From NCBI GenBank assembly GCA_040901445.1, contig JBBDYQ010000001.1, positions 62,001 to 126,000 of the forward strand: a stretch of 64,000 nucleotides of DNA, given 5' to 3'. Of this stretch, positions 1 to 64,000 are shown piece by piece (position 1 is the stretch's first letter; each line of letters begins with the position of its first letter). The position numbers and the translations under genes were made by a program. The notes under the pieces were generated by a model. That model searched no databases, was not told the DNA's origin, and saw only the letters and a program-made list of their open reading frames with translations. Origin of the DNA: Thermoleophilaceae bacterium (GTDB taxonomy: Bacteria; Actinomycetota; Thermoleophilia; Solirubrobacterales; Thermoleophilaceae).

Positions 1-353
1 TTGTCGAGCGAGTCCACGCCCAGCTCGTCGAACAGCTTGCGGGCACGCTTGGAGCCGAGGCCCGGGATGCGCGTGACCTCCACCAGCCCGGGCGGGAACT
101 TGGCCTTGAGCTTGAGGGCCGCGGGGATGGACCCCGTCTCCAGCAGCGCCGCGATCTTCTCCGCGATCGTCTTGCCGACCCCTGCCAGCTCCTCCGCCCG
201 GCCCTGCTCCGACAGCTCGGCCACCGACACGCCGGCCTCGCGGATGGCCTTGGCCGCGCTGCGGTACGCGCTCACGCGGTAGACCACGGCGCCGTCGAGC
301 TCATACAGGTCTGCCAGCTCGTCGAAGTGGAGTGCGATCTCGGCGTTCTTCAT
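1..353 (-). CDS. polX: DNA polymerase X family protein, N-terminal part (cut by window edge)
   Basis: Only about the first 117 codons lie in the window; the gene runs off the left edge. From the ATG at 353 the product opens MKNAEIALHFDELADLYEL and continues with two helix-hairpin-helix-like turns (…LAGVGKTIAEKI… and …IPGLGSKRARKL…). This matches the 8-kDa/HhH region at the start of bacterial PolX enzymes, which fill short gaps in base-excision repair and usually end in a PHP 3'-5' exonuclease domain; palm and PHP domains are not visible here. It is divergent from the glycosyltransferase at 381, with only 27 bp between the starts and overlapping TACCCT (minus) and TAGGGT (plus) hexamers in the gap. 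Family assignment is firm, completeness cannot be judged. Confidence 0.85.
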   Translation of the reverse strand, partial: MKNAEIALHFDELADLYELDGAVVYRVSAYRSAAKAIREAGVSVAELSEQGRAEELAGVGKTIAEKIAALLETGSIPAALKLKAKFPPGLVEVTRIPGLGSKRARKLFDELGVDSLD

Positions 354-380
354 CTCGTGGCTCCGTAGGGTACGGCGGCC

Positions 381-1082
381 ATGAGTCGAGCCTGGGTCGT
401 CGTGCCCACCTACAACGAGGCGGAGAACCTCGACCCGTTCGTCCGGGCGCTCCTGGCGGCCGCTCCCGAGGTGCGGGTCCTGGTGGTGGACGACAACTCG
501 CCCGACGGCACCGGGAGCATCGCCGACGGGCTGGCCGCGGAGCTGGCCGCGGTGGACGTGCTCCACCGGCCGGGCAAGGAGGGGCTGGGGCGCGCGTACC
601 TCGCGGGCTTCGCGCGCGCGCTGGAGGGCGGCGCGGAGCTGGTGCTGGAGATGGACGCCGACTTCTCCCACGACCCCGCCGACGTGCCGCGGCTGCTGGC
701 GGCGGCGGAGCGGGCGGACCTCGTGCTCGGCTCGCGCTACGTGGCGGGCGGAGGGGTGGAGGACTGGGGGCCGCTGCGGCGCCTCCTGAGCCGCGGCGGC
801 TCGCTCTACGCGCGGCTCGTGCTCGGCGTGCACGTGCGCGACCTCACCGGCGGCTTCAAGTGCTTCCGCCGCGAGCTGCTCGAGGCCCTCGACCTCGGGG
901 CGGTCATCGCCGACGGCTACGGCTTCCAGATCGAGCTGACCTACCGGGCGATCGAGTCCGGGTTCCGTGTGGAGGAGGTCCCGATCGTGTTCCGGGACCG
1001 CCGTGCGGGGAGCTCGAAGATGAACTTCCGGATCGCCGCGGAGGCGATCTGGAAGGTCCCCGCGCTGCGGTTGCGGGCATAG
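381..1082 (+). CDS. Polyprenol-phosphate glycosyltransferase, GT2 family (Ppm1/DPM1-like)
   Basis: A 233-residue GT-A fold transferase. It shows the N-terminal nucleotide-sugar signature VVPTYNEAENL, VDDNSPDGT, and the metal-binding DxD motif in EMDADFSHDP (about residue 92), followed by TGGFKCFRRE typical of polyprenol monophosphomannose synthases. The enzyme class moves mannose or glucose from a nucleotide sugar to polyprenyl phosphate at the inner membrane face, supplying extracytoplasmic glycosyltransferases. No C-terminal membrane segment is present, as in the catalytic Ppm1 half. A TAGGGT hexamer at 366-371 sits 9 nt before the ATG and there is no Shine-Dalgarno sequence, so the mRNA is probably leaderless. 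The sugar cannot be read from sequence alone. Confidence 0.85.
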   Translation: MSRAWVVVPTYNEAENLDPFVRALLAAAPEVRVLVVDDNSPDGTGSIADGLAAELAAVDVLHRPGKEGLGRAYLAGFARALEGGAELVLEMDADFSHDPADVPRLLAAAERADLVLGSRYVAGGGVEDWGPLRRLLSRGGSLYARLVLGVHVRDLTGGFKCFRRELLEALDLGAVIADGYGFQIELTYRAIESGFRVEEVPIVFRDRRAGSSKMNFRIAAEAIWKVPALRLRA

Positions 1083-1122
1083 CTATATTTTCTGAAGCGA
1101 CCCGACCCCCAAAGGAGCCCCC

Positions 1123-1449
1123 GTGGCAGGTGCAATCAACGACGTGACGGACGCCAACTTCCAGGCCGAGGTGCTCGAGTCGGACACCGCGGTCCTCGTG
1201 GACTTCTGGGCTCCCTGGTGCGGGCCGTGCCGCGTCATCGCCCCCCACCTCGAGGAGCTCAATGCCGAGAAGGACGACCTCCGCGTCGTGAAGCTCAACG
1301 TGGACGAGAACCCCGCCGTCGCGGCGCAGTACAACGTGATGTCCATCCCCACGCTGATCGTCTTCAAGCACGGCCAGGTGGCCAAGCAGATCGTGGGCGC
1401 CCTGCCCAAGAAGCGCCTCGAGGAGGAGATCGAGCCGGCGCTGGCCTAG
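1123..1449 (+). CDS. trxA: Thioredoxin
   Basis: A 108-residue cytoplasmic thioredoxin with the redox motif WCGPC at residues 32-36, the preceding VDFWAP, and the cis-proline segment SIPTLIVF. It reduces protein disulfides using electrons from thioredoxin reductase. Length is standard. The start is GTG at 1123, fixed by a strong Shine-Dalgarno AAAGGAG at 1111-1117, unlike most genes in this window, which look leaderless; a TATATT about 25 nt upstream of that could be the -10. Its stop TAG shares bases with the stop of the convergent cupin gene (CTAG at 1446-1449). Confidence 0.95.
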   Translation: MAGAINDVTDANFQAEVLESDTAVLVDFWAPWCGPCRVIAPHLEELNAEKDDLRVVKLNVDENPAVAAQYNVMSIPTLIVFKHGQVAKQIVGALPKKRLEEEIEPALA

Positions 1450-1922
1450 CGTTCCGGCGGGCGCTCGCCTTCCCAGTAGTCCACCGCGTCCGAGCGGCGG
1501 TGCAGCTCACGGAGCTCCTCGTCCGTCCTCCCGTAGGCCCCGATCTTGCCCGAGTCGGGATAGACGCAGATCTCCGGGACGCCGCTCGTGCTGATCGACA
1601 GGAAGCGGACGAGCGCGTCCGTGCGGTTGGCGAGCTGGTGCCCGCCCTCCTCACCGACGGGGAACGACACCACCTCGCCCTGCTCGAGCTCGCGCCAGCC
1701 ATCGGGCGTGCGCAGGCTCGGGCGCCCCTCGAGCACGACGATCAGCTCCTCCTCGGCGAGGTGGTAGTGGTACGGGTAGGCCGCCTCGCCGGGCGGCAGC
1801 TCCCACACGCTCGCCCCCAGGCGCCGCGCGCCGACGGCGTCGCCCAGCCGCGCGCGCCGGACACGGAATCCCTCAGGTCGTCCGGAGGGGTCCTGGTAGT
1901 CGGGGCGCTCGATGTTCGTCAT
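1446..1922 (-). CDS. Cupin-domain protein
   Basis: A 158-residue single-cupin protein. Cupin motif 1 is visible as HYHLAEEEL followed by a glycine-ending strand (metal ligands H-x-H and E), and motif 2 as the FPVGEEGGHQLANR stretch with the last histidine ligand. Substrate is unknown; such proteins include small-molecule isomerases, dioxygenases and sugar-binding sensors. Its ATG overlaps the ileS stop as ATGA, so it is the translationally coupled downstream gene of ileS, and its 3' end meets trxA at a shared CTAG. Nothing in the context identifies the ligand. Confidence 0.8.
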   Translation of the reverse strand: MTNIERPDYQDPSGRPEGFRVRRARLGDAVGARRLGASVWELPPGEAAYPYHYHLAEEELIVVLEGRPSLRTPDGWRELEQGEVVSFPVGEEGGHQLANRTDALVRFLSISTSGVPEICVYPDSGKIGAYGRTDEELRELHRRSDAVDYWEGERPPER

Positions 1923-4900
1923 GCCCGCTCCAACCCGATCCGGAGCTGCCTGCCCTCGATGTCGGCGGTGGTCGCCCCGCCGTCGTAGGACAGCGAGGTG
2001 GCCAGGGTCTCGCCGGCAACATAGGACTCGTGGGCCCGGGCGGCGTCGAGCAGCGCGGCGTCGCCCCCCAGCGTGAGCGCGATGCGGTCCTCCACGGCCA
2101 GCCCGGCATTCTTGCGGGCGTCCTGGATCGCCCGCACGACGTCGCGCGCCAAGCCCTCGCGGCGGAGCCCGTCGTCCAGCTCCAGGTCGAGGGCCACGGC
2201 GTGGGTGCCGGCCCGCTCGACCTGGTAGCCCGCGAGCGGCTGGAGCACCATCAGGACGTCGTCGGCCGTGAGCTCGTGCTCGGCGCCCTCGACGTTGATT
2301 CCCACCCGGCCGCCGCCGCGCAGGGTGGGCGCGGCAGTGGCCGGTTCGAGTGCCGCCACGGCGGCGGCCACCTGCGGCATCTGCTTGCCGAAGCGCGGGC
2401 CGAGAGCGCGGTAGTTGGGCTTGAGCTCCCAGCGGCCCAGCTCCTCGGCCTCGCCGACGAAGCGCAGGCCCTTCACGTTGAGCTCGGCGGACACGAGCGC
2501 CTCGAAGCGCTCGATGGCCTCGCGCTCCTCGCCCGCGGCGACGATGACCGCCTCCCGCAGCGGCTGCCGGACCTTGAGCTTGGCCTGCGCCCGCGCCGCG
2601 CGGCCGAGCTCGACGGCCTCCCTCGCGGCGGCCATCGCCCGCTCGAGCGGCTCATCGCGGCGATCCCGATCCGTCTCGGGGTAGTCGCACAGATGCACCG
2701 ACGGCTCTGAGCCGTCGACGTTCGCGTAGATCGCCTCGGCGATGAAGGGGGTGAGCGGGGCGACCAGCTTCGCCACTGTGAGCAGGCACTCGCGGAGCGT
2801 CCAGAACGCCGCCGGGTCGCCATCCCAGAAGCGCCGCCGCGAGTTGCGCACGTACCAGTTGGAGAGGTCGTCGACGAACCCCGCGATCGCCCGTCCGGCG
2901 AAGGTGGTGTCGTAGTCGTCGAGCCGCTCGATGGCGGTCTCGGTGGTGGCCTGCAGGCGGGAGAGGATCCAGCGGTCGAGCTCCGTCTCTGGGCCGCCGC
3001 CGCCCGGCTCGAGGTCGTTCGCGTTGGCGTAGAGCACGTAGAGCGCGTACGTGTTCCAGAGCGTGAGCATGAACTGCCGCACGCTCTCGCCGACCGTCTC
3101 GACGCTGAAGCGGTAGCCGTCCCAGGGCTGCTTCGAGGTGAAGTAGTACCAGCGGAAGGCGTCCGCCCCGTGGGTGTCGAGCACGTCCCAGGGCACCACC
3201 ACGTTGCCCTTGGACTTCGACATCTTCTGGCCGTCGGGGTCGAGGATCAGGCCCAGGCAGAGCACGGTGCGATAGGAGACCTCCCCGAACAGCAGGGTGG
3301 ACACGCCGAGCAGGGAGTAGAACCAGCCGCGGGTCTGGTCCAGCGCCTCGCAGATGTAGTCGGCGGGAAAGCGCTCCTCGAACAGCTCCTTGTTCTCGAA
3401 CGGAGCGTGCCACTGGGCGAAGGGCATGCAGCCGGAGTCCCACCAGACGTCGATCACGTCGGGAACGCGGCGCATCTCGCCGCCGCACTCCTCGCAGGTG
3501 AGCACGACGTCGTCGATGTAGGGCTTGTGGAGATCGTCGGGCGCTGCCTCGCCCAGCTCCGCCACCGAGCCCACGCAGCGGACATGGCCCTCGCCGCAGC
3601 GCCAGATGGGCAGCGGCGTGCCCCAGTAGCGCTCGCGTGACAGCGCCCAGTCCACGTTGTTCTCGAGCCACTTGCCCATGCGCCCGTGCTTGATGTGCTC
3701 GGGGTGCCAGTCCACCGACTCGTTCTGGGCCAGCAGCTCGTCCCGGATGGCCGTGGTGCGCACGTACCAGGAGCGCTTGGCGTAGTAGAGCAGCGGCGTG
3801 TCGCAGCGCCAGCAGTGCGGGTAGGCGTGCTCGTACTCCTCGTCCTTGAACAGCCGCCCGCTCGCGCGCAGCGCCTCGACGATGTCCGGGTCCGCCTCCT
3901 TGACATTGCGGCCGGCGAACTCGCCCATTCGCTCGTCGTAGGTGCCGTCCTCGCGCACCGGGTTGTGGATCGTGAGCCCGTGGGCCTCGCCCAGGCGGAA
4001 GTCGTCCTCCCCGAAGGCCACCGCCGTGTGCACCACGCCCGTGCCGTCCTCGGTGGTCACGAAGTCGGCAGGAAGGACCGTGTGGCCACGTTCGCCGTAG
4101 TCGGAGATGTAGGGGAAGGGCGGCTCGTAGGCGGTGCCCTCGAGCTCGGCGCCGGTGAGCCGCTGTTGTATCTCCACGTCCTCGCCCAGCACCCGCTCGA
4201 CAAGCGCCTCCGCCACGATCAGCGTCTCTTCGCCCACGCGCGCCCGCACGTAGGCCACCTCGGGGTGCACGGCCAGCGCCGCGTTGGAGAGCAGCGTCCA
4301 GGGCGTGGTGGTCCAGCCGAGCAGGGACACGCCCGGTTCGTCCTCGACCGGGAAGCGGACGTACACCGAGGGGTCGATGACGTCCTTGTAGCCGAGCGCC
4401 ACCTCGTGGCTGGAGAGCGCGGTGCCGCAGCGCGGGCAGTAGGGCACGACCTTGTGGCCCTCGAACAGCAACTGCTTGTCCCAGACCTGCTTGAGCGACC
4501 ACCAGACCGACTCGATGTAGTCGTTGCTGAGCGTCAGGTAGGCGTCGTCTGTGTCGAGCCAGAACCCAATGCGCTCGGTGAGCCGGTTCCACTCGTCCAC
4601 GTACTCGAGCACCGACTCGCGGCACCTGGCGTTGAACTCGGCCACGCCGTACTCCTCGATCTCCTGCTTGCGGCTGATGCCGAGCTGCTCCTCGACGGCC
4701 AGCTCCACCGGCAGGCCGTGGCAGTCCCAGCCGCCCTTGCGGTGCACGAGATGGCCGCGCATGGTCTTGTAGCGGGGGAAGACGTCCTTGAAGACGCGGG
4801 AGAGCACGTGGTGCGAGCCCGGGCGCCCGTTGGCGGTGGGCGGGCCCTCGTAGAAGACGAACGGCGGGGCGCCCTCGCGCCGGCGGATGGACTCGTGGAA

Positions 4901-4981
4901 CACGTCGCGCTCACGCCAGCGCTCGAGGATCTCCTCTTCGAGCTCGGGGAACGACTGCTGCGGATCGACGGGCCGGTACAC
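1919..4981 (-). CDS. ileS: Isoleucine--tRNA ligase
   Basis: A 1020-residue class I synthetase that charges tRNA-Ile. The adenylate site is NGRPGSHHV (the HIGH-equivalent of the long IleS clade), the KMSKS loop is GQKMSKSKGN, zinc-type cysteine pairs occur as CPRCG and CWRCD, and there is a long C-terminal tRNA-binding region. The GSHH form and the length resemble the second (eukaryote-like, generally mupirocin-tolerant) IleS type; tolerance itself is inference. The open frame continues upstream past 4981, but homology begins at the GTG at 4981 (product begins V-Y-R-P-V-D-P), which lies 9 nt after a TACAAT hexamer (4996-4991), consistent with a leaderless transcript. The cupin gene follows with an ATGA overlap. 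Confidence 0.95.
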   Translation of the reverse strand: MYRPVDPQQSFPELEEEILERWRERDVFHESIRRREGAPPFVFYEGPPTANGRPGSHHVLSRVFKDVFPRYKTMRGHLVHRKGGWDCHGLPVELAVEEQLGISRKQEIEEYGVAEFNARCRESVLEYVDEWNRLTERIGFWLDTDDAYLTLSNDYIESVWWSLKQVWDKQLLFEGHKVVPYCPRCGTALSSHEVALGYKDVIDPSVYVRFPVEDEPGVSLLGWTTTPWTLLSNAALAVHPEVAYVRARVGEETLIVAEALVERVLGEDVEIQQRLTGAELEGTAYEPPFPYISDYGERGHTVLPADFVTTEDGTGVVHTAVAFGEDDFRLGEAHGLTIHNPVREDGTYDERMGEFAGRNVKEADPDIVEALRASGRLFKDEEYEHAYPHCWRCDTPLLYYAKRSWYVRTTAIRDELLAQNESVDWHPEHIKHGRMGKWLENNVDWALSRERYWGTPLPIWRCGEGHVRCVGSVAELGEAAPDDLHKPYIDDVVLTCEECGGEMRRVPDVIDVWWDSGCMPFAQWHAPFENKELFEERFPADYICEALDQTRGWFYSLLGVSTLLFGEVSYRTVLCLGLILDPDGQKMSKSKGNVVVPWDVLDTHGADAFRWYYFTSKQPWDGYRFSVETVGESVRQFMLTLWNTYALYVLYANANDLEPGGGGPETELDRWILSRLQATTETAIERLDDYDTTFAGRAIAGFVDDLSNWYVRNSRRRFWDGDPAAFWTLRECLLTVAKLVAPLTPFIAEAIYANVDGSEPSVHLCDYPETDRDRRDEPLERAMAAAREAVELGRAARAQAKLKVRQPLREAVIVAAGEEREAIERFEALVSAELNVKGLRFVGEAEELGRWELKPNYRALGPRFGKQMPQVAAAVAALEPATAAPTLRGGGRVGINVEGAEHELTADDVLMVLQPLAGYQVERAGTHAVALDLELDDGLRREGLARDVVRAIQDARKNAGLAVEDRIALTLGGDAALLDAARAHESYVAGETLATSLSYDGGATTADIEGRQLRIGLERA

Positions 4982-5016
4982 CGGCGGTCGATTGTATGGA
5001 CGCACCGGGCCCTGGG

Positions 5017-5105
5017 CCGGAGAGCCGAGCCGGGCAAGGACGCAGGGAGCGACGCCTGCTCCGCAGGCGAGCGACCGAGGACGCTGCCGGGCGACGGCTC
5101 TCCGG
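5017..5105. repeat. Imperfect inverted repeat between marR and ileS
   Basis: Outer arms CCGGAGAGCCG (5017-5027) and CGGCTCTCCGG (5095-5105) are perfectly complementary, and the centre holds a 7-bp stem CGCCTGC/GCAGGCG with a 3-nt loop (5053-5069). Between them the two halves share blocks (GCCGGGC, AGGACGC, GCGAC) in direct rather than inverted order, so it is a mosaic rather than a simple hairpin. It could terminate marR or be a dispersed palindromic element. Confidence 0.6.
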
Positions 5106-5106
5106 C

Positions 5107-5541
5107 TCAGGCGGCCAGCTTGCGGCAGATCTCGGCGAGGCTGCGCTTCTCGGCCTCGTCGAGCGAGGAGAAGGTGGCGCTCACGCGCCGGGCGTGGTCC
5201 GGGAAGAGGCGCTGCACGAGGTCGGCGCCCGGCGCCGTGAGCGTGAGGAGCACGGCGCGGCGGTCGCCGGCGTGGCGGCGACGGGCCACGAGGCCACGCG
5301 CCGCGAGCGTGCCGGTGACCTCGGTGGCGTTGGCCTTGCTCCAGTTCATCCGGCGGCGAAGCGTGCGCAGCTCGAGCTCGCCGCCGGCCGTGACGAGGAC
5401 GACGAGCGCGGAGAAGCCCGCGGCGGACAGGCCCTCCCGCTCGAGCTCGGCGGCGAGCCGGCGGCGCACACTCGCCTCGGCCCGCACGAGGGCCTGCAGC
5501 GCGCGGTGCGCAAGCGGGTCGGCGACCTCGAACTGGGCCAT
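5107..5541 (-). CDS. MarR family transcriptional regulator
   Basis: A 144-residue winged-helix regulator. The central part carries the MarR DNA-binding core (…GELELRTLRRRMNWSKANATEV… recognition region) followed by the wing with RRHAGDRRAVLLTLT, the conserved D-x-R-x3-L segment. MarR dimers usually repress efflux or stress genes and release DNA on binding phenolic ligands. It lies just upstream of ileS on the same strand but separated by an inverted repeat, so the two are probably not one operon. A TACGAT hexamer 9 nt before the ATG suggests a leaderless message. Target genes are not evident from the context. Confidence 0.85.
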   Translation of the reverse strand: MAQFEVADPLAHRALQALVRAEASVRRRLAAELEREGLSAAGFSALVVLVTAGGELELRTLRRRMNWSKANATEVTGTLAARGLVARRRHAGDRRAVLLTLTAPGADLVQRLFPDHARRVSATFSSLDEAEKRSLAEICRKLAA

Positions 5542-5589
5542 CGCGCGGCGATCGTAGGGCCGGCGCCGGACGGCCCGGGGGCAAAGGAG

Positions 5590-6498
5590 CTAGTTGTTGC
5601 CGGCCGCGACGGAGTCGTCGATCGGCTGCATCTCCTCCACGAAGCCCGGAAGCTCGGGCTCGGGGGCGCGGCCCTCGACGACCGCTCGGAGATGGTCCAC
5701 CGCGTCGCTCGGCTTCGCGCCCAGCGAGCGGACGGCGTGGCCGCCGTTGACCGGCATGGCGTCGCGGTAGTCGAAGACGCGGGCGTCGGAGCCCACCTGG
5801 CGCGCGGCGTAGACGAGCCGGCCGACCACGTCGAGCGTGGCGGCTCCGCCGCACAGCACGAGCGCGGCGGTGGGCTCGAGCGCGCGCATCGCGCGGGTGA
5901 CGCGTTCCTGGCCGATGCCCATCGTCAGCAGCAGCACCCGGAAGCCGGCCCTGCGCAGCGCCAGCTCGAGCGCCTGCACGTGGAGCCCCTCCAGGTCCAT
6001 GAGCGAGCCGCTGGCGTCGAACAGCAGCACGCCGTCGGGCCGCGAGGGCGCGGGCGCGAGCCGGCGGGCGGCGTGCATCCAGCCGGTGGCCCAGCGGCAG
6101 GCGAGCTCCAGCTCGGCCTCGCGGGCGCGGCGGTCCTGGGCGAACTCGAGCGCGGGGAGCAGCAGCTCCTCCAGCGTGCGCTCGACCGAGCGCACGGCGA
6201 GGCTCTCCTCCATGACGCGGTCGGCGGCCCGCTCGTCGAAGCGGTCGAAGGCGTCCACGAGGCGGGCGGCCGAGGTCGGCCCCTCGCCGCGCTGGCGCGC
6301 GAGCTGGATGGCCGAGGAGATGTTGTGCGTCTCGAGCAGAGCGCGCCGCAGCGACTCGAGCTCCTGGAGGTCGTACTGGCGGTGGCCGCCGCTGGTGCGC
6401 CGAGGCTTCGGATACTCGAAGCGGCGCTCCCAGGAGCGAAGGGTGTTGGGGCTCACTCCGAGGAGCTCTGCCGCCGCGTTTGTCCGGATGCCGCTCAT
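5590..6498 (-). CDS. MerR-type regulator with B12-binding-like C-terminal region
   Basis: A 302-residue protein. Residues 1-70 form a MerR helix-turn-helix (NTLRSWERRF, RRTSGGHRQYD). The rest follows the CarH/CarA/LitR plan: a helical bundle (about 90-170) and a Rossmann-like segment (LLFDASGSLMDLEGLHVQAL, then VLLLTMGIG). In CarH the cobalamin ligand histidine lies in a GExHxxG motif; here the equivalent is EGLHVQA without the trailing glycine, so cobalamin binding may be lost, as in B12-independent relatives. Such regulators control photo-oxidative and carotenoid responses. Four TGCA boxes in symmetric spacing lie upstream (6586-6620). Domain order is clear; the ligand is uncertain. Confidence 0.8.
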   Translation of the reverse strand: MSGIRTNAAAELLGVSPNTLRSWERRFEYPKPRRTSGGHRQYDLQELESLRRALLETHNISSAIQLARQRGEGPTSAARLVDAFDRFDERAADRVMEESLAVRSVERTLEELLLPALEFAQDRRAREAELELACRWATGWMHAARRLAPAPSRPDGVLLFDASGSLMDLEGLHVQALELALRRAGFRVLLLTMGIGQERVTRAMRALEPTAALVLCGGAATLDVVGRLVYAARQVGSDARVFDYRDAMPVNGGHAVRSLGAKPSDAVDHLRAVVEGRAPEPELPGFVEEMQPIDDSVAAGNN

Positions 6499-6585
6499 TG
6501 CACGTTCTTGTGTCGGCGATCCAGTGCAGAACCCTTAGCCGCCGCGGCTGGGAGTGTTCGCCCTGGGCTTCCGAAAAGCCAGACC

Positions 6586-6620
6586 TGCAGCGGAACTTGC
6601 ACCGTGCAGGACCGCTTGCA
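6586..6620. promoter_or_regulatory. Cluster of four TGCA boxes, candidate MerR-family operator
   Basis: TGCA occurs at 6586, 6598, 6605 and 6617, giving the symmetric spacing 12-7-12, with AGCGG and CCGCT as outer inverted arms. It lies 88-122 bp upstream of the MerR-type gene start at 6498 and downstream of the tetR stop. Binding by the MerR-type protein is inference. Confidence 0.45.
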
Positions 6621-6628
6621 GCGCGCGA

Positions 6629-7258
6629 TCAGCGCCCGGAGGCGATGCGCTCGATCCCCGGGAGGATGAGCGCCATGAGCCAGTCCACGAGCATCTCGGG
6701 CGACACCTCTGGATGTGCGTACCACCAGTTGGCGAGCGCCTCATACGCGCCGTTGACGGCGTGCACCATCGCGTCGGCCTGCTGGGGGTCGACCTGCATC
6801 CCGAGGCCCACGTCGGGATCCCCGATGAGCCTCAGCTGGAGCTCGGCCTGGCGGCCGCGGATGCGCGCGGCGTCGGCGGCGAAGCGGCCGGGATCGCCCA
6901 TGAACAGCACCTCCCAGGAACGGCGGTGCTCGGCGACGAAGCTGAAGAAGGCGAGCCCGCCCGCCCGCGCCTTGGCGGCCGCATCCGGTGCGGCGATGAC
7001 CGCGGCCTCCACCCGCTCGTAGAGCTCCTGCGCCGCCCGTGACACGCAGGCGCGGTAGAGCTCCTCCTTGCTGCCCGCCAGGTCGTAGATCACGGGCTTG
7101 CTCACCCCCGCCCTGCGGGCCAGCTCGTCCATCGAGGCGCCCGCATAGCCGCGCTCGGCGAACAGCTCCTCGCCGAGCTCGAAGATCTGCCGCTCCCGCA
7201 GCGCCCGCGGCACGCGACCGTGGGGGTGACGAGCGATCTCGGAGGCGACGTCTTGCAT
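6629..7258 (-). CDS. TetR family transcriptional regulator
   Basis: A 209-residue one-component repressor. The N-terminal helix-turn-helix is clear (ELGEELFAERGYAGASMDEL, then AGVSKPVIYDLAGSKEELYRA), followed by a ligand-binding helical domain. The frame stays open upstream, but the ATG at 7258 gives the usual short N-terminal arm. It is divergent from the flavin monooxygenase gene at 7290, and the whole 31-bp gap between the two start codons is a dyad, so this protein most likely represses both genes and is released by a substrate of the monooxygenase. That functional link is inference from position. Confidence 0.85.
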   Translation of the reverse strand: MQDVASEIARHPHGRVPRALRERQIFELGEELFAERGYAGASMDELARRAGVSKPVIYDLAGSKEELYRACVSRAAQELYERVEAAVIAAPDAAAKARAGGLAFFSFVAEHRRSWEVLFMGDPGRFAADAARIRGRQAELQLRLIGDPDVGLGMQVDPQQADAMVHAVNGAYEALANWWYAHPEVSPEMLVDWLMALILPGIERIASGR

Positions 7259-7289
7259 GGCTACTGCGAGTAGGTTACCATCAGTAGCC
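7259..7289. promoter_or_regulatory. Operator dyad filling the tetR/monooxygenase gap
   Basis: GGCTACTG (7259-7266) and CAGTAGCC (7282-7289) are perfect 8-bp inverted arms that run exactly from one start codon to the other. The centre contains TAGGTT on the plus strand and TAACCT on the minus strand, each 13 nt from its start codon and plausibly the two -10 elements. Binding of TetR here would block both promoters. Confidence 0.7.
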
Positions 7290-8774
7290 ATGAGCAGCCA
7301 CCATCGCATCGCAATCGTCGGAACGGGCTTCGCCGGCCTGGGCATGGCCATCCGCCTCAAGCAGGAGGGCGTCCACGACTTCGTCGTCCTCGAGCGCGCC
7401 GGCGACGTCGGCGGCACATGGCGGGCCAACACGTACCCGGGCTGCGCCTGCGACGTGCCGTCGCACCTCTACTCGTTCTCGTTCGCGCTCAACCCCGACT
7501 GGAGCCGCACGTACTCCCCCCAGCCCGAGATCTGGGACTACCTGCGCGACTGCTCGCGCCGCTACGGCGTCGAGCCCCACATCCGCTACGGACACGACGT
7601 GACCAGCGCGGGGTGGGACGACCGCGAGCAGCTCTGGCGGCTCGACACCTCCCAGGGGCCCGTGACCGCCCAGGTGCTGATCGCCGGCATGGGACCGCTC
7701 GCGGAGCCGTCCTTCCCCGACATCCCGGGCCTCGACGGCTTCGAGGGCGCCGCGTTCCATTCGGCCGAGTGGGACCACGAGCACGACCTCACGGGCGAGC
7801 GCGTGGCCGTGATCGGCACCGGCGCGTCGGCCATCCAGCTCGTTCCGAAGATCCAGCCCGACGTGGCATCGCTCAAGGTCTTCCAGCGCACGCCCCCGTG
7901 GGTCATGCCCCACAGCGACCGGCCCATCACCGGCTTCGAGCGGCGGCTGTATCGCCTCTTCCCTCCCGCACAGCGGCTCGTGCGCGCGCTGGTCTACTGG
8001 GGCCGCGAGCTGCTCGTGCCGGGCTTCGTGAAGGACCAGCGCCTCATGAAGGTGCCCGAGCTCCTCGCGCGGCGGCACCTCAAGAGCCAGGTGCCCGACC
8101 CCGAGCTGCGCGCAAAGGTCACGCCGGACTACACGATCGGATGCAAGCGGATCCTGCCCTCCAACAAGTGGTATCCGGCCATCACCGAGCCGAACGTCGA
8201 TGTGGTGACCGACGGCATCCGCGAGGTCAAGGCGCACTCGATCGTCACGACCGACGGGGCCGAGCACGAGGTGGACTCGATCGTCTTCGGCACCGGCTTC
8301 CACGTCACCGACATGCCGATCGGCCAGAAGGTCCGCGGGCGCGGCGGGATGCTGCTCGACGACGCCTGGAAGGGCAGCCCGCAGGCGTACCTGGGCGTCA
8401 CGGTCTCCGGCTTCCCCAACCTGTTCACGCTCATCGGCCCCAACACCGGGCTGGGACACAACTCGATGGTCTTCATGATCGAGTCCCAGCTGAGCTACGT
8501 GCTCGGCGCGCTGCGCCACATGGAGCAGCGCGGGCTGGCGGCGGTCGAGGTGCGCCGTGAGGCGCAGGACGCCTACAACGCCGAGATCCAGGCGCGGATG
8601 CCCGGAACGGTGTGGATGTCGGGCTGCGCGAGCTGGTACATCGACGAGAACGGCCGCAACACCACGATCTGGCCGGACTTCACCTGGAAGTTCCGCCAGC
8701 GCACCGCCAGCTTCGACCCTGCCCGGTACGAGCTCATCCAGCCGGCGCCGGAGCGCGTGCCCGCCGCAGCCTAG
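7290..8774 (+). CDS. FAD-dependent monooxygenase, Baeyer-Villiger type
   Basis: A 494-residue flavoprotein. It has an N-terminal FAD fold (IVGTGFAGLGMAIRL, then GGTWRANTYPGCACDVPSHLY), a second NADPH-binding GxGxxA (VIGTGASAIQ), and directly before it the fingerprint F-E-G-x3-H-x3-W-D that marks Baeyer-Villiger and related class B monooxygenases. These enzymes insert one oxygen next to a ketone, or oxygenate N or S atoms, using NADPH and O2. The ATG at 7290 is preferred over an upstream in-frame start because the FAD motif must be near the N-terminus. Divergent TetR gene next door indicates substrate induction. The substrate cannot be deduced. Confidence 0.9.
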   Translation: MSSHHRIAIVGTGFAGLGMAIRLKQEGVHDFVVLERAGDVGGTWRANTYPGCACDVPSHLYSFSFALNPDWSRTYSPQPEIWDYLRDCSRRYGVEPHIRYGHDVTSAGWDDREQLWRLDTSQGPVTAQVLIAGMGPLAEPSFPDIPGLDGFEGAAFHSAEWDHEHDLTGERVAVIGTGASAIQLVPKIQPDVASLKVFQRTPPWVMPHSDRPITGFERRLYRLFPPAQRLVRALVYWGRELLVPGFVKDQRLMKVPELLARRHLKSQVPDPELRAKVTPDYTIGCKRILPSNKWYPAITEPNVDVVTDGIREVKAHSIVTTDGAEHEVDSIVFGTGFHVTDMPIGQKVRGRGGMLLDDAWKGSPQAYLGVTVSGFPNLFTLIGPNTGLGHNSMVFMIESQLSYVLGALRHMEQRGLAAVEVRREAQDAYNAEIQARMPGTVWMSGCASWYIDENGRNTTIWPDFTWKFRQRTASFDPARYELIQPAPERVPAAA

Positions 8775-9262
8775 AGAGCCGGCTCGATCGCGACGAGCGC
8801 CGCGCGGGGCGGGCCGCAGGGAGACACGCGTGCCTCGAGCGGCCCGAAGCCGCGGGCGCTCTCGGATGACGCCTCGATCGGCACTGCCACGCGCTCGCGC
8901 ACGCCGAGGGCGGCGGCGCGCACCGTGCGGGCCAGGCGGTCCTCCCCGAGCGGGCTGGTGAGGAGCGCGGCGAGCGGCGATCCCACGAGCCCGCCCTCCT
9001 CTCCGAAGATCCCCTCCGCGCCCTCGCTCACCGCCCCGATCGCCAGCTCCTCGGTGACCACGAGGAAGAAGGTGCCGAGCGAGCCCAGCGCGTCGCGGGT
9101 GCACTCCAGATAGACGCCCATGCCGCAGGTGACGCACACGCGCGAGCGGCCGGGAGGCTCGTTGCGCCCGGGATCGTGGAGGGCGCCGCAGCGGGAGCAG
9201 AAGCGCACCCGCTCGGTGCGCTCGGGTTCGGGCTCGGCGCGGATCTCGAGGTCCTCGGCCAT
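8771..9262 (-). CDS. Zinc-ribbon protein with PAS-like C-terminal region
   Basis: A 163-residue protein of unknown function. Residues about 21-50 contain two CxxC knuckles (FCSRCG and VCVTCG), a likely zinc ribbon. The remainder (FFLVVTEELAIGAVSEGAEGI, IFGEEGGLVGSPL) resembles a small PAS-type sensor core, with a hydrophobic strand followed by a helix and a loop of the kind that opens PAS repeats. It is convergent with the monooxygenase gene, the two sharing CTAG at 8771-8774. The PAS reading is tentative; the zinc ribbon is visible directly. Confidence 0.6.
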   Translation of the reverse strand: MAEDLEIRAEPEPERTERVRFCSRCGALHDPGRNEPPGRSRVCVTCGMGVYLECTRDALGSLGTFFLVVTEELAIGAVSEGAEGIFGEEGGLVGSPLAALLTSPLGEDRLARTVRAAALGVRERVAVPIEASSESARGFGPLEARVSPCGPPRAALVAIEPAL

Positions 9263-9354
9263 CGTTGCAATCAGACCAGCGGGCGCGCCGCCACGGGACG
9301 GAGGCCTCCGCTTTGCAGAGGATTCGGCGCGGTAGGCGCGCTAGATTCGGCCGG

Positions 9355-9777
9355 GTGTGCCGCTCCGTTGCAGCCCTGCTGGCCGCGCTCGCGCTCGCGG
9401 GCTGCAGCCGCGAGGAGGAGGCGGAGCTGCCGGCCGCCTGCCGGCTCGGAGCCGACGCCGTGGTCTCCGCGCTGTCCAGCGCCCCGGGCGAGGTGAGGCT
9501 CGAGGGCGACACCGCGCTGTCGGACTGCCTGGCCAGGGAGAGCGAGCAGGCGGACGTGCTGCTCGTGGGCGAGGTGTACATCAGCGCCGCGTCGCGGCTG
9601 GCCGATGCAGGCGAGGCACTGCGGCTGGGCTACCTGCTTGGCGCCGCGCAGCGGGGCGCCGGCCAGACCCAGGGGATCCACGACGAGCTGGTACGCCGGC
9701 TGGAGCAGGAGACCGGCCGGGTGGACGACGAGCAGGCGCTGCGCCGGGGCGAGCGCGCGGGCCTGGAGTCGGGCTGA
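9355..9777 (+). CDS. Putative lipoprotein of unknown function
   Basis: A 140-residue predicted lipoprotein. Starting at the GTG at 9355 gives a short basic n-region, a hydrophobic core and the lipobox LALAGC, with Cys near residue 17 as the lipidation site, followed by a charged spacer. The open frame extends further upstream, but that start would place the lipobox too deep. A TAGATT hexamer 7 nt before the GTG supports this start. The mature part is helical and Ala-rich (DCLARESEQADVLLVGEVY) with no recognised domain. fumC follows 26 bp downstream, with its own promoter-like hexamer. Confidence 0.65.
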   Translation: MCRSVAALLAALALAGCSREEEAELPAACRLGADAVVSALSSAPGEVRLEGDTALSDCLARESEQADVLLVGEVYISAASRLADAGEALRLGYLLGAAQRGAGQTQGIHDELVRRLEQETGRVDDEQALRRGERAGLESG

Positions 9778-9803
9778 TCCCACGGGTCTATACGCTCCGG
9801 AAC

Positions 9804-11135
9804 ATGGGTGTGACCGGGACTGAATCCAAGGAGCGCTGGGGTGGGGAGACCGCCAAGGCCGTCGACAACTTCCCCGTGTCGGGCGAGCGCGTGCCGGTGG
9901 CGGTCGTGCGCTGGCTCGGCCGGATCAAGGCGGCTGCCGCGCGCACGAACGCGGAGCTCGGGCTGCTCGACGGGGCGCTGGCGGAGCGCATCGCGAAGGC
10001 CGGCGACGCCGTGGCCCACGGCGAGCACGACGGCCAGTTCCCGATCGACGTCTTCCAGACGGGGTCGGGAACGTCGTCGAACATGAACGCGAACGAGGTG
10101 ATCGCGAACGTGGCGGGCGAGGGCGCGCACCCCAACGACCACGTGAACATGGGGCAGTCCTCGAACGACGTCTTCCCGTCCGCGGTGCACCTCGCGGCGC
10201 TCGCCGAGTCCACGGACAAGCTGCTGCCCGCCCTGGCGAAGCTGGAGGCATCGCTCGCCGCCAAGGCCGAGGAGCTCGCCGATGTCGTGAAGGCCGGCCG
10301 CACCCATCTCATGGACGCCGTCCCGGTCACGCTCGGCCAGGAGTTCGCGGGCTACGCGGCGCAGATCCGCCTGGGCCAGGAGCGCGTGAAGGCCACCCTC
10401 CCGCGCGTGGCGCAGATCCCGCTGGGCGGCACCGCCACGGGCACGGGCCTCAACACGCACCCGGACTTCGCCGCCGGCGTGCGCGCGCGGATCAAGGAGG
10501 CCACCGGCCTGCCGGTGGACGCTCCCGCCGACCCGTTCGAGGCGCAGGGCAGCCGCGACGCCCTCGTGGAGCTGTCGGGCGCGCTGAAGGTGGTGGCCGT
10601 CTCGCTCACCAAGATCGCCAACGACCTCGCGCTCATGGGCTCGGGCCCGCGCGCCGGCCTGGCCGAGATCGCCCTGCCCGAGCTGCAGAAGGGCTCCTCG
10701 ATCATGCCGGGCAAGGTCAACCCGGTGATACCCGAGGTGGTGCTGCAGGTATCCGCGCAGGTGATCGGCAACGACACCGCCATCACGATCGGCGGCATGC
10801 AGGGCCAGTTCGAGCTCAACGTGCGCATCCCGCTGATCGCGCGCAACCTGCTGAGCTCGATCGGCCTCCTGTCCAGCGCGTCCACCATGCTCGCCGAGAA
10901 GTGCGTCGACGGCCTCGAGGCCAACGAGGAGATGTGCACCCGCCACGCGGAGTCCACGCCCGCCATCGCCACGGCGCTGAACCCGCACATCGGCTACGAC
11001 CGCGCCACCGAGATCGTGAAGGAGGCCGTGGCCTCCAAGCGCACGATCCGCGAGGTGGCGCGCGAGAAGGGCGTGGACGAGTCCGTGCTTGACGAGGCGC
11101 TTGACCTGCAGAAGATGGCGCGGCCGAACGGCTGA
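9804..11135 (+). CDS. fumC: Class II fumarate hydratase
   Basis: A 443-residue iron-independent fumarase that interconverts fumarate and malate in the TCA cycle. The superfamily signature GSSIMPGKVNP is intact, as are the TGSGTSSNMNANEV and GRTHLMDAVP active-site regions. Length is slightly below the usual 460 because the N-terminus is short. The ATG at 9804 is chosen over longer frames because it starts right at family homology and is preceded by TACGCT with a 7-nt gap. The reading frame ends shortly before the ECF41-type promoter of the next operon. Confidence 0.95.
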   Translation: MGVTGTESKERWGGETAKAVDNFPVSGERVPVAVVRWLGRIKAAAARTNAELGLLDGALAERIAKAGDAVAHGEHDGQFPIDVFQTGSGTSSNMNANEVIANVAGEGAHPNDHVNMGQSSNDVFPSAVHLAALAESTDKLLPALAKLEASLAAKAEELADVVKAGRTHLMDAVPVTLGQEFAGYAAQIRLGQERVKATLPRVAQIPLGGTATGTGLNTHPDFAAGVRARIKEATGLPVDAPADPFEAQGSRDALVELSGALKVVAVSLTKIANDLALMGSGPRAGLAEIALPELQKGSSIMPGKVNPVIPEVVLQVSAQVIGNDTAITIGGMQGQFELNVRIPLIARNLLSSIGLLSSASTMLAEKCVDGLEANEEMCTRHAESTPAIATALNPHIGYDRATEIVKEAVASKRTIREVAREKGVDESVLDEALDLQKMARPNG

Positions 11136-11197
11136 GCTCCGTTCTGCCATGGAGAGCCCGGGGCGTCGCTGGATGGCCCGCGCTGAGCACCGAGCAC

Positions 11198-11224
11198 TGT
11201 CACAGGCGGCGCCTCTATCTCGTC
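11198..11224 (+). promoter_or_regulatory. ECF41-type sigma factor promoter
   Basis: TGTCACA at 11198-11204 and CGTC at 11221-11224 with a 16-bp spacer match the bipartite promoter described for ECF41 sigma factors (TGTCACA … CGTC). It sits 31 bp upstream of the epimerase gene, which is followed 3 bp later by an ECF41-like sigma gene, so the operon is very probably autoregulated. Confidence 0.8.
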
Positions 11225-11255
11225 TCAGAGGGTGAACGAGACGAGAGGAGCAGTC

Positions 11256-12218
11256 ATGAAGGTCTTCGTAGCCGGCGCCACAGGCGTTCTCGGCAGAGAG
11301 CTCGTCCCGCAGCTCGTGGCGCGAGGCCACGAGGTGGTCGGGATGACCAGGACCGCGTCGAAGCAGGATGGGCTGCGGGCGTTGGGGGCGCGGCCGGTCG
11401 TGGCCGACGCTCTCGACCCCGAAGCGGTCGCCCAGGCGGTGGCGTCCGCCGAGCCCGAGGTGATCGTGCATCAGCTCACGGCGCTGTCCGGGAAGATGAG
11501 CATCCATGACGCGCGGCACCCTGACCGCTCCCCCATGGCGAAACTGACCAACCGGCTGCGTACCGAGGCGACGGACCATCTCCTGGCCGCCGGCAGCGCC
11601 GTGGGGGCACGGCGCTTCGTGGCACAGAGCTTTGGGGCCTTCCGATGGGCCCGCACAGGCGGGCCGGTGCAGACCGAGGCCGACCCCCTCGATCCCAACC
11701 CGCCGGCGCCGCTGCGGCCGGTGGTGGAGGCGCTCCTCCATTTGGAGGAGGCGGTGACGACGATCGACTGGGGCGAGGGTCTCGCGTTGCGCTACGGCGG
11801 CTTCTACGGTCCGGGGACCTCGCTCAGCCTGGCTCCGGATGCGGTGATGGCGGCGCCGATCCGCAAGCGTCGCTTCCCGATCGTCGGCGACGGTGGGGGC
11901 GTCTGGTCGCACGTCCACATCGAAGACGCCGCGGCGGCGACCGCCATCGCGGTCGAGCGCGGCCAGCCGGGTATCTACAACATCGTCGACGACGAGCCCG
12001 CGCCGGTGCGGGAGTGGCTGGCGGTGCTGGCGAGCGCGCTGGATGCCAAGCCACCAAGGCGTATCCCACGCTGGCTCGGTCGGCTGGCGGCCGGTGAGGC
12101 GGCAACGCTCATGATGACGGAGGTGAGGGGAGCCTCGAACGAGAAGGCGAAGCGCGAGCTCGGCTGGAAGCCGCGCTATGCGAGCTGGCGGCAGGGCGTC
12201 GCGCAGGGGCTCGGCTGA
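11256..12218 (+). CDS. NAD(P)-dependent epimerase/dehydratase (ECF41 partner)
   Basis: A 320-residue short-chain-dehydrogenase-like protein. It opens with VFVAGATGVLGREL, the GxxGxxG dinucleotide-binding turn, and has the extended-SDR body with a C-terminal substrate-binding part. The start at 11256 is set by GAGGAG 5 nt upstream (11245-11250); an upstream in-frame GTG adds nine residues without similarity. It is the first gene after the ECF41-type promoter and is followed at once by the sigma factor gene, the arrangement typical of ECF41 operons, where the partner is a carboxymuconolactone decarboxylase, oxidoreductase or epimerase. Its substrate and its role in the sigma response are unknown. 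Confidence 0.85.
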   Translation: MKVFVAGATGVLGRELVPQLVARGHEVVGMTRTASKQDGLRALGARPVVADALDPEAVAQAVASAEPEVIVHQLTALSGKMSIHDARHPDRSPMAKLTNRLRTEATDHLLAAGSAVGARRFVAQSFGAFRWARTGGPVQTEADPLDPNPPAPLRPVVEALLHLEEAVTTIDWGEGLALRYGGFYGPGTSLSLAPDAVMAAPIRKRRFPIVGDGGGVWSHVHIEDAAAATAIAVERGQPGIYNIVDDEPAPVREWLAVLASALDAKPPRRIPRWLGRLAAGEAATLMMTEVRGASNEKAKRELGWKPRYASWRQGVAQGLG

Positions 12219-12221
12219 GCG

Positions 12222-13130
12222 ATGACCGAGGAGCAGCTCGACGAGCTCCGCCCGTCGGCGTTCGCCATCGCCTACCGGATGCTCGGCAGCGTGAGCGAGG
12301 CGGAGGACGTGGTGCAGGAGGGGTTCCTCCGCCTCCACCGGGCGCGCGAGGGCGGCGAGCGGATCGAGTCGCCGCGCGCGTACCTGTCGACGGTGGTCTC
12401 GCGGCTCTCGCTCGACCACCTCCGCTCGGCGCGGGTCCGGCGCGAGACCTACGTGGGCGAGTGGCTGCCGGAGCCGCTCGTGGCGAGCGCCGACGACGAT
12501 CCCGCCCGCAAGGCCGAGATGGCGGACTCGCTGTCGCTCGCCTTCCTCGTCCTGCTCGAGAGCCTGTCGCCCGAGCAGCGCGCCGCGTTCCTGCTGCGCG
12601 AGGTGTTCGACGAGCCCTACGCCCGGATCGCGGAGATCGTGGGCACGAGCGAGCAGAACGCCCGCCAGCTCGCCACACGGGCCCGCCGCCACTTGGAGGA
12701 GCGGCGCCCCCGGTTCGAGGTCTCGCGCGAGCAGCGGGAGGAGCTCGCGACGCGCTTCTTCGCGGCCGCCGAGGACGGCGATCTCGAAGGCCTGGAGGAG
12801 CTGCTGGCCCACGACGTGGTGCTCCGCGGCGACGGCGGCGGCAAGGCGCCCGCCCTCGCACGTGCGATCCATGGGCGCGCCAGGTCGGCGCGCACGCTGA
12901 TCGCGGGCCTGCGCGCCTTCACCCGCTTCGGCATCACCTCGCGCCGCGAGGAGGTGAACGGGCAACCGGGTGCGCTGTTCTTCGACCGCGAGGGCAGGCT
13001 GGTCAGCGTGATGTCCCTCGACGTCGCGGAGGGCCAGATCCAGGGCGTGAGCTCGATCATCAACCCGGACAAGCTGCGGCACCTGGGGCCGTTGGCCGAC
13101 CTGGACGCGCTGCTGCGCGAGCGGAGCTAG
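12222..13130 (+). CDS. ECF41-family RNA polymerase sigma factor with SnoaL-like C-terminal domain
   Basis: A 302-residue extracytoplasmic-function sigma factor. Region 2 is at about 1-75 (FAIAYRMLGSVSEAEDVVQE), region 4 at about 120-185 (LSPEQRAAFLLREVFDEPY, ending GTSEQNARQLATRARR), and about 190-300 is a SnoaL/NTF2-like extension (FFAAAEDGDLEGLEELLA) ending with the NPDKL motif near residue 281. In ECF41 and SigJ proteins this extension replaces a separate anti-sigma factor. It lies 3 bp after the epimerase gene and is read from the same TGTCACA/CGTC promoter. The triggering signal is not known. Confidence 0.9.
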   Translation: MTEEQLDELRPSAFAIAYRMLGSVSEAEDVVQEGFLRLHRAREGGERIESPRAYLSTVVSRLSLDHLRSARVRRETYVGEWLPEPLVASADDDPARKAEMADSLSLAFLVLLESLSPEQRAAFLLREVFDEPYARIAEIVGTSEQNARQLATRARRHLEERRPRFEVSREQREELATRFFAAAEDGDLEGLEELLAHDVVLRGDGGGKAPALARAIHGRARSARTLIAGLRAFTRFGITSRREEVNGQPGALFFDREGRLVSVMSLDVAEGQIQGVSSIINPDKLRHLGPLADLDALLRERS

Positions 13131-13179
13131 GGAGTTGCTGCTCCTCGTCCGGAGTGGACACAGCGCCAGAAGGAGGTCC

Positions 13180-13266
13180 GGCCGCGACGCTGGAGCCAAG
13201 AACAGGGGGGGAAAGGCTTCAGCGGCGCGGCCGGGATGGAACAGGCAGGGGGAGTGCCTGACTCCC
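13180..13266. other. Highly structured intergenic segment, possible RNA element or bidirectional terminator
   Basis: On the plus strand GGCCGCG-A-CGCTGGAGCC (13180-13197) pairs with GGCTTCAGCG-G-CGCGGCC (13215-13232) around a loop containing a run of G. Immediately after it, CAGGCA (13242-13247) pairs with TGCCTG (13255-13260), and the loop GGGAG (13250-13254) can pair with CTCCC (13262-13266), which is an H-type pseudoknot. It lies between convergent genes, so it is downstream of both. No known riboswitch or sRNA class was recognised. Confidence 0.45.
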
Positions 13267-13297
13267 GTATCGGCAGCTGTCGCAGAGACCTTTAGCT

Positions 13298-13480
13298 CTA
13301 GTCCTGCTCGGGCATCGCGTGGCGGTCGCCGTCGCCGTACTCGTCGGCCAGCCAGTCCTTCAGCTTGTCGGCCACTCCGCTCAGGTCATCCACGCGTGCG
13401 CATTCGCCGCTCCGGAGGTTCTCCACCAGCACCGTGCCGGACTCCTGCATCCGCAGTACGAATGTGCGCCGTTCGGTCAT
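13298..13480 (-). CDS. Small protein of unknown function, predicted SARP target
   Basis: A 60-residue acidic protein (begins MTERRTFVLRMQESGTVLVE) that looks like a small beta-strand unit followed by an amphipathic helix (LSGVADKLKDWLADEYG). No family was recognised, but the codon pattern and promoter support a real gene: TACCGT lies 10 nt before the ATG and, 9 nt further upstream, two TGTGAGC repeats 11 bp apart. The SARP-type regulator gene ends inside that repeat site, so the regulator is read towards this gene. An interaction or signalling role is possible but nothing in the sequence shows it. Confidence 0.6.
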   Translation of the reverse strand: MTERRTFVLRMQESGTVLVENLRSGECARVDDLSGVADKLKDWLADEYGDGDRHAMPEQD

Positions 13481-13490
13481 CGTGGGAGAG

Positions 13491-13523
13491 ACGGTACGCG
13501 GCGGCGCTCACAGGCCGCTCACA
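13491..13523 (-). promoter_or_regulatory. Direct-repeat SARP-type site and -10 upstream of the small gene
   Basis: Minus strand: TGTGAGC (13523-13517), 4 nt, TGTGAGC (13512-13506), 9 nt, TACCGT (13496-13491). The 11-bp repeat period and the close spacing to the -10 match sites bound by SARP regulators. The same arrangement recurs at 19150-19182. The site overlaps the stop codon of the SARP-type gene. Confidence 0.7.
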
Positions 13524-16500
13524 CAGGCTCGCCCGCCAGGATCCGGCGCTGGAGCTCCGACGTCTCCTCCGACGGCTCGATTCCGAGCCCGTCCACCAGG
13601 CGGCGGCGGCACTCCAGGTACTGGCGCAGCGCGTGACTGCGGCGCCCCGCGCGGGCGTATGCGGTCATGAGGCTCCGGTGGCCGCCCTCGTCGAGCGGGT
13701 CGAGCTCGACCAGCTTGCGCGCCGCCTGCGTGGCCGCCGGCTCGTCGCCAGCCGCGCGGTGGGTGTCGGCGAGCCCGGCGAGCAGCTCGGCACGTCGCTC
13801 TGCGAGCCGTTCCCGCCAGGCGACCGCCCAGTCCGAGTATCGCTCCTCGGGCAGCGGCTCGCCGCTCCACAGTCGCTCGGCCGCGTCAAGCAGCGTAAGC
13901 CGCTCCGGCCCCGTCTCACTCAGCGCCGCCGCCGCAGCGGCCTCGAACTCGTCGGCGTCCACGACGTCGCGCTCGCTCAGGCTCAGGCGGTAGGTGCGCT
14001 CCGCGAACTCGATCGCGCTGCGCTCCGCGCCGGGGGCATCCAGCACGGCCCGGGCGCACGACACGGCGACCTGGAGCGCACGGCGCGCGGCGGGTGGCTC
14101 CTTGTCCGGCCACAGCGCCTCGAGCAGGAGATCCTCGGTGACGGCCCGATCGCGGTGCAGGAGCAGGAAGCGCACCACCCGCTGAGCCGTTCGCCGCACC
14201 CAGGCCGCGTCGTCGACCGGCCAGGTGCCGCGCCGCAGCTCGAACGACCCCAGGAGCGTGAAGACGAGCGGAGGCGGCGTGCGTGCGACCTGCGCCTCGG
14301 CCGCGCGGGCCGCGGCGGCGACGCCGGCGTCGGGATCCCCCGTCAGCTCGGCCAGCCGCTCTATCCCCTCCGGATGCCCGGAGGCCGCCGCCGGGCCCAC
14401 CGCGGCGCGCCGGACGGCGGCGGAAGGGTGGCGAGTGAACGGGAGCAATGCCGCGCCTCCCGGCCACCCTCCCTCGATCGCCATCACGACCTCCCCCGCG
14501 TCCAGCGGCGCCGAGGAGGCCTCATCTCCCGGCTCGAGCGCGGCCCACAGCAGCGGCTCGAGCCGCGGCCATTCGCGTCGCACGAGATGGGCCCGGTTCT
14601 CTCCCGCCTCCTCCCAGAAGCGCGCGAGGTCACGCCGGGAGCCGGCCTCGTCTCCCTCGCCGCGCACCAGCCAGGCACGCTGCGCGAGCAGGCGCGCGCG
14701 CCCGTACCTGCCGGCCGCGCCCGGGTAGCGCTCGTCGACGAGCGCCAGCGCCTCGTCGACCAGGGCACGTGCGGTGACGCCGGCGCCGACCTCGGCGAGC
14801 ACGGGGGCCAGGTCGGTGGTCGCCCAATAGCGATCTACGACGGGAGCCCGTGACACGCGGACCAGCGCCCGATCGACCGCGGCCGTCGCCTCCCCCGCAT
14901 CCCCCCGCAGCGCCGCCACGGCGGCTCGCGCGGCATCCACCTTCCACTCGCGCCAGCCGGCGCCGGCGGCACCGCGGTCCGCGCGAGCGAGCTCGGCCTC
15001 GGCGTCGGAGAGCCGTCCCGCTCGGGCATGGGTGTAGGCCGGATACGAGTGGGCGAAACGCGCCACCCATGCACCGAGCCCGCTGCGATCCGCGACCGCC
15101 GCGGCACGCCCCCACCAGTCGATTGCCTCGTCATCGTAGCCCTGCTCGCCGAACAGCAGGGCCACGGCCCCCATCACGTAGGCGAGCCGGTTGAGGGGAT
15201 CGGCGCGCTCCAGCTCGGCGACCGCCTCGAGCGCGCGCCGGAGCACGTCGTCGATCCGCCCTGTCGGCGTGTCCAGGTAGGCGACGACCAGCAGCTCCAG
15301 CGGCGCCAGGCCTGCCGCGGCCGGCTGCGCGAGGGCGCGCCGCGAGAGCTCCCGCCCGCGTTCGGCCTCCCCGCGCATTGCGAGTGCCATCGCGGCCAGC
15401 AGCGCCACGGCGGGCGCCGCCGCGAAGGCCGGCTGGGCCTCCGGCGCGTCGAACCCCTCGGCGAGGCCCGCGACCTCCTCGAATTCCCCGACGGACACAA
15501 GCGCGTCAGCGAGCGCGAGCCGTGCGAGCCACTTCCGCGCGGCGTCGCTGCCGCCCAGGCCGTCGGCCGCGGCGCGCAGCGACTCCACTGCGGACTCGTG
15601 GCGCCCCGCGGCCAGCTCGAGCTGTCCCTCGAGCAGGCGCGCGCCGGGCTCGGCCCGGACCTCGGGAGGCATCCGCTCGAGCCAGGGCCGCACCGACTCC
15701 GGTGCCGTCCGCATCAGGAGCTGGCCCTCGGCCCCGATCGCGGCGACCGCGTCGGAGAAGCGCTCCGCCTCGACGAGATGCTCGATCGCCTCGTCGACCC
15801 TCCCCGCCGCGGCCAGGGCCGGCGCCACGCGCGCGTGGAGCTCGCGCCGGCGCTCGGCCGGACGCTCCTCCGCCAGCCGGCCCAGGAGGAAGTCGCGAAA
15901 GAGCGGGTGGTAGGCGAAGCGCGTCCGATTGGGGTCGAGCGCCCGCAGGAACAGGCCCTGGCGCTCGACGCGCTCCGCGAAGCCCTCGGGCAGCTCGAGC
16001 GCCTCCGCCGTCGCCTTGTCGAGCTGCTCGGGGACGCTCGAGTCGATCAGCGCCCGGCGCGCCGGCTCGTCGAGACGATCGACCACCTCCTCCGCGAGGA
16101 AGGCGAACAGGCTGGTGCGCGACCCCGGATCGAGCTGCGCCCCGCCCTCGCTCAGCGCGCTCAGCGCGATTCCGAGCGGCCATCCCTCGGTGGCCGCCAT
16201 GACCGCCTCGACCTCGTCCGCCGAGGGCTCGCGCCCGCGCCTCGCGCTCAGCAGCTCGGCGCACTCCGCCGGGCTGAAGGCCAGCTCGGCGGCGCCGAGC
16301 GAGTCCAAGCGCCCGGTCGCCCGCAGCTTCGCCACCTGGAGCTCGAGCGGGCGACGCGCCGCCACGGCGATCCGCAGCTCGGGCGCGGCGAGCAGGTCGG
16401 AGACGAGCGGAGCAGCCGCGGGGGCGCCGGCCAGGTGCTCGGCGTCGTCGAGCACGATGGTGAGCGGGTCGACCAGCAGGCGTCCCAGCTCACCGACGAG

Positions 16501-16839
16501 CTCGCGCCCGGCACCGGGAACGTCGACGGGCTCCAGGCCCGCGACGATGCTCTCGCCGAGGACGTCCACCGCGCCCGGGACCGTCCGGCGCAGGGCCGCG
16601 AGCAGGCACAGGAGCAGCCGGCCGGGATCGCGCTCGGCCTCGGTGAGCGAGATCCACGCGGCGCCCTGATCCCTGGCGTCGAGAGCCTCCTGCAGCGCCA
16701 TGGTCTTCCCGTAGCCCGCGCCTGCCACGAGCAGCAGCGATCCCGCGTCGAGCGCCGAGGAGAGTCGCGCCGCGAGCGCCGGCCGGGCGATGCGGGCGGG
16801 GCCGGGCACAGCGAGGGCTCGAGGCGGTGGCGCCGTCAC
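13519..16839 (-). CDS. SARP/BTAD-domain transcriptional regulator with N-terminal STAND-type ATPase
   Basis: A protein of about 1106 residues. The N-terminal third is a MalT-like ATPase: Walker A AGAGYGKT at about 39-46 and a Walker B-like LTIVLDDAEHL. A long helical TPR/HEAT-like middle follows. At about 860-950 is an OmpR/SARP winged helix (LGSFELRRGTWP, then VVRFLLLHRDRAVTEDLLLE), and the C-terminus is a bacterial transcriptional activator domain ending in YLECRRRLVDGLGIEPSEET. Such proteins are ligand- or ATP-gated activators. The frame is open to a TTG at 16878; the GTG at 16839 is preferred because TACGGT lies 10 nt upstream. Two matching direct-repeat sites flank the locus. Confidence 0.85.
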   Translation of the reverse strand: MTAPPPRALAVPGPARIARPALAARLSSALDAGSLLLVAGAGYGKTMALQEALDARDQGAAWISLTEAERDPGRLLLCLLAALRRTVPGAVDVLGESIVAGLEPVDVPGAGRELVGELGRLLVDPLTIVLDDAEHLAGAPAAAPLVSDLLAAPELRIAVAARRPLELQVAKLRATGRLDSLGAAELAFSPAECAELLSARRGREPSADEVEAVMAATEGWPLGIALSALSEGGAQLDPGSRTSLFAFLAEEVVDRLDEPARRALIDSSVPEQLDKATAEALELPEGFAERVERQGLFLRALDPNRTRFAYHPLFRDFLLGRLAEERPAERRRELHARVAPALAAAGRVDEAIEHLVEAERFSDAVAAIGAEGQLLMRTAPESVRPWLERMPPEVRAEPGARLLEGQLELAAGRHESAVESLRAAADGLGGSDAARKWLARLALADALVSVGEFEEVAGLAEGFDAPEAQPAFAAAPAVALLAAMALAMRGEAERGRELSRRALAQPAAAGLAPLELLVVAYLDTPTGRIDDVLRRALEAVAELERADPLNRLAYVMGAVALLFGEQGYDDEAIDWWGRAAAVADRSGLGAWVARFAHSYPAYTHARAGRLSDAEAELARADRGAAGAGWREWKVDAARAAVAALRGDAGEATAAVDRALVRVSRAPVVDRYWATTDLAPVLAEVGAGVTARALVDEALALVDERYPGAAGRYGRARLLAQRAWLVRGEGDEAGSRRDLARFWEEAGENRAHLVRREWPRLEPLLWAALEPGDEASSAPLDAGEVVMAIEGGWPGGAALLPFTRHPSAAVRRAAVGPAAASGHPEGIERLAELTGDPDAGVAAAARAAEAQVARTPPPLVFTLLGSFELRRGTWPVDDAAWVRRTAQRVVRFLLLHRDRAVTEDLLLEALWPDKEPPAARRALQVAVSCARAVLDAPGAERSAIEFAERTYRLSLSERDVVDADEFEAAAAAALSETGPERLTLLDAAERLWSGEPLPEERYSDWAVAWRERLAERRAELLAGLADTHRAAGDEPAATQAARKLVELDPLDEGGHRSLMTAYARAGRRSHALRQYLECRRRLVDGLGIEPSEETSELQRRILAGEPV

Positions 16840-16926
16840 CGTGGAGGCCACCGTAGTCCACCCCGGAAGGGGCCGCAATACCCCTCCGGGCCAGCCCGCC
16901 GGGCGGGACGAAGGGGCCGGCTTCGG

Positions 16927-19143
16927 CTAGCGGCGCCGCGAGGGCCTGCGGGTGATCCGCAGGGTCGCTCGGTCGGTCGCGACCTGGCCGTCGGCTCCCC
17001 GCACCGTCAGGGTCACCGAATAGCGACCGGGGGCAGGCGGGCGCCGGCGGACCCGGCGCGGGCCGCGCGTTCGCCGGCCGTTCCAGCGCAGCGCGTTGCG
17101 CCCCTCCCGCGCCCGCCCGCGCAGCACGGCGATCGCCGTCCGCCCGCGGCGGATCGTCAGCGTCGCCCGTCCCGCCCCGGTGGCCAGGTAGCGCATCCGG
17201 ACGCGCGAGCGCTGGCGGGCGCTCGGCCGCTCGTCCACCAGCGCCACCAGCAGCCTGATCGCCGGCTCGCCGGGCGCGCCCACGGCGCCCGAGGGACCGG
17301 TCGGACCTGCGGGCCCGGACGGCCCGCCCGGACCGCTCGGCCCCGTCGCGCCGGACGTGCCCTGCTGCCCGGGCGCCGGTACGTGCACCGCGTTGCTCGC
17401 GGCGCCCGTCGAGCCGCCGGCGTTGGTGGCGGTCACCAGGCAGTCGATCGCCTGGCCCACGTCGGCCTGCTGCACGGTGTGGTTCGTGCCGGTCGCTCCG
17501 CCGATCGCCGCGCCGTTGCGCCGCCACTGGCGGGCGAACGCGAGCGGGGCGGGATCGTCGCTGGTCCAGGCGCCCGTGGAGCAGGACAGCGCCTGGCCGG
17601 CCAGCGCGGAGCCCGTGACCTGCGGTGCGGCGGTGTTGGCGGGGACCGCCACCTCGCCGACCCGCCGCACGAAGGTCTCGAACTCATTGGGAGCGAGGCC
17701 GGGCTGGTCGTCGTCGCCATAGAAGACGGCCATGTGCTCGTCACTCTGGGGGCTGTAGGCGACAGACGGCTGGAACGCGTCGGACTCCGGATCGCCTATC
17801 CCGCCCGCCGTGGAGATCGGGAAGTCGCTCGGCCCCACCTCGAGCCCGGCCGAGTCGAGGCGCTGGCCGAGCGCCTCGAACTCCCCTTGGATGCGCCCGC
17901 CCTCGTTGTCGTCGCCCAGGAAGGTGACGAGGTACTCGTCCGCCTGGCTGTCGTAAGCGACGTCCGCGGTGTTGGCGCCGAACGCCGCAGTGCCGTTGGC
18001 GCCGCCCACGTCGGAGATCTGGAAGTCGTTGGCGCCCACCTCCGCCCCCGCCCCGCCGAGGCGCTGGCCGAAGATCTCGACCTCGCCGTCGACCAGGCCG
18101 TTCTCGCTGTCGTCGCCGTTCCAGGCGACCAGGTACTCGTCGCGCTGCGGGTTGTGGTCGACCGCGGCACTGAAGAAGTCGCGACTGGGATCGGCGCCGT
18201 TGGCACCCCCGGCGTCCGAGATCTGGAAGTCGTTGGCGCCCACCTGCGCCCCCGCTCCGTCGAGGCGCTGGCCGAAGATCTCGAACTCGCCGTCGATCAG
18301 GCCGTTCTCGCTGTCCTCGCCATGAAAGGCGACCAGGTACTCGTCGCGCTGCGCGTTGTAGGCGACGTCCGGCGAGCCCGCTCCGAACGCAACGTCGCCG
18401 TTGGCGCCGCCCATGTCCGAGATCTGGAAGTCGTTGGCGCCCACCTGCGCCCCCGCTCCGTCGAGGCGCTGGCCGAAGATCTCGAACTCGTTCTGTACCA
18501 GGCCGCCCTCGTTGTCGTCCCCGGGCCAGACCACCAGGTACTCGTCGCGCTGGGCGTTGTAGGCCACCGCAGGCGCGCTGGCGCCGAAGGCCGTGCTGGC
18601 GCCGTTGGCGCCGCCCATGTCGGAGACCTGGAGGTCGTTGGGGCCCACCTGCGCCCCGGTCGCCGTAAGGCGCTGGGCGAAGACCTCGTCCTCGTTGTCG
18701 ACCAGGCCGTTCTCGTTGTCCTCTCCGTTCCAGACCACCAGATACTCGTTGCGCTGGGCGTTGTAGGCGACGGCCGGCCCGGACGCACCGACGTCGATGT
18801 TCGTGTTGGAGCCGTTGGGCCCGCCGACGTCGGAAACCTGGATGCGCGGCCCGATCCGGTCGCCGCCGGCCGAGACACGCTGGGCGAAGACCTCCTCCTC
18901 GTTGTCGACGAGGCCGCCGCTGTCGTCGTCGCCGCGCCAGGCAACGAGGTACTCGTTTCGCTCCGGGTTGTGGGCGATGGCGGGGTTGGAGCCGCGGAAC
19001 GCCGTGCTGCCGTCCGGCCCCATGAACGAGACACGCTGCTGCTCGGGTCCGAGCGGGGTCGGGTCGGCGCCGGCGCCGGCGACCGGCAGGAGGGTTGCGA
19101 GCACAGCGGTGACGGCGGCGAGAGCGAGGCGGGATCTGGACAT
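16927..19143 (-). CDS. Secreted repeat protein, predicted seven-bladed beta-propeller with Ig-like and collagen-like parts
   Basis: A 738-residue exported protein. Residues 1-27 are a signal peptide (hydrophobic core LAAVTAVLATLL, cleavage near AGAGA-DP). Residues 63-500 contain seven tandem units of 66-69 residues starting near 63, 132, 200, 267, 335, 402 and 468, each with D/N-EYLV…G-D/E-D…GL…E-x-E-x-F…QR and ending GGxNG. Residues about 505-590 form an Ig-like domain, 592-626 a collagen-like Gly-x-x stretch, and 630-738 a basic beta-rich domain. Seven units suggest a closed propeller. The promoter carries the same direct-repeat site as the small gene at 13480, with TAGCTT 6 nt before the ATG. 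No enzyme motif is visible; surface binding or adhesion is a guess. Confidence 0.8.
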   Translation of the reverse strand: MSRSRLALAAVTAVLATLLPVAGAGADPTPLGPEQQRVSFMGPDGSTAFRGSNPAIAHNPERNEYLVAWRGDDDSGGLVDNEEEVFAQRVSAGGDRIGPRIQVSDVGGPNGSNTNIDVGASGPAVAYNAQRNEYLVVWNGEDNENGLVDNEDEVFAQRLTATGAQVGPNDLQVSDMGGANGASTAFGASAPAVAYNAQRDEYLVVWPGDDNEGGLVQNEFEIFGQRLDGAGAQVGANDFQISDMGGANGDVAFGAGSPDVAYNAQRDEYLVAFHGEDSENGLIDGEFEIFGQRLDGAGAQVGANDFQISDAGGANGADPSRDFFSAAVDHNPQRDEYLVAWNGDDSENGLVDGEVEIFGQRLGGAGAEVGANDFQISDVGGANGTAAFGANTADVAYDSQADEYLVTFLGDDNEGGRIQGEFEALGQRLDSAGLEVGPSDFPISTAGGIGDPESDAFQPSVAYSPQSDEHMAVFYGDDDQPGLAPNEFETFVRRVGEVAVPANTAAPQVTGSALAGQALSCSTGAWTSDDPAPLAFARQWRRNGAAIGGATGTNHTVQQADVGQAIDCLVTATNAGGSTGAASNAVHVPAPGQQGTSGATGPSGPGGPSGPAGPTGPSGAVGAPGEPAIRLLVALVDERPSARQRSRVRMRYLATGAGRATLTIRRGRTAIAVLRGRAREGRNALRWNGRRTRGPRRVRRRPPAPGRYSVTLTVRGADGQVATDRATLRITRRPSRRR
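17644..18957 (-). repeat. Seven tandem repeats of about 200 bp inside the secreted propeller gene
   Basis: The repeats are obvious in DNA as well as protein: blocks coding for GAGAQVGANDFQISD recur nearly unchanged in units 3 and 4 and with small changes in unit 5, while units 1, 6 and 7 have drifted. This gradient indicates recent internal duplication in the middle of the array. Confidence 0.9.
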
Positions 19144-19149
19144 GCCGCC

Positions 19150-19182
19150 AAGCTAGGCGGCGCCGCTCACAGCCCGCTCACA
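19150..19182 (-). promoter_or_regulatory. Direct-repeat SARP-type site and -10 upstream of the propeller gene
   Basis: Minus strand: TGTGAGC (19182-19176), 4 nt, TGTGAGC (19171-19165), 9 nt, TAGCTT (19155-19150), then 6 nt to the ATG. Repeat sequence, 11-bp period and 9-nt distance are identical to the site at 13491-13523, although the surrounding bases differ. Confidence 0.7.
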
Positions 19183-19188
19183 GCGGGC
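19172..19188 (-). terminator. Short hairpin downstream of the aldehyde dehydrogenase gene
   Basis: GCCCGCT and AGCGGGC form a 7-bp stem with a 3-nt loop, 6 bp after the stop codon of the dehydrogenase operon. There is no U-tract. It overlaps the direct-repeat site of the next gene, so termination here and activation there share DNA. Confidence 0.45.
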
Positions 19189-19193
19189 GGGCG

Positions 19194-20660
19194 CTACAGG
19201 TTGATGGCCACGTATTTCGTCTCGAGGTACTCCTCGATGCCCTCGTGCCCGCCCTCGCGGCCGAAGCCCGACTGCTTGACGCCGCCGAAGGGAGCCGAGG
19301 CGTTGGAGACCATGCCCTGGTTGAGGCCCACCATGCCGGTCTCCAGGCCCTCGATCACGCGCAGCGCCCGCTTGAGGTCGCTGGTGAAGACGTACGCCAC
19401 GAGGCCGTACTCGGTGTTGTTGGCCGCCTCTATCGCGTCCGCCTCCGACTCGAACGAGGTGACGGGCGCCACCGGGCCGAAGATCTCCTCCTTCAGCATG
19501 CGGGCGTCCGGTGGGACGTCGCCCAGCACGGTGGGCTTGTAGAAGTAGCCGCTGCCGTCCGCGGCCTCACCGCCCACGATCGCGGTGGCGCCCTTGCCGA
19601 GCGCGTCCTCCACGAGCTCGTGCACCTTCTCCCGGGCGCCCTCGTCGATGAGCGGCCCCACCTTCACGTCGTCGTCGGTGCCGCGGCCGATCTTCAGGTC
19701 GCCCATGCGCTCGGCGAGCCGTTGCGCGAACGGCTCCGCGACGGCGTCGGCCACGTGGAAGCGGTTGGCCGACGTGCACGCCTCGCCGATGTTGCGCATC
19801 TTCGCCAGCAGGGCGCCCTCCACGGCGGCGTCGAGGTCGGCGTCCTCGAAGACGAGGAACGGCGCGTTGCCGCCCAGCTCCATCGACACCTTGAGGATCT
19901 GCTGCGCCGACTGCTCGATCAGCTTGCGCCCCACCTCGGTGGAGCCGGTGAAGGACAGCTTGCGCGTGCGGGGGTCCTTGATCAGCGGCTCCATCACCGA
20001 GCCCGAGGACGAGCTGGTGACCACGTTGAGCACGCCGGCGGGCAGGCCGGCGTGCTCGAGTATCTCCGCGAGCGCGAGCATGCAGAGAGGCGTCTGCTTG
20101 GCCGGCTTCATCACCATCGTGGCGCCGGCCGCGATGGCGGGCCCGATCTTGCGGGTGCCCATGGCCATCGGGAAGTTCCAGGGGGTGATGAGGACGCACG
20201 GGCCCACGGGCTGCTTCATCGTGAGCACCCGCCCCGCGCCGTTGGCGGCGATGGCGTAGCGCCCCTCGATCCGCACGGCCTCCTCGGAGAACCAGCGCAG
20301 GAACTCGGCCGCGTAGACGATCTCGGACCTGGACTCGGCCACCGGCTTGCCCATCTCGAGCGTCATCAGCAGCGCCAGCTCGTCGGCCCGCTCGCTGATC
20401 TCCTCGAAGGCGCGCCGCAGGATCTCGCCGCGCTCGCGCGGGGGGTGGTGCTTCCACTCCTGCTGGGCCTCGTGGGCCGCGCCGAGCGCCGCCTTGGCGT
20501 CGTCGACCGTGGCATCCGCCACCTCGCAGAGCGCCTCGCCGGTGGCCGGATCCTCGACCTCCAGCGTGCCGCCCTCGGAGCCGTCGCGCCACTCGCCCGC
20601 GATGTAGAGGCGGTGAGGCACGGCATCGACGACCGTCTGCTCCTGGGTGGCGAGAGTCAT
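19194..20660 (-). CDS. NAD(P)-dependent aldehyde dehydrogenase, succinate-semialdehyde type
   Basis: A 488-residue class of the ALDH superfamily. Catalytic Glu lies in MELGGNAPF and catalytic Cys in GEACTSANRF; the cofactor region has PWNFPMAMGTRKIGPAIAAG, close to GabD-type succinate-semialdehyde dehydrogenases. The ATG at 20660 overlaps the stop of the upstream TPP enzyme as ATGA, so the two proteins are translationally coupled and probably act in sequence. The longer frame upstream of 20660 is a shadow of that gene. Together they could convert 2-oxoglutarate to succinate by way of succinate semialdehyde; the substrate assignment is inference from family and pairing. Confidence 0.85.
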   Translation of the reverse strand: MTLATQEQTVVDAVPHRLYIAGEWRDGSEGGTLEVEDPATGEALCEVADATVDDAKAALGAAHEAQQEWKHHPPRERGEILRRAFEEISERADELALLMTLEMGKPVAESRSEIVYAAEFLRWFSEEAVRIEGRYAIAANGAGRVLTMKQPVGPCVLITPWNFPMAMGTRKIGPAIAAGATMVMKPAKQTPLCMLALAEILEHAGLPAGVLNVVTSSSSGSVMEPLIKDPRTRKLSFTGSTEVGRKLIEQSAQQILKVSMELGGNAPFLVFEDADLDAAVEGALLAKMRNIGEACTSANRFHVADAVAEPFAQRLAERMGDLKIGRGTDDDVKVGPLIDEGAREKVHELVEDALGKGATAIVGGEAADGSGYFYKPTVLGDVPPDARMLKEEIFGPVAPVTSFESEADAIEAANNTEYGLVAYVFTSDLKRALRVIEGLETGMVGLNQGMVSNASAPFGGVKQSGFGREGGHEGIEEYLETKYVAINL

Positions 20661-22300
20661 GTGGCGACCGTCTCCGTACCCAGCTCGCGCGAGATCGCAA
20701 CATCCACCGAGTAGTCGATCGGGAGCACCACGAGCGAGGGCACGTCCAGGGCGAGGCCCTGGCGCAGCCGCTCGGGGAACTCGTCCACGGTCTCGCAGCG
20801 CCACGCGGGCATCCCGAACGACTCCGCCAGCTTCACGAAGTCCGGATTGGTGAAGTCCGTGCCGAAGTGGCGGCCGAACTTCTTGTCCTGCTTCCAGACG
20901 ATCGAGCCGTATTGCCGGTTCTCCCAGATCACCGAGACGAACGGCGTCTTGAGCCGCACCGCCGTCTCGAGCTCCTGGCAGTTCATGAGGAAGCCGCCGT
21001 CGCCGTTGACCGCCACCACCTTGCGGTCGGGGTGCACGAGCTTGGCCGCGATCGCCGCGGGCACCGCGAAGCCCATGCCGGCCAGGCCGTTGGCGATGAG
21101 GACCGTGTTGGGCTCGTACGCCGGAAACATGCGCCCGATCCACAGCTTGTGCAGGCCGACGTCGGAGATCAGGATGTCGTCGCGGGCGAGCGCCTGGCGG
21201 ATCTCGTACAGGGCGCGGGGCGGCTGGGCGGGGAAGGCGTCGTTGTGCCTGCCTGCCTCGAACGCACCGCCCACGACCTCGCGCAGCCGGGTCGAGCCGC
21301 CGCTGTGGGGCACGTGCCGGCACTCCTCTCCGAGCCTGGTGAGGATGTGGTAGATGTCGCCCACGAGCTCGACCTCGGGGATGAAGAACTCGTCGATCTC
21401 GGCCGGCAGGGAGTCGATGCAGACGATCTTCTTGTCGCGCCCCGGGTTCCAGTGCTTGGGCGAGTGCTCCACCAGGTCGTAGCCGATGGCGATGACCACG
21501 TCGGCGTCCTCGAAGCCCGCCATGTTGTAGTCCCCCGATTGGAGCCCCACCGAGCCGAGCGCGCGAGAGTCGGACGGGTCGAGCAGGCCCTTGCCCATGA
21601 AGGTCTCGGCCACGGGGATGCCGGTGGAGCGCACGAACTCCCGCAGGGCAGGCGCCGCGCCGCCGCGCACCACGCCGTTGCCGGCCAGCGCGACGGGGTT
21701 GAGCGCGCCGCGGACCACGTCGGCGGCCTTGAGCAGCTCGCGCGCGGCCGGCTCGGGGCGCACCGGCTTGCGCCGGGCCAGCGGCGCGGCGTCGAGCTCG
21801 GCGGCCATCACGTCCTCGGGCAGCTCGATGTGGGTGGCGCCGGGCTTCTCGCTCTCCGCGACCTTGAACGCCTTGCGGACCACCTCGGGGATGATCGCCG
21901 GGTCCGAGAGGGTCGCGTTCCACTTGGTGATCGGCTGCATCATGCGCATCACGTCGATGTACTGGTGCGACTCCTTGTGCCTGCGCTCGAGGTCGCCCTG
22001 GCCGGTGAGGGCCACCAGCGGCGCGCGGTCCAGGTAGGCGTCGGCCACTGCGGTGACCAGGTTGGTGGCGCCCGGCCCCAGCGTGCCCAGGCAGACGCCC
22101 GCGTGGCCCGTGAGGCGGCCGTAGACGTCGGCCATGTAGGCGCCGCCCTGCTCGTGGCGGACGGGGACGAACTCGATCGAGGAGCCCGCCAGGGACTCGT
22201 TGAGGTCGAGCGTCTCCTCACCGGGAATGCCGAAGACGTACTTGACGCCCTCTGCCTCTAAACATTCGACGAATACGTCCGATGCCTTTCTGGATGGCAT
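20657..22300 (-). CDS. TPP-dependent enzyme, acetolactate synthase-like; candidate 2-oxoglutarate decarboxylase
   Basis: A 547-residue thiamin diphosphate enzyme. The PYR domain has the catalytic Glu in VRHEQGGAYMADVYGR and GTLGPGATNL; the PP domain has the TPP motif GDGGFLMN with ENRQYG. The segments ESHQYIDVMRMMQP-TKWN and VRKAFKVAESEKPGATHIELP resemble the cyanobacterial ilvB-like protein shown to be a 2-oxoglutarate decarboxylase. No ilvN regulatory subunit is nearby, as anabolic acetolactate synthase would require, and the next coupled gene is a succinate-semialdehyde-type dehydrogenase. Catabolic acetolactate synthase remains the alternative. TAACCT lies 6 nt before the ATG. Confidence 0.8.
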   Translation of the reverse strand: MPSRKASDVFVECLEAEGVKYVFGIPGEETLDLNESLAGSSIEFVPVRHEQGGAYMADVYGRLTGHAGVCLGTLGPGATNLVTAVADAYLDRAPLVALTGQGDLERRHKESHQYIDVMRMMQPITKWNATLSDPAIIPEVVRKAFKVAESEKPGATHIELPEDVMAAELDAAPLARRKPVRPEPAARELLKAADVVRGALNPVALAGNGVVRGGAAPALREFVRSTGIPVAETFMGKGLLDPSDSRALGSVGLQSGDYNMAGFEDADVVIAIGYDLVEHSPKHWNPGRDKKIVCIDSLPAEIDEFFIPEVELVGDIYHILTRLGEECRHVPHSGGSTRLREVVGGAFEAGRHNDAFPAQPPRALYEIRQALARDDILISDVGLHKLWIGRMFPAYEPNTVLIANGLAGMGFAVPAAIAAKLVHPDRKVVAVNGDGGFLMNCQELETAVRLKTPFVSVIWENRQYGSIVWKQDKKFGRHFGTDFTNPDFVKLAESFGMPAWRCETVDEFPERLRQGLALDVPSLVVLPIDYSVDVAISRELGTETVAT

Positions 22301-22362
22301 TTCTCGAGGTTACCTCCCGCAACGCCGCGACTCTCCCCGCCCGAGGTTGTTCATGGCTGTCC

Positions 22363-23742
22363 GTGCGACGACTTGCCCTCCCCCTCATAGCCGCCCTGCT
22401 CGTGGCGGCTCCCACGGCCCACGCGTCCGTGCGGCACGTGGTGTCCGGCGGCGGCTGGGGCCACGGCATCGGCATGAGCCAGTACGGCGCCAAGGGCTAC
22501 GCGGAGAACGGCCGCGACTACCGCCAGATCGTCGCCCACTACTACCAGGGGACCGGCCTCGGTGACGCCGGCGAGCGCACGGTGCGCGTGCTGCTCCAGT
22601 CCGGGCGCTCGGAGATCGTGGTGAGCGGCGCCGGCCGCGCCGGCGGGCGCCGGCTGGATCCGGGCCGGAGCTACCGCGTGCGCGCGCACGGCTCGGGGGT
22701 CGAGCTGCGCAGCGCCGGCGGCAAGGTGCTGGGCCGCTCGTCCGGCGCTCTCGCCATCTCCCGCCCGGGCGACGTGGTGAAGCTCCACGGCACCGCGATC
22801 GGCGGCGTGCGCGACGGGCGCTACCGCGGCGCGATCGAGGTCCGCCCGGGCGTGTTCGGCGGGCTCGGAGCGATCAACGCCGTCTCGCTCGACGACTACG
22901 TGCGCGGTGTCCTACCCGGCGAGATGCCCACCTCGTGGCACGAGGAGGCGCTCAGGGCCCAGGCCGTGGCGGCCCGCAGCTACGCGATCGCCACCGACCG
23001 GGGCGGCGGCGTGTTCGACCAGTACCCCGACACGCGCTCGCAGGTGTACCGCGGCTTCGGCAGCGAGACCGCGCGCTCGAACGAGGCGGTGTCGGCCACG
23101 GCCGGCGAGGTGCTGGTGCACGAGGGCGAGGTGATCCCGGCCTACTTCTTCTCCACCTCGGGCGGGCGCACGGAGAACGTGGAGAACGTCTGGTACGACA
23201 GCGACCCGCGCCCGTACCTCACGAGCGTCGAGGACCCCTACGACGACGCCTCTCCCCGGCACCGCTGGCGGCTGTCGTTCACCACCGCGCAGATGGAGCA
23301 GCGGCTGCGTGGGCTGGTGAAGGGGCGCTTCCAGCGGATCAAGGTGCGCCGCCGCGGCGAGTCGCCGCGGGTGGTGTCAGCCGACGTGATCGGCTCCCGC
23401 GGGCGCACCCGGGTGAGCGGCGCGACCCTGAAGTCCCGCCTCGGCCTCAACGACACCTGGGCCTCGTTCACGCGCGTGAGCTCGAGCGGCAGCCGCTCGA
23501 TCGCCAGCAACGCGATCGTGCGCAGCTTCCTGGCGCTGCCGCCCTACGAGATCACGGGCAGGGTGGCGCCGCGCCCGCGCGGCAGGCGCATCGTGGTGGA
23601 GCGGCGCACGAAGAAGGGCTGGCGCCGGGCCGCCCGCGGCGCCGTGGCGCGTGACGGCGAGTACCGCGTGCTCGTCGAGCGGCGCGGCACCTACCGCGTG
23701 CGGGCCGGCCGGGTTGCCGGTCCCGCGGTGCGCGTGCCGTAG
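22363..23742 (+). CDS. Secreted SpoIID/LytB-domain protein
   Basis: About 459 residues. From the GTG at 22363 the protein has a signal peptide (VRRLALPLIAALLVAAPTAHA) and then GGGWGHGIGMSQYGAKGYA, the characteristic SpoIID opening. The SpoIID core appears as LDDYVRGVLPGEMP, RAQAVAARSYA and FFSTSGGRTENVE. SpoIID-family proteins bind or cleave denuded peptidoglycan glycan strands; the C-terminal 100 residues are basic beta-rich sequence of unknown role. The open frame reaches back to 22282, but that would bury the signal peptide. It is divergent from the TPP enzyme and ends at a strong terminator. Confidence 0.85.
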   Translation: MRRLALPLIAALLVAAPTAHASVRHVVSGGGWGHGIGMSQYGAKGYAENGRDYRQIVAHYYQGTGLGDAGERTVRVLLQSGRSEIVVSGAGRAGGRRLDPGRSYRVRAHGSGVELRSAGGKVLGRSSGALAISRPGDVVKLHGTAIGGVRDGRYRGAIEVRPGVFGGLGAINAVSLDDYVRGVLPGEMPTSWHEEALRAQAVAARSYAIATDRGGGVFDQYPDTRSQVYRGFGSETARSNEAVSATAGEVLVHEGEVIPAYFFSTSGGRTENVENVWYDSDPRPYLTSVEDPYDDASPRHRWRLSFTTAQMEQRLRGLVKGRFQRIKVRRRGESPRVVSADVIGSRGRTRVSGATLKSRLGLNDTWASFTRVSSSGSRSIASNAIVRSFLALPPYEITGRVAPRPRGRRIVVERRTKKGWRRAARGAVARDGEYRVLVERRGTYRVRAGRVAGPAVRVP

Positions 23743-23750
23743 CCCGCCAC

Positions 23751-23811
23751 CCACACTGAACGTCCCGCGCCCCCACGAAAAAGGGGGGTGCGCGGGACGT
23801 TCGATGTGTGG
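23751..23811. terminator. Strong bidirectional stem-loop between convergent genes
   Basis: GAACGTCCCGCGC (23758-23770) pairs perfectly with GCGCGGGACGTTC (23790-23802); the loop contains CCCCC/GGGGG, and the outer CCACAC/GTGTGG (23751-23756, 23806-23811) extends the stem. It separates the convergent SpoIID-like gene and the MMPL gene, so it can end both transcripts. Confidence 0.85.
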
Positions 23812-23820
23812 AGCGGAGGG

Positions 23821-25947
23821 CTACGCCTCCTCCCGCGCCGGCTGCAGCGGCGGCTGCGGTGACGGCTTGGTTCGCAGGAGCCGGGCGGGCAGAGCGGGGA
23901 GCCACCAGTTCCACCTGCCCATCAGCGACACCACCGCCGGCACGAGCAGGCCGCGGATGAGAGTGGCATCGAGCAGGATCCCCGCCGCGAGGCTGGTGGC
24001 GAACATCTTCGTGATCGTGTCCGGCGCCGACGCGAGCGCCGCGAAGGCGAAGAACAGGATGAGCGCCGCGCTGGTCACGAGCCGCCCGGTGTGCCCGAGC
24101 CCGCCGACGACCGCCTCGCGCGTGGACCCCGTGCGGTCGTACTCCTCCCGCATGCGGGACAGGATGAACACCTCGTAGTCCATCGAGAGCCCGAACAGGA
24201 AGGCGAACACCATGATCGGGATCCAGCTCTCAACCGCGCCGGTGGCCTCGATGCCCCAGATCGCCTCCGAGCCGTAGCCCTCCTGCCAGACGAGCACCAT
24301 GAAGCCGATCGCGGCCGCAAGCGAGATCAGGTTGAGCAGGACCGCCTTGAGCGGGAGCGCGAGCGAGCGCAGCGCGCGGGCCAGCAGGAGAAACGTGAGC
24401 AGGAGCACGAGGCCGATCATGAGGGGCGCGTTGTCGTAGACCGCGTCCACGAAGTCCGCGTTCTCCGGCCCCGAGCCGCCCACGGCCACGCCCGGCGGCG
24501 CCACTGCCCGCACGCGGTCGAGGATCGCGGCGCCGTCGTTGGAATACGGGTCCGCCGCGGGGACCACCCCCACGATCCGCGTGCCGCCGCCGCTCCAGTC
24601 CTCCGGAGCGGTGGTGGCCACCACACCGTCGACCTTCGCCAGGTCGGCCGCCACCTGCTCGGCCTGCGCCGCGGGCGCCACGACCTCGAACGGCGCCATC
24701 GCGCCTTGCCCGAGGCTCGAGCGCTGGAGATTGTCGAAGCCCTCGCGAGCGGGGCCGGAGCCGGCCAGCGACTCGGCGCTGGCGCTGCCGAGCTGCATGC
24801 TCAACGACGGGATGGCGAGCGCCAGCAGCAGTGCCACGGACACTCCCGCGGCGATCCAGCGATGACGCACGATCCATTCCGCCCAGCCGAACCAGCGCCC
24901 GTGCATGGTGGCCGCCCGCGTGGCGTGCTTGGAGCGGTCCAGCCGCGGGCCGATCGTGGCCAGGAGGACCGGCAGCAGCGTGAGCGCCACGGCCACGCTC
25001 ACCAGCGGGATGAGCAGGCCGCCGTAGCCGATGGAGCGCAGCGTGGGCACCGGCAGCGCGACCATGGCGAGCAGGCCGATGGCCACCGTGGTGCCGCTGA
25101 ACACCACCGCCTTGCCCGCCGTGCGCATGGACACGCGCACCGCGTCGACGTTCTCGCGGCCGTTCCCGCGCTCCTCGCGCCAGCGCATGACCACGAGCAG
25201 CGCGTAGTCGATGGCCACGCCGAGCCCGATCAGGGCGAGCAGGAACTGAACGATGATCGAGACGTCGGTGATGCTCGCGATGGGCCACAGGAGCAGGAAG
25301 GTGGTGGGGATCGAGAAGATCGCCATGAGCAGCGGGAGCAGGGCGAGGCGGATACCGAACAGCAGCGTGAGGATCACGAGCGCGCCGGTGCCGCCGATCA
25401 GGACCTCGAGGAGCAGCGCCGGGCCCTCGTCCTCCTCCGCCCCGCCCTGGAGGGCGAAGAAGCCCGTGACCTGCACCGGCGCGCCAGCGACGCTGACGCC
25501 CTCGACCGCCTCCTCGACCGCCGCCTCCTCCTCCGGGATCTCGAAGCCGCCGCTGAACTCCGGATAGACCAGCCCGAACGTCGTGCGGCCGTCCTCGGAC
25601 ACGAACGCGCGGTCGCCGGTGGAGGCATACGAGGCCACGCGGGCGTCTGGCACCGCGCGCTGGATGCGGTCGAAGGCACTGGCGAGCTCGGCGCGAGCCT
25701 CCGGCGAGTCCACGGTGGTGCCCTCGGGCAGCGTGACCACCGGGACGATGGGCGGCATCTGCCCGCCGGTGCCGTAGTCCTCGAGGATCTGCTGGTTGGT
25801 CTCGAACCCCTCGCCGGTGGAGCTGAAGCTCTCCGACAGCGAGTCGGTGGCGGGCCCCATGGCGGCGATGGCGGCGAGCAGGACCGCCACCCAGCCGATT
25901 ACGACCTTGCGGCGATGTCGGAGGACGACCTCCGTCAGGCGCTCCAT
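23821..25947 (-). CDS. MMPL/RND family membrane exporter
   Basis: A 708-residue transporter. It begins with one membrane helix (RKVVIGWVAVLLAAIAAMG), then an extracytoplasmic domain (about 40-180), a block of five or six helices including the GVAIDYALLVVMRWREE segment, a second external domain and a second helix block with SMDYEVFILSRMREEYDRTG. The duplicated D-Y motifs in these two helices are the proton-relay residues of MMPL proteins, which export lipids or drugs. A GGAGG sequence precedes the ATG. The TetR gene at 26009 is divergent, with an operator-like dyad between them. The cargo is unknown. Confidence 0.9.
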   Translation of the reverse strand: MERLTEVVLRHRRKVVIGWVAVLLAAIAAMGPATDSLSESFSSTGEGFETNQQILEDYGTGGQMPPIVPVVTLPEGTTVDSPEARAELASAFDRIQRAVPDARVASYASTGDRAFVSEDGRTTFGLVYPEFSGGFEIPEEEAAVEEAVEGVSVAGAPVQVTGFFALQGGAEEDEGPALLLEVLIGGTGALVILTLLFGIRLALLPLLMAIFSIPTTFLLLWPIASITDVSIIVQFLLALIGLGVAIDYALLVVMRWREERGNGRENVDAVRVSMRTAGKAVVFSGTTVAIGLLAMVALPVPTLRSIGYGGLLIPLVSVAVALTLLPVLLATIGPRLDRSKHATRAATMHGRWFGWAEWIVRHRWIAAGVSVALLLALAIPSLSMQLGSASAESLAGSGPAREGFDNLQRSSLGQGAMAPFEVVAPAAQAEQVAADLAKVDGVVATTAPEDWSGGGTRIVGVVPAADPYSNDGAAILDRVRAVAPPGVAVGGSGPENADFVDAVYDNAPLMIGLVLLLTFLLLARALRSLALPLKAVLLNLISLAAAIGFMVLVWQEGYGSEAIWGIEATGAVESWIPIMVFAFLFGLSMDYEVFILSRMREEYDRTGSTREAVVGGLGHTGRLVTSAALILFFAFAALASAPDTITKMFATSLAAGILLDATLIRGLLVPAVVSLMGRWNWWLPALPARLLRTKPSPQPPLQPAREEA

Positions 25948-25969
25948 TCCCTACCTCCGGGTATGATCT

Positions 25970-25984
25970 TTACACTCAGTGGAA
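25970..25984. promoter_or_regulatory. Candidate TetR operator between MMPL and tetR genes
   Basis: TT-x-CACT and AGTG-x-AA form a 15-bp dyad around C25977. It lies in the 61-bp gap between divergent starts. A direct repeat CTCCGGGTAT occurs on both sides (25955-25964 and 25992-26001), which could mark the two promoters. Confidence 0.55.
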
Positions 25985-26008
25985 GTTTCTACTCCGGGTA
26001 TATAGCAA

Positions 26009-26647
26009 ATGGATCCCACCCATGAGCTGTCGCTGCGCGAGCGCAAGAAGGAGCGCACGCGCAAGGCCATCTCCGACGCCGCCACCGAGCTGTTCGCGCA
26101 GCGCGGCTTCGACACCGTGACGATCGACGAGGTGGCCGCCGCTGCAGAGGTGTCCAAGAAGACGGTCTTCAACTACTTCGGCTGCAAGGAGGATCTCTTC
26201 TTCGACGAGGCCGAGGAGGCGAAGGCCCGGCTGCTCACGGCGGTGCGCGGGCGCGAGCCGGGGGAGTCGGTGCTGGCCGCCGTCCGCCGGGTGGCGCTCG
26301 CGAGCATCGGCCGGATGTGCTCGGGCGAGCAGCCGTGGATCGAGACGATGGGACGGCTGGTGGACGCCAGCCCCGCTCTCCGGGCACGGCAAGGCGAGAT
26401 CTTCGACGAGTTCGCGCACATCCTGGCGGAGGTCATCCGCGAGGAGATCGGCGCCGGCGAGGACGACGTCCGGCCCTACGTGGCCGGCCAGGCGATCCTC
26501 GCCGTGCAGCGATCGGTGCTGGAGAGCGCGCGCGGCCGCGTGGTCCGCGGCGAGCGCGGGAAAAGGCTGGCCACCGCGCTGCAGTCGGAGGCCGAGCGCG
26601 GCTACGAGCTACTCGACGCCGGGATGGCCGCGCTTACCCCTCGTTAG
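26009..26647 (+). CDS. TetR family transcriptional regulator
   Basis: A 212-residue repressor with a classical N-terminal DNA-binding domain (RERKKERTRKAISDAATELF, then TIDEVAAAAEVSKKTVFNYF) and a C-terminal helical ligand domain. It is divergent from the MMPL exporter gene and most likely represses it, releasing on binding an exported compound. It is also directly followed by the ABC exporter genes, and its stop codon TAG forms the first three bases of the TAGCAT before that operon. AT-rich GTATATAG lies immediately upstream of the ATG. Confidence 0.85.
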   Translation: MDPTHELSLRERKKERTRKAISDAATELFAQRGFDTVTIDEVAAAAEVSKKTVFNYFGCKEDLFFDEAEEAKARLLTAVRGREPGESVLAAVRRVALASIGRMCSGEQPWIETMGRLVDASPALRARQGEIFDEFAHILAEVIREEIGAGEDDVRPYVAGQAILAVQRSVLESARGRVVRGERGKRLATALQSEAERGYELLDAGMAALTPR

Positions 26648-26660
26648 CATCTCCGCACCC

Positions 26661-27608
26661 ATGGCACTCGCAATCGAGACTCGCGCGCTCCAGCGACGCT
26701 ATTCCGGCGACGTGCTCGCGGTCGCCGGCGTGGACCTCGCCGTGGAGACGGGGGAGATCTACGCCTTCCTAGGCCCCAACGGCGCGGGCAAGACCACGAC
26801 GGTGCGGATGCTCACCACACTGCTGCGGCCCACCGGCGGCAGCGCGTCGGTGGCCGGACACGACGTGGTGTCCGACGCCGCCGCCGTGCGCCGCGCCATC
26901 GGCGTGGCTCTCCAGGAGGCCGCCCTCGACCCGCTCATGACCGGCCGCGAGCTCATGCGGCTCCAGGCCACGCTCCACGGCATACGCGGAGCCGAGGCCG
27001 TGCGCCGCGCCGACGACCTGCTGGAGCGGGTCGGGCTCGTGCAGGCGGCCGATCGCCGCGTGGGCACGTACTCGGGCGGCATGCGCCGCCGGCTCGACCT
27101 CGGGGCGGCGCTCGTGCACGAGCCCAGCGTGCTCTTCCTGGACGAGCCCACCACGGGCCTCGACCCGGTCAGCCGGAAGTCGATCTGGGACGAGGTCCGC
27201 CGCCTCAACCACGAGGGCGCCACGATCTTCCTCACCACCCAGTACCTCGAGGAGGCCGACCAGCTGGCCGGTCGCGTGGGGATCATCGACGAGGGGCGGA
27301 TGGCGGCCGAGGGCACCCCTGCGTCGCTCAAGGCCGAGGTGGGCCGGCCGCACCTCGAGCTGTCGGTGGCGGGCGAGGGCGAGGGGCGCGCCCGCGAGGT
27401 CATGGAGCGCTTCGGCGAGCTGCTGCCAGGCCGCGACGGGCTGCTGATGGTGACGCTGGAGGGCGGCGCGAGCGGCGTGGCGCCGATCGTGCGGGCGCTC
27501 GACGACGCGGGGCTGGTGGTGGAGCACCTCGACGTGGTGCGCCCCACGCTCGACGACGTCTTCGTGGAGAAGACCGGGCGCCACCTCGAGGGCGCTGACG
27601 CCACATGA
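26661..27608 (+). CDS. ABC exporter ATP-binding protein, DrrA-like
   Basis: A 315-residue ATPase. Walker A is GPNGAGKTTTVRM, the signature YSGGMRRRLDLGAAL, Walker B VLFLDEPTTGLDP and the H-loop region FLTTQYLEEADQLA. A C-terminal extension of about 90 residues is typical of daunorubicin-resistance type ATPases. It energises the two permeases encoded next, with which it overlaps (ATGA) or is coupled. TAGCAT lies 10 nt before the ATG. Export of a hydrophobic compound or lipid is the family role; the substrate is not visible. Confidence 0.9.
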   Translation: MALAIETRALQRRYSGDVLAVAGVDLAVETGEIYAFLGPNGAGKTTTVRMLTTLLRPTGGSASVAGHDVVSDAAAVRRAIGVALQEAALDPLMTGRELMRLQATLHGIRGAEAVRRADDLLERVGLVQAADRRVGTYSGGMRRRLDLGAALVHEPSVLFLDEPTTGLDPVSRKSIWDEVRRLNHEGATIFLTTQYLEEADQLAGRVGIIDEGRMAAEGTPASLKAEVGRPHLELSVAGEGEGRAREVMERFGELLPGRDGLLMVTLEGGASGVAPIVRALDDAGLVVEHLDVVRPTLDDVFVEKTGRHLEGADAT

Positions 27609-28384
27609 TCGCCGCGCACGCCCGGGTGGTGGCGGGACTGGGGCGCCGGTCGGTGGTGAGCGCCTTCCGCAGACCGCAGTTCCTGGCGCCGATCATCATC
27701 TTCCCCTCGCTGTTCCTCGCCGTGAACACCGGCGGCGCAGGACGCGCCACCGAGATTCCGGGCTTTCCGGAGGTGGCCGGCTTCCTCGACTTCGAGCTGG
27801 CGGGCGCGATGCTGCAGTCCACGATGCTCGCGGGGATCTCCGGCGGCATCGCGCTGGCCATCGACATCGAGATGGGCTTCATCGACCGGCTGCTGGCCGC
27901 GCCGATCGCGCGCTGGACGATGGTGGCCGGCAGGCTCATGGCCACCTTCGTGCTGGGCTTCGTCGCGGCCGTGTGGTTCCTCGTCATCGGGCTCATGTTC
28001 GGCGCCGAGATCCAGGGCGGCGCGCTCGGCGTGCTGCTCGTGCTGTTGATGGTGCCGGCGTCGGCGGCGGCGTTCGGCGGGCTGGCGGCGGCCCTGGCCC
28101 TCTACACCGGGCGGGCCAGCGTCGTCCAGAGCATCTTCCCGCTGGTCTTCGTGATCATCTTCCTGTCGTCGGCGTTCTTCCCGCGCGAGCTGCTGCTGGA
28201 GCCGGCTTCGAGCATCGCCGACTGGAACCCGCTCAGCTTCATCGCAGAGGGGCTGCGCGACCCGATCGTCTCCGGCGTATCGGGGGGGCCGCTCGTCAAG
28301 GCGCTGGGCAGCATCGCCATCGTGGGGATGCTCGGCGTGGGGCTGAGCGCCGCGGCCCTGCGGGCAAGGTTGAGGGCGGCGTGA
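27605..28384 (+). CDS. ABC-2 type permease
   Basis: A 259-residue membrane protein with about six helices, including the segment DIEMGFIDRLLAAPIARWTMVAGRL that is characteristic of ABC-2 (DrrB-type) permeases. It overlaps the ATPase gene by ATGA and the next permease by GTGA, so the three are made in fixed proportion. The two permeases are similar to each other in the E/Q-x-GFIDRLL/GWFDRLL region, consistent with a heterodimeric channel. Confidence 0.85.
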   Translation: MIAAHARVVAGLGRRSVVSAFRRPQFLAPIIIFPSLFLAVNTGGAGRATEIPGFPEVAGFLDFELAGAMLQSTMLAGISGGIALAIDIEMGFIDRLLAAPIARWTMVAGRLMATFVLGFVAAVWFLVIGLMFGAEIQGGALGVLLVLLMVPASAAAFGGLAAALALYTGRASVVQSIFPLVFVIIFLSSAFFPRELLLEPASSIADWNPLSFIAEGLRDPIVSGVSGGPLVKALGSIAIVGMLGVGLSAAALRARLRAA

Positions 28385-29157
28385 GCGCGCGGTCGAGCAT
28401 GGCCACGCTCTGGGCGCTCATGCGGCGGGCGGTCAACGAGGTGGTACGGGTGCCGGGGGCCGCCATCCCCGCGATCCTCGCGCCGGCGATCTTCATGCTC
28501 GGGATCACGGCGGTCTTCGGGAAGCTCACCGTCCTCCCCGGCTTCACGAGCGAGAGCTACATGACGTTCATCATCGCCATCAGCCTTCTGCAGGGAGCGG
28601 GCTTCACCGGGGCGGCCACGGGGGTCAACCTCGCCCGTGACATCGAGCAGGGCTGGTTCGACCGCCTGCTGGCCTCCCCCGCTCCGCGCTGGGTGCTGCT
28701 GCTGGGCACGGTGCTCTCGGCCAGCATGCGCTCGCTCATGCCGATGACCGTCCTGCTCGTGGTGGGCTTCGCGCTCGGCGTGGACTTCCCCGGCTTCGAC
28801 GGCCTGGCGCTCGCGATCCTGCTCGTGGCGCTGTTCAGCGCCGTGATCGCCTTCTACGCCATCGCGCTGGCGCTGCGCTTCCGCACGCAGCAGGCGGCGC
28901 CGCTCATGCAGGCCGGCACGTTCATGGCGGTCCTGTTCACCACCTCCTACGCGCCGCTGGACCTGCTCGAGGGCTGGCTGCACGACGTGGCCGAGGTCAA
29001 CCCCGTCACGAAGGTCGTCGAGGCCGTGCGCCAGGGCTTCGTGGCCGACGTGACCTGGGCCGACACCTGGCCGGGCCTGGTGGCCCTCGCCGGGCTGGGC
29101 GTGGTGCTCGGGGCGCTGGCGCTGCGGGGGATGGCGAGGACGGCCGAGCGCGGCTAA
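28381..29157 (+). CDS. ABC-2 type permease, second subunit
   Basis: A 258-residue membrane protein with about six helices and the DIEQGWFDRLLASPAPRWVLL segment matching ABC-2 permeases. The start is a GTG overlapping the upstream stop as GTGA; the longer open frame is a shadow of the first permease. It probably pairs with the permease at 27605 and the ATPase at 26661. Downstream a CGTCCCG/CGGGACG stem-loop closes the operon. Confidence 0.85.
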   Translation: MSARSSMATLWALMRRAVNEVVRVPGAAIPAILAPAIFMLGITAVFGKLTVLPGFTSESYMTFIIAISLLQGAGFTGAATGVNLARDIEQGWFDRLLASPAPRWVLLLGTVLSASMRSLMPMTVLLVVGFALGVDFPGFDGLALAILLVALFSAVIAFYAIALALRFRTQQAAPLMQAGTFMAVLFTTSYAPLDLLEGWLHDVAEVNPVTKVVEAVRQGFVADVTWADTWPGLVALAGLGVVLGALALRGMARTAERG

Positions 29158-29179
29158 CGGGCCGCCACGACGCACCGAT

Positions 29180-29216
29180 CGTCCCGCACTGCGCGCCATG
29201 GGGGTGCTCCGGGACG
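29180..29216. terminator. Stem-loop terminator between ABC permease and P450 genes
   Basis: CGTCCCG (29180-29186) pairs with CGGGACG (29210-29216), and GCAC/GTGC extends the inner stem. The flank CGGGACGTTCG echoes the stems at 23758-23802 and 52841-52884. It lies between convergent transcripts. Confidence 0.7.
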
Positions 29217-29238
29217 TTCGGCGCTGCGGGCGGGCGCG

Positions 29239-30546
29239 TCAGGCCGGGGCGGGCTCCACCGCCGGCATCGCGGAGCGCCGCACCAGCACCGCCTCGGCGC
29301 CGCGGGCCGGCACCTGCGTCACGTGCCGCGGGCGGATGGCCTCGGGCTCGGGCCGGGCGGGACGCAGCTCTGCGCGCTCGAGCACCGTGCGCAGCACCGT
29401 GCGCATTTCGAAGCTCGCGAACGCCGCGCCCAGGCAGCGCCGGCGCCCACCGCCGAACGGGATCCAGGTATTGGGCGCGGGCGAGCCGTCGAGGAAGCGC
29501 TCGGGACGGAAGGCCTGCGGGTCCGGATGGTGGCGCGGATCGGACTGGACGAGCGAGATCGCGGGCAGGACGTTGGCGCCGGCGGGGAGCACGTGCCCGG
29601 CGACCTCGGTGTCGCGCGTGAGCTTGCGCACCACGTCGCTGATCACCGGGCGCACCCGCAGCGTCTCCTGTACGACGGCATCGAGGTACTCGTCGTCGAG
29701 CTCGCGTGCTCGGGCGAGGGCGGCCGGGGTGCGCAGCAGCCGCTCGAACACCCACGCGAGGCCGGTCGTGGTGGTCTCGTGGCCGGCCACCAGCAGCGTG
29801 ATGACCTCGTCGCGCAGCTCAGCGTCGCTCATCGCCCCGCCGTCCTCGTCGCGCGCGGCCACCAGCATCGACAGCACGTCCTCGCGCTCGCCGAGGCGCG
29901 GGTCCGCCCGCCGGTCGGCGATCTCGTCGAACAGCAGGGCGTCGATCCGCCGCTGGAGAGCCCGGTAGCGCCGCCACGGGCCCACCCGCTCGAGCTCGGG
30001 GCGCAGGATCATGAGCTGGATGAGCGGGCTGATCGCGGACAGCCGCGGAAGCAGCCGCCGCAGCTCGTCGCGGCGCGCGCCCTCCACGCCGATGACGACA
30101 CTCAAGATGACCTCGAGCGTGATGGCGCGCAGGCGCGGATGCAGCCGGAACGGGCTGCCCACGGGCCAGCGCTCGACCTCTGCGGCCGCGACGTCAGCCA
30201 TCGTCTGGCCGTAGCGGCGCACGTTCTCGCCGTGGAACGGCGGCAGCATGAGCTTGCGCTGGCGCAGGTGGCGCTCCTCGTCGAGCACCAGCACCGAGGC
30301 GGGGCCGAGGATCTCGGACAGGACGGCGTTGCCCTCACCCGCGTGGAAGACGGCGGGGTCGCCGGCGAAGACCGCCTTGATCTCCTCGGGGTCGGCCACG
30401 TAGACACACGCGCCCAGCGGCGGGATCCAGACCGTGAACACGTCGCCGTAGCGGCGCCGGCACCAGTCCAGGGTGGGCAGGGTGCGGTGCCAGAGCAGGA
30501 GGCCCTGCACGAGCTTGGGGAACGGCGGTCCGGGCGGGAGCGCCAT
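29239..30546 (-). CDS. Cytochrome P450
   Basis: A 435-residue soluble P450. The I-helix oxygen-activating motif is AGHETT, the K-helix is ETLR, the meander/PERF region is FRPERFL, and the heme-binding loop is FGGGRRRCLG with the thiolate Cys near 371. It begins LPPGPPFPKLVQGLLLWHR without a membrane anchor. TATAGT lies 8 nt before the ATG. The gene is clearly paralogous to the P450 at 43102 (same LMLPPFHGE, LLVAGHETT and IPFGGG context). No ferredoxin partner is encoded nearby. Substrate unknown. Confidence 0.9.
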   Translation of the reverse strand: MALPPGPPFPKLVQGLLLWHRTLPTLDWCRRRYGDVFTVWIPPLGACVYVADPEEIKAVFAGDPAVFHAGEGNAVLSEILGPASVLVLDEERHLRQRKLMLPPFHGENVRRYGQTMADVAAAEVERWPVGSPFRLHPRLRAITLEVILSVVIGVEGARRDELRRLLPRLSAISPLIQLMILRPELERVGPWRRYRALQRRIDALLFDEIADRRADPRLGEREDVLSMLVAARDEDGGAMSDAELRDEVITLLVAGHETTTTGLAWVFERLLRTPAALARARELDDEYLDAVVQETLRVRPVISDVVRKLTRDTEVAGHVLPAGANVLPAISLVQSDPRHHPDPQAFRPERFLDGSPAPNTWIPFGGGRRRCLGAAFASFEMRTVLRTVLERAELRPARPEPEAIRPRHVTQVPARGAEAVLVRRSAMPAVEPAPA

Positions 30547-30578
30547 GGCTCCGCACTATACGGCGGCCAGCGTGGCGC

Positions 30579-31661
30579 TCAGGGCGTGAACTTCACCGTC
30601 ATCACGTCGCCGTCGCGCATCGCGTAGTCGCGGCCCTCCAGGCGCAGCGTGCCGCGCTCGCGCGCCCCGGCGTAGCCGCCGGCGTCCACGAGCTCGTCCC
30701 AGGCCACCACCTCGGCGCGGACGAACCCCTTCTGGATGTCGGTGTGGACCTTCCCGGCGGCGCCCCACGCGCTGGTGCCGCGCTCGATCGCATGCGCCCG
30801 AGCCTCCTTGGCCTCACCCGCGGTGAAGAACGAGATCAGGTCGAGCAGCTCGAATGCCCCGCGGATCACGCGGTCGAGGCCGGACTCCCCGGCGCCCAGC
30901 TCCGCGCGCATGACCTCCGCCTCCTCGTCGTCGAGCTCGGACAGCTCCGCCTCGATGCGCGCGCTGATGGCCACCGCGCCGGCGTCGGCGGAAGCGGCCC
31001 GCCCGGCGATCGCCGGCGGCACGTCGAGCCCGTCCCCCTCGCCGACGTTGGCCACGTACAGCACCGGCTTGGAGGTGAGCGGCTGGAGGTTGCGCAGCGC
31101 GTCCGGGGCGTCGGCCGGCAGCGGCACGGTGCGCGCCGGGCGGCCCTCTCCCAGCGCGGCCACCAGCTCGCGCAGCCAGGCCTCCTCGGCCATGAGCGCC
31201 CTGTCGAGCGAGCGGGCCTGGCGGATGACCCGCTCGAGCCGCCGCTCGGCCTGCTCGAGGTCGGAGTAGATCAGCTCGGTCTCGATGGTCTCGGCGTCCG
31301 CCCCCGGGTCCACGCGGCCCTCGGGGTGCACGACCTGAGCGTCCTCGTGGGCGCGGACCACGTGGAGGATGGCGTCGGTCTCGCGGATGTTGGCGAGGAA
31401 CTGGTTGCCCAAGCCCTCCCCTTCGTGGGCCCCGCGCACGAGCCCGGCGATGTCGTGGAAGGCGATCGTCTCGTACACGACCGGCGTGGAGCCCAGCGTG
31501 GCCGCCACGCGGTCCAGGCGCTCGTCCGGCACACCCACGATGGCCATGTTGGGTTCGAGCGTGGTGAACGGGTAGTTGGCGGCCTCTGCCCCAGCGCGCG
31601 TGAGCGCGTTGAAGAGCGAGGACTTGCCGGCGTTGGGCAGCCCGACGATGCCGACCTTCAC
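30579..31661 (-). CDS. ychF: Redox-regulated ATPase/GTPase YchF
   Basis: A 360-residue Obg-family P-loop protein. Motifs: GLPNAGKSSLFNAL (G1), the conserved YPFTTLEPN switch, DIAGLVRGAHEGEGLGNQFL (G3), and a C-terminal TGS domain starting near LISFFTAGEAKEARA with the conserved AAGKVHTDIQKGFVRAEV. YchF binds the ribosome and preferentially hydrolyses ATP in most species. The GTG start at 31661 is supported by GAGAGG upstream and overlaps the phosphatase stop as GTGA. Confidence 0.95.
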   Translation of the reverse strand: MKVGIVGLPNAGKSSLFNALTRAGAEAANYPFTTLEPNMAIVGVPDERLDRVAATLGSTPVVYETIAFHDIAGLVRGAHEGEGLGNQFLANIRETDAILHVVRAHEDAQVVHPEGRVDPGADAETIETELIYSDLEQAERRLERVIRQARSLDRALMAEEAWLRELVAALGEGRPARTVPLPADAPDALRNLQPLTSKPVLYVANVGEGDGLDVPPAIAGRAASADAGAVAISARIEAELSELDDEEAEVMRAELGAGESGLDRVIRGAFELLDLISFFTAGEAKEARAHAIERGTSAWGAAGKVHTDIQKGFVRAEVVAWDELVDAGGYAGARERGTLRLEGRDYAMRDGDVMTVKFTP

Positions 31662-32164
31662 GCGATCCTCTCTTCCGTCACCCGCGCCAGCTCGGCCACC
31701 GCCATGCCGAGTGCGGCACCCGCCAGCGAGTCGGACGGGTAGTGCACCCCCACGTAGGGCCGCGACAGCGCCATGGCGGCCGCCGCGCCGTAGAGCGGAA
31801 GCGCCGGCAGCCGCTCGCTGAGCGCCCTCGCCCCCGCGAACGAGGTGGACGCGTGGGCGCTGGGGTAGGAGAGACCCGTGACCGTGGGAGACAGGGCGGG
31901 CAGGTCCTCCAGCAGCGGCCGCGCGCGCCGGATGAGCACCTTCACGACGATGTTGAGCGCGTACGTGAGCACCACCACGACCGCTGCCCGCCCATACGCG
32001 TGCCGGCCGCGCGGGTCGCGCAGCGCCGCGATCCCCGCGATGGCGAGCCACAAGGCCCCGTGCTCGCCCAGGCGCGTGAAGGTCAGGACGGCGCGCTCGA
32101 GCGGCGGCTGATGGAGGCGGGTACGCAGGACTCGCAGCAGCGCCGTGTCAAGGGTGGCGAGCAC
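31658..32164 (-). CDS. PAP2 family membrane phosphatase
   Basis: A 168-residue membrane protein with the three phosphatase motifs: K-x6-RP (KVLIRRARP), PSAH (YPSAHASTS), and SR-x5-H-x3-D (SRPYVGVHYPSD). Family members dephosphorylate lipid phosphates, such as undecaprenyl pyrophosphate or phosphatidate, on the outer face of the membrane. About four hydrophobic helices are present, so it is a short form. It precedes ychF with a GTGA overlap; a functional relation between the two is not expected. Confidence 0.85.
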   Translation of the reverse strand: MLATLDTALLRVLRTRLHQPPLERAVLTFTRLGEHGALWLAIAGIAALRDPRGRHAYGRAAVVVVLTYALNIVVKVLIRRARPLLEDLPALSPTVTGLSYPSAHASTSFAGARALSERLPALPLYGAAAAMALSRPYVGVHYPSDSLAGAALGMAVAELARVTEERIA

Positions 32165-32179
32165 GGCGGGCGGCGCCGC

Positions 32180-32401
32180 TCAGAAGCCGACCTTGTGGTC
32201 CTCGGTGTCCAGCCGGATGTAGAGGACCTGGGAGAGGTCGATCGAGACCTCGGAGTCCTGCGTCTTCACCTCGTGCCAGCGGCTCGACCGGTCGTCGTCG
32301 AGCGCCTTTCGCAGGCTCTTGTACTCGTCACCGGTGATCCGCAGGGCGAGCACCTGCCCGCCCTGGAAGCCGATGTCCACGCGCGTCGCGGCGTTCTCCA
32401 A
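32180..32401 (-). CDS. Small conserved-looking protein, unknown function
   Basis: A 73-residue product beginning at a TTG one base after the epimerase stop codon (L-E-N-A-A-T-R-V-D-I). The sequence alternates strands and turns (DIGFQGGQVLALRITGDEY, then VSIDLSQVLYIRLDTED), which suggests a small beta domain. The tight 1-bp spacing after the methylmalonyl-CoA epimerase gene indicates co-expression. The longer frame upstream is a shadow. I do not recognise the family and infer no function. Confidence 0.6.
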   Translation of the reverse strand: MENAATRVDIGFQGGQVLALRITGDEYKSLRKALDDDRSSRWHEVKTQDSEVSIDLSQVLYIRLDTEDHKVGF

Positions 32402-32402
32402 T

Positions 32403-32813
32403 TCAGTGCTCCTCCGCCGGCTCCACGAGCTCGGTGAGCACGCCGCCGGTGGTCGTCGGGTGCAGGAATGCGACGCGGCTGTCGCGGATGCCGCGGCGGG
32501 GCGTCTCGTCGATGAGGCGCAGGCCCGCCGCGCGGACCGCCTCCAGCGCCGCGTCGATGTCGTCGGTCGTGTAGGCGACGTGGTGCATGCCGGGCCCGTT
32601 CCTCTGAAGGAACTTGCCGACACCCGTGTCGGGCGAGAGCGGCCTCAGCAGCTCCACGTGGCCGTCGCCCACCTCGAGCAGCACGGCCTCGACGCCCTGC
32701 TCCTCCACCGTCTCGCGGTGCTCGACGGTCATCTCGAAGCCCTTGCCGTAGAGCTCGATGGCCGCGTCGAGGTCCTCGACGGCGACGCCGATGTGGTCGA
32801 TTCGCCCGAACAC
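32403..32813 (-). CDS. mce: Methylmalonyl-CoA epimerase (VOC fold)
   Basis: A 136-residue VOC metalloenzyme made of two beta-alpha-beta3 repeats. Metal ligands are visible as H in DHIGVAVED, E in HVELLRPL, H in MHHVAY and E in LTELVEP. It interconverts (R)- and (S)-methylmalonyl-CoA in the pathway from propionyl-CoA to succinyl-CoA. The start is GTG at 32813, 8 nt after TAGACT, whose TAG is the stop codon of the upstream lysE-like gene. Mutase genes are not in the window. Confidence 0.85.
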   Translation of the reverse strand: MFGRIDHIGVAVEDLDAAIELYGKGFEMTVEHRETVEEQGVEAVLLEVGDGHVELLRPLSPDTGVGKFLQRNGPGMHHVAYTTDDIDAALEAVRAAGLRLIDETPRRGIRDSRVAFLHPTTTGGVLTELVEPAEEH

Positions 32814-32824
32814 GCGGCGGGAGT

Positions 32825-33460
32825 CTAGACGGCCCGTCGCGTGGTGGAGAGCGCGGTCCCGACACCCAGCGCGACGAACACGCTGCCCGAGCCCCAGCGC
32901 TGCACGCGGCGGCGCACGCCGTCCCTCAGGCGGGGGCCGAGCGTGCCGGCGGCCAGGCCCCAGGCGGAGTCGCTCACGAACCCGATCGCGACGAACACCG
33001 CGCCGAGCACGAGGATCTGCGCGTGCACCGGCCCGGCCGCCGGATCCACGAACTGCGGCAGGAAGGCGAGGAAGAAGAGCGCAGTCTTGGGGTTGAGCGC
33101 GTTCACCAGCACGCCCTGCCAGAACACGCGGCGCAACGGCGCCGGCTCGGGCTTCTCGGGGGCCACGCGCGCGGCGCGGCCGCGCAGCTCCCGCAGGCCG
33201 AGCATGATCAGGTAGGCAGCGCCCGCGTACTTCAGGACGGTGAAGGCGGTGGCGGAGGACACGATCAGCGCGGACAGCCCGAGGGCCGCCGCGGCCACGT
33301 GCACGAGCCCGCCGGCCTCGATGCCCAGCGCGGAGACCAAGCCGGCGCGGCGCCCCTGGTCGATCCCGCGGGTGACGACGTAGATCACCGCCGGGCCCGG
33401 GACCACGATGAGCGCGAGCGCGGCGAGCGAGAAGACGGCGAGGGTGGTGGGCTCGGGCAC
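32825..33460 (-). CDS. LysE/RhtB family amino-acid exporter
   Basis: A 211-residue membrane protein with about six helices and the family signature VPGPAVIYVVTRGIDQGRRAGL near the N-terminus. LysE/RhtB proteins export amino acids such as lysine, homoserine or threonine. The start is GTG at 33460, 9 nt after TAGCAT, whose first three bases are the ftsH stop codon. Substrate specificity cannot be inferred. Confidence 0.85.
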   Translation of the reverse strand: MPEPTTLAVFSLAALALIVVPGPAVIYVVTRGIDQGRRAGLVSALGIEAGGLVHVAAAALGLSALIVSSATAFTVLKYAGAAYLIMLGLRELRGRAARVAPEKPEPAPLRRVFWQGVLVNALNPKTALFFLAFLPQFVDPAAGPVHAQILVLGAVFVAIGFVSDSAWGLAAGTLGPRLRDGVRRRVQRWGSGSVFVALGVGTALSTTRRAV

Positions 33461-33472
33461 GCCCGCCCGATG

Positions 33473-34972
33473 CTACCCCTCGCTGGCGGCGATCCGTGGG
33501 AGCGAGCGCTGCTTCTGGCCCACGATGCTCTCGATGTCCGCGCGGGAGAGGACCTCGTTGGTGAGCAGCGTCTCCGCCAGGCGGTCGAGCAGCGCCCGGT
33601 TCTCGGTGACGATGGCGACGGCGCGGCGGTAGGCGAGGTCGGTGATGTGCTGCTGCTCCTCGTCGATGAGGCGCCGGGTGGCATCGGACATCGAGAAGTC
33701 GTCTGCGGGCATCCGGCGGGACCCGATCCCGGTGCCCATCCCGTACTCGACCACCATCGAGCGGCTGATGTCGTGGATGCGCTTGAGGTCGTCGGAGGCG
33801 CCCGTGGTGATGGCCCCGAAGACGATCTGCTCGGCCACGCGGCCGCCCAGCAGCACGCAGAGGTAGTCCGACAGCTCCTCCTTGGTCTTGAGGTAGCGGT
33901 CCTCCTGCGGCAGGTTGAGCGTGTAGCCGAGGGCGCGGCCGCGGGGCACGATCGAGATCTTGTGGACCTTGTCCACGCTCGGCAGCAGCTCCGAGCAGAG
34001 GGCGTGCCCGGCCTCGTGGAAGGCCACCACGCGCTTCTCGTGGTCGGTCATCACGCGGCGCGACTGCATGCCCGCCACCACGCGCTCGAGCGCCGCCTCG
34101 AAGTCCTCCATCTCGATCACGCCGCGCTCGCGGCGGCCGGCGAAGATCGCCGCCTCGTTGCAGATGTTGGCGAGGTCGGCGCCCGTCAGGCCGCTGGTCT
34201 GGCGCGCCACCAGCTCGACGTCCACGCCGCGCAGCGGCTTGTTCCGGGAGTGCACGCGCAGGATCTCCTGGCGACCCTTGAGGTCGGGCGGGGAGACGAA
34301 GATCTGGCGGTCGAAGCGGCCGGGGCGCAGCAGCGCCGGGTCGAGCTTGTCGAGCAGGTTGGAGGCGCCGATCACCACGAGGTCGTCGCGCTCCTCGAAG
34401 CCGTCGAGCTCCACGAGCAGCTGGTTGAGCGTCTGGTCCTTCTCCCCCGAGAACTGGTTCCCGCGGGTGGCTCCGACGGCGTCGAGCTCGTCGATGAAGA
34501 CGATCGCCGGCGACTGCTTGCGCGCCTCCTTGAACAGCCGCCGGATGCGCGCGGCTCCCAGCCCGGCGAACATCTCCACGAACGACGACGCCGACTGGGC
34601 GAAGAACTTGGCGTTGGCCTCGTTGGCCACCGCCTTGGCCAGCAGCGTCTTGCCCGTGCCCGGGGGACCATGCAGCAGGATGCCCTTGGGCACGCGCGCG
34701 CCCAGCTTCTTGAAGCGCTTGGGGTCGCGGAAGAACTCCACCACCTCGCGCAGCTCCGCCTTGGCCTCGTCGGCGCCGGCCACGTCGTCCCAGCGCACCG
34801 AGCCCGAGGACTCCGGCTTGATCTCCTGCGGCTTGGTGCGCGGGACGCGCGCGAGCATGAACACGACCAGGATCACGATCGTGAACATGAAGATCACCGG
34901 CAGCCAGGTGAGGATCCAGGTCTCGATGCCCTGCCAGGAGAAGGCGAGGAGGGTCTCCATCCCTTCCTTCAT
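33473..34972 (-). CDS. ftsH: ATP-dependent zinc metalloprotease FtsH, short form
   Basis: A 499-residue AAA+ membrane protease. One membrane helix (about 19-41) is followed by the AAA domain: Walker A GPPGTGKT at 102-109, Walker B VFIDELDAV, and the second region of homology RPGRFDRQI. The zinc site is HEAGH at 319-323, with the third ligand region ASDDLKRI. Canonical FtsH has about 610-650 residues with two helices and a periplasmic domain of about 70 residues between them; here the first helix and the periplasmic part are absent, so adaptor or substrate recognition outside the membrane is probably lost. Likely a paralog of a full-length FtsH elsewhere. Confidence 0.9.
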   Translation of the reverse strand: MKEGMETLLAFSWQGIETWILTWLPVIFMFTIVILVVFMLARVPRTKPQEIKPESSGSVRWDDVAGADEAKAELREVVEFFRDPKRFKKLGARVPKGILLHGPPGTGKTLLAKAVANEANAKFFAQSASSFVEMFAGLGAARIRRLFKEARKQSPAIVFIDELDAVGATRGNQFSGEKDQTLNQLLVELDGFEERDDLVVIGASNLLDKLDPALLRPGRFDRQIFVSPPDLKGRQEILRVHSRNKPLRGVDVELVARQTSGLTGADLANICNEAAIFAGRRERGVIEMEDFEAALERVVAGMQSRRVMTDHEKRVVAFHEAGHALCSELLPSVDKVHKISIVPRGRALGYTLNLPQEDRYLKTKEELSDYLCVLLGGRVAEQIVFGAITTGASDDLKRIHDISRSMVVEYGMGTGIGSRRMPADDFSMSDATRRLIDEEQQHITDLAYRRAVAIVTENRALLDRLAETLLTNEVLSRADIESIVGQKQRSLPRIAASEG

Positions 34973-35014
34973 CGGCGGCCGGGGGCCGCGGGTTTAGCAG
35001 CGCGCCAGGTGAGA

Positions 35015-35806
35015 TCAGGTACTGCTGCCGGCGCCCTCGGCACGCAGGATCTCCGCGAGCGCGGCCTGGCCGACCTCGAGCTGCTCACCGGTGGGCTCAC
35101 GCGTGCCGAGCGCGCGCTGCAGCTCGTAGCCGGGGCGCCGCAGCGCCTTGGCCAGCGCGGTGCCGGCGTGGCGCTCCGACCAGGCGAACACCTCCACCGC
35201 CACGGCGACGCTGCCCAGCGCCACGGCGGCGTCGGCGGTGGGCCCGCGCAAACCCGCGCGGCGCATCGCCAGGTTGCCGGCCACGGTGGAGGCCATGAGC
35301 GGCGCCACCAGGTTCGAGCCGCAGCGGTCGTGCTCCTTGGCGGCGTCCACCGCCTCGCCGTCCTGCTCGTAGGCCGCGATTGCCTTGTGCTCCACCCCGT
35401 GGTAGGAGGCCAGGTCGCCGCCGCGCAGGGCCAGCAGGGCGGGCGCCAGCCCGAGCGCGGCCATGGCCACCTCGCGCCCGGCGCTCGCGGGGCCGGTGCG
35501 GCGCAGCGCATGCCCCGCCAGCGTGGCGCCCGCCATGGCACCGAGCGTGCGGCGGTCCTGCATGGGCAGGCGCGCCTCGGGCAGCGCCGCCTTCACCAGC
35601 GGGATGACGGCGAACGCCTCGGCCAGGCGCGCCACACCGCGCACGCCTGGGACGCGCCCGGCCAGCCCCACCGCGAAGCGCGGCTTGCGCCCGGAGGCCG
35701 TCTTCACCGAGCCGTCGGCCGCGCGCACCGCGGCCGCCCAGTGCGTGGGCCCGTGCACGAGCAGGCCGTTACGCAGGGCCATGCCGCCCAGCCGGAGCTT
35801 GCTCAT
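35015..35806 (-). CDS. DUF1385 family membrane protein
   Basis: A 263-residue protein with several hydrophobic segments and the DUF1385 hallmarks YHGVEHKAIAAYE and HDRCGSNL, which hold conserved His, Glu and Cys residues that could bind a metal. The N-terminal LRLGGMALRNGLLVHGPTHW is also typical. Function of the family is not established. The ATG overlaps the M20 peptidase stop as ATGA. The long open frame upstream of 35806 is a shadow of that peptidase. Confidence 0.8.
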   Translation of the reverse strand: MSKLRLGGMALRNGLLVHGPTHWAAAVRAADGSVKTASGRKPRFAVGLAGRVPGVRGVARLAEAFAVIPLVKAALPEARLPMQDRRTLGAMAGATLAGHALRRTGPASAGREVAMAALGLAPALLALRGGDLASYHGVEHKAIAAYEQDGEAVDAAKEHDRCGSNLVAPLMASTVAGNLAMRRAGLRGPTADAAVALGSVAVAVEVFAWSERHAGTALAKALRRPGYELQRALGTREPTGEQLEVGQAALAEILRAEGAGSST

Positions 35807-37113
35807 CCCAGCACCTTGGGCGGCAGCTCGGCGAAGAAGCGCGCGGCCATTCCGAGGTCCTCCACGGGCACGCGCTCGTCCGCCGCGTGCATGAGCGCGC
35901 TGGAGTCGCAGAGGTCCATGACGCGCTGGGCGAAGAACCCGTATGCCACGCAGTCGGGGAACGCCTCGCGGAACGCGCGCGAGTCGGTGAAGCCGGGCAG
36001 CACGGTGGGGGCCACCACCGCGCCCGGGTCCTCGCGCTCCACGAAGTCGCGGATGTGGTCCATGAGCGGCGTGTCGATGGGCGAGCGGCTGCCGGGCGTG
36101 CGCTCGTCGAAGCGCAGCACGTAGCCGTCCGTGCCGAGCACGGCCTGGACCCGCTCGCGGACCTCGTCCTCCCCCAGGCCGGGCGGGACCCGACAGTCCA
36201 CCTTTATCTCGGCGCGGCTGGGGATCACGTTGATCTTCTCCGACGCGCTGGTCATCGTCGGGGTGACGGTGACGCCCAGCGTCGGCTCCACCAGCACGGC
36301 CAGGCGCGGGTCGCGCGCCTCGATGGCGCCGAACGCGGCGTCCACGTCGCCGTCTTCCAGCACGCCGAGCGCGGTGAGGAAGGCCTCGGGCTCGGGCGTG
36401 AGCTCGAACGCCGGGCGGCGATCCGCCATCGCCTGGAGAAACGGGGCGAGCTTGGTGAGCGCGTTGTCGCCGATGCGCGGGAAGGAGGCGTGGCCCGCGC
36501 GCCCCTCGGTGGCGACCGTGAAGCGGAAGACCCCCTTCTCCGCCACCCCGACGCTGTACACGCGGCGCCCGTCGAAGTCGAGCGGCCCCCCGCCGCCCTC
36601 GTTCACCACCAGGTCCGCACGCACCTTGTCGGGGTGCTGCGCGCAGAGCCAGCTCGCGCCCTGGGAGCCGCCGGCCTCCTCGTCCACCGTGACGACCAGC
36701 ATCAGCTCCCCGGACGCGGGCCGCCAGCCCTCCTCCGCGAGCGCGCAGGCGGCCGACACCTCCGCGGCCACCTGGCCCTTCATGTCGAGCGCGCCGCGCC
36801 CCCACACGCAGCCGTCGCGCAGCTCGCCCGACCACGGGTCCACGGTCCACTCCTCCGGGTTGGCGAGCACGGTGTCGACGTGGCCGAGGTAGGCGAGGCG
36901 GGGGCCGTCGCTCGCGCCGCGCAGCCGGGCCACGAGATTGGGGCGCCCAGGCACCGCGGCGAGCAGCTCGCACTCGAAGCCGGCGGCGGTGAGGACGCCT
37001 GCGAGATGCTGCTGCGCGACCTGCTCGTCACCCGGCGGATTGACCGTGTTGAAGCGGATGAGCTGCTGCAGCAGCTCGGTGGTCCGGCGTTCGAGCAGCT
37101 CGGGCTCGGGCAT
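35803..37113 (-). CDS. M20/M25/M40 family metallopeptidase
   Basis: A 436-residue di-zinc hydrolase. Ligand motifs: LGHVDTV, GRGALDMKG and VDEEAGG with the catalytic Glu; the dimerisation domain follows (GRAGHASFPRIGDNA). Family members hydrolyse dipeptides, acyl-amino acids or succinyl-diaminopimelate. The frame is open to 37242, but the first 43 codons there read as a PIN-like toxin start; homology and a TATTCT hexamer 7 nt upstream both point to the ATG at 37113 (M-P-E-P-E-L-L-E-R-R). DUF1385 follows with ATGA overlap. Confidence 0.85.
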   Translation of the reverse strand: MPEPELLERRTTELLQQLIRFNTVNPPGDEQVAQQHLAGVLTAAGFECELLAAVPGRPNLVARLRGASDGPRLAYLGHVDTVLANPEEWTVDPWSGELRDGCVWGRGALDMKGQVAAEVSAACALAEEGWRPASGELMLVVTVDEEAGGSQGASWLCAQHPDKVRADLVVNEGGGGPLDFDGRRVYSVGVAEKGVFRFTVATEGRAGHASFPRIGDNALTKLAPFLQAMADRRPAFELTPEPEAFLTALGVLEDGDVDAAFGAIEARDPRLAVLVEPTLGVTVTPTMTSASEKINVIPSRAEIKVDCRVPPGLGEDEVRERVQAVLGTDGYVLRFDERTPGSRSPIDTPLMDHIRDFVEREDPGAVVAPTVLPGFTDSRAFREAFPDCVAYGFFAQRVMDLCDSSALMHAADERVPVEDLGMAARFFAELPPKVLG

Positions 37114-37306
37114 CGAGGCGAGAATAGCCTCCGGCGTCATTCCGGCGGCCAGAGCCGCTTCAGATGCCCCTCGTACAACATGCTTCCGCCCGAGGCTGCG
37201 GTCGATGAAGAACTCAGGCGGTGACTGCTCGCGGCGCGACACGGATCACGTCTTCGACCTGCTCTTCGGGTACGCCGAAGTCGTCACTCCCGCCGACGGC
37301 GCCCCC
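37114..37306 (-). pseudogene. Remnants of a PIN-like toxin/antitoxin pair
   Basis: The minus strand encodes from about 37242 GTG the stretch SPPEFFIDRSLGRKHVV, which resembles the N-terminus of VapC45/PIN_10-type toxins, but toxin similarity stops after about 30 residues and the frame runs on into the M20 peptidase. Immediately upstream and overlapping, another frame reads DDFGVPEEQVEDVIRVAPR before a stop, similar in style to an antitoxin C-terminus. Neither piece is a complete gene. Assignment is from motif memory only. Confidence 0.4.
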
Positions 37307-37720
37307 TCATCCGGGCGGAAGCACAGCCATCCAGCAGACCACGCCGAGATCGTCGATCCCGATCTTCTCGGGCAACGGCGGGGGCTCGACGGGCTGCAGC
37401 CCGAACTCGCCGACCACACTCACGATCTCGGCCGCTGCCTCGTCCGCGCTCAGGTCCCCCGCCAGCACACGCTCCTGGAAGCCGCCCAACGCCCGGCGAA
37501 CCGCCGAGCTGCGCTCGACCGACAGCCCTTCGTCGGCGAGGTCCGCGCCCGGCGGGAGCGCCACCGCGGGGTCGCGCAGGACATCGAGCGCCCAGCGCTG
37601 CTTCGGGCCGATCTGCTCCTGCGTCGCCCTGAGGTCGGCGCGCTCGTTGTGGGCCTCGACGATTCTCAGGCCCCCGCGGGCTTCGAGACCGCACCACTTC
37701 GTGGCGGATGCGGCAGCAGC
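37307..37720 (-). pseudogene. C-terminal gene fragment without a usable start codon
   Basis: One frame from the stop of the upstream gene (37721-37723) to the TGA at 37307 reads as convincing protein: …GLRIVEAHNERADLRATQEQ, IGPKQRWALDVLRDPAVAL, then SSAVRRALGGFQERVLAGDL and IDDLGVVCWMAVLPPG. There is no ATG, GTG or TTG in this frame before the GTG at 37564, which lies inside the homologous-looking sequence. A shortened product of 85 residues from 37564 is possible, but loss of the 5' part of a longer gene is more likely. Family not recognised. Confidence 0.45.
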
Positions 37721-38056
37721 TCAGGTGGCGCGGAGCGAATAGAGCGAGACGTGTGGGCGGCGTATGTCAAGCCGATCGAGCAGCGCCCGCAAATCCGCCT
37801 CGCACTCCGGATCGGGCATCAGGTCGAGCGGGCACAGCTCGCCGCCCTTCGGCATCCGCTCCCGCGAGAGGGCGGGGAGCCGCGCCTCCAGATCCCCGGA
37901 AGTCAGGTCCTCCGCTACGACGACCGCGCCGATCCACGTGACGCCGCCGGGGCCGGCGGCCCGCAGCGTTCCGTCCTCTGCCCGCTCGACCTCCCACCCG
38001 AAGCCGCGGTACTGGGACTCGAGCAGTTCGAGCAGGTCGGCACGTGTGTCGCTCAC
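37721..38056 (-). CDS. Protein of unknown function, 111 residues
   Basis: Starts at GTG 38056 (V-S-D-T-R-A-D-L-L-E) and ends at 37721. The sequence is soluble and acidic with alternating strands: GWEVERAEDGTLRAAGPGGV, then TWIGAVVVAEDLTSGDLEAR. The frame is open further upstream, but that part is proline/arginine-rich shadow of the divergent rarA region. It is the last intact gene before a strip of gene remnants and ends in the same frame as the fragment that follows. No domain recognised. Confidence 0.5.
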   Translation of the reverse strand: MSDTRADLLELLESQYRGFGWEVERAEDGTLRAAGPGGVTWIGAVVVAEDLTSGDLEARLPALSRERMPKGGELCPLDLMPDPECEADLRALLDRLDIRRPHVSLYSLRAT

Positions 38057-38124
38057 GGTGAGACAGGATGACCGAGGTGGCGGGCGAACCGGGGACGGCG
38101 TTCCGCCGCTGCCAGAATCAACCC

Positions 38125-39450
38125 GTGGAGCAGCTCTTCGACAGCGGCGACGACCCCCAGGGCCAGACGCGGGTGCCCGCCGGCGACCAGCCGCTGGCGG
38201 CACGGATGCGGCCGCGAACCCTCGAGGAGTTCGCCGGACAGGAGCACCTGCTCGCGCCCGGATCCGCGCTGCGCGCCGCGCTCGAGGAGGGACGGCCGCA
38301 CTCGATGGTCCTCTACGGACCGCCCGGCACGGGCAAGACCACGCTCGCCCGGCTGTTGGCCGTCACCGCGAGCGCCGCCTTCGAGGAGCTGTCGGCGGTC
38401 AACGCGGGCCGGGCCGAGGTGCGCGAGGTGATCGAGCGGGCCACGCATCGCCGGCAGACCAGCGGAACACCGACGATCCTGTTCCTCGACGAGATCCACC
38501 GCTTCAACAAGGCCCAGCAGGACACGCTGCTGCCGGCGGTGGAGGAGGGCCTCCTCACGCTCGTGGGCGCCACCACCGAGAACCCCTACTTCGAGGTCAT
38601 CTCGGCGCTGCTCTCGCGCACGCGCGTGTACGAGCTGCACGCGCTCGAGGACCCCCACGTGCTGGCGCTGCTGCGCCGCGCTCTCGGCGGCGAGCGCGGC
38701 ATCCCGGACCCGCCGCGGGTGGACGACGACGCGCTCGAGTTCCTGGCCGCGCGCGCCGGCGGCGACGCCCGCACGGCGCTCGCGGCGCTCGAGCTGGCCG
38801 CCGAGACCGCCGGCGAGGAGGGCGTGACGGTCGCCGTGGCCGAGGACGCGTTGCAGCGGCGAGCGGTGCTCTACGACAAGGGCGGCGACCGCCACTACGA
38901 CACGATCTCGGCCTGGATCAAGGCCACGCGGGGGTCGGACCCCGACGCGTCGCTGCTCTACCTGGCCGAGATGCTCGAGGGCGGCGAGGACGCGCGCTTC
39001 ATCGCCCGGCGGATGGTGATCCTGGCCAGCGAGGACGTGGGCAACGCCGACCCGCAGGCGCTGGTGGTGGCCATCGCCGCGGCACATGCCGTGGAGCACG
39101 TGGGCATGCCCGAATGCGCGCTCAACCTCGCCCAGGCCGCCGTCTACCTCTCGCTGGCGCCCAAGTCGAACGCGTCGACGAAGGCCATCGGCGCCGCGAC
39201 CCGCTGGGTGCGCGAGCACGGCGCGCCGGTGCCTCCGCCCCACCTCCAGGACGCCCACTACGGCGGCGCGAAGAAGCTCGGCCGCGGGGAGGGCTACGAC
39301 TACCCGCACGACCGCCCCGGGGGCGTCTCGCCGCAGGAGCTGATGCCGCCCGAGGCCCAGGGCGAGCGCTTCCTGGAGCTGTCCGAGCACGGCTTCGAGC
39401 GCGAGCTGCTGGAGCGCTTCGAGCGGATCCGGAAGGCGCGCGGGCGCTAG
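38125..39450 (+). CDS. rarA: Replication-associated recombination protein A (AAA+ ATPase)
   Basis: A 441-residue clamp-loader-like ATPase. Motifs: [15 protein letters not shown], Walker [14 protein letters not shown], Walker [17 protein letters not shown], sensor region [12 protein letters not shown] and arginine finger [11 protein letters not shown], then the C-terminal tetramerisation domain ([19 protein letters not shown]). RarA/MgsA acts at stalled replication forks. The GTG at 38125 is chosen because it starts at family homology, with CAGAAT 6 nt upstream; the frame is open to 38068. Confidence 0.95.
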
Positions 39451-39510
39451 CCGGGCGGCTTTCACAGCACCTTTACGAGCCGTTCAAGGCGCTCGATACC
39501 CTGGGTTGCG

Positions 39511-40056
39511 GTGACTCGCGATCCCGGAATCCTGTTGGCTGCCACCCATGCGCTCCCCAGCGGGGAGCGGGTGCGGCTGCGCCTGACGCGTCCCAGCGAC
39601 TTGAGCCTGGTGGAGGGCTTCCTGGGCGGCCTCTCGCCCGCCACGCGGCACCTGCGCTTCTTCACCGCGGCCCCCGGCGTGCCCTCGCAGCTCGTGCGCC
39701 ACTTCACCTTCTACGACCCGCGCGAGCGCATCGTGATCGCCGCCACGCTGCTCGCGGACGGCTACCCGAGGATCGTGGGCCTCGGCGACGTCGCCGTGCT
39801 CGAGACGGGGCTCGCCGAGCTTGGCCTCGTGGTGGACGACGACCGCCAGGGCCAGGGCATCGGCTCGCTGGTCTGCGAGGCGCTGGCGTGGCTCGCCGCC
39901 CAGCGGGGGTCCACCCACGTGAAGGCGCAGATGCTCGAGCACAACGACGCCATGGCCCGGCTCATGGAGCGGCTGGGCACCACCGTGCGCACCGTGGAGG
40001 ATGGCCACCCGGTCGTCTACGCGCGGCTGGACGGGCTGCGGGCGCGCGCGGCGTAA
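39511..40056 (+). CDS. GNAT family N-acetyltransferase
   Basis: A 181-residue acetyltransferase with the acetyl-CoA motif A DDDRQGQGIGSLVCEAL preceded by the beta-4 strand GLAELGLVV, and the C-terminal HNDAMARLMERLG segment. The start is a GTG 8 nt after TACCCT (39497-39502). The fold resembles the GNAT module found next to CoA-ligase domains of protein lysine acetyltransferases, but the ligase is absent. Acceptor unknown. The TAA stop also forms the first bases of the TAAGCT before the next gene. Confidence 0.85.
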   Translation: MTRDPGILLAATHALPSGERVRLRLTRPSDLSLVEGFLGGLSPATRHLRFFTAAPGVPSQLVRHFTFYDPRERIVIAATLLADGYPRIVGLGDVAVLETGLAELGLVVDDDRQGQGIGSLVCEALAWLAAQRGSTHVKAQMLEHNDAMARLMERLGTTVRTVEDGHPVVYARLDGLRARAA

Positions 40057-40066
40057 GCTGCGCCAC

Positions 40067-41656
40067 ATGGCCACCGAGACGGCAGCCGGCCAACTCGAGT
40101 CCTTCAACCCCGCCACCGGCGAGCGCGTGGGGGCGGTCCCGACCATCTCCCCGGAGCAGGTGCAGGGCGTCGTGGACGACGTTGCCAGCGTGCAGCCGTT
40201 CTGGGCGCAGCTGCCGGTGGCCGAGCGCGGCCGCTACATGCGCCGGGCCGCGCAGGTGATCATCGACCAGCTCGACGACCTCGCCGAGCTGCTCACGCGC
40301 GAGCAGGGCAAGCCGCGCGCCGAGTCGTACGTGATGGAGCTGATCCCCACGATCGACTCGCTCCACTGGATCGCCGACAACGGGCCCGACATCATCGGCG
40401 ACGAGCGAATCCGCACGCCCCAGCTCTTCTTTCGCGGCAAGCGCTCGCTGTTCGCCTACGAGCCGCTCGGCGTCGTGGGCGTCATCTCACCGTGGAACTA
40501 CCCATGGTCGATCCCCTTCGGCGAGGTGGCCACCGCGCTCATGTGCGGCAACGGCGTGGTGCTCAAGCCCGCTTCGCTGACGCCGCTGCTCGGCGAGCGC
40601 ATCCAGGGAGTGTTCGAGCGCGCGGGAGTGCCCGAGGGGCTCGTGCGCACCGTGCACGGCGGCGGCGCCGTGGGCCAGGCGCTCGTGGAGTCCAGCGCGG
40701 CCAAGATCTTCTTCACGGGCTCCGTGGAGGTCGGGCGCGGCGTGGGCGTGTCCTGCGCGGAGCGGATGAAGGGGTCGGTGCTCGAGCTGGGCGGCAAGGA
40801 CCCCGCGCTGGTGCTGGCCGACGCCAACCTGCCCAACGCCATCTCGGGCTGCCTCTGGGGCGGCTTCGCCAACGCCGGCCAGACCTGCTCCGGGATCGAG
40901 CGCGTGTACGTGGCGCGCGAGGTGGCCGACCGTTTCGTCGAGGGAGTCGTGGCCGGCGCCCGAGCCCTGCGCGTGGGCGACCCGCGCTCGTGGGACACCG
41001 AGGTCGGGCCAATGGTCTCGCGCGAGCAGTTCGACGCGGTCCGCGAGCTCGTTGACGACGCGGTGGCGAGCGGCGCCACGCTGCACTGCGGCGGGCCGGT
41101 GGAGGCCGCCGGGCTGGACGGCGCCTTCTTCGCCCCCGCCGTGCTCACGAACGTCACCCACGAGATGCGGATCATGCGCGAGGAGATCTTCGGACCCGTC
41201 GTGCCGATCGTGACCGTCGAGTCCGAGGAGGAGGCCATCCGGCTGGCCAACGACTCCGAGTTCGGCCTGGGCGCGTCGGTGTGGACGATGGACCGCCACA
41301 AGGGCGACCGCGTGGCGCGGCGGCTGGAGTCGGGGATGGTGTGGCTGAACGACCACATGTACACCCACGGCGCCTGCCAGTGCTCGTGGGGAGGGGTCAA
41401 GAACTCCGGGCTCGGCCGCGTGCACTCCAAGTTCGGCTTCTACGGGTGCGTGAACATCAAGCTCATCGCGCGCGAGCCCTCGCGCACGCGCAACTTCTGG
41501 TGGCACCCCTACGGGGAGGCGCTGGGGCGCGCGCTGCAGTCGTCGGCCCCGCTGCTCTACGGGCGCGACGAGGACAAGCTCCGCGCACTGCGTCGCGGCG
41601 CGCTGCCGGCGGCCAAGGTGGGTCGCAAGGTGCTCCGCGACGCGCTCAGGCGATAG
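40067..41656 (+). CDS. Aldehyde dehydrogenase family protein
   Basis: A 529-residue ALDH. Catalytic Glu is in LELGGKDPA and catalytic Cys in GQTCSGIERVYV; the cofactor segment is VISPWNYPWSIPFGEVATAL. The C-terminal WGGVKNSGLGRVHSKFGFYG, followed by a basic tail of about 60 residues, resembles the ALDH subgroup with a membrane-proximal extension acting on long or aromatic aldehydes. Start ATG at 40067, 7 nt after TAAGCT. Physiological substrate is not indicated by neighbours. Confidence 0.85.
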   Translation: MATETAAGQLESFNPATGERVGAVPTISPEQVQGVVDDVASVQPFWAQLPVAERGRYMRRAAQVIIDQLDDLAELLTREQGKPRAESYVMELIPTIDSLHWIADNGPDIIGDERIRTPQLFFRGKRSLFAYEPLGVVGVISPWNYPWSIPFGEVATALMCGNGVVLKPASLTPLLGERIQGVFERAGVPEGLVRTVHGGGAVGQALVESSAAKIFFTGSVEVGRGVGVSCAERMKGSVLELGGKDPALVLADANLPNAISGCLWGGFANAGQTCSGIERVYVAREVADRFVEGVVAGARALRVGDPRSWDTEVGPMVSREQFDAVRELVDDAVASGATLHCGGPVEAAGLDGAFFAPAVLTNVTHEMRIMREEIFGPVVPIVTVESEEEAIRLANDSEFGLGASVWTMDRHKGDRVARRLESGMVWLNDHMYTHGACQCSWGGVKNSGLGRVHSKFGFYGCVNIKLIAREPSRTRNFWWHPYGEALGRALQSSAPLLYGRDEDKLRALRRGALPAAKVGRKVLRDALRR

Positions 41657-41675
41657 GCGCGGGACGGAGCACCGC

Positions 41676-41724
41676 GTGCTGTCCTGCTTTGGGCCGTGCG
41701 GGGCAACCCAGGGCAGGACGGCAC
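41676..41724. terminator. Stem-loop downstream of the aldehyde dehydrogenase gene
   Basis: GTGCTGTCCTGC (41676-41687) pairs with GCAGGACGGCAC (41713-41724) with one wobble, around a G-rich loop. It separates the dehydrogenase from the methyltransferase gene, whose start lies 9 bp after the stem. Confidence 0.65.
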
Positions 41725-41732
41725 ACAGGACG

Positions 41733-42476
41733 ATGAGCTACGAGGAGCAAGGCGCCGGGTATGCCGCGGTGAGGCGCCCCGACCCGCGGATCGCGGACGC
41801 CGTTCGCGCCGCGCTCGGGGATGTGCGCTCGGTCGTGAACGTGGGCGCGGGCACGGGCTCGTACGAGCCGCACGACCTCGATGTGATCCCCGTGGAGCCC
41901 TCGGCGGTCATGCGCGCGCAGCGGCCGCCCGACACGCCGCCCGCCATAGACGGCAAAGCGGAGGCGCTGCCGCTGCCGGATGGCGCGGCCGACGCCGCGC
42001 TCGCAGTGCTCACCGTGCATCACTGGGAGGAGCCGGCCGCCGGCCTGGCCGAGCTCCTGCGGGTGGCGCGCCGCCGGGTGGTGGTGCTCACCTGGGATCC
42101 CGCCTTTGCCGGTGATCTGTGGCTCGTGCGCGACTACCTGCCGGAGGCGGCGGAGCTCGACCGGGCGCGCTTCCAGCCGCTGGACGATGTGGCCACCGCG
42201 CTCGGCGGCGCGCGCGTGGAGCCCGTGCCCATCCCCCACGACTGCGCCGACGGCTTCCTGGGCGCCTACTGGCGGCGGCCCGAGCGCTACCTCGACCCCG
42301 GCGTGCGACCCGGCATCTCCACCTTCCATTCGTTGCCGCCCGAGGTGGTGCAGCCTGCGCTGGCGCGGCTGGCAGCCGACCTCGCAAGCGGCGAGTGGGA
42401 GCGCCGCAACGCGGAGCTGCTGCACCTCGACGAGCTGGATCTGGGCTACCGGCTGCTGGTGGCCGAGCGCGGCTGA
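41733..42476 (+). CDS. Class I SAM-dependent methyltransferase
   Basis: A 247-residue Rossmann methyltransferase. Motif I is VVNVGAGTGSYEP, motif II-like VIPVEPSAVM, and the post-motif region EALPLPDGAADAALAVLTVHHW is typical of the UbiE/Methyltransf_11 group that methylates small molecules. The ATG at 41733 follows AGGA; the longer frame begins inside the upstream terminator. Its 3' end overlaps the convergent TetR gene by 31 bp. Substrate unknown. Confidence 0.85.
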   Translation: MSYEEQGAGYAAVRRPDPRIADAVRAALGDVRSVVNVGAGTGSYEPHDLDVIPVEPSAVMRAQRPPDTPPAIDGKAEALPLPDGAADAALAVLTVHHWEEPAAGLAELLRVARRRVVVLTWDPAFAGDLWLVRDYLPEAAELDRARFQPLDDVATALGGARVEPVPIPHDCADGFLGAYWRRPERYLDPGVRPGISTFHSLPPEVVQPALARLAADLASGEWERRNAELLHLDELDLGYRLLVAERG

Positions 42477-43105
42477 GCCGCCGCGTCGTCCTCCGCGATC
42501 GCCATCAGGCCGCGGAAGAAGATCTCGAGCATGCGGCCGTACATGCCCGCCGGGATGGCCTCGGGCTCCAGGGCGTGCTCGAGCGCGGCGCCGTTGGCCA
42601 TGGCGAAGGTCATGGCGGCCACCTCGTCGAGCGGCTGCGGCGGCTCGTATCCCAGCTCCAGCGCACGGCGGTCGATGGCCTCCGCCACCGCCTCGCGCAC
42701 CGCGCGGTAGCGGGGCACGAGCTTGGTGGCCACTTCCGGGTTGCGCACGGCGTGGGCCCAGAACTCGAAGAACAGCGGTGTCCAGCGCGGGTCCGCGTCG
42801 AGGTAGTCCATGAAGCCCTCGCCCGCCTTGCGGGCCTGCGCCTGGGGCTCGCCGTCGGAGTCCAGGAGCGCGCGCACCTCCCCGAGGCGGTCCGCGAAGC
42901 GCTCGTCGAGCACCGCCAGGAACAGGTCCTCCTTGCTCTCGAAGTGCGCGTACACCGCGCCCTTCGTGAAACCGGCCGCCTCGGCCACCTCGTCGACCGA
43001 CGCCGCCTGGAAGCCCTGGCGCGCGAACACCTCGGCGGCGGCCTCGAGCAGGCTCGCGCGCGTCTCGGCCTTCTTCTCCGCCCTCGTGAGCCGGCAGCGC
43101 TTCAC
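42446..43105 (-). CDS. TetR family transcriptional regulator
   Basis: A 219-residue regulator: DNA-binding domain AEKKAETRASLLEAAAEVFA and VDEVAEAAGFTKGAVYAHFESKEDL, then a helical ligand domain. The GTG start overlaps the P450 stop as GTGA, making it the third gene of the cyclase-P450-TetR operon; the long upstream frame is a shadow. Autoregulation through the perfect palindrome at 45013-45026 in front of the operon is a reasonable prediction. Confidence 0.85.
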   Translation of the reverse strand: MKRCRLTRAEKKAETRASLLEAAAEVFARQGFQAASVDEVAEAAGFTKGAVYAHFESKEDLFLAVLDERFADRLGEVRALLDSDGEPQAQARKAGEGFMDYLDADPRWTPLFFEFWAHAVRNPEVATKLVPRYRAVREAVAEAIDRRALELGYEPPQPLDEVAAMTFAMANGAALEHALEPEAIPAGMYGRMLEIFFRGLMAIAEDDAAAQPRSATSSR

Positions 43106-44424
43106 GCCGCCACCGGCGCCCGGCGGCGCTCGATGGCGATGCGCGCGCCGTGCTCGGGCACATACGTGATCGTCCGCCGGACGATGCGCTCGCCGTGGCC
43201 GGCCTCGGGCCGCAGCTCGACCTGCGGAAGGACGGTGGCCAGCACCTGGCGCATCTCGAAGAGGGCGAAGCTCGCGCCCAGGCAGCGCCGCACGCCACCG
43301 CCGAACGGGATCCACGTGTAGGTGCCCGGCGGCTCCTCGAGGAAGCGCTCGGGGCGGAAGGCGTAGGGGTCCGGGTAGACGTCCGCGCGACGGTGCATGA
43401 GATAGATGCACGGCACCACCGTGATGCCCGCCGGCAGCACCCGCCCGCCCAACTCGAACGGCTCGGCGAGCTTGCGCACCACGATCGGGAGGATGGGCCG
43501 CAGGCGCAGCGTCTCGCGGATGACGGCGTCGAGGTAGGCGTGCTCGCCCGCGGCCAGCTCGTCGCGCACTCGCTCGAGCACGTCGGGGCGGTGCACGAGG
43601 CGCTCGAAGGTCCAGGCGAGCGCGGTGGCGGTGGTCTCGTGGCCCGCGACGAGCAGGGTCACGAGCTCGTCGCGCAGCTCCTGGTCGGTCATCCCGCGGC
43701 CGTCCTCGTGGCGGGCCGAGAGCAGCAGCGAGAGCACGTCCTCGCGCTCGGCGAGATCGGGGGCCCCGCGCCGCCGGCGGATCTCCTCGAAGATCAGCTC
43801 GTCCACCCGGTCGGAGGTGCGGCGAAACGACGGCAGCCGCTCCGTGCGCGAGATGCCGATGACCGCGAGCAGCAGCAGGCGGTTGCGGTCGCCCGTCCAG
43901 TCCAGGAAGTCGCGCAGAGCGGCGCGCAGACGGTCCAGGCGGCCCGCGTCCTCCACGCCGAAGACCGTGCGCATGATGACCTCGAGGGTGAGCGACTGCA
44001 TGGCCGGCCAGGCCGGGAACTCACGCCCCACGGGCCAGGAGCCGAGCTCGGCCTCCGCGACCTCGGTCATCACCTCGGCATAGCCCTGCATGCGTTCGCC
44101 GTGGAAGGGCGGCAGCATGAGCTTGCGCTCGCGCATGTGCTGGGGAGCGTCGAGCAGGAGCAGCGAGTTGCTTCCCACCAGGGGGCCGAGCACGGAATTG
44201 CCCTCACCCGCCCGCAGCACCTCGGGATCGCCCGTGAACACCTGCTTCACCTCGTCGGGATCGGTGACGAAGACCCAGGTGCCCTCGCGGGCGATGCGCA
44301 CGCTGAACGTGTCCCCGTAGCGGCGCCGGCAGCGTTCCATGAAGTGGGTGGGGCGACGCACCCAGCGGGCGGTCTGCAGCGCCACCGGGAGGCGCGGGCC
44401 GGGCGGGAGCGACGTGGCGGTCAC
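43102..44424 (-). CDS. Cytochrome P450, second paralog
   Basis: A 440-residue P450 with the I-helix AGHETTATALAW, K-helix ETLRLRP, FRPERFL and heme loop FGGGVRRCLG. It closely parallels the P450 at 29239 (LPPGPRLP start, LMLPPFHGE, ELRDELVTLLVAGHETT), so both come from one duplication. Start is the GTG at 44424, overlapping the cyclase stop as GTGA; the open frame upstream is a shadow of the cyclase. Substrate unknown; the coupling to a nucleotide cyclase and a TetR gene is unusual. Confidence 0.9.
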   Translation of the reverse strand: MTATSLPPGPRLPVALQTARWVRRPTHFMERCRRRYGDTFSVRIAREGTWVFVTDPDEVKQVFTGDPEVLRAGEGNSVLGPLVGSNSLLLLDAPQHMRERKLMLPPFHGERMQGYAEVMTEVAEAELGSWPVGREFPAWPAMQSLTLEVIMRTVFGVEDAGRLDRLRAALRDFLDWTGDRNRLLLLAVIGISRTERLPSFRRTSDRVDELIFEEIRRRRGAPDLAEREDVLSLLLSARHEDGRGMTDQELRDELVTLLVAGHETTATALAWTFERLVHRPDVLERVRDELAAGEHAYLDAVIRETLRLRPILPIVVRKLAEPFELGGRVLPAGITVVPCIYLMHRRADVYPDPYAFRPERFLEEPPGTYTWIPFGGGVRRCLGASFALFEMRQVLATVLPQVELRPEAGHGERIVRRTITYVPEHGARIAIERRRAPVAA

Positions 44425-44981
44425 GCCGCGCGTTCCAGGGTGTGTCGGGGGCAGCTGAGCACACGCAGCCGGCACAGAAGGCCCCGGAGCGGAGCGGGCG
44501 CCGGAGGCTCGGGCAGCGTCGCGTAGACGCGAGCGCGCAGCGGCAGGCCGCGGGCGACGGTGAGGCGGCGGCGCAGCGCCGGGCCGCGGCCGTCCATCGC
44601 GGCGCGCACGCCGGCGCCCACGAGCACCTCGCCCGGCCGGGCTGCCGCGCACAGCCGCGCGGCGCGGTTGACGGTGGCCCCGTACCAGTCGCCGGCATGG
44701 GCCACGGCCGGGCCGCACTCGACGCCTATGCGCAACCGCGGCAGCCGGCCGGCATCGGCGTCCTGCCGCAGTCTCTCCGCCAGACGCAGGGCCGAGGACG
44801 GATCGTCCGCGCGGATCATCATCCCGTCGCCGAGGCTCTTGACCGCTTCGGCCCCGTGGGCGGGAAGCAGCGCGCGGATGCGGCTGCCCACCCCGACGGC
44901 CAGACGCGCAGCCTCCGCGTCACCCCGGCGGGCTGTGTAGGCGGTGAAGCCGACGATGTCGACGAACGCGAACGTGTGCAT
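44421..44981 (-). CDS. Class III adenylate/guanylate cyclase domain protein
   Basis: A 186-residue stand-alone cyclase homology domain. The metal-binding Asp pair is D8 (FVDIVGFT) and D52 (SLGDGMM), substrate-specifying positions are K48 and D98 (HAGDWYGAT), which favour adenine, and the transition-state N105/R109 are in VNRAAR. All catalytic positions are therefore present, so it should be active as a homodimer making cAMP. There is no membrane or sensor domain. The ATG is supported by GGAGG 7 nt upstream. It is translationally coupled to a P450 gene. Confidence 0.8.
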   Translation of the reverse strand: MHTFAFVDIVGFTAYTARRGDAEAARLAVGVGSRIRALLPAHGAEAVKSLGDGMMIRADDPSSALRLAERLRQDADAGRLPRLRIGVECGPAVAHAGDWYGATVNRAARLCAAARPGEVLVGAGVRAAMDGRGPALRRRLTVARGLPLRARVYATLPEPPAPAPLRGLLCRLRVLSCPRHTLERAA

Positions 44982-45012
44982 CGGTGAGCCTCCAGTACCG
45001 GAGAGTATTGGG

Positions 45013-45026
45013 ATACCGGCCGGTAT
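45013..45026. promoter_or_regulatory. Perfect 14-bp palindrome in the cyclase promoter region
   Basis: ATACCGG followed by CCGGTAT, with no mismatch. It lies 32 bp upstream of the cyclase start and 64 bp upstream of the divergent precorrin-2 dehydrogenase-like gene. Form and size fit a TetR-family operator; the TetR in the same operon is the natural candidate. Confidence 0.6.
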
Positions 45027-45089
45027 GTCGAGCGGTTGGTCCACAACGAGATCGGCACCCTGGGTACGGCCCCTAGACTCCGTGAGGTC

Positions 45090-45827
45090 ATGCCCGCCCA
45101 GGCCTACGCCGGCAAGGAATGCGTCTGCCAGCTCCGCAAGGGGATCTGCGATCAGAGCTGCGTGAAGGGGATGCTCGAGACCCCCTTCTACATCGCCTGC
45201 CTGAAGCTGTCCGGGCGCTCCTGCCTCGTGGTGGGCGGCGGGGACATCGGCCTGGAGAAGGTCGAGGGCCTGCTCGCCTGCGACGGCGACGTGGTGCTCG
45301 TGGCGCCGGACGCCGTGCAGCCGCTGCGCGACCTCGCCGGCGAGGGCTCGATCCGCTGGGAGCGGCGCGAATACCGACCGGAGGACCTCGAGGGCACGTT
45401 CATGGTCATCGCCGCCACCAGCGACACGGACGTGAACATCGGCATCTTCAACGACGCCGAGCGCCGCGCCATGCTCGTCAACGTCGTGGACGTGCCGCCG
45501 CTGTGCAGCTTCATCCTCCCCGCCATCGTGCGCACCGGCCCGCTGGCCATCGCGATCTCCACCGCCGGCGCCAGCCCGGCGCTGGCCAAGCGCATCCGCG
45601 ACGAGATCTCCGCCTCCTTCGGCACGCCCTACGCCCGGCTCGCAGAGATCCTCAACGAGGTGCGCGGCTGGGCCAAGGGCACGCTGCCCACCTACCAGGA
45701 CCGCAAGGTCTTCTTCGAGTCGATCGTCAACGGCGACCCGGACCCCGTGGAGCTGCTGCGCAGCGGGGACGAGCAGGCGGTGCGCGACATCATCGCCGCC
45801 GCGCAGCGCACCGCATCCCCTGCGTGA
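45090..45827 (+). CDS. Precorrin-2 dehydrogenase/sirohydrochlorin ferrochelatase-like protein with N-terminal Cys cluster
   Basis: A 245-residue NAD-binding protein of the CysG N-domain/Met8 type: [18 protein letters not shown] followed by strands ending [14 protein letters not shown] and [21 protein letters not shown]. It should oxidise precorrin-2 to sirohydrochlorin and may insert iron to give siroheme. Unusually, about 40 residues precede the domain, with Cys at 11, 13, 20, 24 and 37 ([14 protein letters not shown]), a potential metal or Fe-S site. Start ATG at 45090, 10 nt after TAGACT. The methyltransferase and heme genes lie 5-8 kb downstream. Confidence 0.8.
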
Positions 45828-45830
45828 CAT

Positions 45831-45864
45831 TCGCATAACTGCACGCTAGAGTGCAGATATGCGA
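45831..45864. promoter_or_regulatory. 34-bp dyad over the promoter and start of the MNT/HEPN operon
   Basis: TCGCATA, 1 nt, CTGCAC, 6 nt, GTGCAG, 1 nt, TATGCGA: 30 of 34 positions are symmetric. The centre contains TAGAGT (45847-45852), the -10 hexamer 6 nt before the ATG at 45859, so binding would block transcription and reach the start codon. The winged helix of the MNT protein is the likely ligand. Confidence 0.75.
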
Positions 45865-46449
45865 ACGAAGCCGCCCGCATTCCTGCCGCTTTTCAGATCG
45901 CAGCTGCAGGCGGAGCTGCTCGCCGCGCTCCTGCTGGACGGCGGTGAGGTCGGCAGTGTGTCGGATCTCGCGAGCCGCACCGGCGCAACCCGCTCCAGCG
46001 TCCATCGTGAGCTCCACCGGCTACTGGATGCCGGAATCCTCGAACGCGAAGGCGTGGGCCGGACTCAGGTCTACCGTGCCGCGGACTCGCCTCTTCGCCC
46101 TCCCTTGACCGAGCTCTTGGAGCGCACCGTCGGCGCGGAGGCGCTGCTCACCCGCCGCCTCGAGGAGCTCGAAGGCGTGGAGACAGCCGCGCTCTATGGC
46201 TCCTGGGCAGCGGGCCGCCTCGGCCCGGGCAGCGACATCGACCTTCTGGTCGTCGGATCCGTGGAATACGAGCCGCTCGTGGCAGCCATCCGCGACATCG
46301 AGCGGCGGGCGGGGCGTGACATCAACGTCAAGCTCTTCCGGCCCGACGAGTACCGGGAGCGCCTGAGGGAGGGCTCCGGATTCCTCCGCACCGTCCTCGA
46401 CCGGCCCGTGCGTGAGTTGGTCGGCAGCCTCCCGCGGAGTGGCAGTTGA
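45859..46449 (+). CDS. MNT-type nucleotidyltransferase antitoxin fused to a winged helix
   Basis: A 196-residue protein. Residues about 15-80 are an ArsR-like winged helix (SVSDLASRTGATRSSVHREL, DAGILEREGVGRTQVYRAA); about 105-165 is a minimal nucleotidyltransferase with the GS…D-x-D motif (YGSWAAGR, then GSDIDLLVVG). MNT proteins neutralise HEPN toxins, in studied cases by adenylylating them. The fused helix offers direct autorepression, matching the dyad over its start. The next gene overlaps by TTGA and encodes the HEPN partner. Confidence 0.85.
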   Translation: MRTKPPAFLPLFRSQLQAELLAALLLDGGEVGSVSDLASRTGATRSSVHRELHRLLDAGILEREGVGRTQVYRAADSPLRPPLTELLERTVGAEALLTRRLEELEGVETAALYGSWAAGRLGPGSDIDLLVVGSVEYEPLVAAIRDIERRAGRDINVKLFRPDEYRERLREGSGFLRTVLDRPVRELVGSLPRSGS

Positions 46450-46859
46450 CGCGCGCGCGTGCCGAGCGCATCGCGGCGGACCCCGACGCGGCAGGACGCC
46501 TTGTCGAACAGGCACGAAGGCACCTCGCGAGCGCTGCGGCCCCTCAGGTGGACGCGGAGAGTGCGTACGGGCTCACCTACCAGGCCGCTCTCAAGGCAAT
46601 GATCGCGACGTTACTCGCGGATGGCTGTCGAGTCGCGGCCGGTGCGGGATCCCACATCGTGACGTTGCACGAGGTTCGGCGACGCCTCGACGCCGAGGCG
46701 GAAGTCCTCGATCGAATCGACCTCGTGCGCCGCACCCGCCACGCCGTCTTCTACGAGGCCGACGAGGTGAGCAGCGAGGAACTGCGCACCGCGACAGGTG
46801 ACGCGACCCACCTCGTGGAGGCGGCCGCCCGCTTCGTCGCCGGAGCGAAGCGGCAGTAG
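46446..46859 (+). CDS. HEPN-domain toxin-like protein
   Basis: A 137-residue all-helical protein starting at a TTG that overlaps the MNT stop as TTGA. The C-terminal half contains [10 protein letters not shown], where the Arg and His probably correspond to the HEPN ribonuclease motif, although the exact R-x4-6-H spacing is not obvious. It forms a HEPN/MNT toxin-antitoxin pair with the upstream gene. Cleaved RNA is unknown. Its stop codon TAG also begins the TAGTCT upstream of moaC. Confidence 0.7.
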
Positions 46860-46869
46860 TCTCGCCGTC

Positions 46870-47352
46870 ATGGGCGAGCTCTCCCACCTCGACGACTCGG
46901 GCGCGGCCCGGATGGTGGACGTGGGCGGCAAGGACGTCACACAGCGGCGCGCCGTGGCCCGCGCGGTCGTGCGCATGTCGAGCGAGACCGCGGCGGCCGT
47001 GGCCGCGGGCGACGCTCCCAAGGGCGACGTCGTGGGCACGGCGCGCATCGCCGGCATCCAGGCGGCCAAGCGCACCGCCGAGCTCATCCCTCTCTGCCAT
47101 CCGCTGCCGCTGTCGTTCGCCGACGTGCGGATCGAGATCGGCGAGGGGGCGGTGCGCATCGAGGCCGAGGCGCGTACGAGCGCGCAGACCGGCGTGGAGA
47201 TGGAGGCGCTCACGGCCGCGTCGATCGCGGCCCTCACCGTCTACGACATGGTCAAGGGGCTGGAGCGCGGGGTCGAGATCGCCGAGGTGGCGCTGGTGGA
47301 GAAGACCGGCGGCAAGTCGGACTGGCGCCGGGCCGGACCAGCTACCGCCTAG
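46870..47352 (+). CDS. moaC: Cyclic pyranopterin monophosphate synthase
   Basis: A 160-residue MoaC. Hallmarks are [26 protein letters not shown] and the [20 protein letters not shown] segment with active-site residues. It converts the MoaA product into cyclic pyranopterin monophosphate, the first stable molybdopterin precursor. The ATG at 46870 follows TAGTCT by 7 nt. Its stop shares CTAG with the convergent lipoprotein gene. A moaB/mogA-type gene lies 0.5 kb downstream; moaA is not in the window. Confidence 0.95.
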
Positions 47353-47792
47353 GACGAGCCCGGCGGGTCCACGCGAATGAGCTCGATGTAGAGCGCTCCC
47401 TGGTCGCTGTTCACGCGCGCCGCCGCGCGGGTGGCGACCTCGGTGGCGAAGTCGTCGTCCTGGTTGAGCGCTTCCGCGAGGCGAATGGACCTCGCCTGCG
47501 TCAGGCGGGCCACGTCGCCCACCACCCGCACGCGGTCGCCGTCCTCGACGTCCTCCGCCTCGTGCGGGTCCGTCCCGACGAAGACCGCGCCGCCCTCGTC
47601 GCCGAGGATGAAGCCCGCGGGCCCCAGGACGGTGGCGGTGCCGATCAGGCCGACGGTTTCGCCGGGCAGCGGCGGCCGGGCCACCACCTCCGCCAGCGTG
47701 AAGTCCCGCGAGCTGTCGTCGTCATCCCCGCAGCCGGCCGCGAGCAGAGCGGTGGCCGCGGCGACGAGCACGACGGTGGCGCGCAGGATCAT
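47349..47792 (-). CDS. Putative lipoprotein with OB-like domain
   Basis: A 147-residue predicted lipoprotein: signal sequence with lipobox LLAAGC, Cys near residue 21, followed by an Asp-rich linker. The mature part ([49 protein letters not shown]) has the strand pattern of a small OB-type or nucleic-acid-binding-like beta barrel seen in periplasmic proteins. No ligand can be named. It lies between and opposite to two molybdopterin genes. Confidence 0.65.
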
Positions 47793-47846
47793 GGGACTCC
47801 CGTTTCACGCACCCCGCCGCGACAAACACCGCTTAACCTGCCGTCA

Positions 47847-48311
47847 ATGCGGGCCGCGGTGATCACGGTTTCCACGTCGCTCGCGCGCGGCGAGGGCGAG
47901 GACGTGTCCGGGCCCGCGCTCGTGGAGCTGTGCCGGGACGCGGGCCTGGAGGTGCTGCACGAGACGGTGGCCGACGACCGCGAGGCGCTCGAGACGTGCA
48001 TGAAGCGGCTCGCGGACCTGCACGACGTCCGCTTCGTCTTCACGACGGGAGGCACCGGCCTGACGCCCGACGACGTGACGCCCGAGGCCACCCGCGCCGT
48101 GATCGAGCGCGAGGCGCCCGGCTTCGCGGAGACCATCCGCGCGGAGTCCCGGGCCCATACGCCGCTGGGGATCCTCACGCGGGGGGTGTCGGGCATCCGC
48201 GGGCGCACGCTGATCGTGAACTTCCCCGGGTCGCCGAAGGGCGTGCGCCAATCCTGGCCGGTGCTGGAGCCCACGCTGCGCCACGCCGCGGAGACGCTCG
48301 AGCGTGAGTGA
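47847..48311 (+). CDS. MoaB/MogA family molybdopterin protein
   Basis: A 154-residue protein of the molybdopterin-binding family with the signature FTTGGTGLTPDDVTPEAT and NFPGSPKGVRQSW. It probably adenylylates molybdopterin before molybdenum insertion. The start at 47847 follows TAACCT by 7 nt; the longer frame is a shadow of the lipoprotein gene. It overlaps ccmA by 8 bp, so a molybdenum-cofactor gene heads the cytochrome c/heme run. Confidence 0.85.
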   Translation: MRAAVITVSTSLARGEGEDVSGPALVELCRDAGLEVLHETVADDREALETCMKRLADLHDVRFVFTTGGTGLTPDDVTPEATRAVIEREAPGFAETIRAESRAHTPLGILTRGVSGIRGRTLIVNFPGSPKGVRQSWPVLEPTLRHAAETLERE

Positions 48312-48987
48312 CACGCGGGCGCCGGCGCTCGAGCTCGCCGGGCTCGAGCGCAACTACGGCGAGCGCCCGGCGCTCGACGGCGTGACGGTCACGGTCGAGC
48401 GCGGCCGCACGCTGGCGGTGTTCGGCTCCAACGGGGCCGGCAAGACCACGCTCCTGCGCGTGCTGGCCACGCTGCTGCGCCCGCACGGCGGGAGCGTGCG
48501 CGTGCTCGCGGCGGAGCTGCCGCGCGAGGCCTGGAAGGTGCGCGGGAAGGTGGGCCTGCTCGGGCACGAGCCGCTGCTCTACCCCCAGCTCTCGGCGCGC
48601 GAGAACCTCACCCTGCACGCACGGTTGCACGGCGTGGGTGAGGAGCGCATCGGCGAGCTGCTGGCCGCCGTGCGTCTGGAGCGGCGCGCCAACGACCCGG
48701 TGCGCGATCTCTCGCGCGGCATGGTCCAGCGCGCCGCCGCCGCCCGCGCCGTGCTGCACGACCCGCCACTGCTGCTGCTCGACGAGCCGCGCGCGAACCT
48801 CGACCCCGTGGCGGCCGATCTGCTCGAGCCGCTCATCGGCCGCGCCTCCGGCCGCGCGCGCGTGCTCGTGACCCACGACGTCGACGGCGGGCTGGCCGAG
48901 TGCGACTCGGCGCTCGGCCTCCGTGGTGGCCGCCAGGTGTTCGCGGGCGAGGCGAGCGCCGAGCTGGTCAGGGAGCTGTACGGGTGA
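48304..48987 (+). CDS. ccmA: Heme exporter ATP-binding protein CcmA
   Basis: A 227-residue short ABC ATPase: Walker A GSNGAGKTTLLRVL, signature LSRGMVQRAAAARA, Walker B LLLLDEPRANLDP. Short size, lack of extensions and the following ccmB, ccmC and ccmD genes identify it as the ATPase of cytochrome c maturation system I, which releases holo-CcmE. ccmE, ccmF and ccmH are not in this window. GTG start overlaps the upstream gene by 8 bp. Confidence 0.85.
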   Translation: MSDTRAPALELAGLERNYGERPALDGVTVTVERGRTLAVFGSNGAGKTTLLRVLATLLRPHGGSVRVLAAELPREAWKVRGKVGLLGHEPLLYPQLSARENLTLHARLHGVGEERIGELLAAVRLERRANDPVRDLSRGMVQRAAAARAVLHDPPLLLLDEPRANLDPVAADLLEPLIGRASGRARVLVTHDVDGGLAECDSALGLRGGRQVFAGEASAELVRELYG

Positions 48988-49658
48988 TCCGCGCCGCCGG
49001 GGCGATCTTCCGCAAGGACCTGCGCATCGAGCTGCGCACCGGCGAGTCCGTGCCCGCGATGGTGCTGTTCAGCGTCATCGTCTTCGTGCTCTTCCACTTC
49101 GGGCTCGACCGCGACCGCCTCGAGGGCGACCTCGCGTCAGGCGTGCTGTGGGTCACGATCCTGCTGGCCGCGGTGCTCGGCGTCACGCGGTTGTTCGCCG
49201 GCGAGCGCGAGAACGGCGCGATCGACGGGCTGCTGCTCGCCCCCATCGACCGCACGGCCATCTTCCTCGCCAAGGCGGCGTCGCTGCTGCTCTACCTCGT
49301 GGCGCTCGAGGTCGTTGCGCTACCGGCGTTCGCCCTGCTGCTGCTGGGCCCGGACCTGCTCGACGCCATGCCCGAGCTGCTGCTCATCGTCGTGCTCGCC
49401 GACCTCGGGCTGGCGGCCGTGGGAGCCCTCGTGGCGGCGCTGGCGGTGGAGACGCGCACGCGCGAGCTGATCGTGCCGCTCATGCTGCTCCCCCTGCTCG
49501 TGCCGGTGATCATCGCGGCCGCGTCGGCAACCGAGCCGCTGCTGGGCGAGACCGCCCGCACGGCGGATCTCGGGCAATGGGTGGCGTTCTTGAGCCTCTA
49601 CGATGCAGTGTTCATGCTGATCTCCCTGGCCGTCTTCGACTTCCTCCTGGAGGACTAG
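48984..49658 (+). CDS. ccmB: Heme exporter permease CcmB
   Basis: A 224-residue membrane protein with about six helices, beginning AIFRKDLRIELRTGESVPAM as CcmB proteins do and containing GERENGAIDGLLLAPIDRTAI. It forms the channel-like partner of CcmA. The GTG start overlaps the ccmA stop as GTGA; an upstream open frame is a shadow of ccmA. ccmC follows after 4 bp. Confidence 0.85.
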   Translation: MIRAAGAIFRKDLRIELRTGESVPAMVLFSVIVFVLFHFGLDRDRLEGDLASGVLWVTILLAAVLGVTRLFAGERENGAIDGLLLAPIDRTAIFLAKAASLLLYLVALEVVALPAFALLLLGPDLLDAMPELLLIVVLADLGLAAVGALVAALAVETRTRELIVPLMLLPLLVPVIIAAASATEPLLGETARTADLGQWVAFLSLYDAVFMLISLAVFDFLLED

Positions 49659-49662
49659 CCCC

Positions 49663-50364
49663 GTGCTCTACGGACGCAACCTGCGCACCTGGGCGCTGGC
49701 CTCCGCCGCGCTCGTGGCGCTGTCCATGGGGCTCGTCTTCTTCTACGCGCCCAACGACGCGGACCAGGGCTTCGTGCAGAAGATCTTCTACGTGCACGTG
49801 CCCATGGCCATCGTGGCGCTGCTGGGCTTCGTGGCGGCGGGGATCATGGCGATCAAGCACCTGCGCTCGGGCGACCGCTCGTGGGACCTGCGCTCCTACG
49901 TCACCATCCACCTGTCGGTCATCCTCGGCGTCGGCGTGCTCATCACCGGCTCGATCTGGGCGCGCGCCGCGTGGGGCCACTGGTGGGTCTGGGACGAGCC
50001 GGTGCTCGTCTCGTTCCTGATCGTCTTCCTCCTCTACTGCGTGTACTACCCGCTGCGCTTCTCGATCGAGGACCCGGACCGCCAGGCGCGCTACTCGTCG
50101 GTGTTCGCCATCGTGGCCGGGGCGTTCGTGCCGCTCAACTTCGCGGCGGTGCGGCTGGCCGAGTCGTTCACCCACCCGCGGGTGCTGTCGCAGACCGGCG
50201 GCAGCCTGCCGGGCGAGATGCGGCTCACGTTCATCGTCTCGATCGTGGCCATGACGGCGCTGTTCGTGACCCTGGTCAAGCTCGAGCTCACCTCGAAGAA
50301 CGCCGCGATGCAGCTCAAGCGGCTGCGCCGCCGGCTCGAGGCGCGGGTCCCAGCGGAGGTCTGA
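49663..50364 (+). CDS. ccmC: Heme exporter/heme-handling protein CcmC
   Basis: A 233-residue membrane protein with six helices. The tryptophan-rich heme-handling motif is WGHWWVWDEP, flanked by two conserved histidines in external loops (YVHVPMA and TIHLSVI). CcmC presents heme to CcmE in system I cytochrome c maturation. GTG start with GGAGG about 9 nt upstream, inside the end of ccmB. Confidence 0.9.
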   Translation: MLYGRNLRTWALASAALVALSMGLVFFYAPNDADQGFVQKIFYVHVPMAIVALLGFVAAGIMAIKHLRSGDRSWDLRSYVTIHLSVILGVGVLITGSIWARAAWGHWWVWDEPVLVSFLIVFLLYCVYYPLRFSIEDPDRQARYSSVFAIVAGAFVPLNFAAVRLAESFTHPRVLSQTGGSLPGEMRLTFIVSIVAMTALFVTLVKLELTSKNAAMQLKRLRRRLEARVPAEV

Positions 50365-50368
50365 CCGG

Positions 50369-50533
50369 ATGCCCGCGCTCCCGCTCGACGAGGCAGGCAG
50401 GTACGTGGCCGGCGCGTATGGCGTGTTCGTCACCCTGATCGTGGTCTACGTGGCCATCCTCGGAGCCAAGATCGCGCGCATCGAGCGCGAGCTCTCCGAC
50501 CTCGACGAGCTGGCCGAGAAGGGAGAGCGATGA
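50369..50533 (+). CDS. ccmD: Small membrane protein CcmD
   Basis: A 54-residue protein between ccmC and hemA: an N-terminal segment MPALPLDEAGRYVAGAYGVF, one membrane helix (VTLIVVYVAILGAKI) and a charged tail with IERELSDLDELAEKGER. Size, topology and position match CcmD, which stabilises the CcmABC-CcmE complex. The ATG lies 4 bp after the ccmC stop, and its own stop overlaps the hemA start as ATGA. Confidence 0.85.
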   Translation: MPALPLDEAGRYVAGAYGVFVTLIVVYVAILGAKIARIERELSDLDELAEKGER

Positions 50534-51894
50534 GCGGCTCGCTGCTCGTGCTCGGCGTCTCGCACAAGACGGCGCCCGTGGCGCTGCGGGAGCGCCTCGC
50601 CCTTCCCGAGGGCCGGGCGACCGCCTTCCTGCGCGAGCTGCTCACCCCCTCCGGGGGCACGGGCGAGCACCCGGAGGTGCACGAGGCGGTGGCCATCTCG
50701 ACGTGCAACCGCACCGAGCTGTACCTGTTCGCGGGCGACGCGGTCGACGCCGAGAGCGCGGCGCTGGGCGCACTGGCGCGGCAGGCGGACACGCCACTCA
50801 CCGACCTGCTCGGGCGCATCTACTCCATGCGCGGCACCGATGCCGTGCGGCACCTCTTCTCCGTGGCGGCCGGGCTCGACTCGATGATCGTGGGCGAGGC
50901 GGAGATCCAGGGCCAGGTCAAGCGCGCCTACGAGCTGGCGCTGGTCGAGGGCGCCACCGGCCCGCTCACCAACCGCCTCTTCCGCGACGCGCTGGGCGCC
51001 GGCAAGCGGGCGCGCACGGAGACGGCCATCGGCCGCTCCCGGGTGTCCGTCTCCACCGTGGCCGTCGAGCTCGCGCGCGCCACGCTCGGCGAGCTGGACG
51101 ACCGCCGGGTGCTCGTGATCGGCGCGGGCGAGCAGGGCGAGGTCACCGCGAGGGCCCTCAGCAACGCCGGCGTGCACACGGTGTTCGTGGCCAACCGCCG
51201 CTACGACCGCGCCATCGGGCTGGCGCAGCGCTTCGGCGGCGCGGCCGTGCGCTTCGACGACCTCCCCTCCGAGCTCGTGAACTCCGACATCGTGGTCAGC
51301 TGCACCTCCTCGCCGCATCAGATCGTGGGGCGTGACGAGCTCGAGGTGGTCATGGAGGCGCGCGCCGGCCGCCGGCTCGTGCTCATCGACATCGCCGTGC
51401 CGCGCGACATCGACCACAGCGTGCGCGAGCTCCCCGGCGTCGACCTCTACGACATGGACGACCTCCAGCGCGAGGTGGCGCGCAACATCTCCGGCCGCGA
51501 GTCCGAGGCGGAGCGCGCGCGAACGATCGTGGGCGAGGAGGTGGCGCGCTTCGACGCCTGGCTCGCCGGCCTGGACGCCGTGCCCACGGTCGCGGCGCTG
51601 CGCGAGCGCGGCGAGACCATCGTGGCGCAGCTGCTGCGCGAGAACGAGTCGCGCTGGGAGTCACTGTCGGGCCCCGACCGCGAGCGTGTGGAGATGCTCG
51701 CGCGGGCGGTGGTCAGCAGGCTTCTGCACGAACCCACCGTGCGGCTCAAGCGCGCGGACGCCGGCGACGCCACCTACGTGTACGTGCAGGCGCTGCGCGA
51801 GCTGTTCGCGCTCGAGCACGGCGTGCCGGAGCTCGGCTCCGAGGTGGCCTCGCTCGACGAGCGGAGGCGCAGGTCGCGGGACGACTCCGCCTAG
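50530..51894 (+). CDS. hemA: Glutamyl-tRNA reductase
   Basis: A 454-residue enzyme that reduces glutamyl-tRNA to glutamate-1-semialdehyde, the entry to the C5 tetrapyrrole pathway. The nucleophilic Cys is in STCNRTELYL, followed by the SMIVGEAEIQGQVKRAYE segment, the NADPH-binding VLVIGAGEQGEVTARAL and the C-terminal dimerisation helices. It is coupled to ccmD by ATGA, tying heme synthesis to cytochrome c maturation. hemC follows in the -1 frame with an overlapping or abutting start. Confidence 0.95.
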   Translation: MSGSLLVLGVSHKTAPVALRERLALPEGRATAFLRELLTPSGGTGEHPEVHEAVAISTCNRTELYLFAGDAVDAESAALGALARQADTPLTDLLGRIYSMRGTDAVRHLFSVAAGLDSMIVGEAEIQGQVKRAYELALVEGATGPLTNRLFRDALGAGKRARTETAIGRSRVSVSTVAVELARATLGELDDRRVLVIGAGEQGEVTARALSNAGVHTVFVANRRYDRAIGLAQRFGGAAVRFDDLPSELVNSDIVVSCTSSPHQIVGRDELEVVMEARAGRRLVLIDIAVPRDIDHSVRELPGVDLYDMDDLQREVARNISGRESEAERARTIVGEEVARFDAWLAGLDAVPTVAALRERGETIVAQLLRENESRWESLSGPDRERVEMLARAVVSRLLHEPTVRLKRADAGDATYVYVQALRELFALEHGVPELGSEVASLDERRRRSRDDSA

Positions 51895-52826
51895 CCACCC
51901 GCGGGAGCGCGCTGGCGCTCGCGCAGGCGCGGCTCGTGGCGGACATGCTCGAGCGGGCGGGCGACGACCCCGTGGAGATCGTGATCGTGCGGACGGGCGG
52001 CGACGAGCGGCCCGCGGGCGCGGCGTCGCCGGCGCCCGTGGGTGACAAGTCGCGCTTCGTCAAGGAGATCGAGGAGGCGCTGCTGGCGGGCGACGCCGAC
52101 CTGGCGGTGCACTCCGCCAAGGACGTGCCGGGGGAGCTGCCCGCCGGCCTCGCCCTCGCCGGCGTGCCCGAGCGGGCGGACGCGCGCGACGCGCTGTGCG
52201 GGGCGGCTTCGCTCGACTCGCTCCCGGCCGGGGCACGCGTGGGCACATCCAGCCTGCGCCGCCGGGCCCAGCTGCTCGCCGCGCGCCCCGACCTCGACGT
52301 GGCCGAGCTGCGCGGCAACGTGGACACGCGGCTGCGCAAGCTCGCCGAGGAGGATTACGACGCGGTCGTCCTGGCCGCCGCCGGGCTCGCCCGGCTCGGG
52401 CGCCCGGAGGCCGGCGAGCCGCTGGCCGCCGCGCTGATGACGCCCGCGCCGGGGCAGGGATGCCTGGCGTTGGAGACCCGGGCGGACGACGAGCGCGCCA
52501 CCGACCTGGCGCTGAGCCTCACCCACCGGGAGTCGCTCGTGTGCCTGACGGCGGAGCGGGCGCTCGTGCACCGCCTCGATGCCAGCTGCCGGACGCCCGT
52601 GGCCGCGCACGCGGAGCTCGGCGGCGGCCGGCTTCGCCTCGCCGCCTTCGCGGGCCTGCCGGACGGCAGCACCTGGATCCGCGACGAGCTGGAGGGCGAC
52701 GCCGCAGAGCCCTCCGCGCTCGGGGCCGCGGTGGCCGAACGGCTGCTGGCGGCGGGCGCGGCGGAGGTGCTGGCCCAGGCGGAGCTGACCGGCATGAACG
52801 CGCCGCCACCGGGCGGCGCGGAATGA
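51885..52826 (+). CDS. hemC: Porphobilinogen deaminase (start codon not identified)
   Basis: About 313 residues. The dipyrromethane-cofactor Cys is in LDASCRTPVAA, the catalytic Asp in HSAKDVPGEL, and substrate-binding arginines in GTSSLRRRAQL and ELRGNVDTRL. The protein polymerises four porphobilinogen units to hydroxymethylbilane. Homology reaches back to RLATRGSALALAQARLVADM, with the essential ATR arginine, but the first ATG/GTG/TTG in this frame is the GTG at 51936, which would delete that segment. The boundary at 51885 marks where similarity begins, at a CTC codon. A non-standard start, a -1 frameshift from hemA, or a one-base sequence error are possible. Confidence 0.85.
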   Translation, partial: LRLATRGSALALAQARLVADMLERAGDDPVEIVIVRTGGDERPAGAASPAPVGDKSRFVKEIEEALLAGDADLAVHSAKDVPGELPAGLALAGVPERADARDALCGAASLDSLPAGARVGTSSLRRRAQLLAARPDLDVAELRGNVDTRLRKLAEEDYDAVVLAAAGLARLGRPEAGEPLAAALMTPAPGQGCLALETRADDERATDLALSLTHRESLVCLTAERALVHRLDASCRTPVAAHAELGGGRLRLAAFAGLPDGSTWIRDELEGDAAEPSALGAAVAERLLAAGAAEVLAQAELTGMNAPPPGGAE

Positions 52827-52840
52827 GCGCGGCCCGCGTC

Positions 52841-52884
52841 GAACGTCGCCCGCGGGCCCCTATAGGGGCTACTCGGCGACGTTC
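52841..52884. terminator. Stem-loop between hemC and the cobA-hemD gene
   Basis: GAACGTCGCC (52841-52850) pairs with GGCGACGTTC (52875-52884); an inner hairpin GCCCC-TATA-GGGGC lies at 52856-52869. A fresh promoter-like TAGATT follows, so transcription probably ends and restarts here. The outer GAACGTC/GACGTTC is shared with the terminator at 23751-23811. Confidence 0.75.
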
Positions 52885-52903
52885 ACCGGTCTAGATTGCG
52901 GGC

Positions 52904-54424
52904 ATGACGGTCTATCTCGTCGGCGCGGGCCCGGGCGATCCGGGGCTGATGACGCGGCGCTCGCTGGAGCTGATCGCGAGCGCCGACGCGATCCTCTACG
53001 ACCGCCTCATCCCCGCCGGGGCCCTCGACGGCGCGCGGCCCGACTGCGACCTGCGCTATGTGGGCAAGCAGCCGGGCGGGCACGCCATGCGCCAGGAGGA
53101 CATCGACGCGCTGCTCGTTGAGCTCGGGCGCGCCGGCGGGACCGCCGTGCGGCTCAAGGGCGGCGACCCGTTCGTGTTCGGCCGCGGCGGCGAGGAGGCC
53201 CAGGCGCTCGCGGCGGCGAACGTTCCGTTCGAGGTGGTGCCCGGCGTCACGGCCGGCGTCGCGGCGCCGGCGTACGCGGGCATCCCGGTGACCCACCGGG
53301 AGGCAGCCTCCGCCGTCGCGTTCGTCACCGGCCACGAGGACCCGGAGAAGCTGGAGACCGCTCTCGACTGGGAGGCCCTGGCCCGCTTTCCGGGGACGCT
53401 CGTGCTTTACATGGGCGTGCGCAACCTCCCCGGCATCGCCGAGCGGCTGACCGCGGCCGGCAGGCCCGCGGATGAGCCGGTGGCGGTCATCGAGCGCGGC
53501 ACGCTGGCGGCGCAGCGCACGGTCACCGGAACGCTCGCCGACATCGCGCCGCGGGTGGAGAGCGCCGCGGTGCTGCCACCGGCCATCACGCTCGTGGGCC
53601 CGGTGGCGCGACTGCGGGAGGCGCTCGCCTGGTTCGAGCAGCGGCCGCTGTTCGGCCGCTCCGTGGTGGTCACGCGGGCGCGGGCCCAGGCCAGCGGGCT
53701 TGCCGCGCGCCTGTCGGGCCTCGGCGCGCACGTGGTGGAGGCGCCCGCCATCCGGATCGAGCCGCGCCCGCTCGACGGGGAGGTCGCGGCGGCGGCGCAG
53801 CGGATCGGCGACTACGCGCTCGTCTGCCTCACCAGCCCCAACGGCGCGGCGCTGCTGATGGACGCCCTCGCCGAGCAGGGACTGGACGCGCGGGCGCTGG
53901 CCGGCGCCACCGTGGCGGCCATCGGGCCGGGCACCGCCGCCGAGCTCGCGCGCCGCGGCCTGCGGGCCGACGTCGTGCCGGAGCGGTCGCTGGCCGAGGC
54001 GCTCGTGGAGGCCCTCGAGCCGCTGGACGTCGCGGGCCGGCGCGTGCTCGTGGCGCGCGCGGCGGAGGCCCGCGACGTGCTCCCCGACGCACTCGCCCGG
54101 CGCGGCGCCGAGGTGGACCTGGTCGCGCTGTACGACACGGTGGCCGAGGAGCTCGACGCCGCCACGCTCGACGCCGTGGCCGAGGCGGACTACCTCACGT
54201 TCACCTCCAGCTCCACAGTGAGCAGCTTCCTCGGCGCGCTCGGGGCGCCCGGACGGCTGCCGGACCGCGCCCGCGTGGTGTCGATCGGGCCGGTGACGAG
54301 CGCGACGGCGCGCGAGCACGGCCTCGAGGTGCACGTCGAAGCCGAGCGCCACGACATCGAAGGCCTGGTGACCGCCCTGCTCGCCGACGCCGGGGCTGCC
54401 GCACCCCGAGGAGCGCGGGCATGA
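52904..54424 (+). CDS. cobA-hemD: Uroporphyrinogen-III C-methyltransferase fused to uroporphyrinogen-III synthase
   Basis: A 506-residue fusion. Residues 1-245 are a SAM-dependent methyltransferase (VYLVGAGPGDPGLMTRRSLE, RLKGGDPFVFGRGGEEA, VPGVTAGVAAPAYAGIPVTHR) making precorrin-2. Residues about 250-506 are a HemD domain (VVVTRARAQASGLAARL … LTSPNGAALL … TFTSSSTVSSFLGAL) that cyclises hydroxymethylbilane. One protein thus both forms uroporphyrinogen III and diverts it to siroheme or cobalamin. ATG at 52904, 6 nt after TAGATT. The downstream gene overlaps as ATGA. Confidence 0.95.
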   Translation: MTVYLVGAGPGDPGLMTRRSLELIASADAILYDRLIPAGALDGARPDCDLRYVGKQPGGHAMRQEDIDALLVELGRAGGTAVRLKGGDPFVFGRGGEEAQALAAANVPFEVVPGVTAGVAAPAYAGIPVTHREAASAVAFVTGHEDPEKLETALDWEALARFPGTLVLYMGVRNLPGIAERLTAAGRPADEPVAVIERGTLAAQRTVTGTLADIAPRVESAAVLPPAITLVGPVARLREALAWFEQRPLFGRSVVVTRARAQASGLAARLSGLGAHVVEAPAIRIEPRPLDGEVAAAAQRIGDYALVCLTSPNGAALLMDALAEQGLDARALAGATVAAIGPGTAAELARRGLRADVVPERSLAEALVEALEPLDVAGRRVLVARAAEARDVLPDALARRGAEVDLVALYDTVAEELDAATLDAVAEADYLTFTSSSTVSSFLGALGAPGRLPDRARVVSIGPVTSATAREHGLEVHVEAERHDIEGLVTALLADAGAAAPRGARA

Positions 54425-55230
54425 GCCGGCCCGTGGTCACGCTCCTCACCGACTACGGGCACGAGGACGACTTCGTGGGGGTCTGCCACGGCGTGATCCT
54501 CGGCATCTGCCCCGGCGCGGCGGTGGTGGACGTCACGCACGGCATCCCGCGCCACAGCGTCCGGCATGGCGCCCTGGTCATGCGCAACACCCTGCCCTAC
54601 CTCCCGCGCGGCGTGCACGTGGCGATCGTGGACCCGCAGGTGGGCACCGAGCGCCGGGCCCTGGCCGTGCGCACCGGCGACGGGCGCCTGCTCGTGGGGC
54701 CCGACAACGGCGTGCTGAGCCTGGCGTGGCAGCGCGCGGGAGGGGCGGCGGAGGCCATCGACGTGACCCGCTCCCCGCACCGGCTGGAGCCCGTCTCGGC
54801 AACCTTCCACGGGCGCGACGTGTTCGCGCCGGTCGCGGCCCACCTCGCCTCCGGTGAGGAGCTCCGCGAGGCGGGCGAGCCGCTCGGGGTGGAGGAGCTC
54901 GAGCTGCTGGAGCTGCCGCGTCCACGCCTGACGGACGACGGGCTGGTGGCCCACGCGCTGCTCACCGACCGCTTCGGCAACGTGGCCCTGGACGCCGGCC
55001 ACGAAGAGCTGGCGGGCAGCGGCATCAGGCTCGGCCAGGGCGTCGAGGTCGAGGTGGCCGGCGAGCGCTACCTCGCCACCTTCGCCCAGACGTTCGCCGA
55101 CGTGCGCCCGGGCGACGTCCTGCTCTACGAGGACTCCTACCGCACGCTCGCGATCGCGCTCAACCGCGGCGACGCCGCGGCCACCCTGCAGATAGGCATG
55201 GACGCGGAGATCCGGCTGCGGCCGCGATGA
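54421..55230 (+). CDS. SAM hydroxide adenosyltransferase (DUF62 family)
   Basis: A 269-residue protein of the fluorinase/chlorinase fold that uses hydroxide, splitting S-adenosylmethionine into adenosine and methionine. Marks: LLTDYGHEDDFVGVCHGV with the conserved Asp residues, ISHG-like VTHGIPRHSVRHG, VDPQVGTERRALAV, and GPDNGVLS. It is coupled by ATGA both to the SAM-consuming cobA-hemD gene upstream and to birA downstream. The physiological reason for SAM hydrolysis in this family is not settled. Confidence 0.85.
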   Translation: MSRPVVTLLTDYGHEDDFVGVCHGVILGICPGAAVVDVTHGIPRHSVRHGALVMRNTLPYLPRGVHVAIVDPQVGTERRALAVRTGDGRLLVGPDNGVLSLAWQRAGGAAEAIDVTRSPHRLEPVSATFHGRDVFAPVAAHLASGEELREAGEPLGVEELELLELPRPRLTDDGLVAHALLTDRFGNVALDAGHEELAGSGIRLGQGVEVEVAGERYLATFAQTFADVRPGDVLLYEDSYRTLAIALNRGDAAATLQIGMDAEIRLRPR

Positions 55231-55925
55231 GCCGCGCCCTCGGGCGCCCGCGCGTCCACCACCGTCTCACCGACTCCACCAACGAGCGGGCCAAGGTCCT
55301 GGCCGCGGCCTCGGCGCCGCACGGCACCCTCGTCACGGCCGGCGAGCAGAGCGCGGGACGCGGGCGCCAGGGACGCTCGTGGGTGGCGCCCGCCGGCCGG
55401 TCGCTTCTGATGTCGCTGGTCCTGCGCGACCTCGACGAGGCCGACGCCGCGCTGCCGCTGGCCGCCGCCGTGGCGGTGTGCGAGGCCTGCGAGGCGGTCG
55501 CTCCCGTGCGCTGTGCGATCAAGTGGCCCAACGACGTCTGGATCGAGCGGCGCAAGGTCGCGGGGATCCTGGTGGAGGGGCGGCCTCAGGACGGCTGGGC
55601 GGTGCTGGGCATCGGCCTGAACGTGTCCACCGCGGCCGAGGACTTTCCGGCGGAGCTGCGCGGGATCGCCACCTCGCTCGGAATCGATGCGCCCGCGGAC
55701 GCTGTGCTCGAGCCTCTGCTCGCCCGTTTGGCCACCCGGCTGGCAGACGACCCGAGGGCCGTGCTCGCCGCCTGGCGCGAGCGCGACACCCTCCGCGGCG
55801 AGACCGTGCGCTGGGCAGCCGGCGAGGGCACGGCAGCCGGGATCACCGACGGGGGGGCTCTGGTGGTGGAGACCGCCCGCGGTCTCGTGGAGCTCGGCGC
55901 GGGCGAGGTGCACCTGCTGCGCTGA
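55227..55925 (+). CDS. birA: Biotin--[acetyl-CoA carboxylase] ligase
   Basis: A 232-residue biotin protein ligase of the short type without an N-terminal DNA-binding domain, so it should not act as a repressor. The biotinyl-AMP loop is GRGRQGRSWVAPAG, followed by KWPNDVWIERRKVAGILVEG and GIGLNVSTAAEDFP. It attaches biotin to carboxyl-carrier proteins. ATGA overlap with the upstream SAM-hydrolysing enzyme. Confidence 0.95.
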   Translation: MSRALGRPRVHHRLTDSTNERAKVLAAASAPHGTLVTAGEQSAGRGRQGRSWVAPAGRSLLMSLVLRDLDEADAALPLAAAVAVCEACEAVAPVRCAIKWPNDVWIERRKVAGILVEGRPQDGWAVLGIGLNVSTAAEDFPAELRGIATSLGIDAPADAVLEPLLARLATRLADDPRAVLAAWRERDTLRGETVRWAAGEGTAAGITDGGALVVETARGLVELGAGEVHLLR

Positions 55926-55983
55926 CGCCCCGCTACGGCGCGGGCGCGTGCGTGATCCCCCGTTCGGGTAGGTTCATGGCCTC

Positions 55984-56217
55984 ATGACCTCCGCGCCGTC
56001 GACCGTCCTGCTGCGGTGCTCGGCGTGCGGCCACGAGACGGTGCCCTCGCTCTTCTACCGCGGTCCCGGCCAGCATCGCTGCCGCGACTGCGGTTGCAAG
56101 CTCGTGCTCGCCCCGGGCGTCCCGGAGCGCCGCAGCGGCGAGGACCGCCGGCGCCGCAGGGTGCCCGGCCGCTGGCCCGACTGGCGCAGCGGCCCGGATC
56201 GGCGCGAGGCGGCGTAG
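55984..56217 (+). CDS. Small zinc-ribbon protein
   Basis: A 77-residue protein with two CxxC knuckles (RCSACG and CRDCGCK) 20 residues apart, which form a zinc ribbon, and a basic tail with ERRSGEDRRRRR, a motif of the R-R-S-G-x-D-R-R type common in actinobacterial small proteins. TAGGTT lies 9 nt before the ATG. Nucleic-acid or protein binding is plausible but not shown. Confidence 0.7.
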   Translation: MTSAPSTVLLRCSACGHETVPSLFYRGPGQHRCRDCGCKLVLAPGVPERRSGEDRRRRRVPGRWPDWRSGPDRREAA

Positions 56218-56230
56218 GGGCGGCCGGCGC

Positions 56231-58822
56231 TCAGGCCGCGGCGGTCTCGTCCAGGTCCTGGTCGTCGTTCTCGCCGTCGAGGGCCTCGACGGCCTCGTCC
56301 ACGGCGTCGTCGACATCGTCGTTCGAGCCGGCCTCGGCGGCCGTCTCGATGGCGTCGGCCAGGTGCTCGTCGTCGGAGACCTCGATCGAGTTCCCGTTCT
56401 TCTGCCGAACGACAGGGGCCTTCTGCTTCCTGGCCGCGCCGTCGCCGCCGCCCCCGCCCCCGCCGCCCTTCTTCTTGCGCCGGCCGCGGCGGCGCCGGCC
56501 CTTGGGAAAGTTCTTCAGCAGGTCGCGGGCGAGCGCCGAGGGCTTGCGGGCCAGGCGCTGGCGGGCGCCGTTGAGCACGTCGGCGGCCTCGGGCGTGTGT
56601 GCCAGCGCGGCCGCGAGCAGCGCGGCGGAGAGGCGGCGGTCCTGCTTGCGCGAGGCCTGCACCAGGCGGCGGGCATTACGAGCGTGCGCCGCGCCGGCGG
56701 AGTTCACGAGCAGGCCGAGCAGCCGCTTGGTCTCGGGCCAGCGCTGCACCGCGTACTCCTCGTGCGCCTCGCGGGTGAACTCGGCCAGGCGCCAGATCCA
56801 CTGGGCCGCCTGGTCGCGGCGGCCGATCGGCCGCTCCGCGAGCGACTGCAGCAGCACCTTGACGCCCTCGCGGCGCTCGTCGCGCGCCCAGGTGCCGACG
56901 ATCTCGACCGCCTCGTCGAACGCGACCGGATCGCGCAGGCCGGCGATCTCGCCGAGCGCGCGCACACGCAGCTGGGAGTTGCGGTTGCGCTGGATGCAGG
57001 TGACGAGGAAGCGCCGGCGCAACTCGCCCGTGGAGTCGAAGTGGATCATCGCCTTCGCGCGGCGCCAGTTGTTGGAGGCCACGCGCGCGCCCGCGAGCGC
57101 CGCCCAGATGTTCTGCTCTCCCCAGGAGAGGTTCTCCACGGCGATGCGCCACAGCTCGCGCTCGAAGACGGCCGCCCGCCGGTCCGGGTCGGGCGTGACG
57201 GGCAGCACCCGGCGCTCCACCCGCAGCCGCCGGCCGCGGCCGCGGCGCACCGGGCCAACCACGATCGCGCCGCCGCGGTAGACATCGCGGTCCAGCAGCG
57301 AGTGCAGGGTGACCACGGGGTCGTCGTGAGTGGTGGCCGGATGGACGAAGTCCACGACGATGCCCGCCTCCTTGCCCTGCTGGCGGCGGGTGACGCGGCC
57401 CACGCGCTGCTGGTAGATGCGCTTGGAGGCGGTCGGCGCGAGGTGCATGCAGACCGTGGCGCGCGGCGAGTTCCAGCCCTCCGCCAGCAGCTGCGCGTTG
57501 ACCAGCACGTCGATCTCGCCGCGCTCGTAGGCGGCGAGGACCTCCGCCAGCTCGCGCTTGGGCGTCTCGCCCGACACGCCCTTGGCCTTCATGCCGGCCG
57601 CGCGGAACGCCTCCGCCACGTTGTAGGCGTGCTTCACGCCCGCGGCGTACACCACGCCGGGAACGTCCTTGAAGCGCACGCGATAGAGATCCGCGATGGC
57701 GGCGTTGAACGGCCCCTGGTCCAGGAGGGCGGCCAGCTCCTCCTGGTCGAAGTCCTGGTCCACCTCGCCCTTGCGCAGCGGCACCTTGGCGATCGTGCGG
57801 ACGCCCACTCCCGGGGGGATGCGAACGCAGCGCAGCGGCGAGATCACGCCGCGGCGTGCGGCCTGGGCCAGGTCGAAGCGCGACGTCTGGGTGGGAAAGA
57901 GGTCGGTGACATGGCGCGCGATCAGCGCGCCGGTGGCGGTCATGCCGACGAAGACCGGCCCTGACCAGGTGCGGATCGAGGCGCTGGTCTTCTCGCCGAG
58001 CGCCGTGTGGGCCTCGTCGCAGATGACGATCGTGTACGCGTCGGAGATCTTCCCGGCGTTGCGCACGAACCACTGGTAGGTCTCCACCGTCACGGGCCCC
58101 TCGGCCTTGCGGTGCTTGTCGCCCGCGAGCAGCGCCGGCGCGATGCGGCTCTTGTAGCCGCGGTCCTTCAGCTCGCCGTGGAACTGGTCGACGAGGTTGC
58201 GGCGGTGGGTGAGGATGAGCACGCCGCCTGTGCGCGACCCCTCCACGAAGCCGAGCGCGGCCACTGTCTTGCCGGCGCCGGTGGCGTGCTCGAACCAGAA
58301 GCGGCGGGTGGCGTTGGGGTCCTCGGGCTGCTCGTCGAGCTGGCGGTCGTCGTCCTCGTCCTCGGCATCCCAGTCGACGGGCTCCTCGTCGGCCAGCTCC
58401 TCGTCCCCCTCGATCTCCTCCTCCGCGCAGGGCAGCTCCTCGACCTCCTCCTCCGCCACGGGGGCCTGGCCGTTGGCGCGGTCGTTGCCGTTGCCGTTGC
58501 GCCCCTGGAGCTCGGCGAGCAGGGCGATCAGCGTGCCCGAGAGCGCATCCACCTGGTGCGCGGAGAGCACGGTGCCGTCGGCCAGATGGGGCTCCTCGAC
58601 CGAGAGCAGGCGCTCGAGGCCGAGCATCAGCGAGAACTCGCGCCGCCAGGCGACCGAAGGGTCCTTGCGGCCCTCGTCGAGCTCGGCGACGGCTGCGTCG
58701 AGGGCGCGGCGACGGGCCGTGCCCGGGGCGAGTGCGGTCGCGGCGTCCTCACCCTCATGCACAAAGGGCTCGCGGGTGAAGCGCTGAGCGCGCTCGATCT
58801 CGGCGACGGTCGTGACAGCCAC
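56231..58822 (-). CDS. Large DEAD/DEAH-type SF2 helicase with acidic insert and basic Gly-rich tail
   Basis: About 863 residues. The N-terminal 120 residues are helical; about 125-180 is strongly acidic (EEEVEELPCAEEEIEGDEEL). Helicase motifs: I HATGAGKTVAAL, Ia LTHRRNLVDQF, II VICDEAHTAL, III MTATG, IV-V region ELAEVLAAYERGEIDVLVNA with LLAEGWN, VI QQRVGRVTRR. After the core comes about 250 residues of helical repeats, then a lysine/arginine and polyglycine tract, then an acidic C-terminus. Start is either GTG 58822 or GTG 58858. Function could be DNA repair or RNA remodelling; the family resembles RadD-like helicases only in the core. Confidence 0.8.
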   Translation of the reverse strand: MAVTTVAEIERAQRFTREPFVHEGEDAATALAPGTARRRALDAAVAELDEGRKDPSVAWRREFSLMLGLERLLSVEEPHLADGTVLSAHQVDALSGTLIALLAELQGRNGNGNDRANGQAPVAEEEVEELPCAEEEIEGDEELADEEPVDWDAEDEDDDRQLDEQPEDPNATRRFWFEHATGAGKTVAALGFVEGSRTGGVLILTHRRNLVDQFHGELKDRGYKSRIAPALLAGDKHRKAEGPVTVETYQWFVRNAGKISDAYTIVICDEAHTALGEKTSASIRTWSGPVFVGMTATGALIARHVTDLFPTQTSRFDLAQAARRGVISPLRCVRIPPGVGVRTIAKVPLRKGEVDQDFDQEELAALLDQGPFNAAIADLYRVRFKDVPGVVYAAGVKHAYNVAEAFRAAGMKAKGVSGETPKRELAEVLAAYERGEIDVLVNAQLLAEGWNSPRATVCMHLAPTASKRIYQQRVGRVTRRQQGKEAGIVVDFVHPATTHDDPVVTLHSLLDRDVYRGGAIVVGPVRRGRGRRLRVERRVLPVTPDPDRRAAVFERELWRIAVENLSWGEQNIWAALAGARVASNNWRRAKAMIHFDSTGELRRRFLVTCIQRNRNSQLRVRALGEIAGLRDPVAFDEAVEIVGTWARDERREGVKVLLQSLAERPIGRRDQAAQWIWRLAEFTREAHEEYAVQRWPETKRLLGLLVNSAGAAHARNARRLVQASRKQDRRLSAALLAAALAHTPEAADVLNGARQRLARKPSALARDLLKNFPKGRRRRGRRKKKGGGGGGGGDGAARKQKAPVVRQKNGNSIEVSDDEHLADAIETAAEAGSNDDVDDAVDEAVEALDGENDDQDLDETAAA

Positions 58823-58985
58823 TGCTGGCTTTCTCTGGGGAAGCAAATCCGGAGGCACCGTCGAGGCCGAGTGATGACAGGCGTTCGGCAGGGACGGTGC
58901 GGCAGAGTCCGCGGCCTCGTTCCCGGAGGCGCGGGCCGGTCCTTATTAAAGCACCGATCGCCGCTCTGCGAACCTATGTGGCCTC
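58823..58985. promoter_or_regulatory. Shared intergenic region of the divergent helicase and thioredoxin-like genes
   Basis: About 160 bp between divergent starts. The only AT-rich island is CTTATTAAAG at 58943-58952, giving TTTAAT/TAATAA on the minus strand, about 120 nt from the helicase start, which would leave a long leader for that gene. On the plus side TATGTG lies 5 nt before the thioredoxin-like GTG. Confidence 0.35.
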
Positions 58986-59570
58986 GTGCGCAGGGCATTC
59001 ACAGCAGTCGCGGCCATCGTGCTGGTGGTCGTGGTGGCCATCGGGCTCGCCAGCGCGGGCGGGGACGATGGCGAGGAGACCAGCACCGACAGCGGCCCGC
59101 CGCTGTCGGCTCAGCGCGCGGCGCTAGAGGCCGCCCCGGCCCCGCTCGCCGCGCTGCACGACCAGGCAGGCGAGCTGCTGGGCGGGGGCGCCGAGGCGTT
59201 CGAGGACCGCATCGAGGCGCTCGGGGGCTACCCCGTCGTCGTGAACAAGTGGGCGTCGTGGTGCGGCCCGTGCAGGCTGGAGTTCCCCCACTTCCGCAAC
59301 CAGGCGCTGAAGCGCGGCGCCGCGGTCGCGTTCATCGGGGTCAACTCCGCCGACAACGACGCCGACGCCCAGCGCTTCCTGGAGGAGCTGCCGGTGCCGT
59401 TCCCCTCCTACCGCGACCCCGAGTCCGAGGTGGCCGAGGTCTTCAAGGGCGTCGTGGCCTTCCCGACCACGGCGTTCTACGACTCCGACGGCGAGCTGGT
59501 CCACACCAAGCAGGGCCAGTACCGCACCGAGGCCGACCTGGCCGAGGACATCGAGCGCTACGCGAAGTAG
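58986..59570 (+). CDS. Exported TlpA/ResA-like thioredoxin
   Basis: A 194-residue protein with an N-terminal signal anchor (AVAAIVLVVVVAIGLASAG), a spacer and a TlpA-type thioredoxin domain with WCGPC at 92-96 in VVVNKWASWCGPCRLEFP and the cis-Pro region FPTTAFYD. Such proteins reduce extracytoplasmic disulfides, for example apocytochrome c cysteines, which would fit the Ccm genes 9 kb upstream, although they are not adjacent. GTG start. galT follows 8 bp downstream. Confidence 0.85.
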   Translation: MRRAFTAVAAIVLVVVVAIGLASAGGDDGEETSTDSGPPLSAQRAALEAAPAPLAALHDQAGELLGGGAEAFEDRIEALGGYPVVVNKWASWCGPCRLEFPHFRNQALKRGAAVAFIGVNSADNDADAQRFLEELPVPFPSYRDPESEVAEVFKGVVAFPTTAFYDSDGELVHTKQGQYRTEADLAEDIERYAK

Positions 59571-59578
59571 CACGGCCG

Positions 59579-60586
59579 TTGCCTGAGCTCCGAATCGACC
59601 CCCTGACCGGTCTGCGCACGATCGTGGCCGGAGACCGGGCCTCCCGTCCGGGCGGCGGCTTCGACGTGACCTCGCCGCCGCCGATCGATCCCGGCACCGA
59701 CCCCTTCCTCGAAGGCCACGAGGACCGCACACCACCCGAGGTTCACGCGCTGCGCCCCGACGGCGGCGGCCCGGACACCCCGGGCTGGCGCGTGCGCGTC
59801 GTGCCCAACCTGTACCCGGTGCTGGGGGCCGACGGCGAGCTCGGCGCCGCGGAGGCGGTGGACCCGCTCGAGGCCGGCAGCGGCGAGCCCAAGCTGTTCG
59901 CCGCCCGCCCCGCCGTGGGCGCGCACGAGGTCGTGGTGAACTCGCCGCGGCCGGTCACGTCCCTGGCCATGCTCGAGCCCGGCGAGGTCGCCACCGCCAT
60001 GGCCGTGTGGCGAGAGCGCATCCGCGCCCACACCGACGCCGCCTACGTGCACGTGATCGTGAACGAGGGACGGGAGGGCGGCGCCTCCCTGCCGCACACG
60101 CACGCGCAGCTGTACGCGCTGCCGTTCGTGCCCGCGGCCGTGGCACGCGAGCGCGAGCGCTTCACCGCCTACGCCGAGCGCACCCAGGGCCGCAACCTCG
60201 GCGAGGACCTGCTGCAGGAGGAGGTGCGGCTGCGCGAGCGCATCGTGGCGATCGACGACGAGGCCGTGGTCATCTGCCCGTTCGCCTCGCGCGTGCCCTT
60301 CCAGCTGCAGCTGCTCCCGCGGGCACCAAGGGCCCGCTTCGAGGACGACGGGCCGCTCGGGGCAGCCCTCCTCCACGGCGTGCTGGGCCGGCTCGAGCGG
60401 GTGCTCGGCGCCCTGCCGGCGCTGAACATGTGGGTGCGCACCGCGCCGCGCGGAGCCGAGTGGTTCTGCTGGCGCATCGACGTGCTTCCGCGCCTCACCC
60501 ACCTGGCGGGGCTCGAGATGGGCGTGGGGGTGAACCTCAACATCATGCCCCCGGAGCGCGCGGCCGAGCAGCTCCGCGACGTGTAG
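59579..60586 (+). CDS. galT: Galactose-1-phosphate uridylyltransferase family protein
   Basis: A 335-residue HIT-superfamily nucleotidyl transferase. The active-site segment is LPHTHAQLYALPFVP (H-x-H-x-Q), and the first domain contains PRPVTSLAMLEPGEV and ANLYPVL-like VVPNLYPVLG. GalT exchanges UMP between UDP-glucose and galactose-1-phosphate. Zinc cysteines of E. coli GalT are not evident, as in many actinobacterial members, so related sugar phosphates are possible substrates. Start is a TTG at 59579; the long upstream frame is a shadow. Confidence 0.85.
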   Translation: MPELRIDPLTGLRTIVAGDRASRPGGGFDVTSPPPIDPGTDPFLEGHEDRTPPEVHALRPDGGGPDTPGWRVRVVPNLYPVLGADGELGAAEAVDPLEAGSGEPKLFAARPAVGAHEVVVNSPRPVTSLAMLEPGEVATAMAVWRERIRAHTDAAYVHVIVNEGREGGASLPHTHAQLYALPFVPAAVARERERFTAYAERTQGRNLGEDLLQEEVRLRERIVAIDDEAVVICPFASRVPFQLQLLPRAPRARFEDDGPLGAALLHGVLGRLERVLGALPALNMWVRTAPRGAEWFCWRIDVLPRLTHLAGLEMGVGVNLNIMPPERAAEQLRDV

Positions 60587-60599
60587 CGTCCCCGCCGGC

Positions 60600-61211
60600 A
60601 TGGCGCCGTCCGACCGCCCCATCCCCCGCTTCGTGGCCGAGCCGCCGCAGGAGAAGATCCCCTACGGGCGCTGGGGGGAGGCGCTGGCCGAGCGCTTCCT
60701 GGACGAGTGCAGGACCCTGAAGGCCGACGAGGACCTCGGCGACCCGGGCGAGGTCTCCTGGTTCCCCGACCGCACCTACGCAGGCCGCACCTACGTTCCG
60801 GCCACCGCGCCCACGTCCACGGGCTTCGAGCTGTTCGGCTACGTGTCGTTCACCCGCGAGCACGAGGGCGCGGAGGCGCGCGAGTTTGCCGTCTTCGCCG
60901 ACTACACCGACGAGACCGCCGAGGCCAACCCGGACTGGCAGCTCGACCTTTGCGACCAGGAGATCGGCCACTGGCGCGGGCCGCAGGGCCGCTACGGCGA
61001 GATCACGCTCGTGTGGGGCACCGCGCTCGTGGCCAACGGCGTGGCGGCCACGGCCGAGCTCGGCCCCACCACCACCGACCAGTGCCCGCTCGAGGACGAC
61101 CGCTTCACGCTCGTCTCGCTCGACAACTACACGGGCGACCTGCTGGAGGTCCACCTGTTCGGCGGGGGCGGCGGCGAGCTGGCCTCGGAGTCCCTCTACG
61201 AGGACGAGTAG
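60600..61211 (+). CDS. Conserved-looking protein of unknown function
   Basis: A 203-residue soluble protein. It contains aromatic, mixed beta sequence (YGRWGEALAERFLDEC, SWFPDRTYAGRTYVPATAPT, FELFGYVSF, NPDWQLDLCDQEIGHWRG, LVSLDNYTGDLLEVHLF) and no membrane segments. TAGCGT, which starts with the galT stop codon, lies 10 nt before the ATG. I do not recognise the family; co-transcription with galT is likely. Its 3' end overlaps the convergent hydrolase gene by 16 bp. Confidence 0.65.
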   Translation: MAPSDRPIPRFVAEPPQEKIPYGRWGEALAERFLDECRTLKADEDLGDPGEVSWFPDRTYAGRTYVPATAPTSTGFELFGYVSFTREHEGAEAREFAVFADYTDETAEANPDWQLDLCDQEIGHWRGPQGRYGEITLVWGTALVANGVAATAELGPTTTDQCPLEDDRFTLVSLDNYTGDLLEVHLFGGGGGELASESLYEDE

Positions 61212-61987
61212 GCGGCGTCGGCGATCGCCCGTGCCGCTCGCTCGGCCCGCTGGAGCGCGGCGTCGCTCACCGATGTGTGCACCCAAGCCACGTCGCCCCA
61301 CGAGAGCCGCAGGACCTGGGCGCGCGGAAGTGCCCGCGCGAGGCGCTCCTGCTGCGCCCACGGGACGAACGGGTCACGGTGTCCGTTCAGGAGCAGCACG
61401 CGCGCACGGATGCGATGCGCCTGCCGGGCCGGGCTCATCGCCCGCAGCCGCCGCCGGCCGAACGCCTGGATCGCCCAGGCGCGCGTCTGCGCCGGACCCA
61501 GCCGCTGCGGGCCCGACGCGCCCCAGGCGGCATGGCGATGGATCGCCACCAGGTCCGTGGGCGCACCGCGCGCGACGACGCAGTCGACGCTGCGCCGTCG
61601 CACCGCCACCATCAGCGCGAGGTGGCCACCGGCCGAGCTGCCGGCCAGACAGACCGGCGTGTGCCGCCCGACGTGGCGGCGAACACGGTCGTAGACCCAG
61701 AGCACATCACCGAGCGCGTGCCGGCCCGGGCGGTAGGAGATGTTCAGAACCGTCCACCCACGCGCAGCCCAGGCCCGCGCGTGCGGCCGCTCGTGAGCGG
61801 CGGCTCCGGGCCCCGACGCGATCCAGGCGCCGCCGTGCATGGTGATGACGACCGCCCGGTGGCGATCGGGTCCGAGCGTCTCGACGAACGCCGGTGCCGC
61901 CAGGAGGCGAAGGGGGTGGGCGACCGCCGCCGCGGGCAGGCAGAGCCCGCTCATGGCGAGTACGGCGATGACCGGGGCGAGTCGCAT
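61196..61987 (-). CDS. Exported alpha/beta hydrolase (esterase-like)
   Basis: A protein of about 263 residues with a signal peptide (MRLAPVIAVLAMSGLCLPAAAVA). The hydrolase features are the oxyanion HGGAW motif in ITMHGGAWIA, the nucleophile elbow GSSAGG, the acid region NGHRDPFVPW and the late His in DVAWVHTSVSD. This is the HSL/BD-FAE-like esterase group acting on short acyl esters. The ATG at 61987 gives the best signal peptide; a GTG at 62011 is also possible. No operon partners. Confidence 0.8.
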   Translation of the reverse strand: MRLAPVIAVLAMSGLCLPAAAVAHPLRLLAAPAFVETLGPDRHRAVVITMHGGAWIASGPGAAAHERPHARAWAARGWTVLNISYRPGRHALGDVLWVYDRVRRHVGRHTPVCLAGSSAGGHLALMVAVRRRSVDCVVARGAPTDLVAIHRHAAWGASGPQRLGPAQTRAWAIQAFGRRRLRAMSPARQAHRIRARVLLLNGHRDPFVPWAQQERLARALPRAQVLRLSWGDVAWVHTSVSDAALQRAERAARAIADAAYSSS

Positions 61988-62084
61988 GCCCCGAGAACGG
62001 GCGCCCCACACCGGCGGTCAGAGACGATCGCCGGGAAATCGGACGGATGTCCGCGTCCTCTGGCGCGGGCTAAGGTTGCTGCGG

Positions 62085-62158
<74 letters not shown>

Positions 62159-62229
62159 TCCTCTATCGACTCGCGTTGAAGGGCGAGCCTGATGGCGACA
62201 TCCGGCAGCGCGATTGCCGGTTGCTGCGC

Positions 62230-62505
62230 TCAGCCACGTGCCGAGCCGGCACGGGCTGGATTGCGGCGGGCTTCTTCGTACAGGGGCTCCGGAGCCATCT
62301 CCGTGCCGTTCGGCCACGTGATGGTGCCGGCGTCGGGATCCACTGCAACCTGGGCGAAGTACGCCGGATCGCGCAAGGGCTCGAACACCCCACGCCACGC
62401 ACGCCCGGCGAAGTCGACATCGCCCACGGTCCCGTCCTCGAACGTCAGACGCAGGCCGTGCTCAGCGATGGCCTCAACCGCCGTGATGTCCACGAGGTGA
62501 TCCAC
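62230..62505 (-). CDS. DUF2442 domain protein (antitoxin-like)
   Basis: A 91-residue DUF2442 protein: LRLTFEDGTVGDVDF, then VFEPLRDPAYFAQVAVDP and TITWPNGTEMAPE. In intact loci it is the partner of a DUF4160 protein encoded just upstream, as here. The GTG at 62505 is preferred over the GTG at 62511 because it lies 7 nt after TAGCAT (62518-62513), whose TAG is the stop of the DUF4160 remnant. Function of the pair is not established; a toxin-antitoxin role has been suggested by organisation. Confidence 0.75.
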   Translation of the reverse strand: MDHLVDITAVEAIAEHGLRLTFEDGTVGDVDFAGRAWRGVFEPLRDPAYFAQVAVDPDAGTITWPNGTEMAPEPLYEEARRNPARAGSARG

Positions 62506-62515
62506 GGCCACAATG

Positions 62516-62749
62516 CTAGGGGAGCGGAGCGATCGCCTGGAGCGGCTCCTCCCGGCGCGCCCTCTCCCAGTTCGCCTCGAGCTCCTCGCGGTGGAGGCGC
62601 GCCCATTCAGCCACGAGCGTGAGGGCGCGGCGCGGCAGCGAGCCGGCGATGAGTTCGCCGTCGAGATCGATCGAAGCGGCTGCTGCTTCTCTCTTCTCTG
62701 TCGATCCAGCGGACAGGGCGGGATCGGGTGTCTTGCAGCCCTTTACCAT
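62516..62749 (-). pseudogene. 5'-truncated DUF4160 gene
   Basis: The C-terminal half is a good DUF4160 match (SIDLDGELIAGSLPRRALTL, VAEWARLHREELEANWERAR, PLQAIAPL). The usual N-terminal 25-30 residues, with an F-x-G-I start and a PPHFHA-type histidine motif, are missing; instead the frame begins at an ATG inside the operator of the vapB gene (MVKGCKTPDP…). The vapBC cassette therefore appears to have replaced the 5' end. A 77-residue product could still be made but would lack the conserved histidines. Confidence 0.65.
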
Positions 62750-62767
62750 TGCGCTAATGTGGTAAAG
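62741..62767. promoter_or_regulatory. VapB operator/promoter dyad
   Basis: CTTTACCA (62741-62748) and TGGTAAAG (62760-62767) are perfect 8-bp inverted arms with an 11-bp spacer. TAATGT (62755-62760), 9 nt before the vapB ATG, lies in the right half, so a bound VapB-VapC complex would block transcription. Confidence 0.75.
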
Positions 62768-62769
62768 CG

Positions 62770-62991
62770 ATGAGCAGGGTCTCGAGCAAGCATCAGGTGA
62801 CGATCCCCGTTCGAGTGTTGCGCGAGGCCGGCTTGGCCGCGGGCGACGATGTCGTGATCCGCGCATCTGGCCCGGGCCGGATCGAACTTGAGCGCGCGGA
62901 GGACTTGGTCAGCCGCTACGCGGGCAGCCTGCCGGCGGGCACCTACCCACCGGGCCACCTCGATGACCTACGCGGCGAGTGGCAGCAGTAG
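62770..62991 (+). CDS. AbrB-family antitoxin, VapB type
   Basis: A 73-residue swapped-hairpin DNA-binding protein: SRVSSKHQVTIPVRVLREAG, then GDDVVIRASGPGRIELER. The C-terminal tail (YPPGHLDDLRGEW) should wrap the toxin. It is transcribed with the PIN-domain gene, overlapping it by 13 bp, and its promoter contains an inverted repeat for autoregulation. Type II toxin-antitoxin module. Confidence 0.85.
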   Translation: MSRVSSKHQVTIPVRVLREAGLAAGDDVVIRASGPGRIELERAEDLVSRYAGSLPAGTYPPGHLDDLRGEWQQ

Positions 62992-63371
62992 CGCTCGACG
63001 CTGACGTCGTCATCGCGTTCCTCGACGCCGCGGACGACCAGCACGAGCGGGCGATCGACCAACTGCGACCGCGGTTGGCAGCTGGTGATGCCGTCCTCGT
63101 GAGCGCCAGTGTCTACGCGGAAGTGATGGTGCGTCCGCTGCAGCGTGGGAACGACGTCGAGGTCGACGCGTTTCTCGACGCGATCGATGCCACGGTGGTG
63201 GCCGTGGACCGCACACTGGCGCGTCGTGCCGCGCAACTGCGCGCGCGACATCGATCGCTGCGCCTGCCAGACGCGCTGTCACTCGCGACGGCCCTCGCCG
63301 CGGACGCCGAGCTGCTCACGTTGGACCACGGACTGCGCCGTATCGCGAACCGAGAGCGCCCGGCCACGTAA
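62979..63371 (+). CDS. PIN-domain ribonuclease toxin, VapC type
   Basis: A 130-residue PIN domain. Acidic active-site residues are visible: D near the start (ALDADVVIAFLD), E in SASVYAEVMVRP, D in RLPDALSLATAL and D near the end (LLTLDHGL). VapC toxins cut tRNA or rRNA when free of antitoxin. The GTG start lies inside the end of vapB. The pair sits where it truncates a DUF4160 gene. Confidence 0.85.
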   Translation: MAAVALDADVVIAFLDAADDQHERAIDQLRPRLAAGDAVLVSASVYAEVMVRPLQRGNDVEVDAFLDAIDATVVAVDRTLARRAAQLRARHRSLRLPDALSLATALAADAELLTLDHGLRRIANRERPAT

Positions 63372-63445
63372 CGCATCACTCCACGTCCACCGGGGCCGCT
63401 TCCTTGTGCTTCCCTCGTCTGTGCAGAGTTCTGTACACTTTGGTC

Positions 63446-63718
63446 ATGGCCAAGGTCGTCCCGTTCACCGAAGCCCGGGCCACGCTGAGCGACCTGCTCG
63501 ACGAGGTCAACGACCGCCACGAACACGTGGTGATCACCCGCAAGGGCCGTCCTGCGGGGGTGATGCTCTCGAGTGACGAGTACGAGGCGCTCGCGGAAAC
63601 GCTGGAGGTGCTCGAGGACGACGACACGCTCCAGGCGCTTCGAGACAGCGAGACGGATGTCCGGCACGGGCGCCTGCATACCCTCGACGAGGTGAGGCGC
63701 GAGCTCGGGCTTGGCTGA
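63446..63718 (+). CDS. Phd/YefM-family antitoxin
   Basis: A 90-residue antitoxin: AKVVPFTEARATLSDLLDEV, HVVITRKGRPAGVMLSSDEY, then a toxin-binding helical tail. ATG at 63446, 6 nt after TACACT, which lies within a TGTACA palindrome that may be the operator half. It overlaps the RelE-type toxin gene by 8 bp. Confidence 0.85.
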   Translation: MAKVVPFTEARATLSDLLDEVNDRHEHVVITRKGRPAGVMLSSDEYEALAETLEVLEDDDTLQALRDSETDVRHGRLHTLDEVRRELGLG

Positions 63719-63974
63719 TCTGCGGCTCACACGCCGCGCGAGAAACGATCTCGAGGCTCTTCCCGGGAAGGTGCGAGGAGCCGTTCTCGACACCCTCGGC
63801 GGGATCCAGGTTCATCCTCAGGCAGCGGGCAAGCCGCTCGTGGGGCGGCTGCGTGGCCTCTGGTCCACGCGGGTCGGGAGCTATCGGATCCTCTACACCA
63901 TCGACGACTCGGGCGGGATCGTCCGTGCGATCCGGCACCGCGCGGTGGCGTACGGCCGGCGGCGGCGGTCCTAG
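63711..63974 (+). CDS. RelE/ParE-family toxin
   Basis: An 87-residue toxin: LRLTRRARNDLEALP, HPQAAGKPLVGRLRGLWSTR, VGSYRILYTIDDSG and a basic C-terminus RAIRHRAVAYGRR. RelE members cleave mRNA in the ribosome; ParE members poison gyrase. The R-x-G-x-Y-R-I-L-Y segment fits RelE. Start is a TTG overlapping the antitoxin. Only 26 bp of sequence remain after its stop. Confidence 0.85.
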   Translation: MADLRLTRRARNDLEALPGKVRGAVLDTLGGIQVHPQAAGKPLVGRLRGLWSTRVGSYRILYTIDDSGGIVRAIRHRAVAYGRRRRS

Positions 63975-64000
63975 CTTGTTCGCGACCACAGGGCAGGATT

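Follow-up and report, generated by a model that had tools for sequence, protein, structure and literature searches.

Candidate Operators of a MalT-like SARP Regulator in a Thermoleophilaceae Bacterium and Their Association with a Small Protein and Exported Proteins

Regulators of the SARP family are known mainly as activators of antibiotic gene clusters in Streptomyces. In a Thermoleophilaceae bacterium (GCA_040901445.1), a soil-type actinobacterium of the Thermoleophilia, a large SARP gene is flanked by two promoters that carry the same heptamer direct repeat, and the question raised by this locus is whether the regulator, which is encoded between the repeats, uses both of them as its operators. 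The window analyzed here is a stretch of 64,000 nt from contig JBBDYQ010000001.1 (positions 62,001–126,000, forward strand). The host genome that was searched comprises 3.54 Mb in 25 contigs.

The Repeat Promoters and the Regulator Gene

Two copies of TGTGAGC-N4-TGTGAGC were found in the window on the same strand, each with an 11-bp period and with N9 between the inner repeat and a TANNNT hexamer, as had been described in a sequence-only reading of this DNA. Candidate operator 1 (TGTGAGC-GGGC-TGTGAGC, an exact match at 19165–19182 of the minus strand) lies 5′ of the gene for an exported propeller protein. Its inner repeat is followed by GGCGCCGCC and then by a presumed −10 element, TAGCTT (19150–19155, minus strand), which is separated by 9 nt from the inner repeat and by 6 nt from the propeller ATG that follows. 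Candidate operator 2 (TGTGAGC-GGCC-TGTGAGC, also exact, at 13506–13523 of the minus strand) is followed by GCCGCCGCG and then by TACCGT (13491–13496, minus strand), a presumed −10 element assigned from its sequence and the shared geometry, again 9 nt from the inner repeat. Both sites had been taken to be intergenic. This is correct for operator 1, which is located between the stop codon of an aldehyde dehydrogenase gene and the start of the propeller gene, but operator 2 extends into the SARP gene, whose stop codon falls within the outer repeat (GTG TGA GC, where CCTGTGTGAGC reads as Pro-Val-stop). Only the inner half of operator 2 is intergenic.

The two exact copies of TGTGAGC-N4-TGTGAGC are the only ones in the entire 3.54 Mb genome, and both flank the window SARP. 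Matches to the heptamers alone with one or two mismatches (L003–L013) were attributed to chance; they are mostly intragenic, and none of those inspected has a −10 element at nine bases. When the window was shuffled 200 times with its dinucleotides preserved, promoters consisting of any exact heptamer repeat with an 11-bp period, N9, and TANNNT were expected at 0.025 per shuffled window, with a maximum of 1 in any shuffle and never two. The two promoters observed in the window carry, in addition, the identical heptamer TGTGAGC.

The presumed −10 elements end 6–10 nt upstream of the ATG at both window promoters, and the mRNAs are therefore predicted to be leaderless or nearly so. Leaderless genes with a −10 element this near to the start codon occur in actinobacteria. 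Neither a consensus sigma-70 promoter with a −35/−10 pair nor an intrinsic terminator was found between positions 13200 and 19300, which fits with activator-dependent promoters and with the cotranscription of the propeller and SARP genes. In published SARP operators, direct repeats recur every 11 bp and the 3′ repeat is 8 bp from the −10 element; the two protomers of the SARP are bound next to each other, where they overlap the −35 region and contact region 4 of sigma (PMC10936776). PimR recognizes heptamers with 4-nt spacers (PMC5930380). The likeness to SARP operators that had been proposed for the window sites is thus borne out to within one base of the published rule (9 rather than 8 to the −10 element).

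The regulator is encoded at 13519–16878 (minus strand) and is up to 1119 residues long; the start codon is uncertain, and a GTG near position 16839 is plausible. Profile matches identify it as a large SARP with an N-terminal STAND/MalT-like ATPase region, followed by repeats, and a C-terminal OmpR-type DNA-binding domain with BTAD. The NCBIfam MalT model matches residues 29–372 (E = 3e-40), and the sequence contains the putative Walker-type motifs GAGYGKT and LTIVLDDAE, in keeping with the NACHT-like ATPase and repeat-containing sensor region of MalT/STAND regulators. At the other end, Pfam Trans_reg_C matches residues 897–957 (E = 1.1e-5), narrowly short of the curated cutoff, and BTAD matches residues 973–1114 (E = 1.4e-24), in the order of an OmpR-type winged-helix domain and then BTAD that is typical of the SARP family. 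The NCBIfam AfsR model was also matched (E = 1.7e-18), and the solved relatives identified by sequence in the PDB are EmbR and AfsR, the best being EmbR (2fez).

The propeller gene (16927–19143, minus strand) encodes a protein of 738 residues with a signal peptide, approximately seven repeats of 68 residues (a unit of 204 nt), an Ig-like domain, a short collagen-like stretch, and a C-terminal beta domain. The AlphaFold2 model is of moderate quality (pLDDT 68), with beta-propellers as the top PDB fold matches, and the Pfam Collagen match is weak. Only 48 bp separate the end of the propeller gene at 16927 from the SARP gene, and the two genes probably form one operon, which would therefore imply autoregulation of the SARP. 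A TACGGT hexamer just 5′ of the possible GTG start leaves room for a separate SARP promoter.

Conservation of the Sites and of the Recognition Helix

A second SARP copy, 49% identical to the window SARP, is present on contig 25 of the same genome (locus L026). The stop codon of this gene lies inside TGTGAGG-ATTC-CGTGAGC-N9-TAGCTT, and the start of a 69-residue homologue of the small protein follows. The second copy could be the true binder of some of the sites. Among 31 genomes of the family, close SARP orthologues (51%) were found only in G014 and in G022, a Thermoleophilaceae MAG, and in these two genomes the 3′ end of the SARP gene reads TGTGAGC-N4-CGTGAGC-N9-TA[GA]GTT, followed by the small gene. 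Operator 2 is thus kept at the same position in L026, L044, and L045; the site at the junction of the SARP and small genes is found in four of the four close SARP loci and is absent from the 28 family genomes that do not have this SARP. Part of this 3′-end conservation could be coding, because the outer repeat overlaps the conserved terminal Val-stop codons.

The pattern YGTGAGN5YGTGAGCN9TANNNT was built from the known sites and searched in the 31 family genomes. It gave five matches with zero mismatches, all within the three SARP-bearing genomes. Since these five matches defined the pattern, the informative part of the search is the absence of matches from the other 28 genomes, together with two new sites with one mismatch. 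The new sites, in G014 and G022, were left out when the pattern was defined; they read TGTGAGG-ATT[TC]-GGTGAGC-N9-TAGCTT, with identical heptamers and different spacer bases, and are located 5′ of the gene for an exported beta-helix-type protein. The sites are few, seven in total from three species; all have a period of 11 and all have 9 nt to TANNNT. Conservation at the junction of the SARP and small genes and absence from genomes without this SARP support the sequence-only reading, but the regulon is not limited to the window locus as had been supposed, given the same kind of site at the second SARP copy.

Several other matches were set aside. Two-mismatch matches in the family genomes without the SARP are about as frequent as those of a reversed-pattern control, and a two-mismatch pair in G014 and G022 (CATG..ATGTGAGC..TAGGAT) was excluded from the count because it sits at a different gene. 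Exact repeats in five other genomes of the order (L021–L025) were viewed as flanking sequence only; the one in G027 was inspected and sits where a reading frame ends, with no SARP present. A scan of approximately 25 SARP loci that was independent of the heptamer sequence returned the TGTGAGC-type sites, one pair at another SARP gene (GCTAAGA-N4-GCTAAGC-N9-TAG[CG]TT, L046/L047), and one match at window position 399 that is probably due to chance.

For more distant orthologues, the whole-genome search covered the eight f2 genomes, and no site was found with up to one mismatch. Neither a TGTGAG-type site nor a generic repeat promoter was found at the SARP loci of these eight genomes or of Acidimicrobiales ANT-92, and GTG TGA does not terminate any of the eight distant orthologues from the Thermoleophilia. 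Conservation at loci that keep the SARP gene holds for the four close loci and fails for the distant ones, an outcome that the sequence-only reading had named as evidence against its proposal, although the distant SARPs also differ in the recognition helix.

The recognition helix AARRxLQVAVS[CS]AR is found in all four site-bearing SARPs and was seen only in site-bearing loci of the alignment. The aligned SARPs from the other Thermoleophilia family have variants that end in VSRAR or ISRAR, with neither the site nor a small gene at the end of the SARP gene. The four site-bearing SARPs group together in a small tree, with weak support (0.41) for the inclusion of the window copy. The base contacts of AfsR are made by T88 and R92 (PMC10936776), and in our alignment the position of R92 is Cys or Ser in the site-bearing SARPs. 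These sequence comparisons are consistent with the operator and the recognition helix having changed together, in one clade only, and such apparent co-change offers a way to study directly the evolution of SARP specificity.

The Small Protein and the Exported Partners

The gene 3′ of operator 2 (13298–13480, minus strand) encodes a protein of 60 residues with homologues at other SARP loci. No Pfam or NCBIfam family was matched above cutoff. The AlphaFold2 model (pLDDT 81) is a beta-beta-beta-alpha fold, and the best PDB match with Foldseek is 2yzt, which we take to be HicB-like, with a probability of 0.99 and a TM-score of 0.67 but an E-value of 0.3. The predicted fold is thus assigned to the HicB/UPF0150 type with reserve. 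Profile searches found few true members of this family: at the four close SARP loci, once in G009, twice in G026, and once in G483, which belongs to another lineage. Acidimicrobiales ANT-92 (L133), reached through its SARP, also has a homologue. A BTAD regulator gene adjoins the small gene in eight of these nine loci, the exception being that on contig 174 of G026. Profile matches in G088, G400, G449, and other genomes were rejected as fragments, mostly within long reading frames.

The regulator in G009 and on contig 138 of G026 is from another SARP subfamily, with an N-terminal SARP domain, and is transcribed divergently from the small gene. The promoter of the small gene at these two loci reads GTTTGCC/GTTTACC-N4-GTTTGCC-N9-GATGCT, and a weaker candidate, GATCAGT-N4-GATGAGC-N9-TAGGAG, precedes the small gene of G483. 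No repeat promoter of such geometry was found for the small gene of L133, which appears to be downstream of a gene for an Ig-repeat surface protein with a C-terminal membrane segment. The geometry is thus kept with different heptamers where other SARPs adjoin homologues of the small protein (G009 and G026).

The recurring trio is a regulator, a small protein, and an exported protein, and it is the exported member that varies. At the second SARP copy, the small gene is followed by genes for two related proteins with collagen-like stretches. The additional target candidates in G014 and G022 are orthologous exported proteins of about 500 residues with a choice-of-anchor Q domain and an Ig domain, whose beta-helix-type genes sit elsewhere in the genome, away from the SARP. 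Genes for exported proteins are found downstream of the small gene in G009 and G026, and in G483 a very large protein with LamG-like and TSP3-type domains, of uncertain start, is encoded divergently from the small gene. Relatives of the propeller were sought in six genomes, and the nearest relative, in G014, has no such site. Because the exported target changes from a propeller to collagen-like proteins to a beta-helix protein, the propeller is not a fixed partner. Of the three-gene regulon that had been predicted, the association of the SARP and small genes is kept in relatives and that with the propeller is not.

The Proposed Circuit and Its Known Counterparts

The repeat is a real and conserved promoter element and very probably the operator of the window SARP. 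It is likely that the two window repeats are operators through which the SARP encoded between them activates the small gene and the exported propeller gene. Two SARP domains would bind side by side to the heptamers, which are spaced by one turn of the helix and take the place of a −35 element, and would bring RNA polymerase to a promoter that has only a −10 element and is otherwise weak. Activation would turn on the gene for the 60-residue HicB-like protein and that for the exported propeller, probably with read-through into the SARP gene and thus positive autoregulation. The N-terminal MalT/STAND ATPase may hold the SARP inactive until some signal is received, and gating by ATP or a ligand, as had been predicted, is possible. 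Most likely, the small protein would act in the cytoplasm on the regulator or on the exported products, either as their partner or as a modulator in a feedback loop.

The repeat could instead be the operator of a different regulator, for example the second SARP copy (C25) or a response regulator of the OmpR/PhoP type, with the window SARP a mere neighbor. The second copy has the same recognition helix and an almost identical site; direct repeats of 11 bp are also used by OmpR/PhoP-type regulators, and at afsS the box for PhoP overlaps that for AfsR (PMC6988585). This explanation is nevertheless unlikely, given that zero-mismatch sites occur only in genomes with the window type of SARP, where they mostly touch the SARP gene, and that other SARP subfamilies beside the small-protein family keep the geometry with other heptamers.

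Alternatively, the sites belong to the SARP and serve in repression or feedback, with the small protein an antagonist of the regulator and not an effector. Antitoxins and repressors often have a HicB-like fold, which is assigned to the small protein by a weak match, and in most loci the small gene is placed beside the SARP gene as a feedback component might be. We regard such a role as quite improbable, since repeats that replace the −35 element directly 5′ of the −10 element have the geometry of SARP activation (PMC10936776), and no sigma-70-type −35/−10 pair was found at the small or propeller genes. It would be most surprising if the 3′-end conservation reflected no more than coding and stop-codon constraint after a recent duplication of the locus, with a chance match at the propeller: the outer repeat does cover Val-stop codons and the four SARP loci share a common ancestry, but the inner repeat, N9 spacing, and −10 element lie in intergenic DNA and are conserved even though the bases in between vary, GTG TGA endings are missing from the distant Thermoleophilia orthologues, the propeller and beta-helix sites are in nonhomologous DNA, and the full geometry is rare in the shuffled windows.

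Activation by the window SARP would make this circuit a variant of the AfsR type and not a new kind of system. AfsR activates afsS (PMC6988585), and AfsS is a sigma-like protein of 63 residues with three 12-residue repeats (PMC2267785). Both systems, that of Streptomyces coelicolor and that of the window, have a large SARP with ATPase and repeat domains, a target protein of about 60 residues (a predicted target in the window), and two direct repeats of 11-bp period just 5′ of a −10 element (in Streptomyces, the afs box of the afsS promoter) with no good −35 element. The afsS gene adjoins afsR in Streptomyces. The domain order is reversed: the SARP domain of AfsR is N-terminal, followed by NOD and TPR regions, whereas the window SARP has its ATPase at residues 29–372 and its SARP domain at 897–1114. 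The heptamer (TGTGAGC) and the residue at the position of R92 (Cys or Ser) differ as well, and the predicted targets are exported proteins, not antibiotic regulators. The small protein is AfsS-like at most by position because it has neither the 12-residue repeats nor an AfsS-like predicted structure. Literature searches on SARPs in the Thermoleophilia returned nothing. The sequence-only reading had known no description of such a system; AfsR and afsS are a close precedent.

The module recurs in relatives and looks like a real regulatory circuit for surface proteins, not for antibiotics. In these poorly studied and mostly uncultured soil actinobacteria, exported surface proteins and a small protein appear to be under the control of a SARP with reversed domain order, and the regulator and small protein offer a defined pair in which to look for an AfsR-AfsS-like circuit outside antibiotic control. 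It is possible, as a tentative extension, that one or more highly variable exported surface proteins are inherited together with a large SARP and a HicB-like small protein as an actinobacterial module, in which the heptamer would change with the recognition helix, the 11-bp period and 9-nt spacing would stay fixed, and the small protein would be dedicated to the circuit as a partner. Such a module would span at least the Thermoleophilia and, to judge from two loci, a lineage that is Acidimicrobiales-like.

Other known regulators share parts of this arrangement. In the SARP-LAL proteins (PimR, PteR, SanG, and PolR), a SARP is fused to a large ATP-binding region of the LuxR type, which is MalT-like, and heptamers with 4-nt spacers are again used. 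PimR differs in its N-terminal SARP domain, its CGGCAAG heptamer, its control of polyene biosynthesis, and a main operator of three repeats that does not overlap the −35 region. MalT, a STAND activator from Escherichia coli, has a similar N-terminal ATPase/sensor region but a LuxR-type HTH as output in place of the SARP domain. EmbR from Mycobacterium tuberculosis shares the SARP-type DNA-binding and BTAD domains with the window protein and has an FHA domain and no ATPase region.

Exported proteins behind putative TGTGAG-type promoters

A putative promoter of the TGTGAG type (TGTGAGC-N4-TGTGAGC-N9-TANNNT and variants) was found in front of the genes for two exported proteins of about 500 residues with choice-of-anchor Q and Ig domains (L100, 473-1975, and L101, 1654-3162, both on the minus strand). 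These genes are kept in two species and adjoin succinyl-CoA ligase-like genes.

Repeats with other heptamers

At the 3' end of a different SARP gene, GCTAAGA-N4-GCTAAGC-N9-TAG[CG]TT (L046, 3049-3082, and L047, 3790-3823, both minus) precedes a gene whose start reads MVGDASLQELEESLRGELIRPSDPRYDEA; the geometry is identical to that of the TGTGAG-type site, but the heptamer differs. Upstream of the small gene in genome G009 (contig 51, L165, near 8150), GGTTGGC-CCCC-GTTTGCC-GGGC-GTTTGCC possibly represents three tandem heptamers, recalling the three-heptamer operator of PimR. In the window, CGACCCA-GGCT-CGACTCA-N9-TACCCT lies at 399 (minus), 5' of a PolX-like gene (MKNAEIALHFDELADLYELDG); about 0.6 such matches per window are expected by chance with one mismatch allowed.

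Settings of the small gene

A small-protein homologue in genome G026 (contig 174, L167, 704-1090, plus) has TACGTT slightly 5' of its ATG, and no SARP gene was found nearby in the 8 kb of that contig covered. In two Acidimicrobiales-like loci (small genes at L162, 7519-7698, plus, and L133, 10028-10216, minus), the small gene and the SARP gene overlap tail to tail, whereas their order in the window is head-to-tail.
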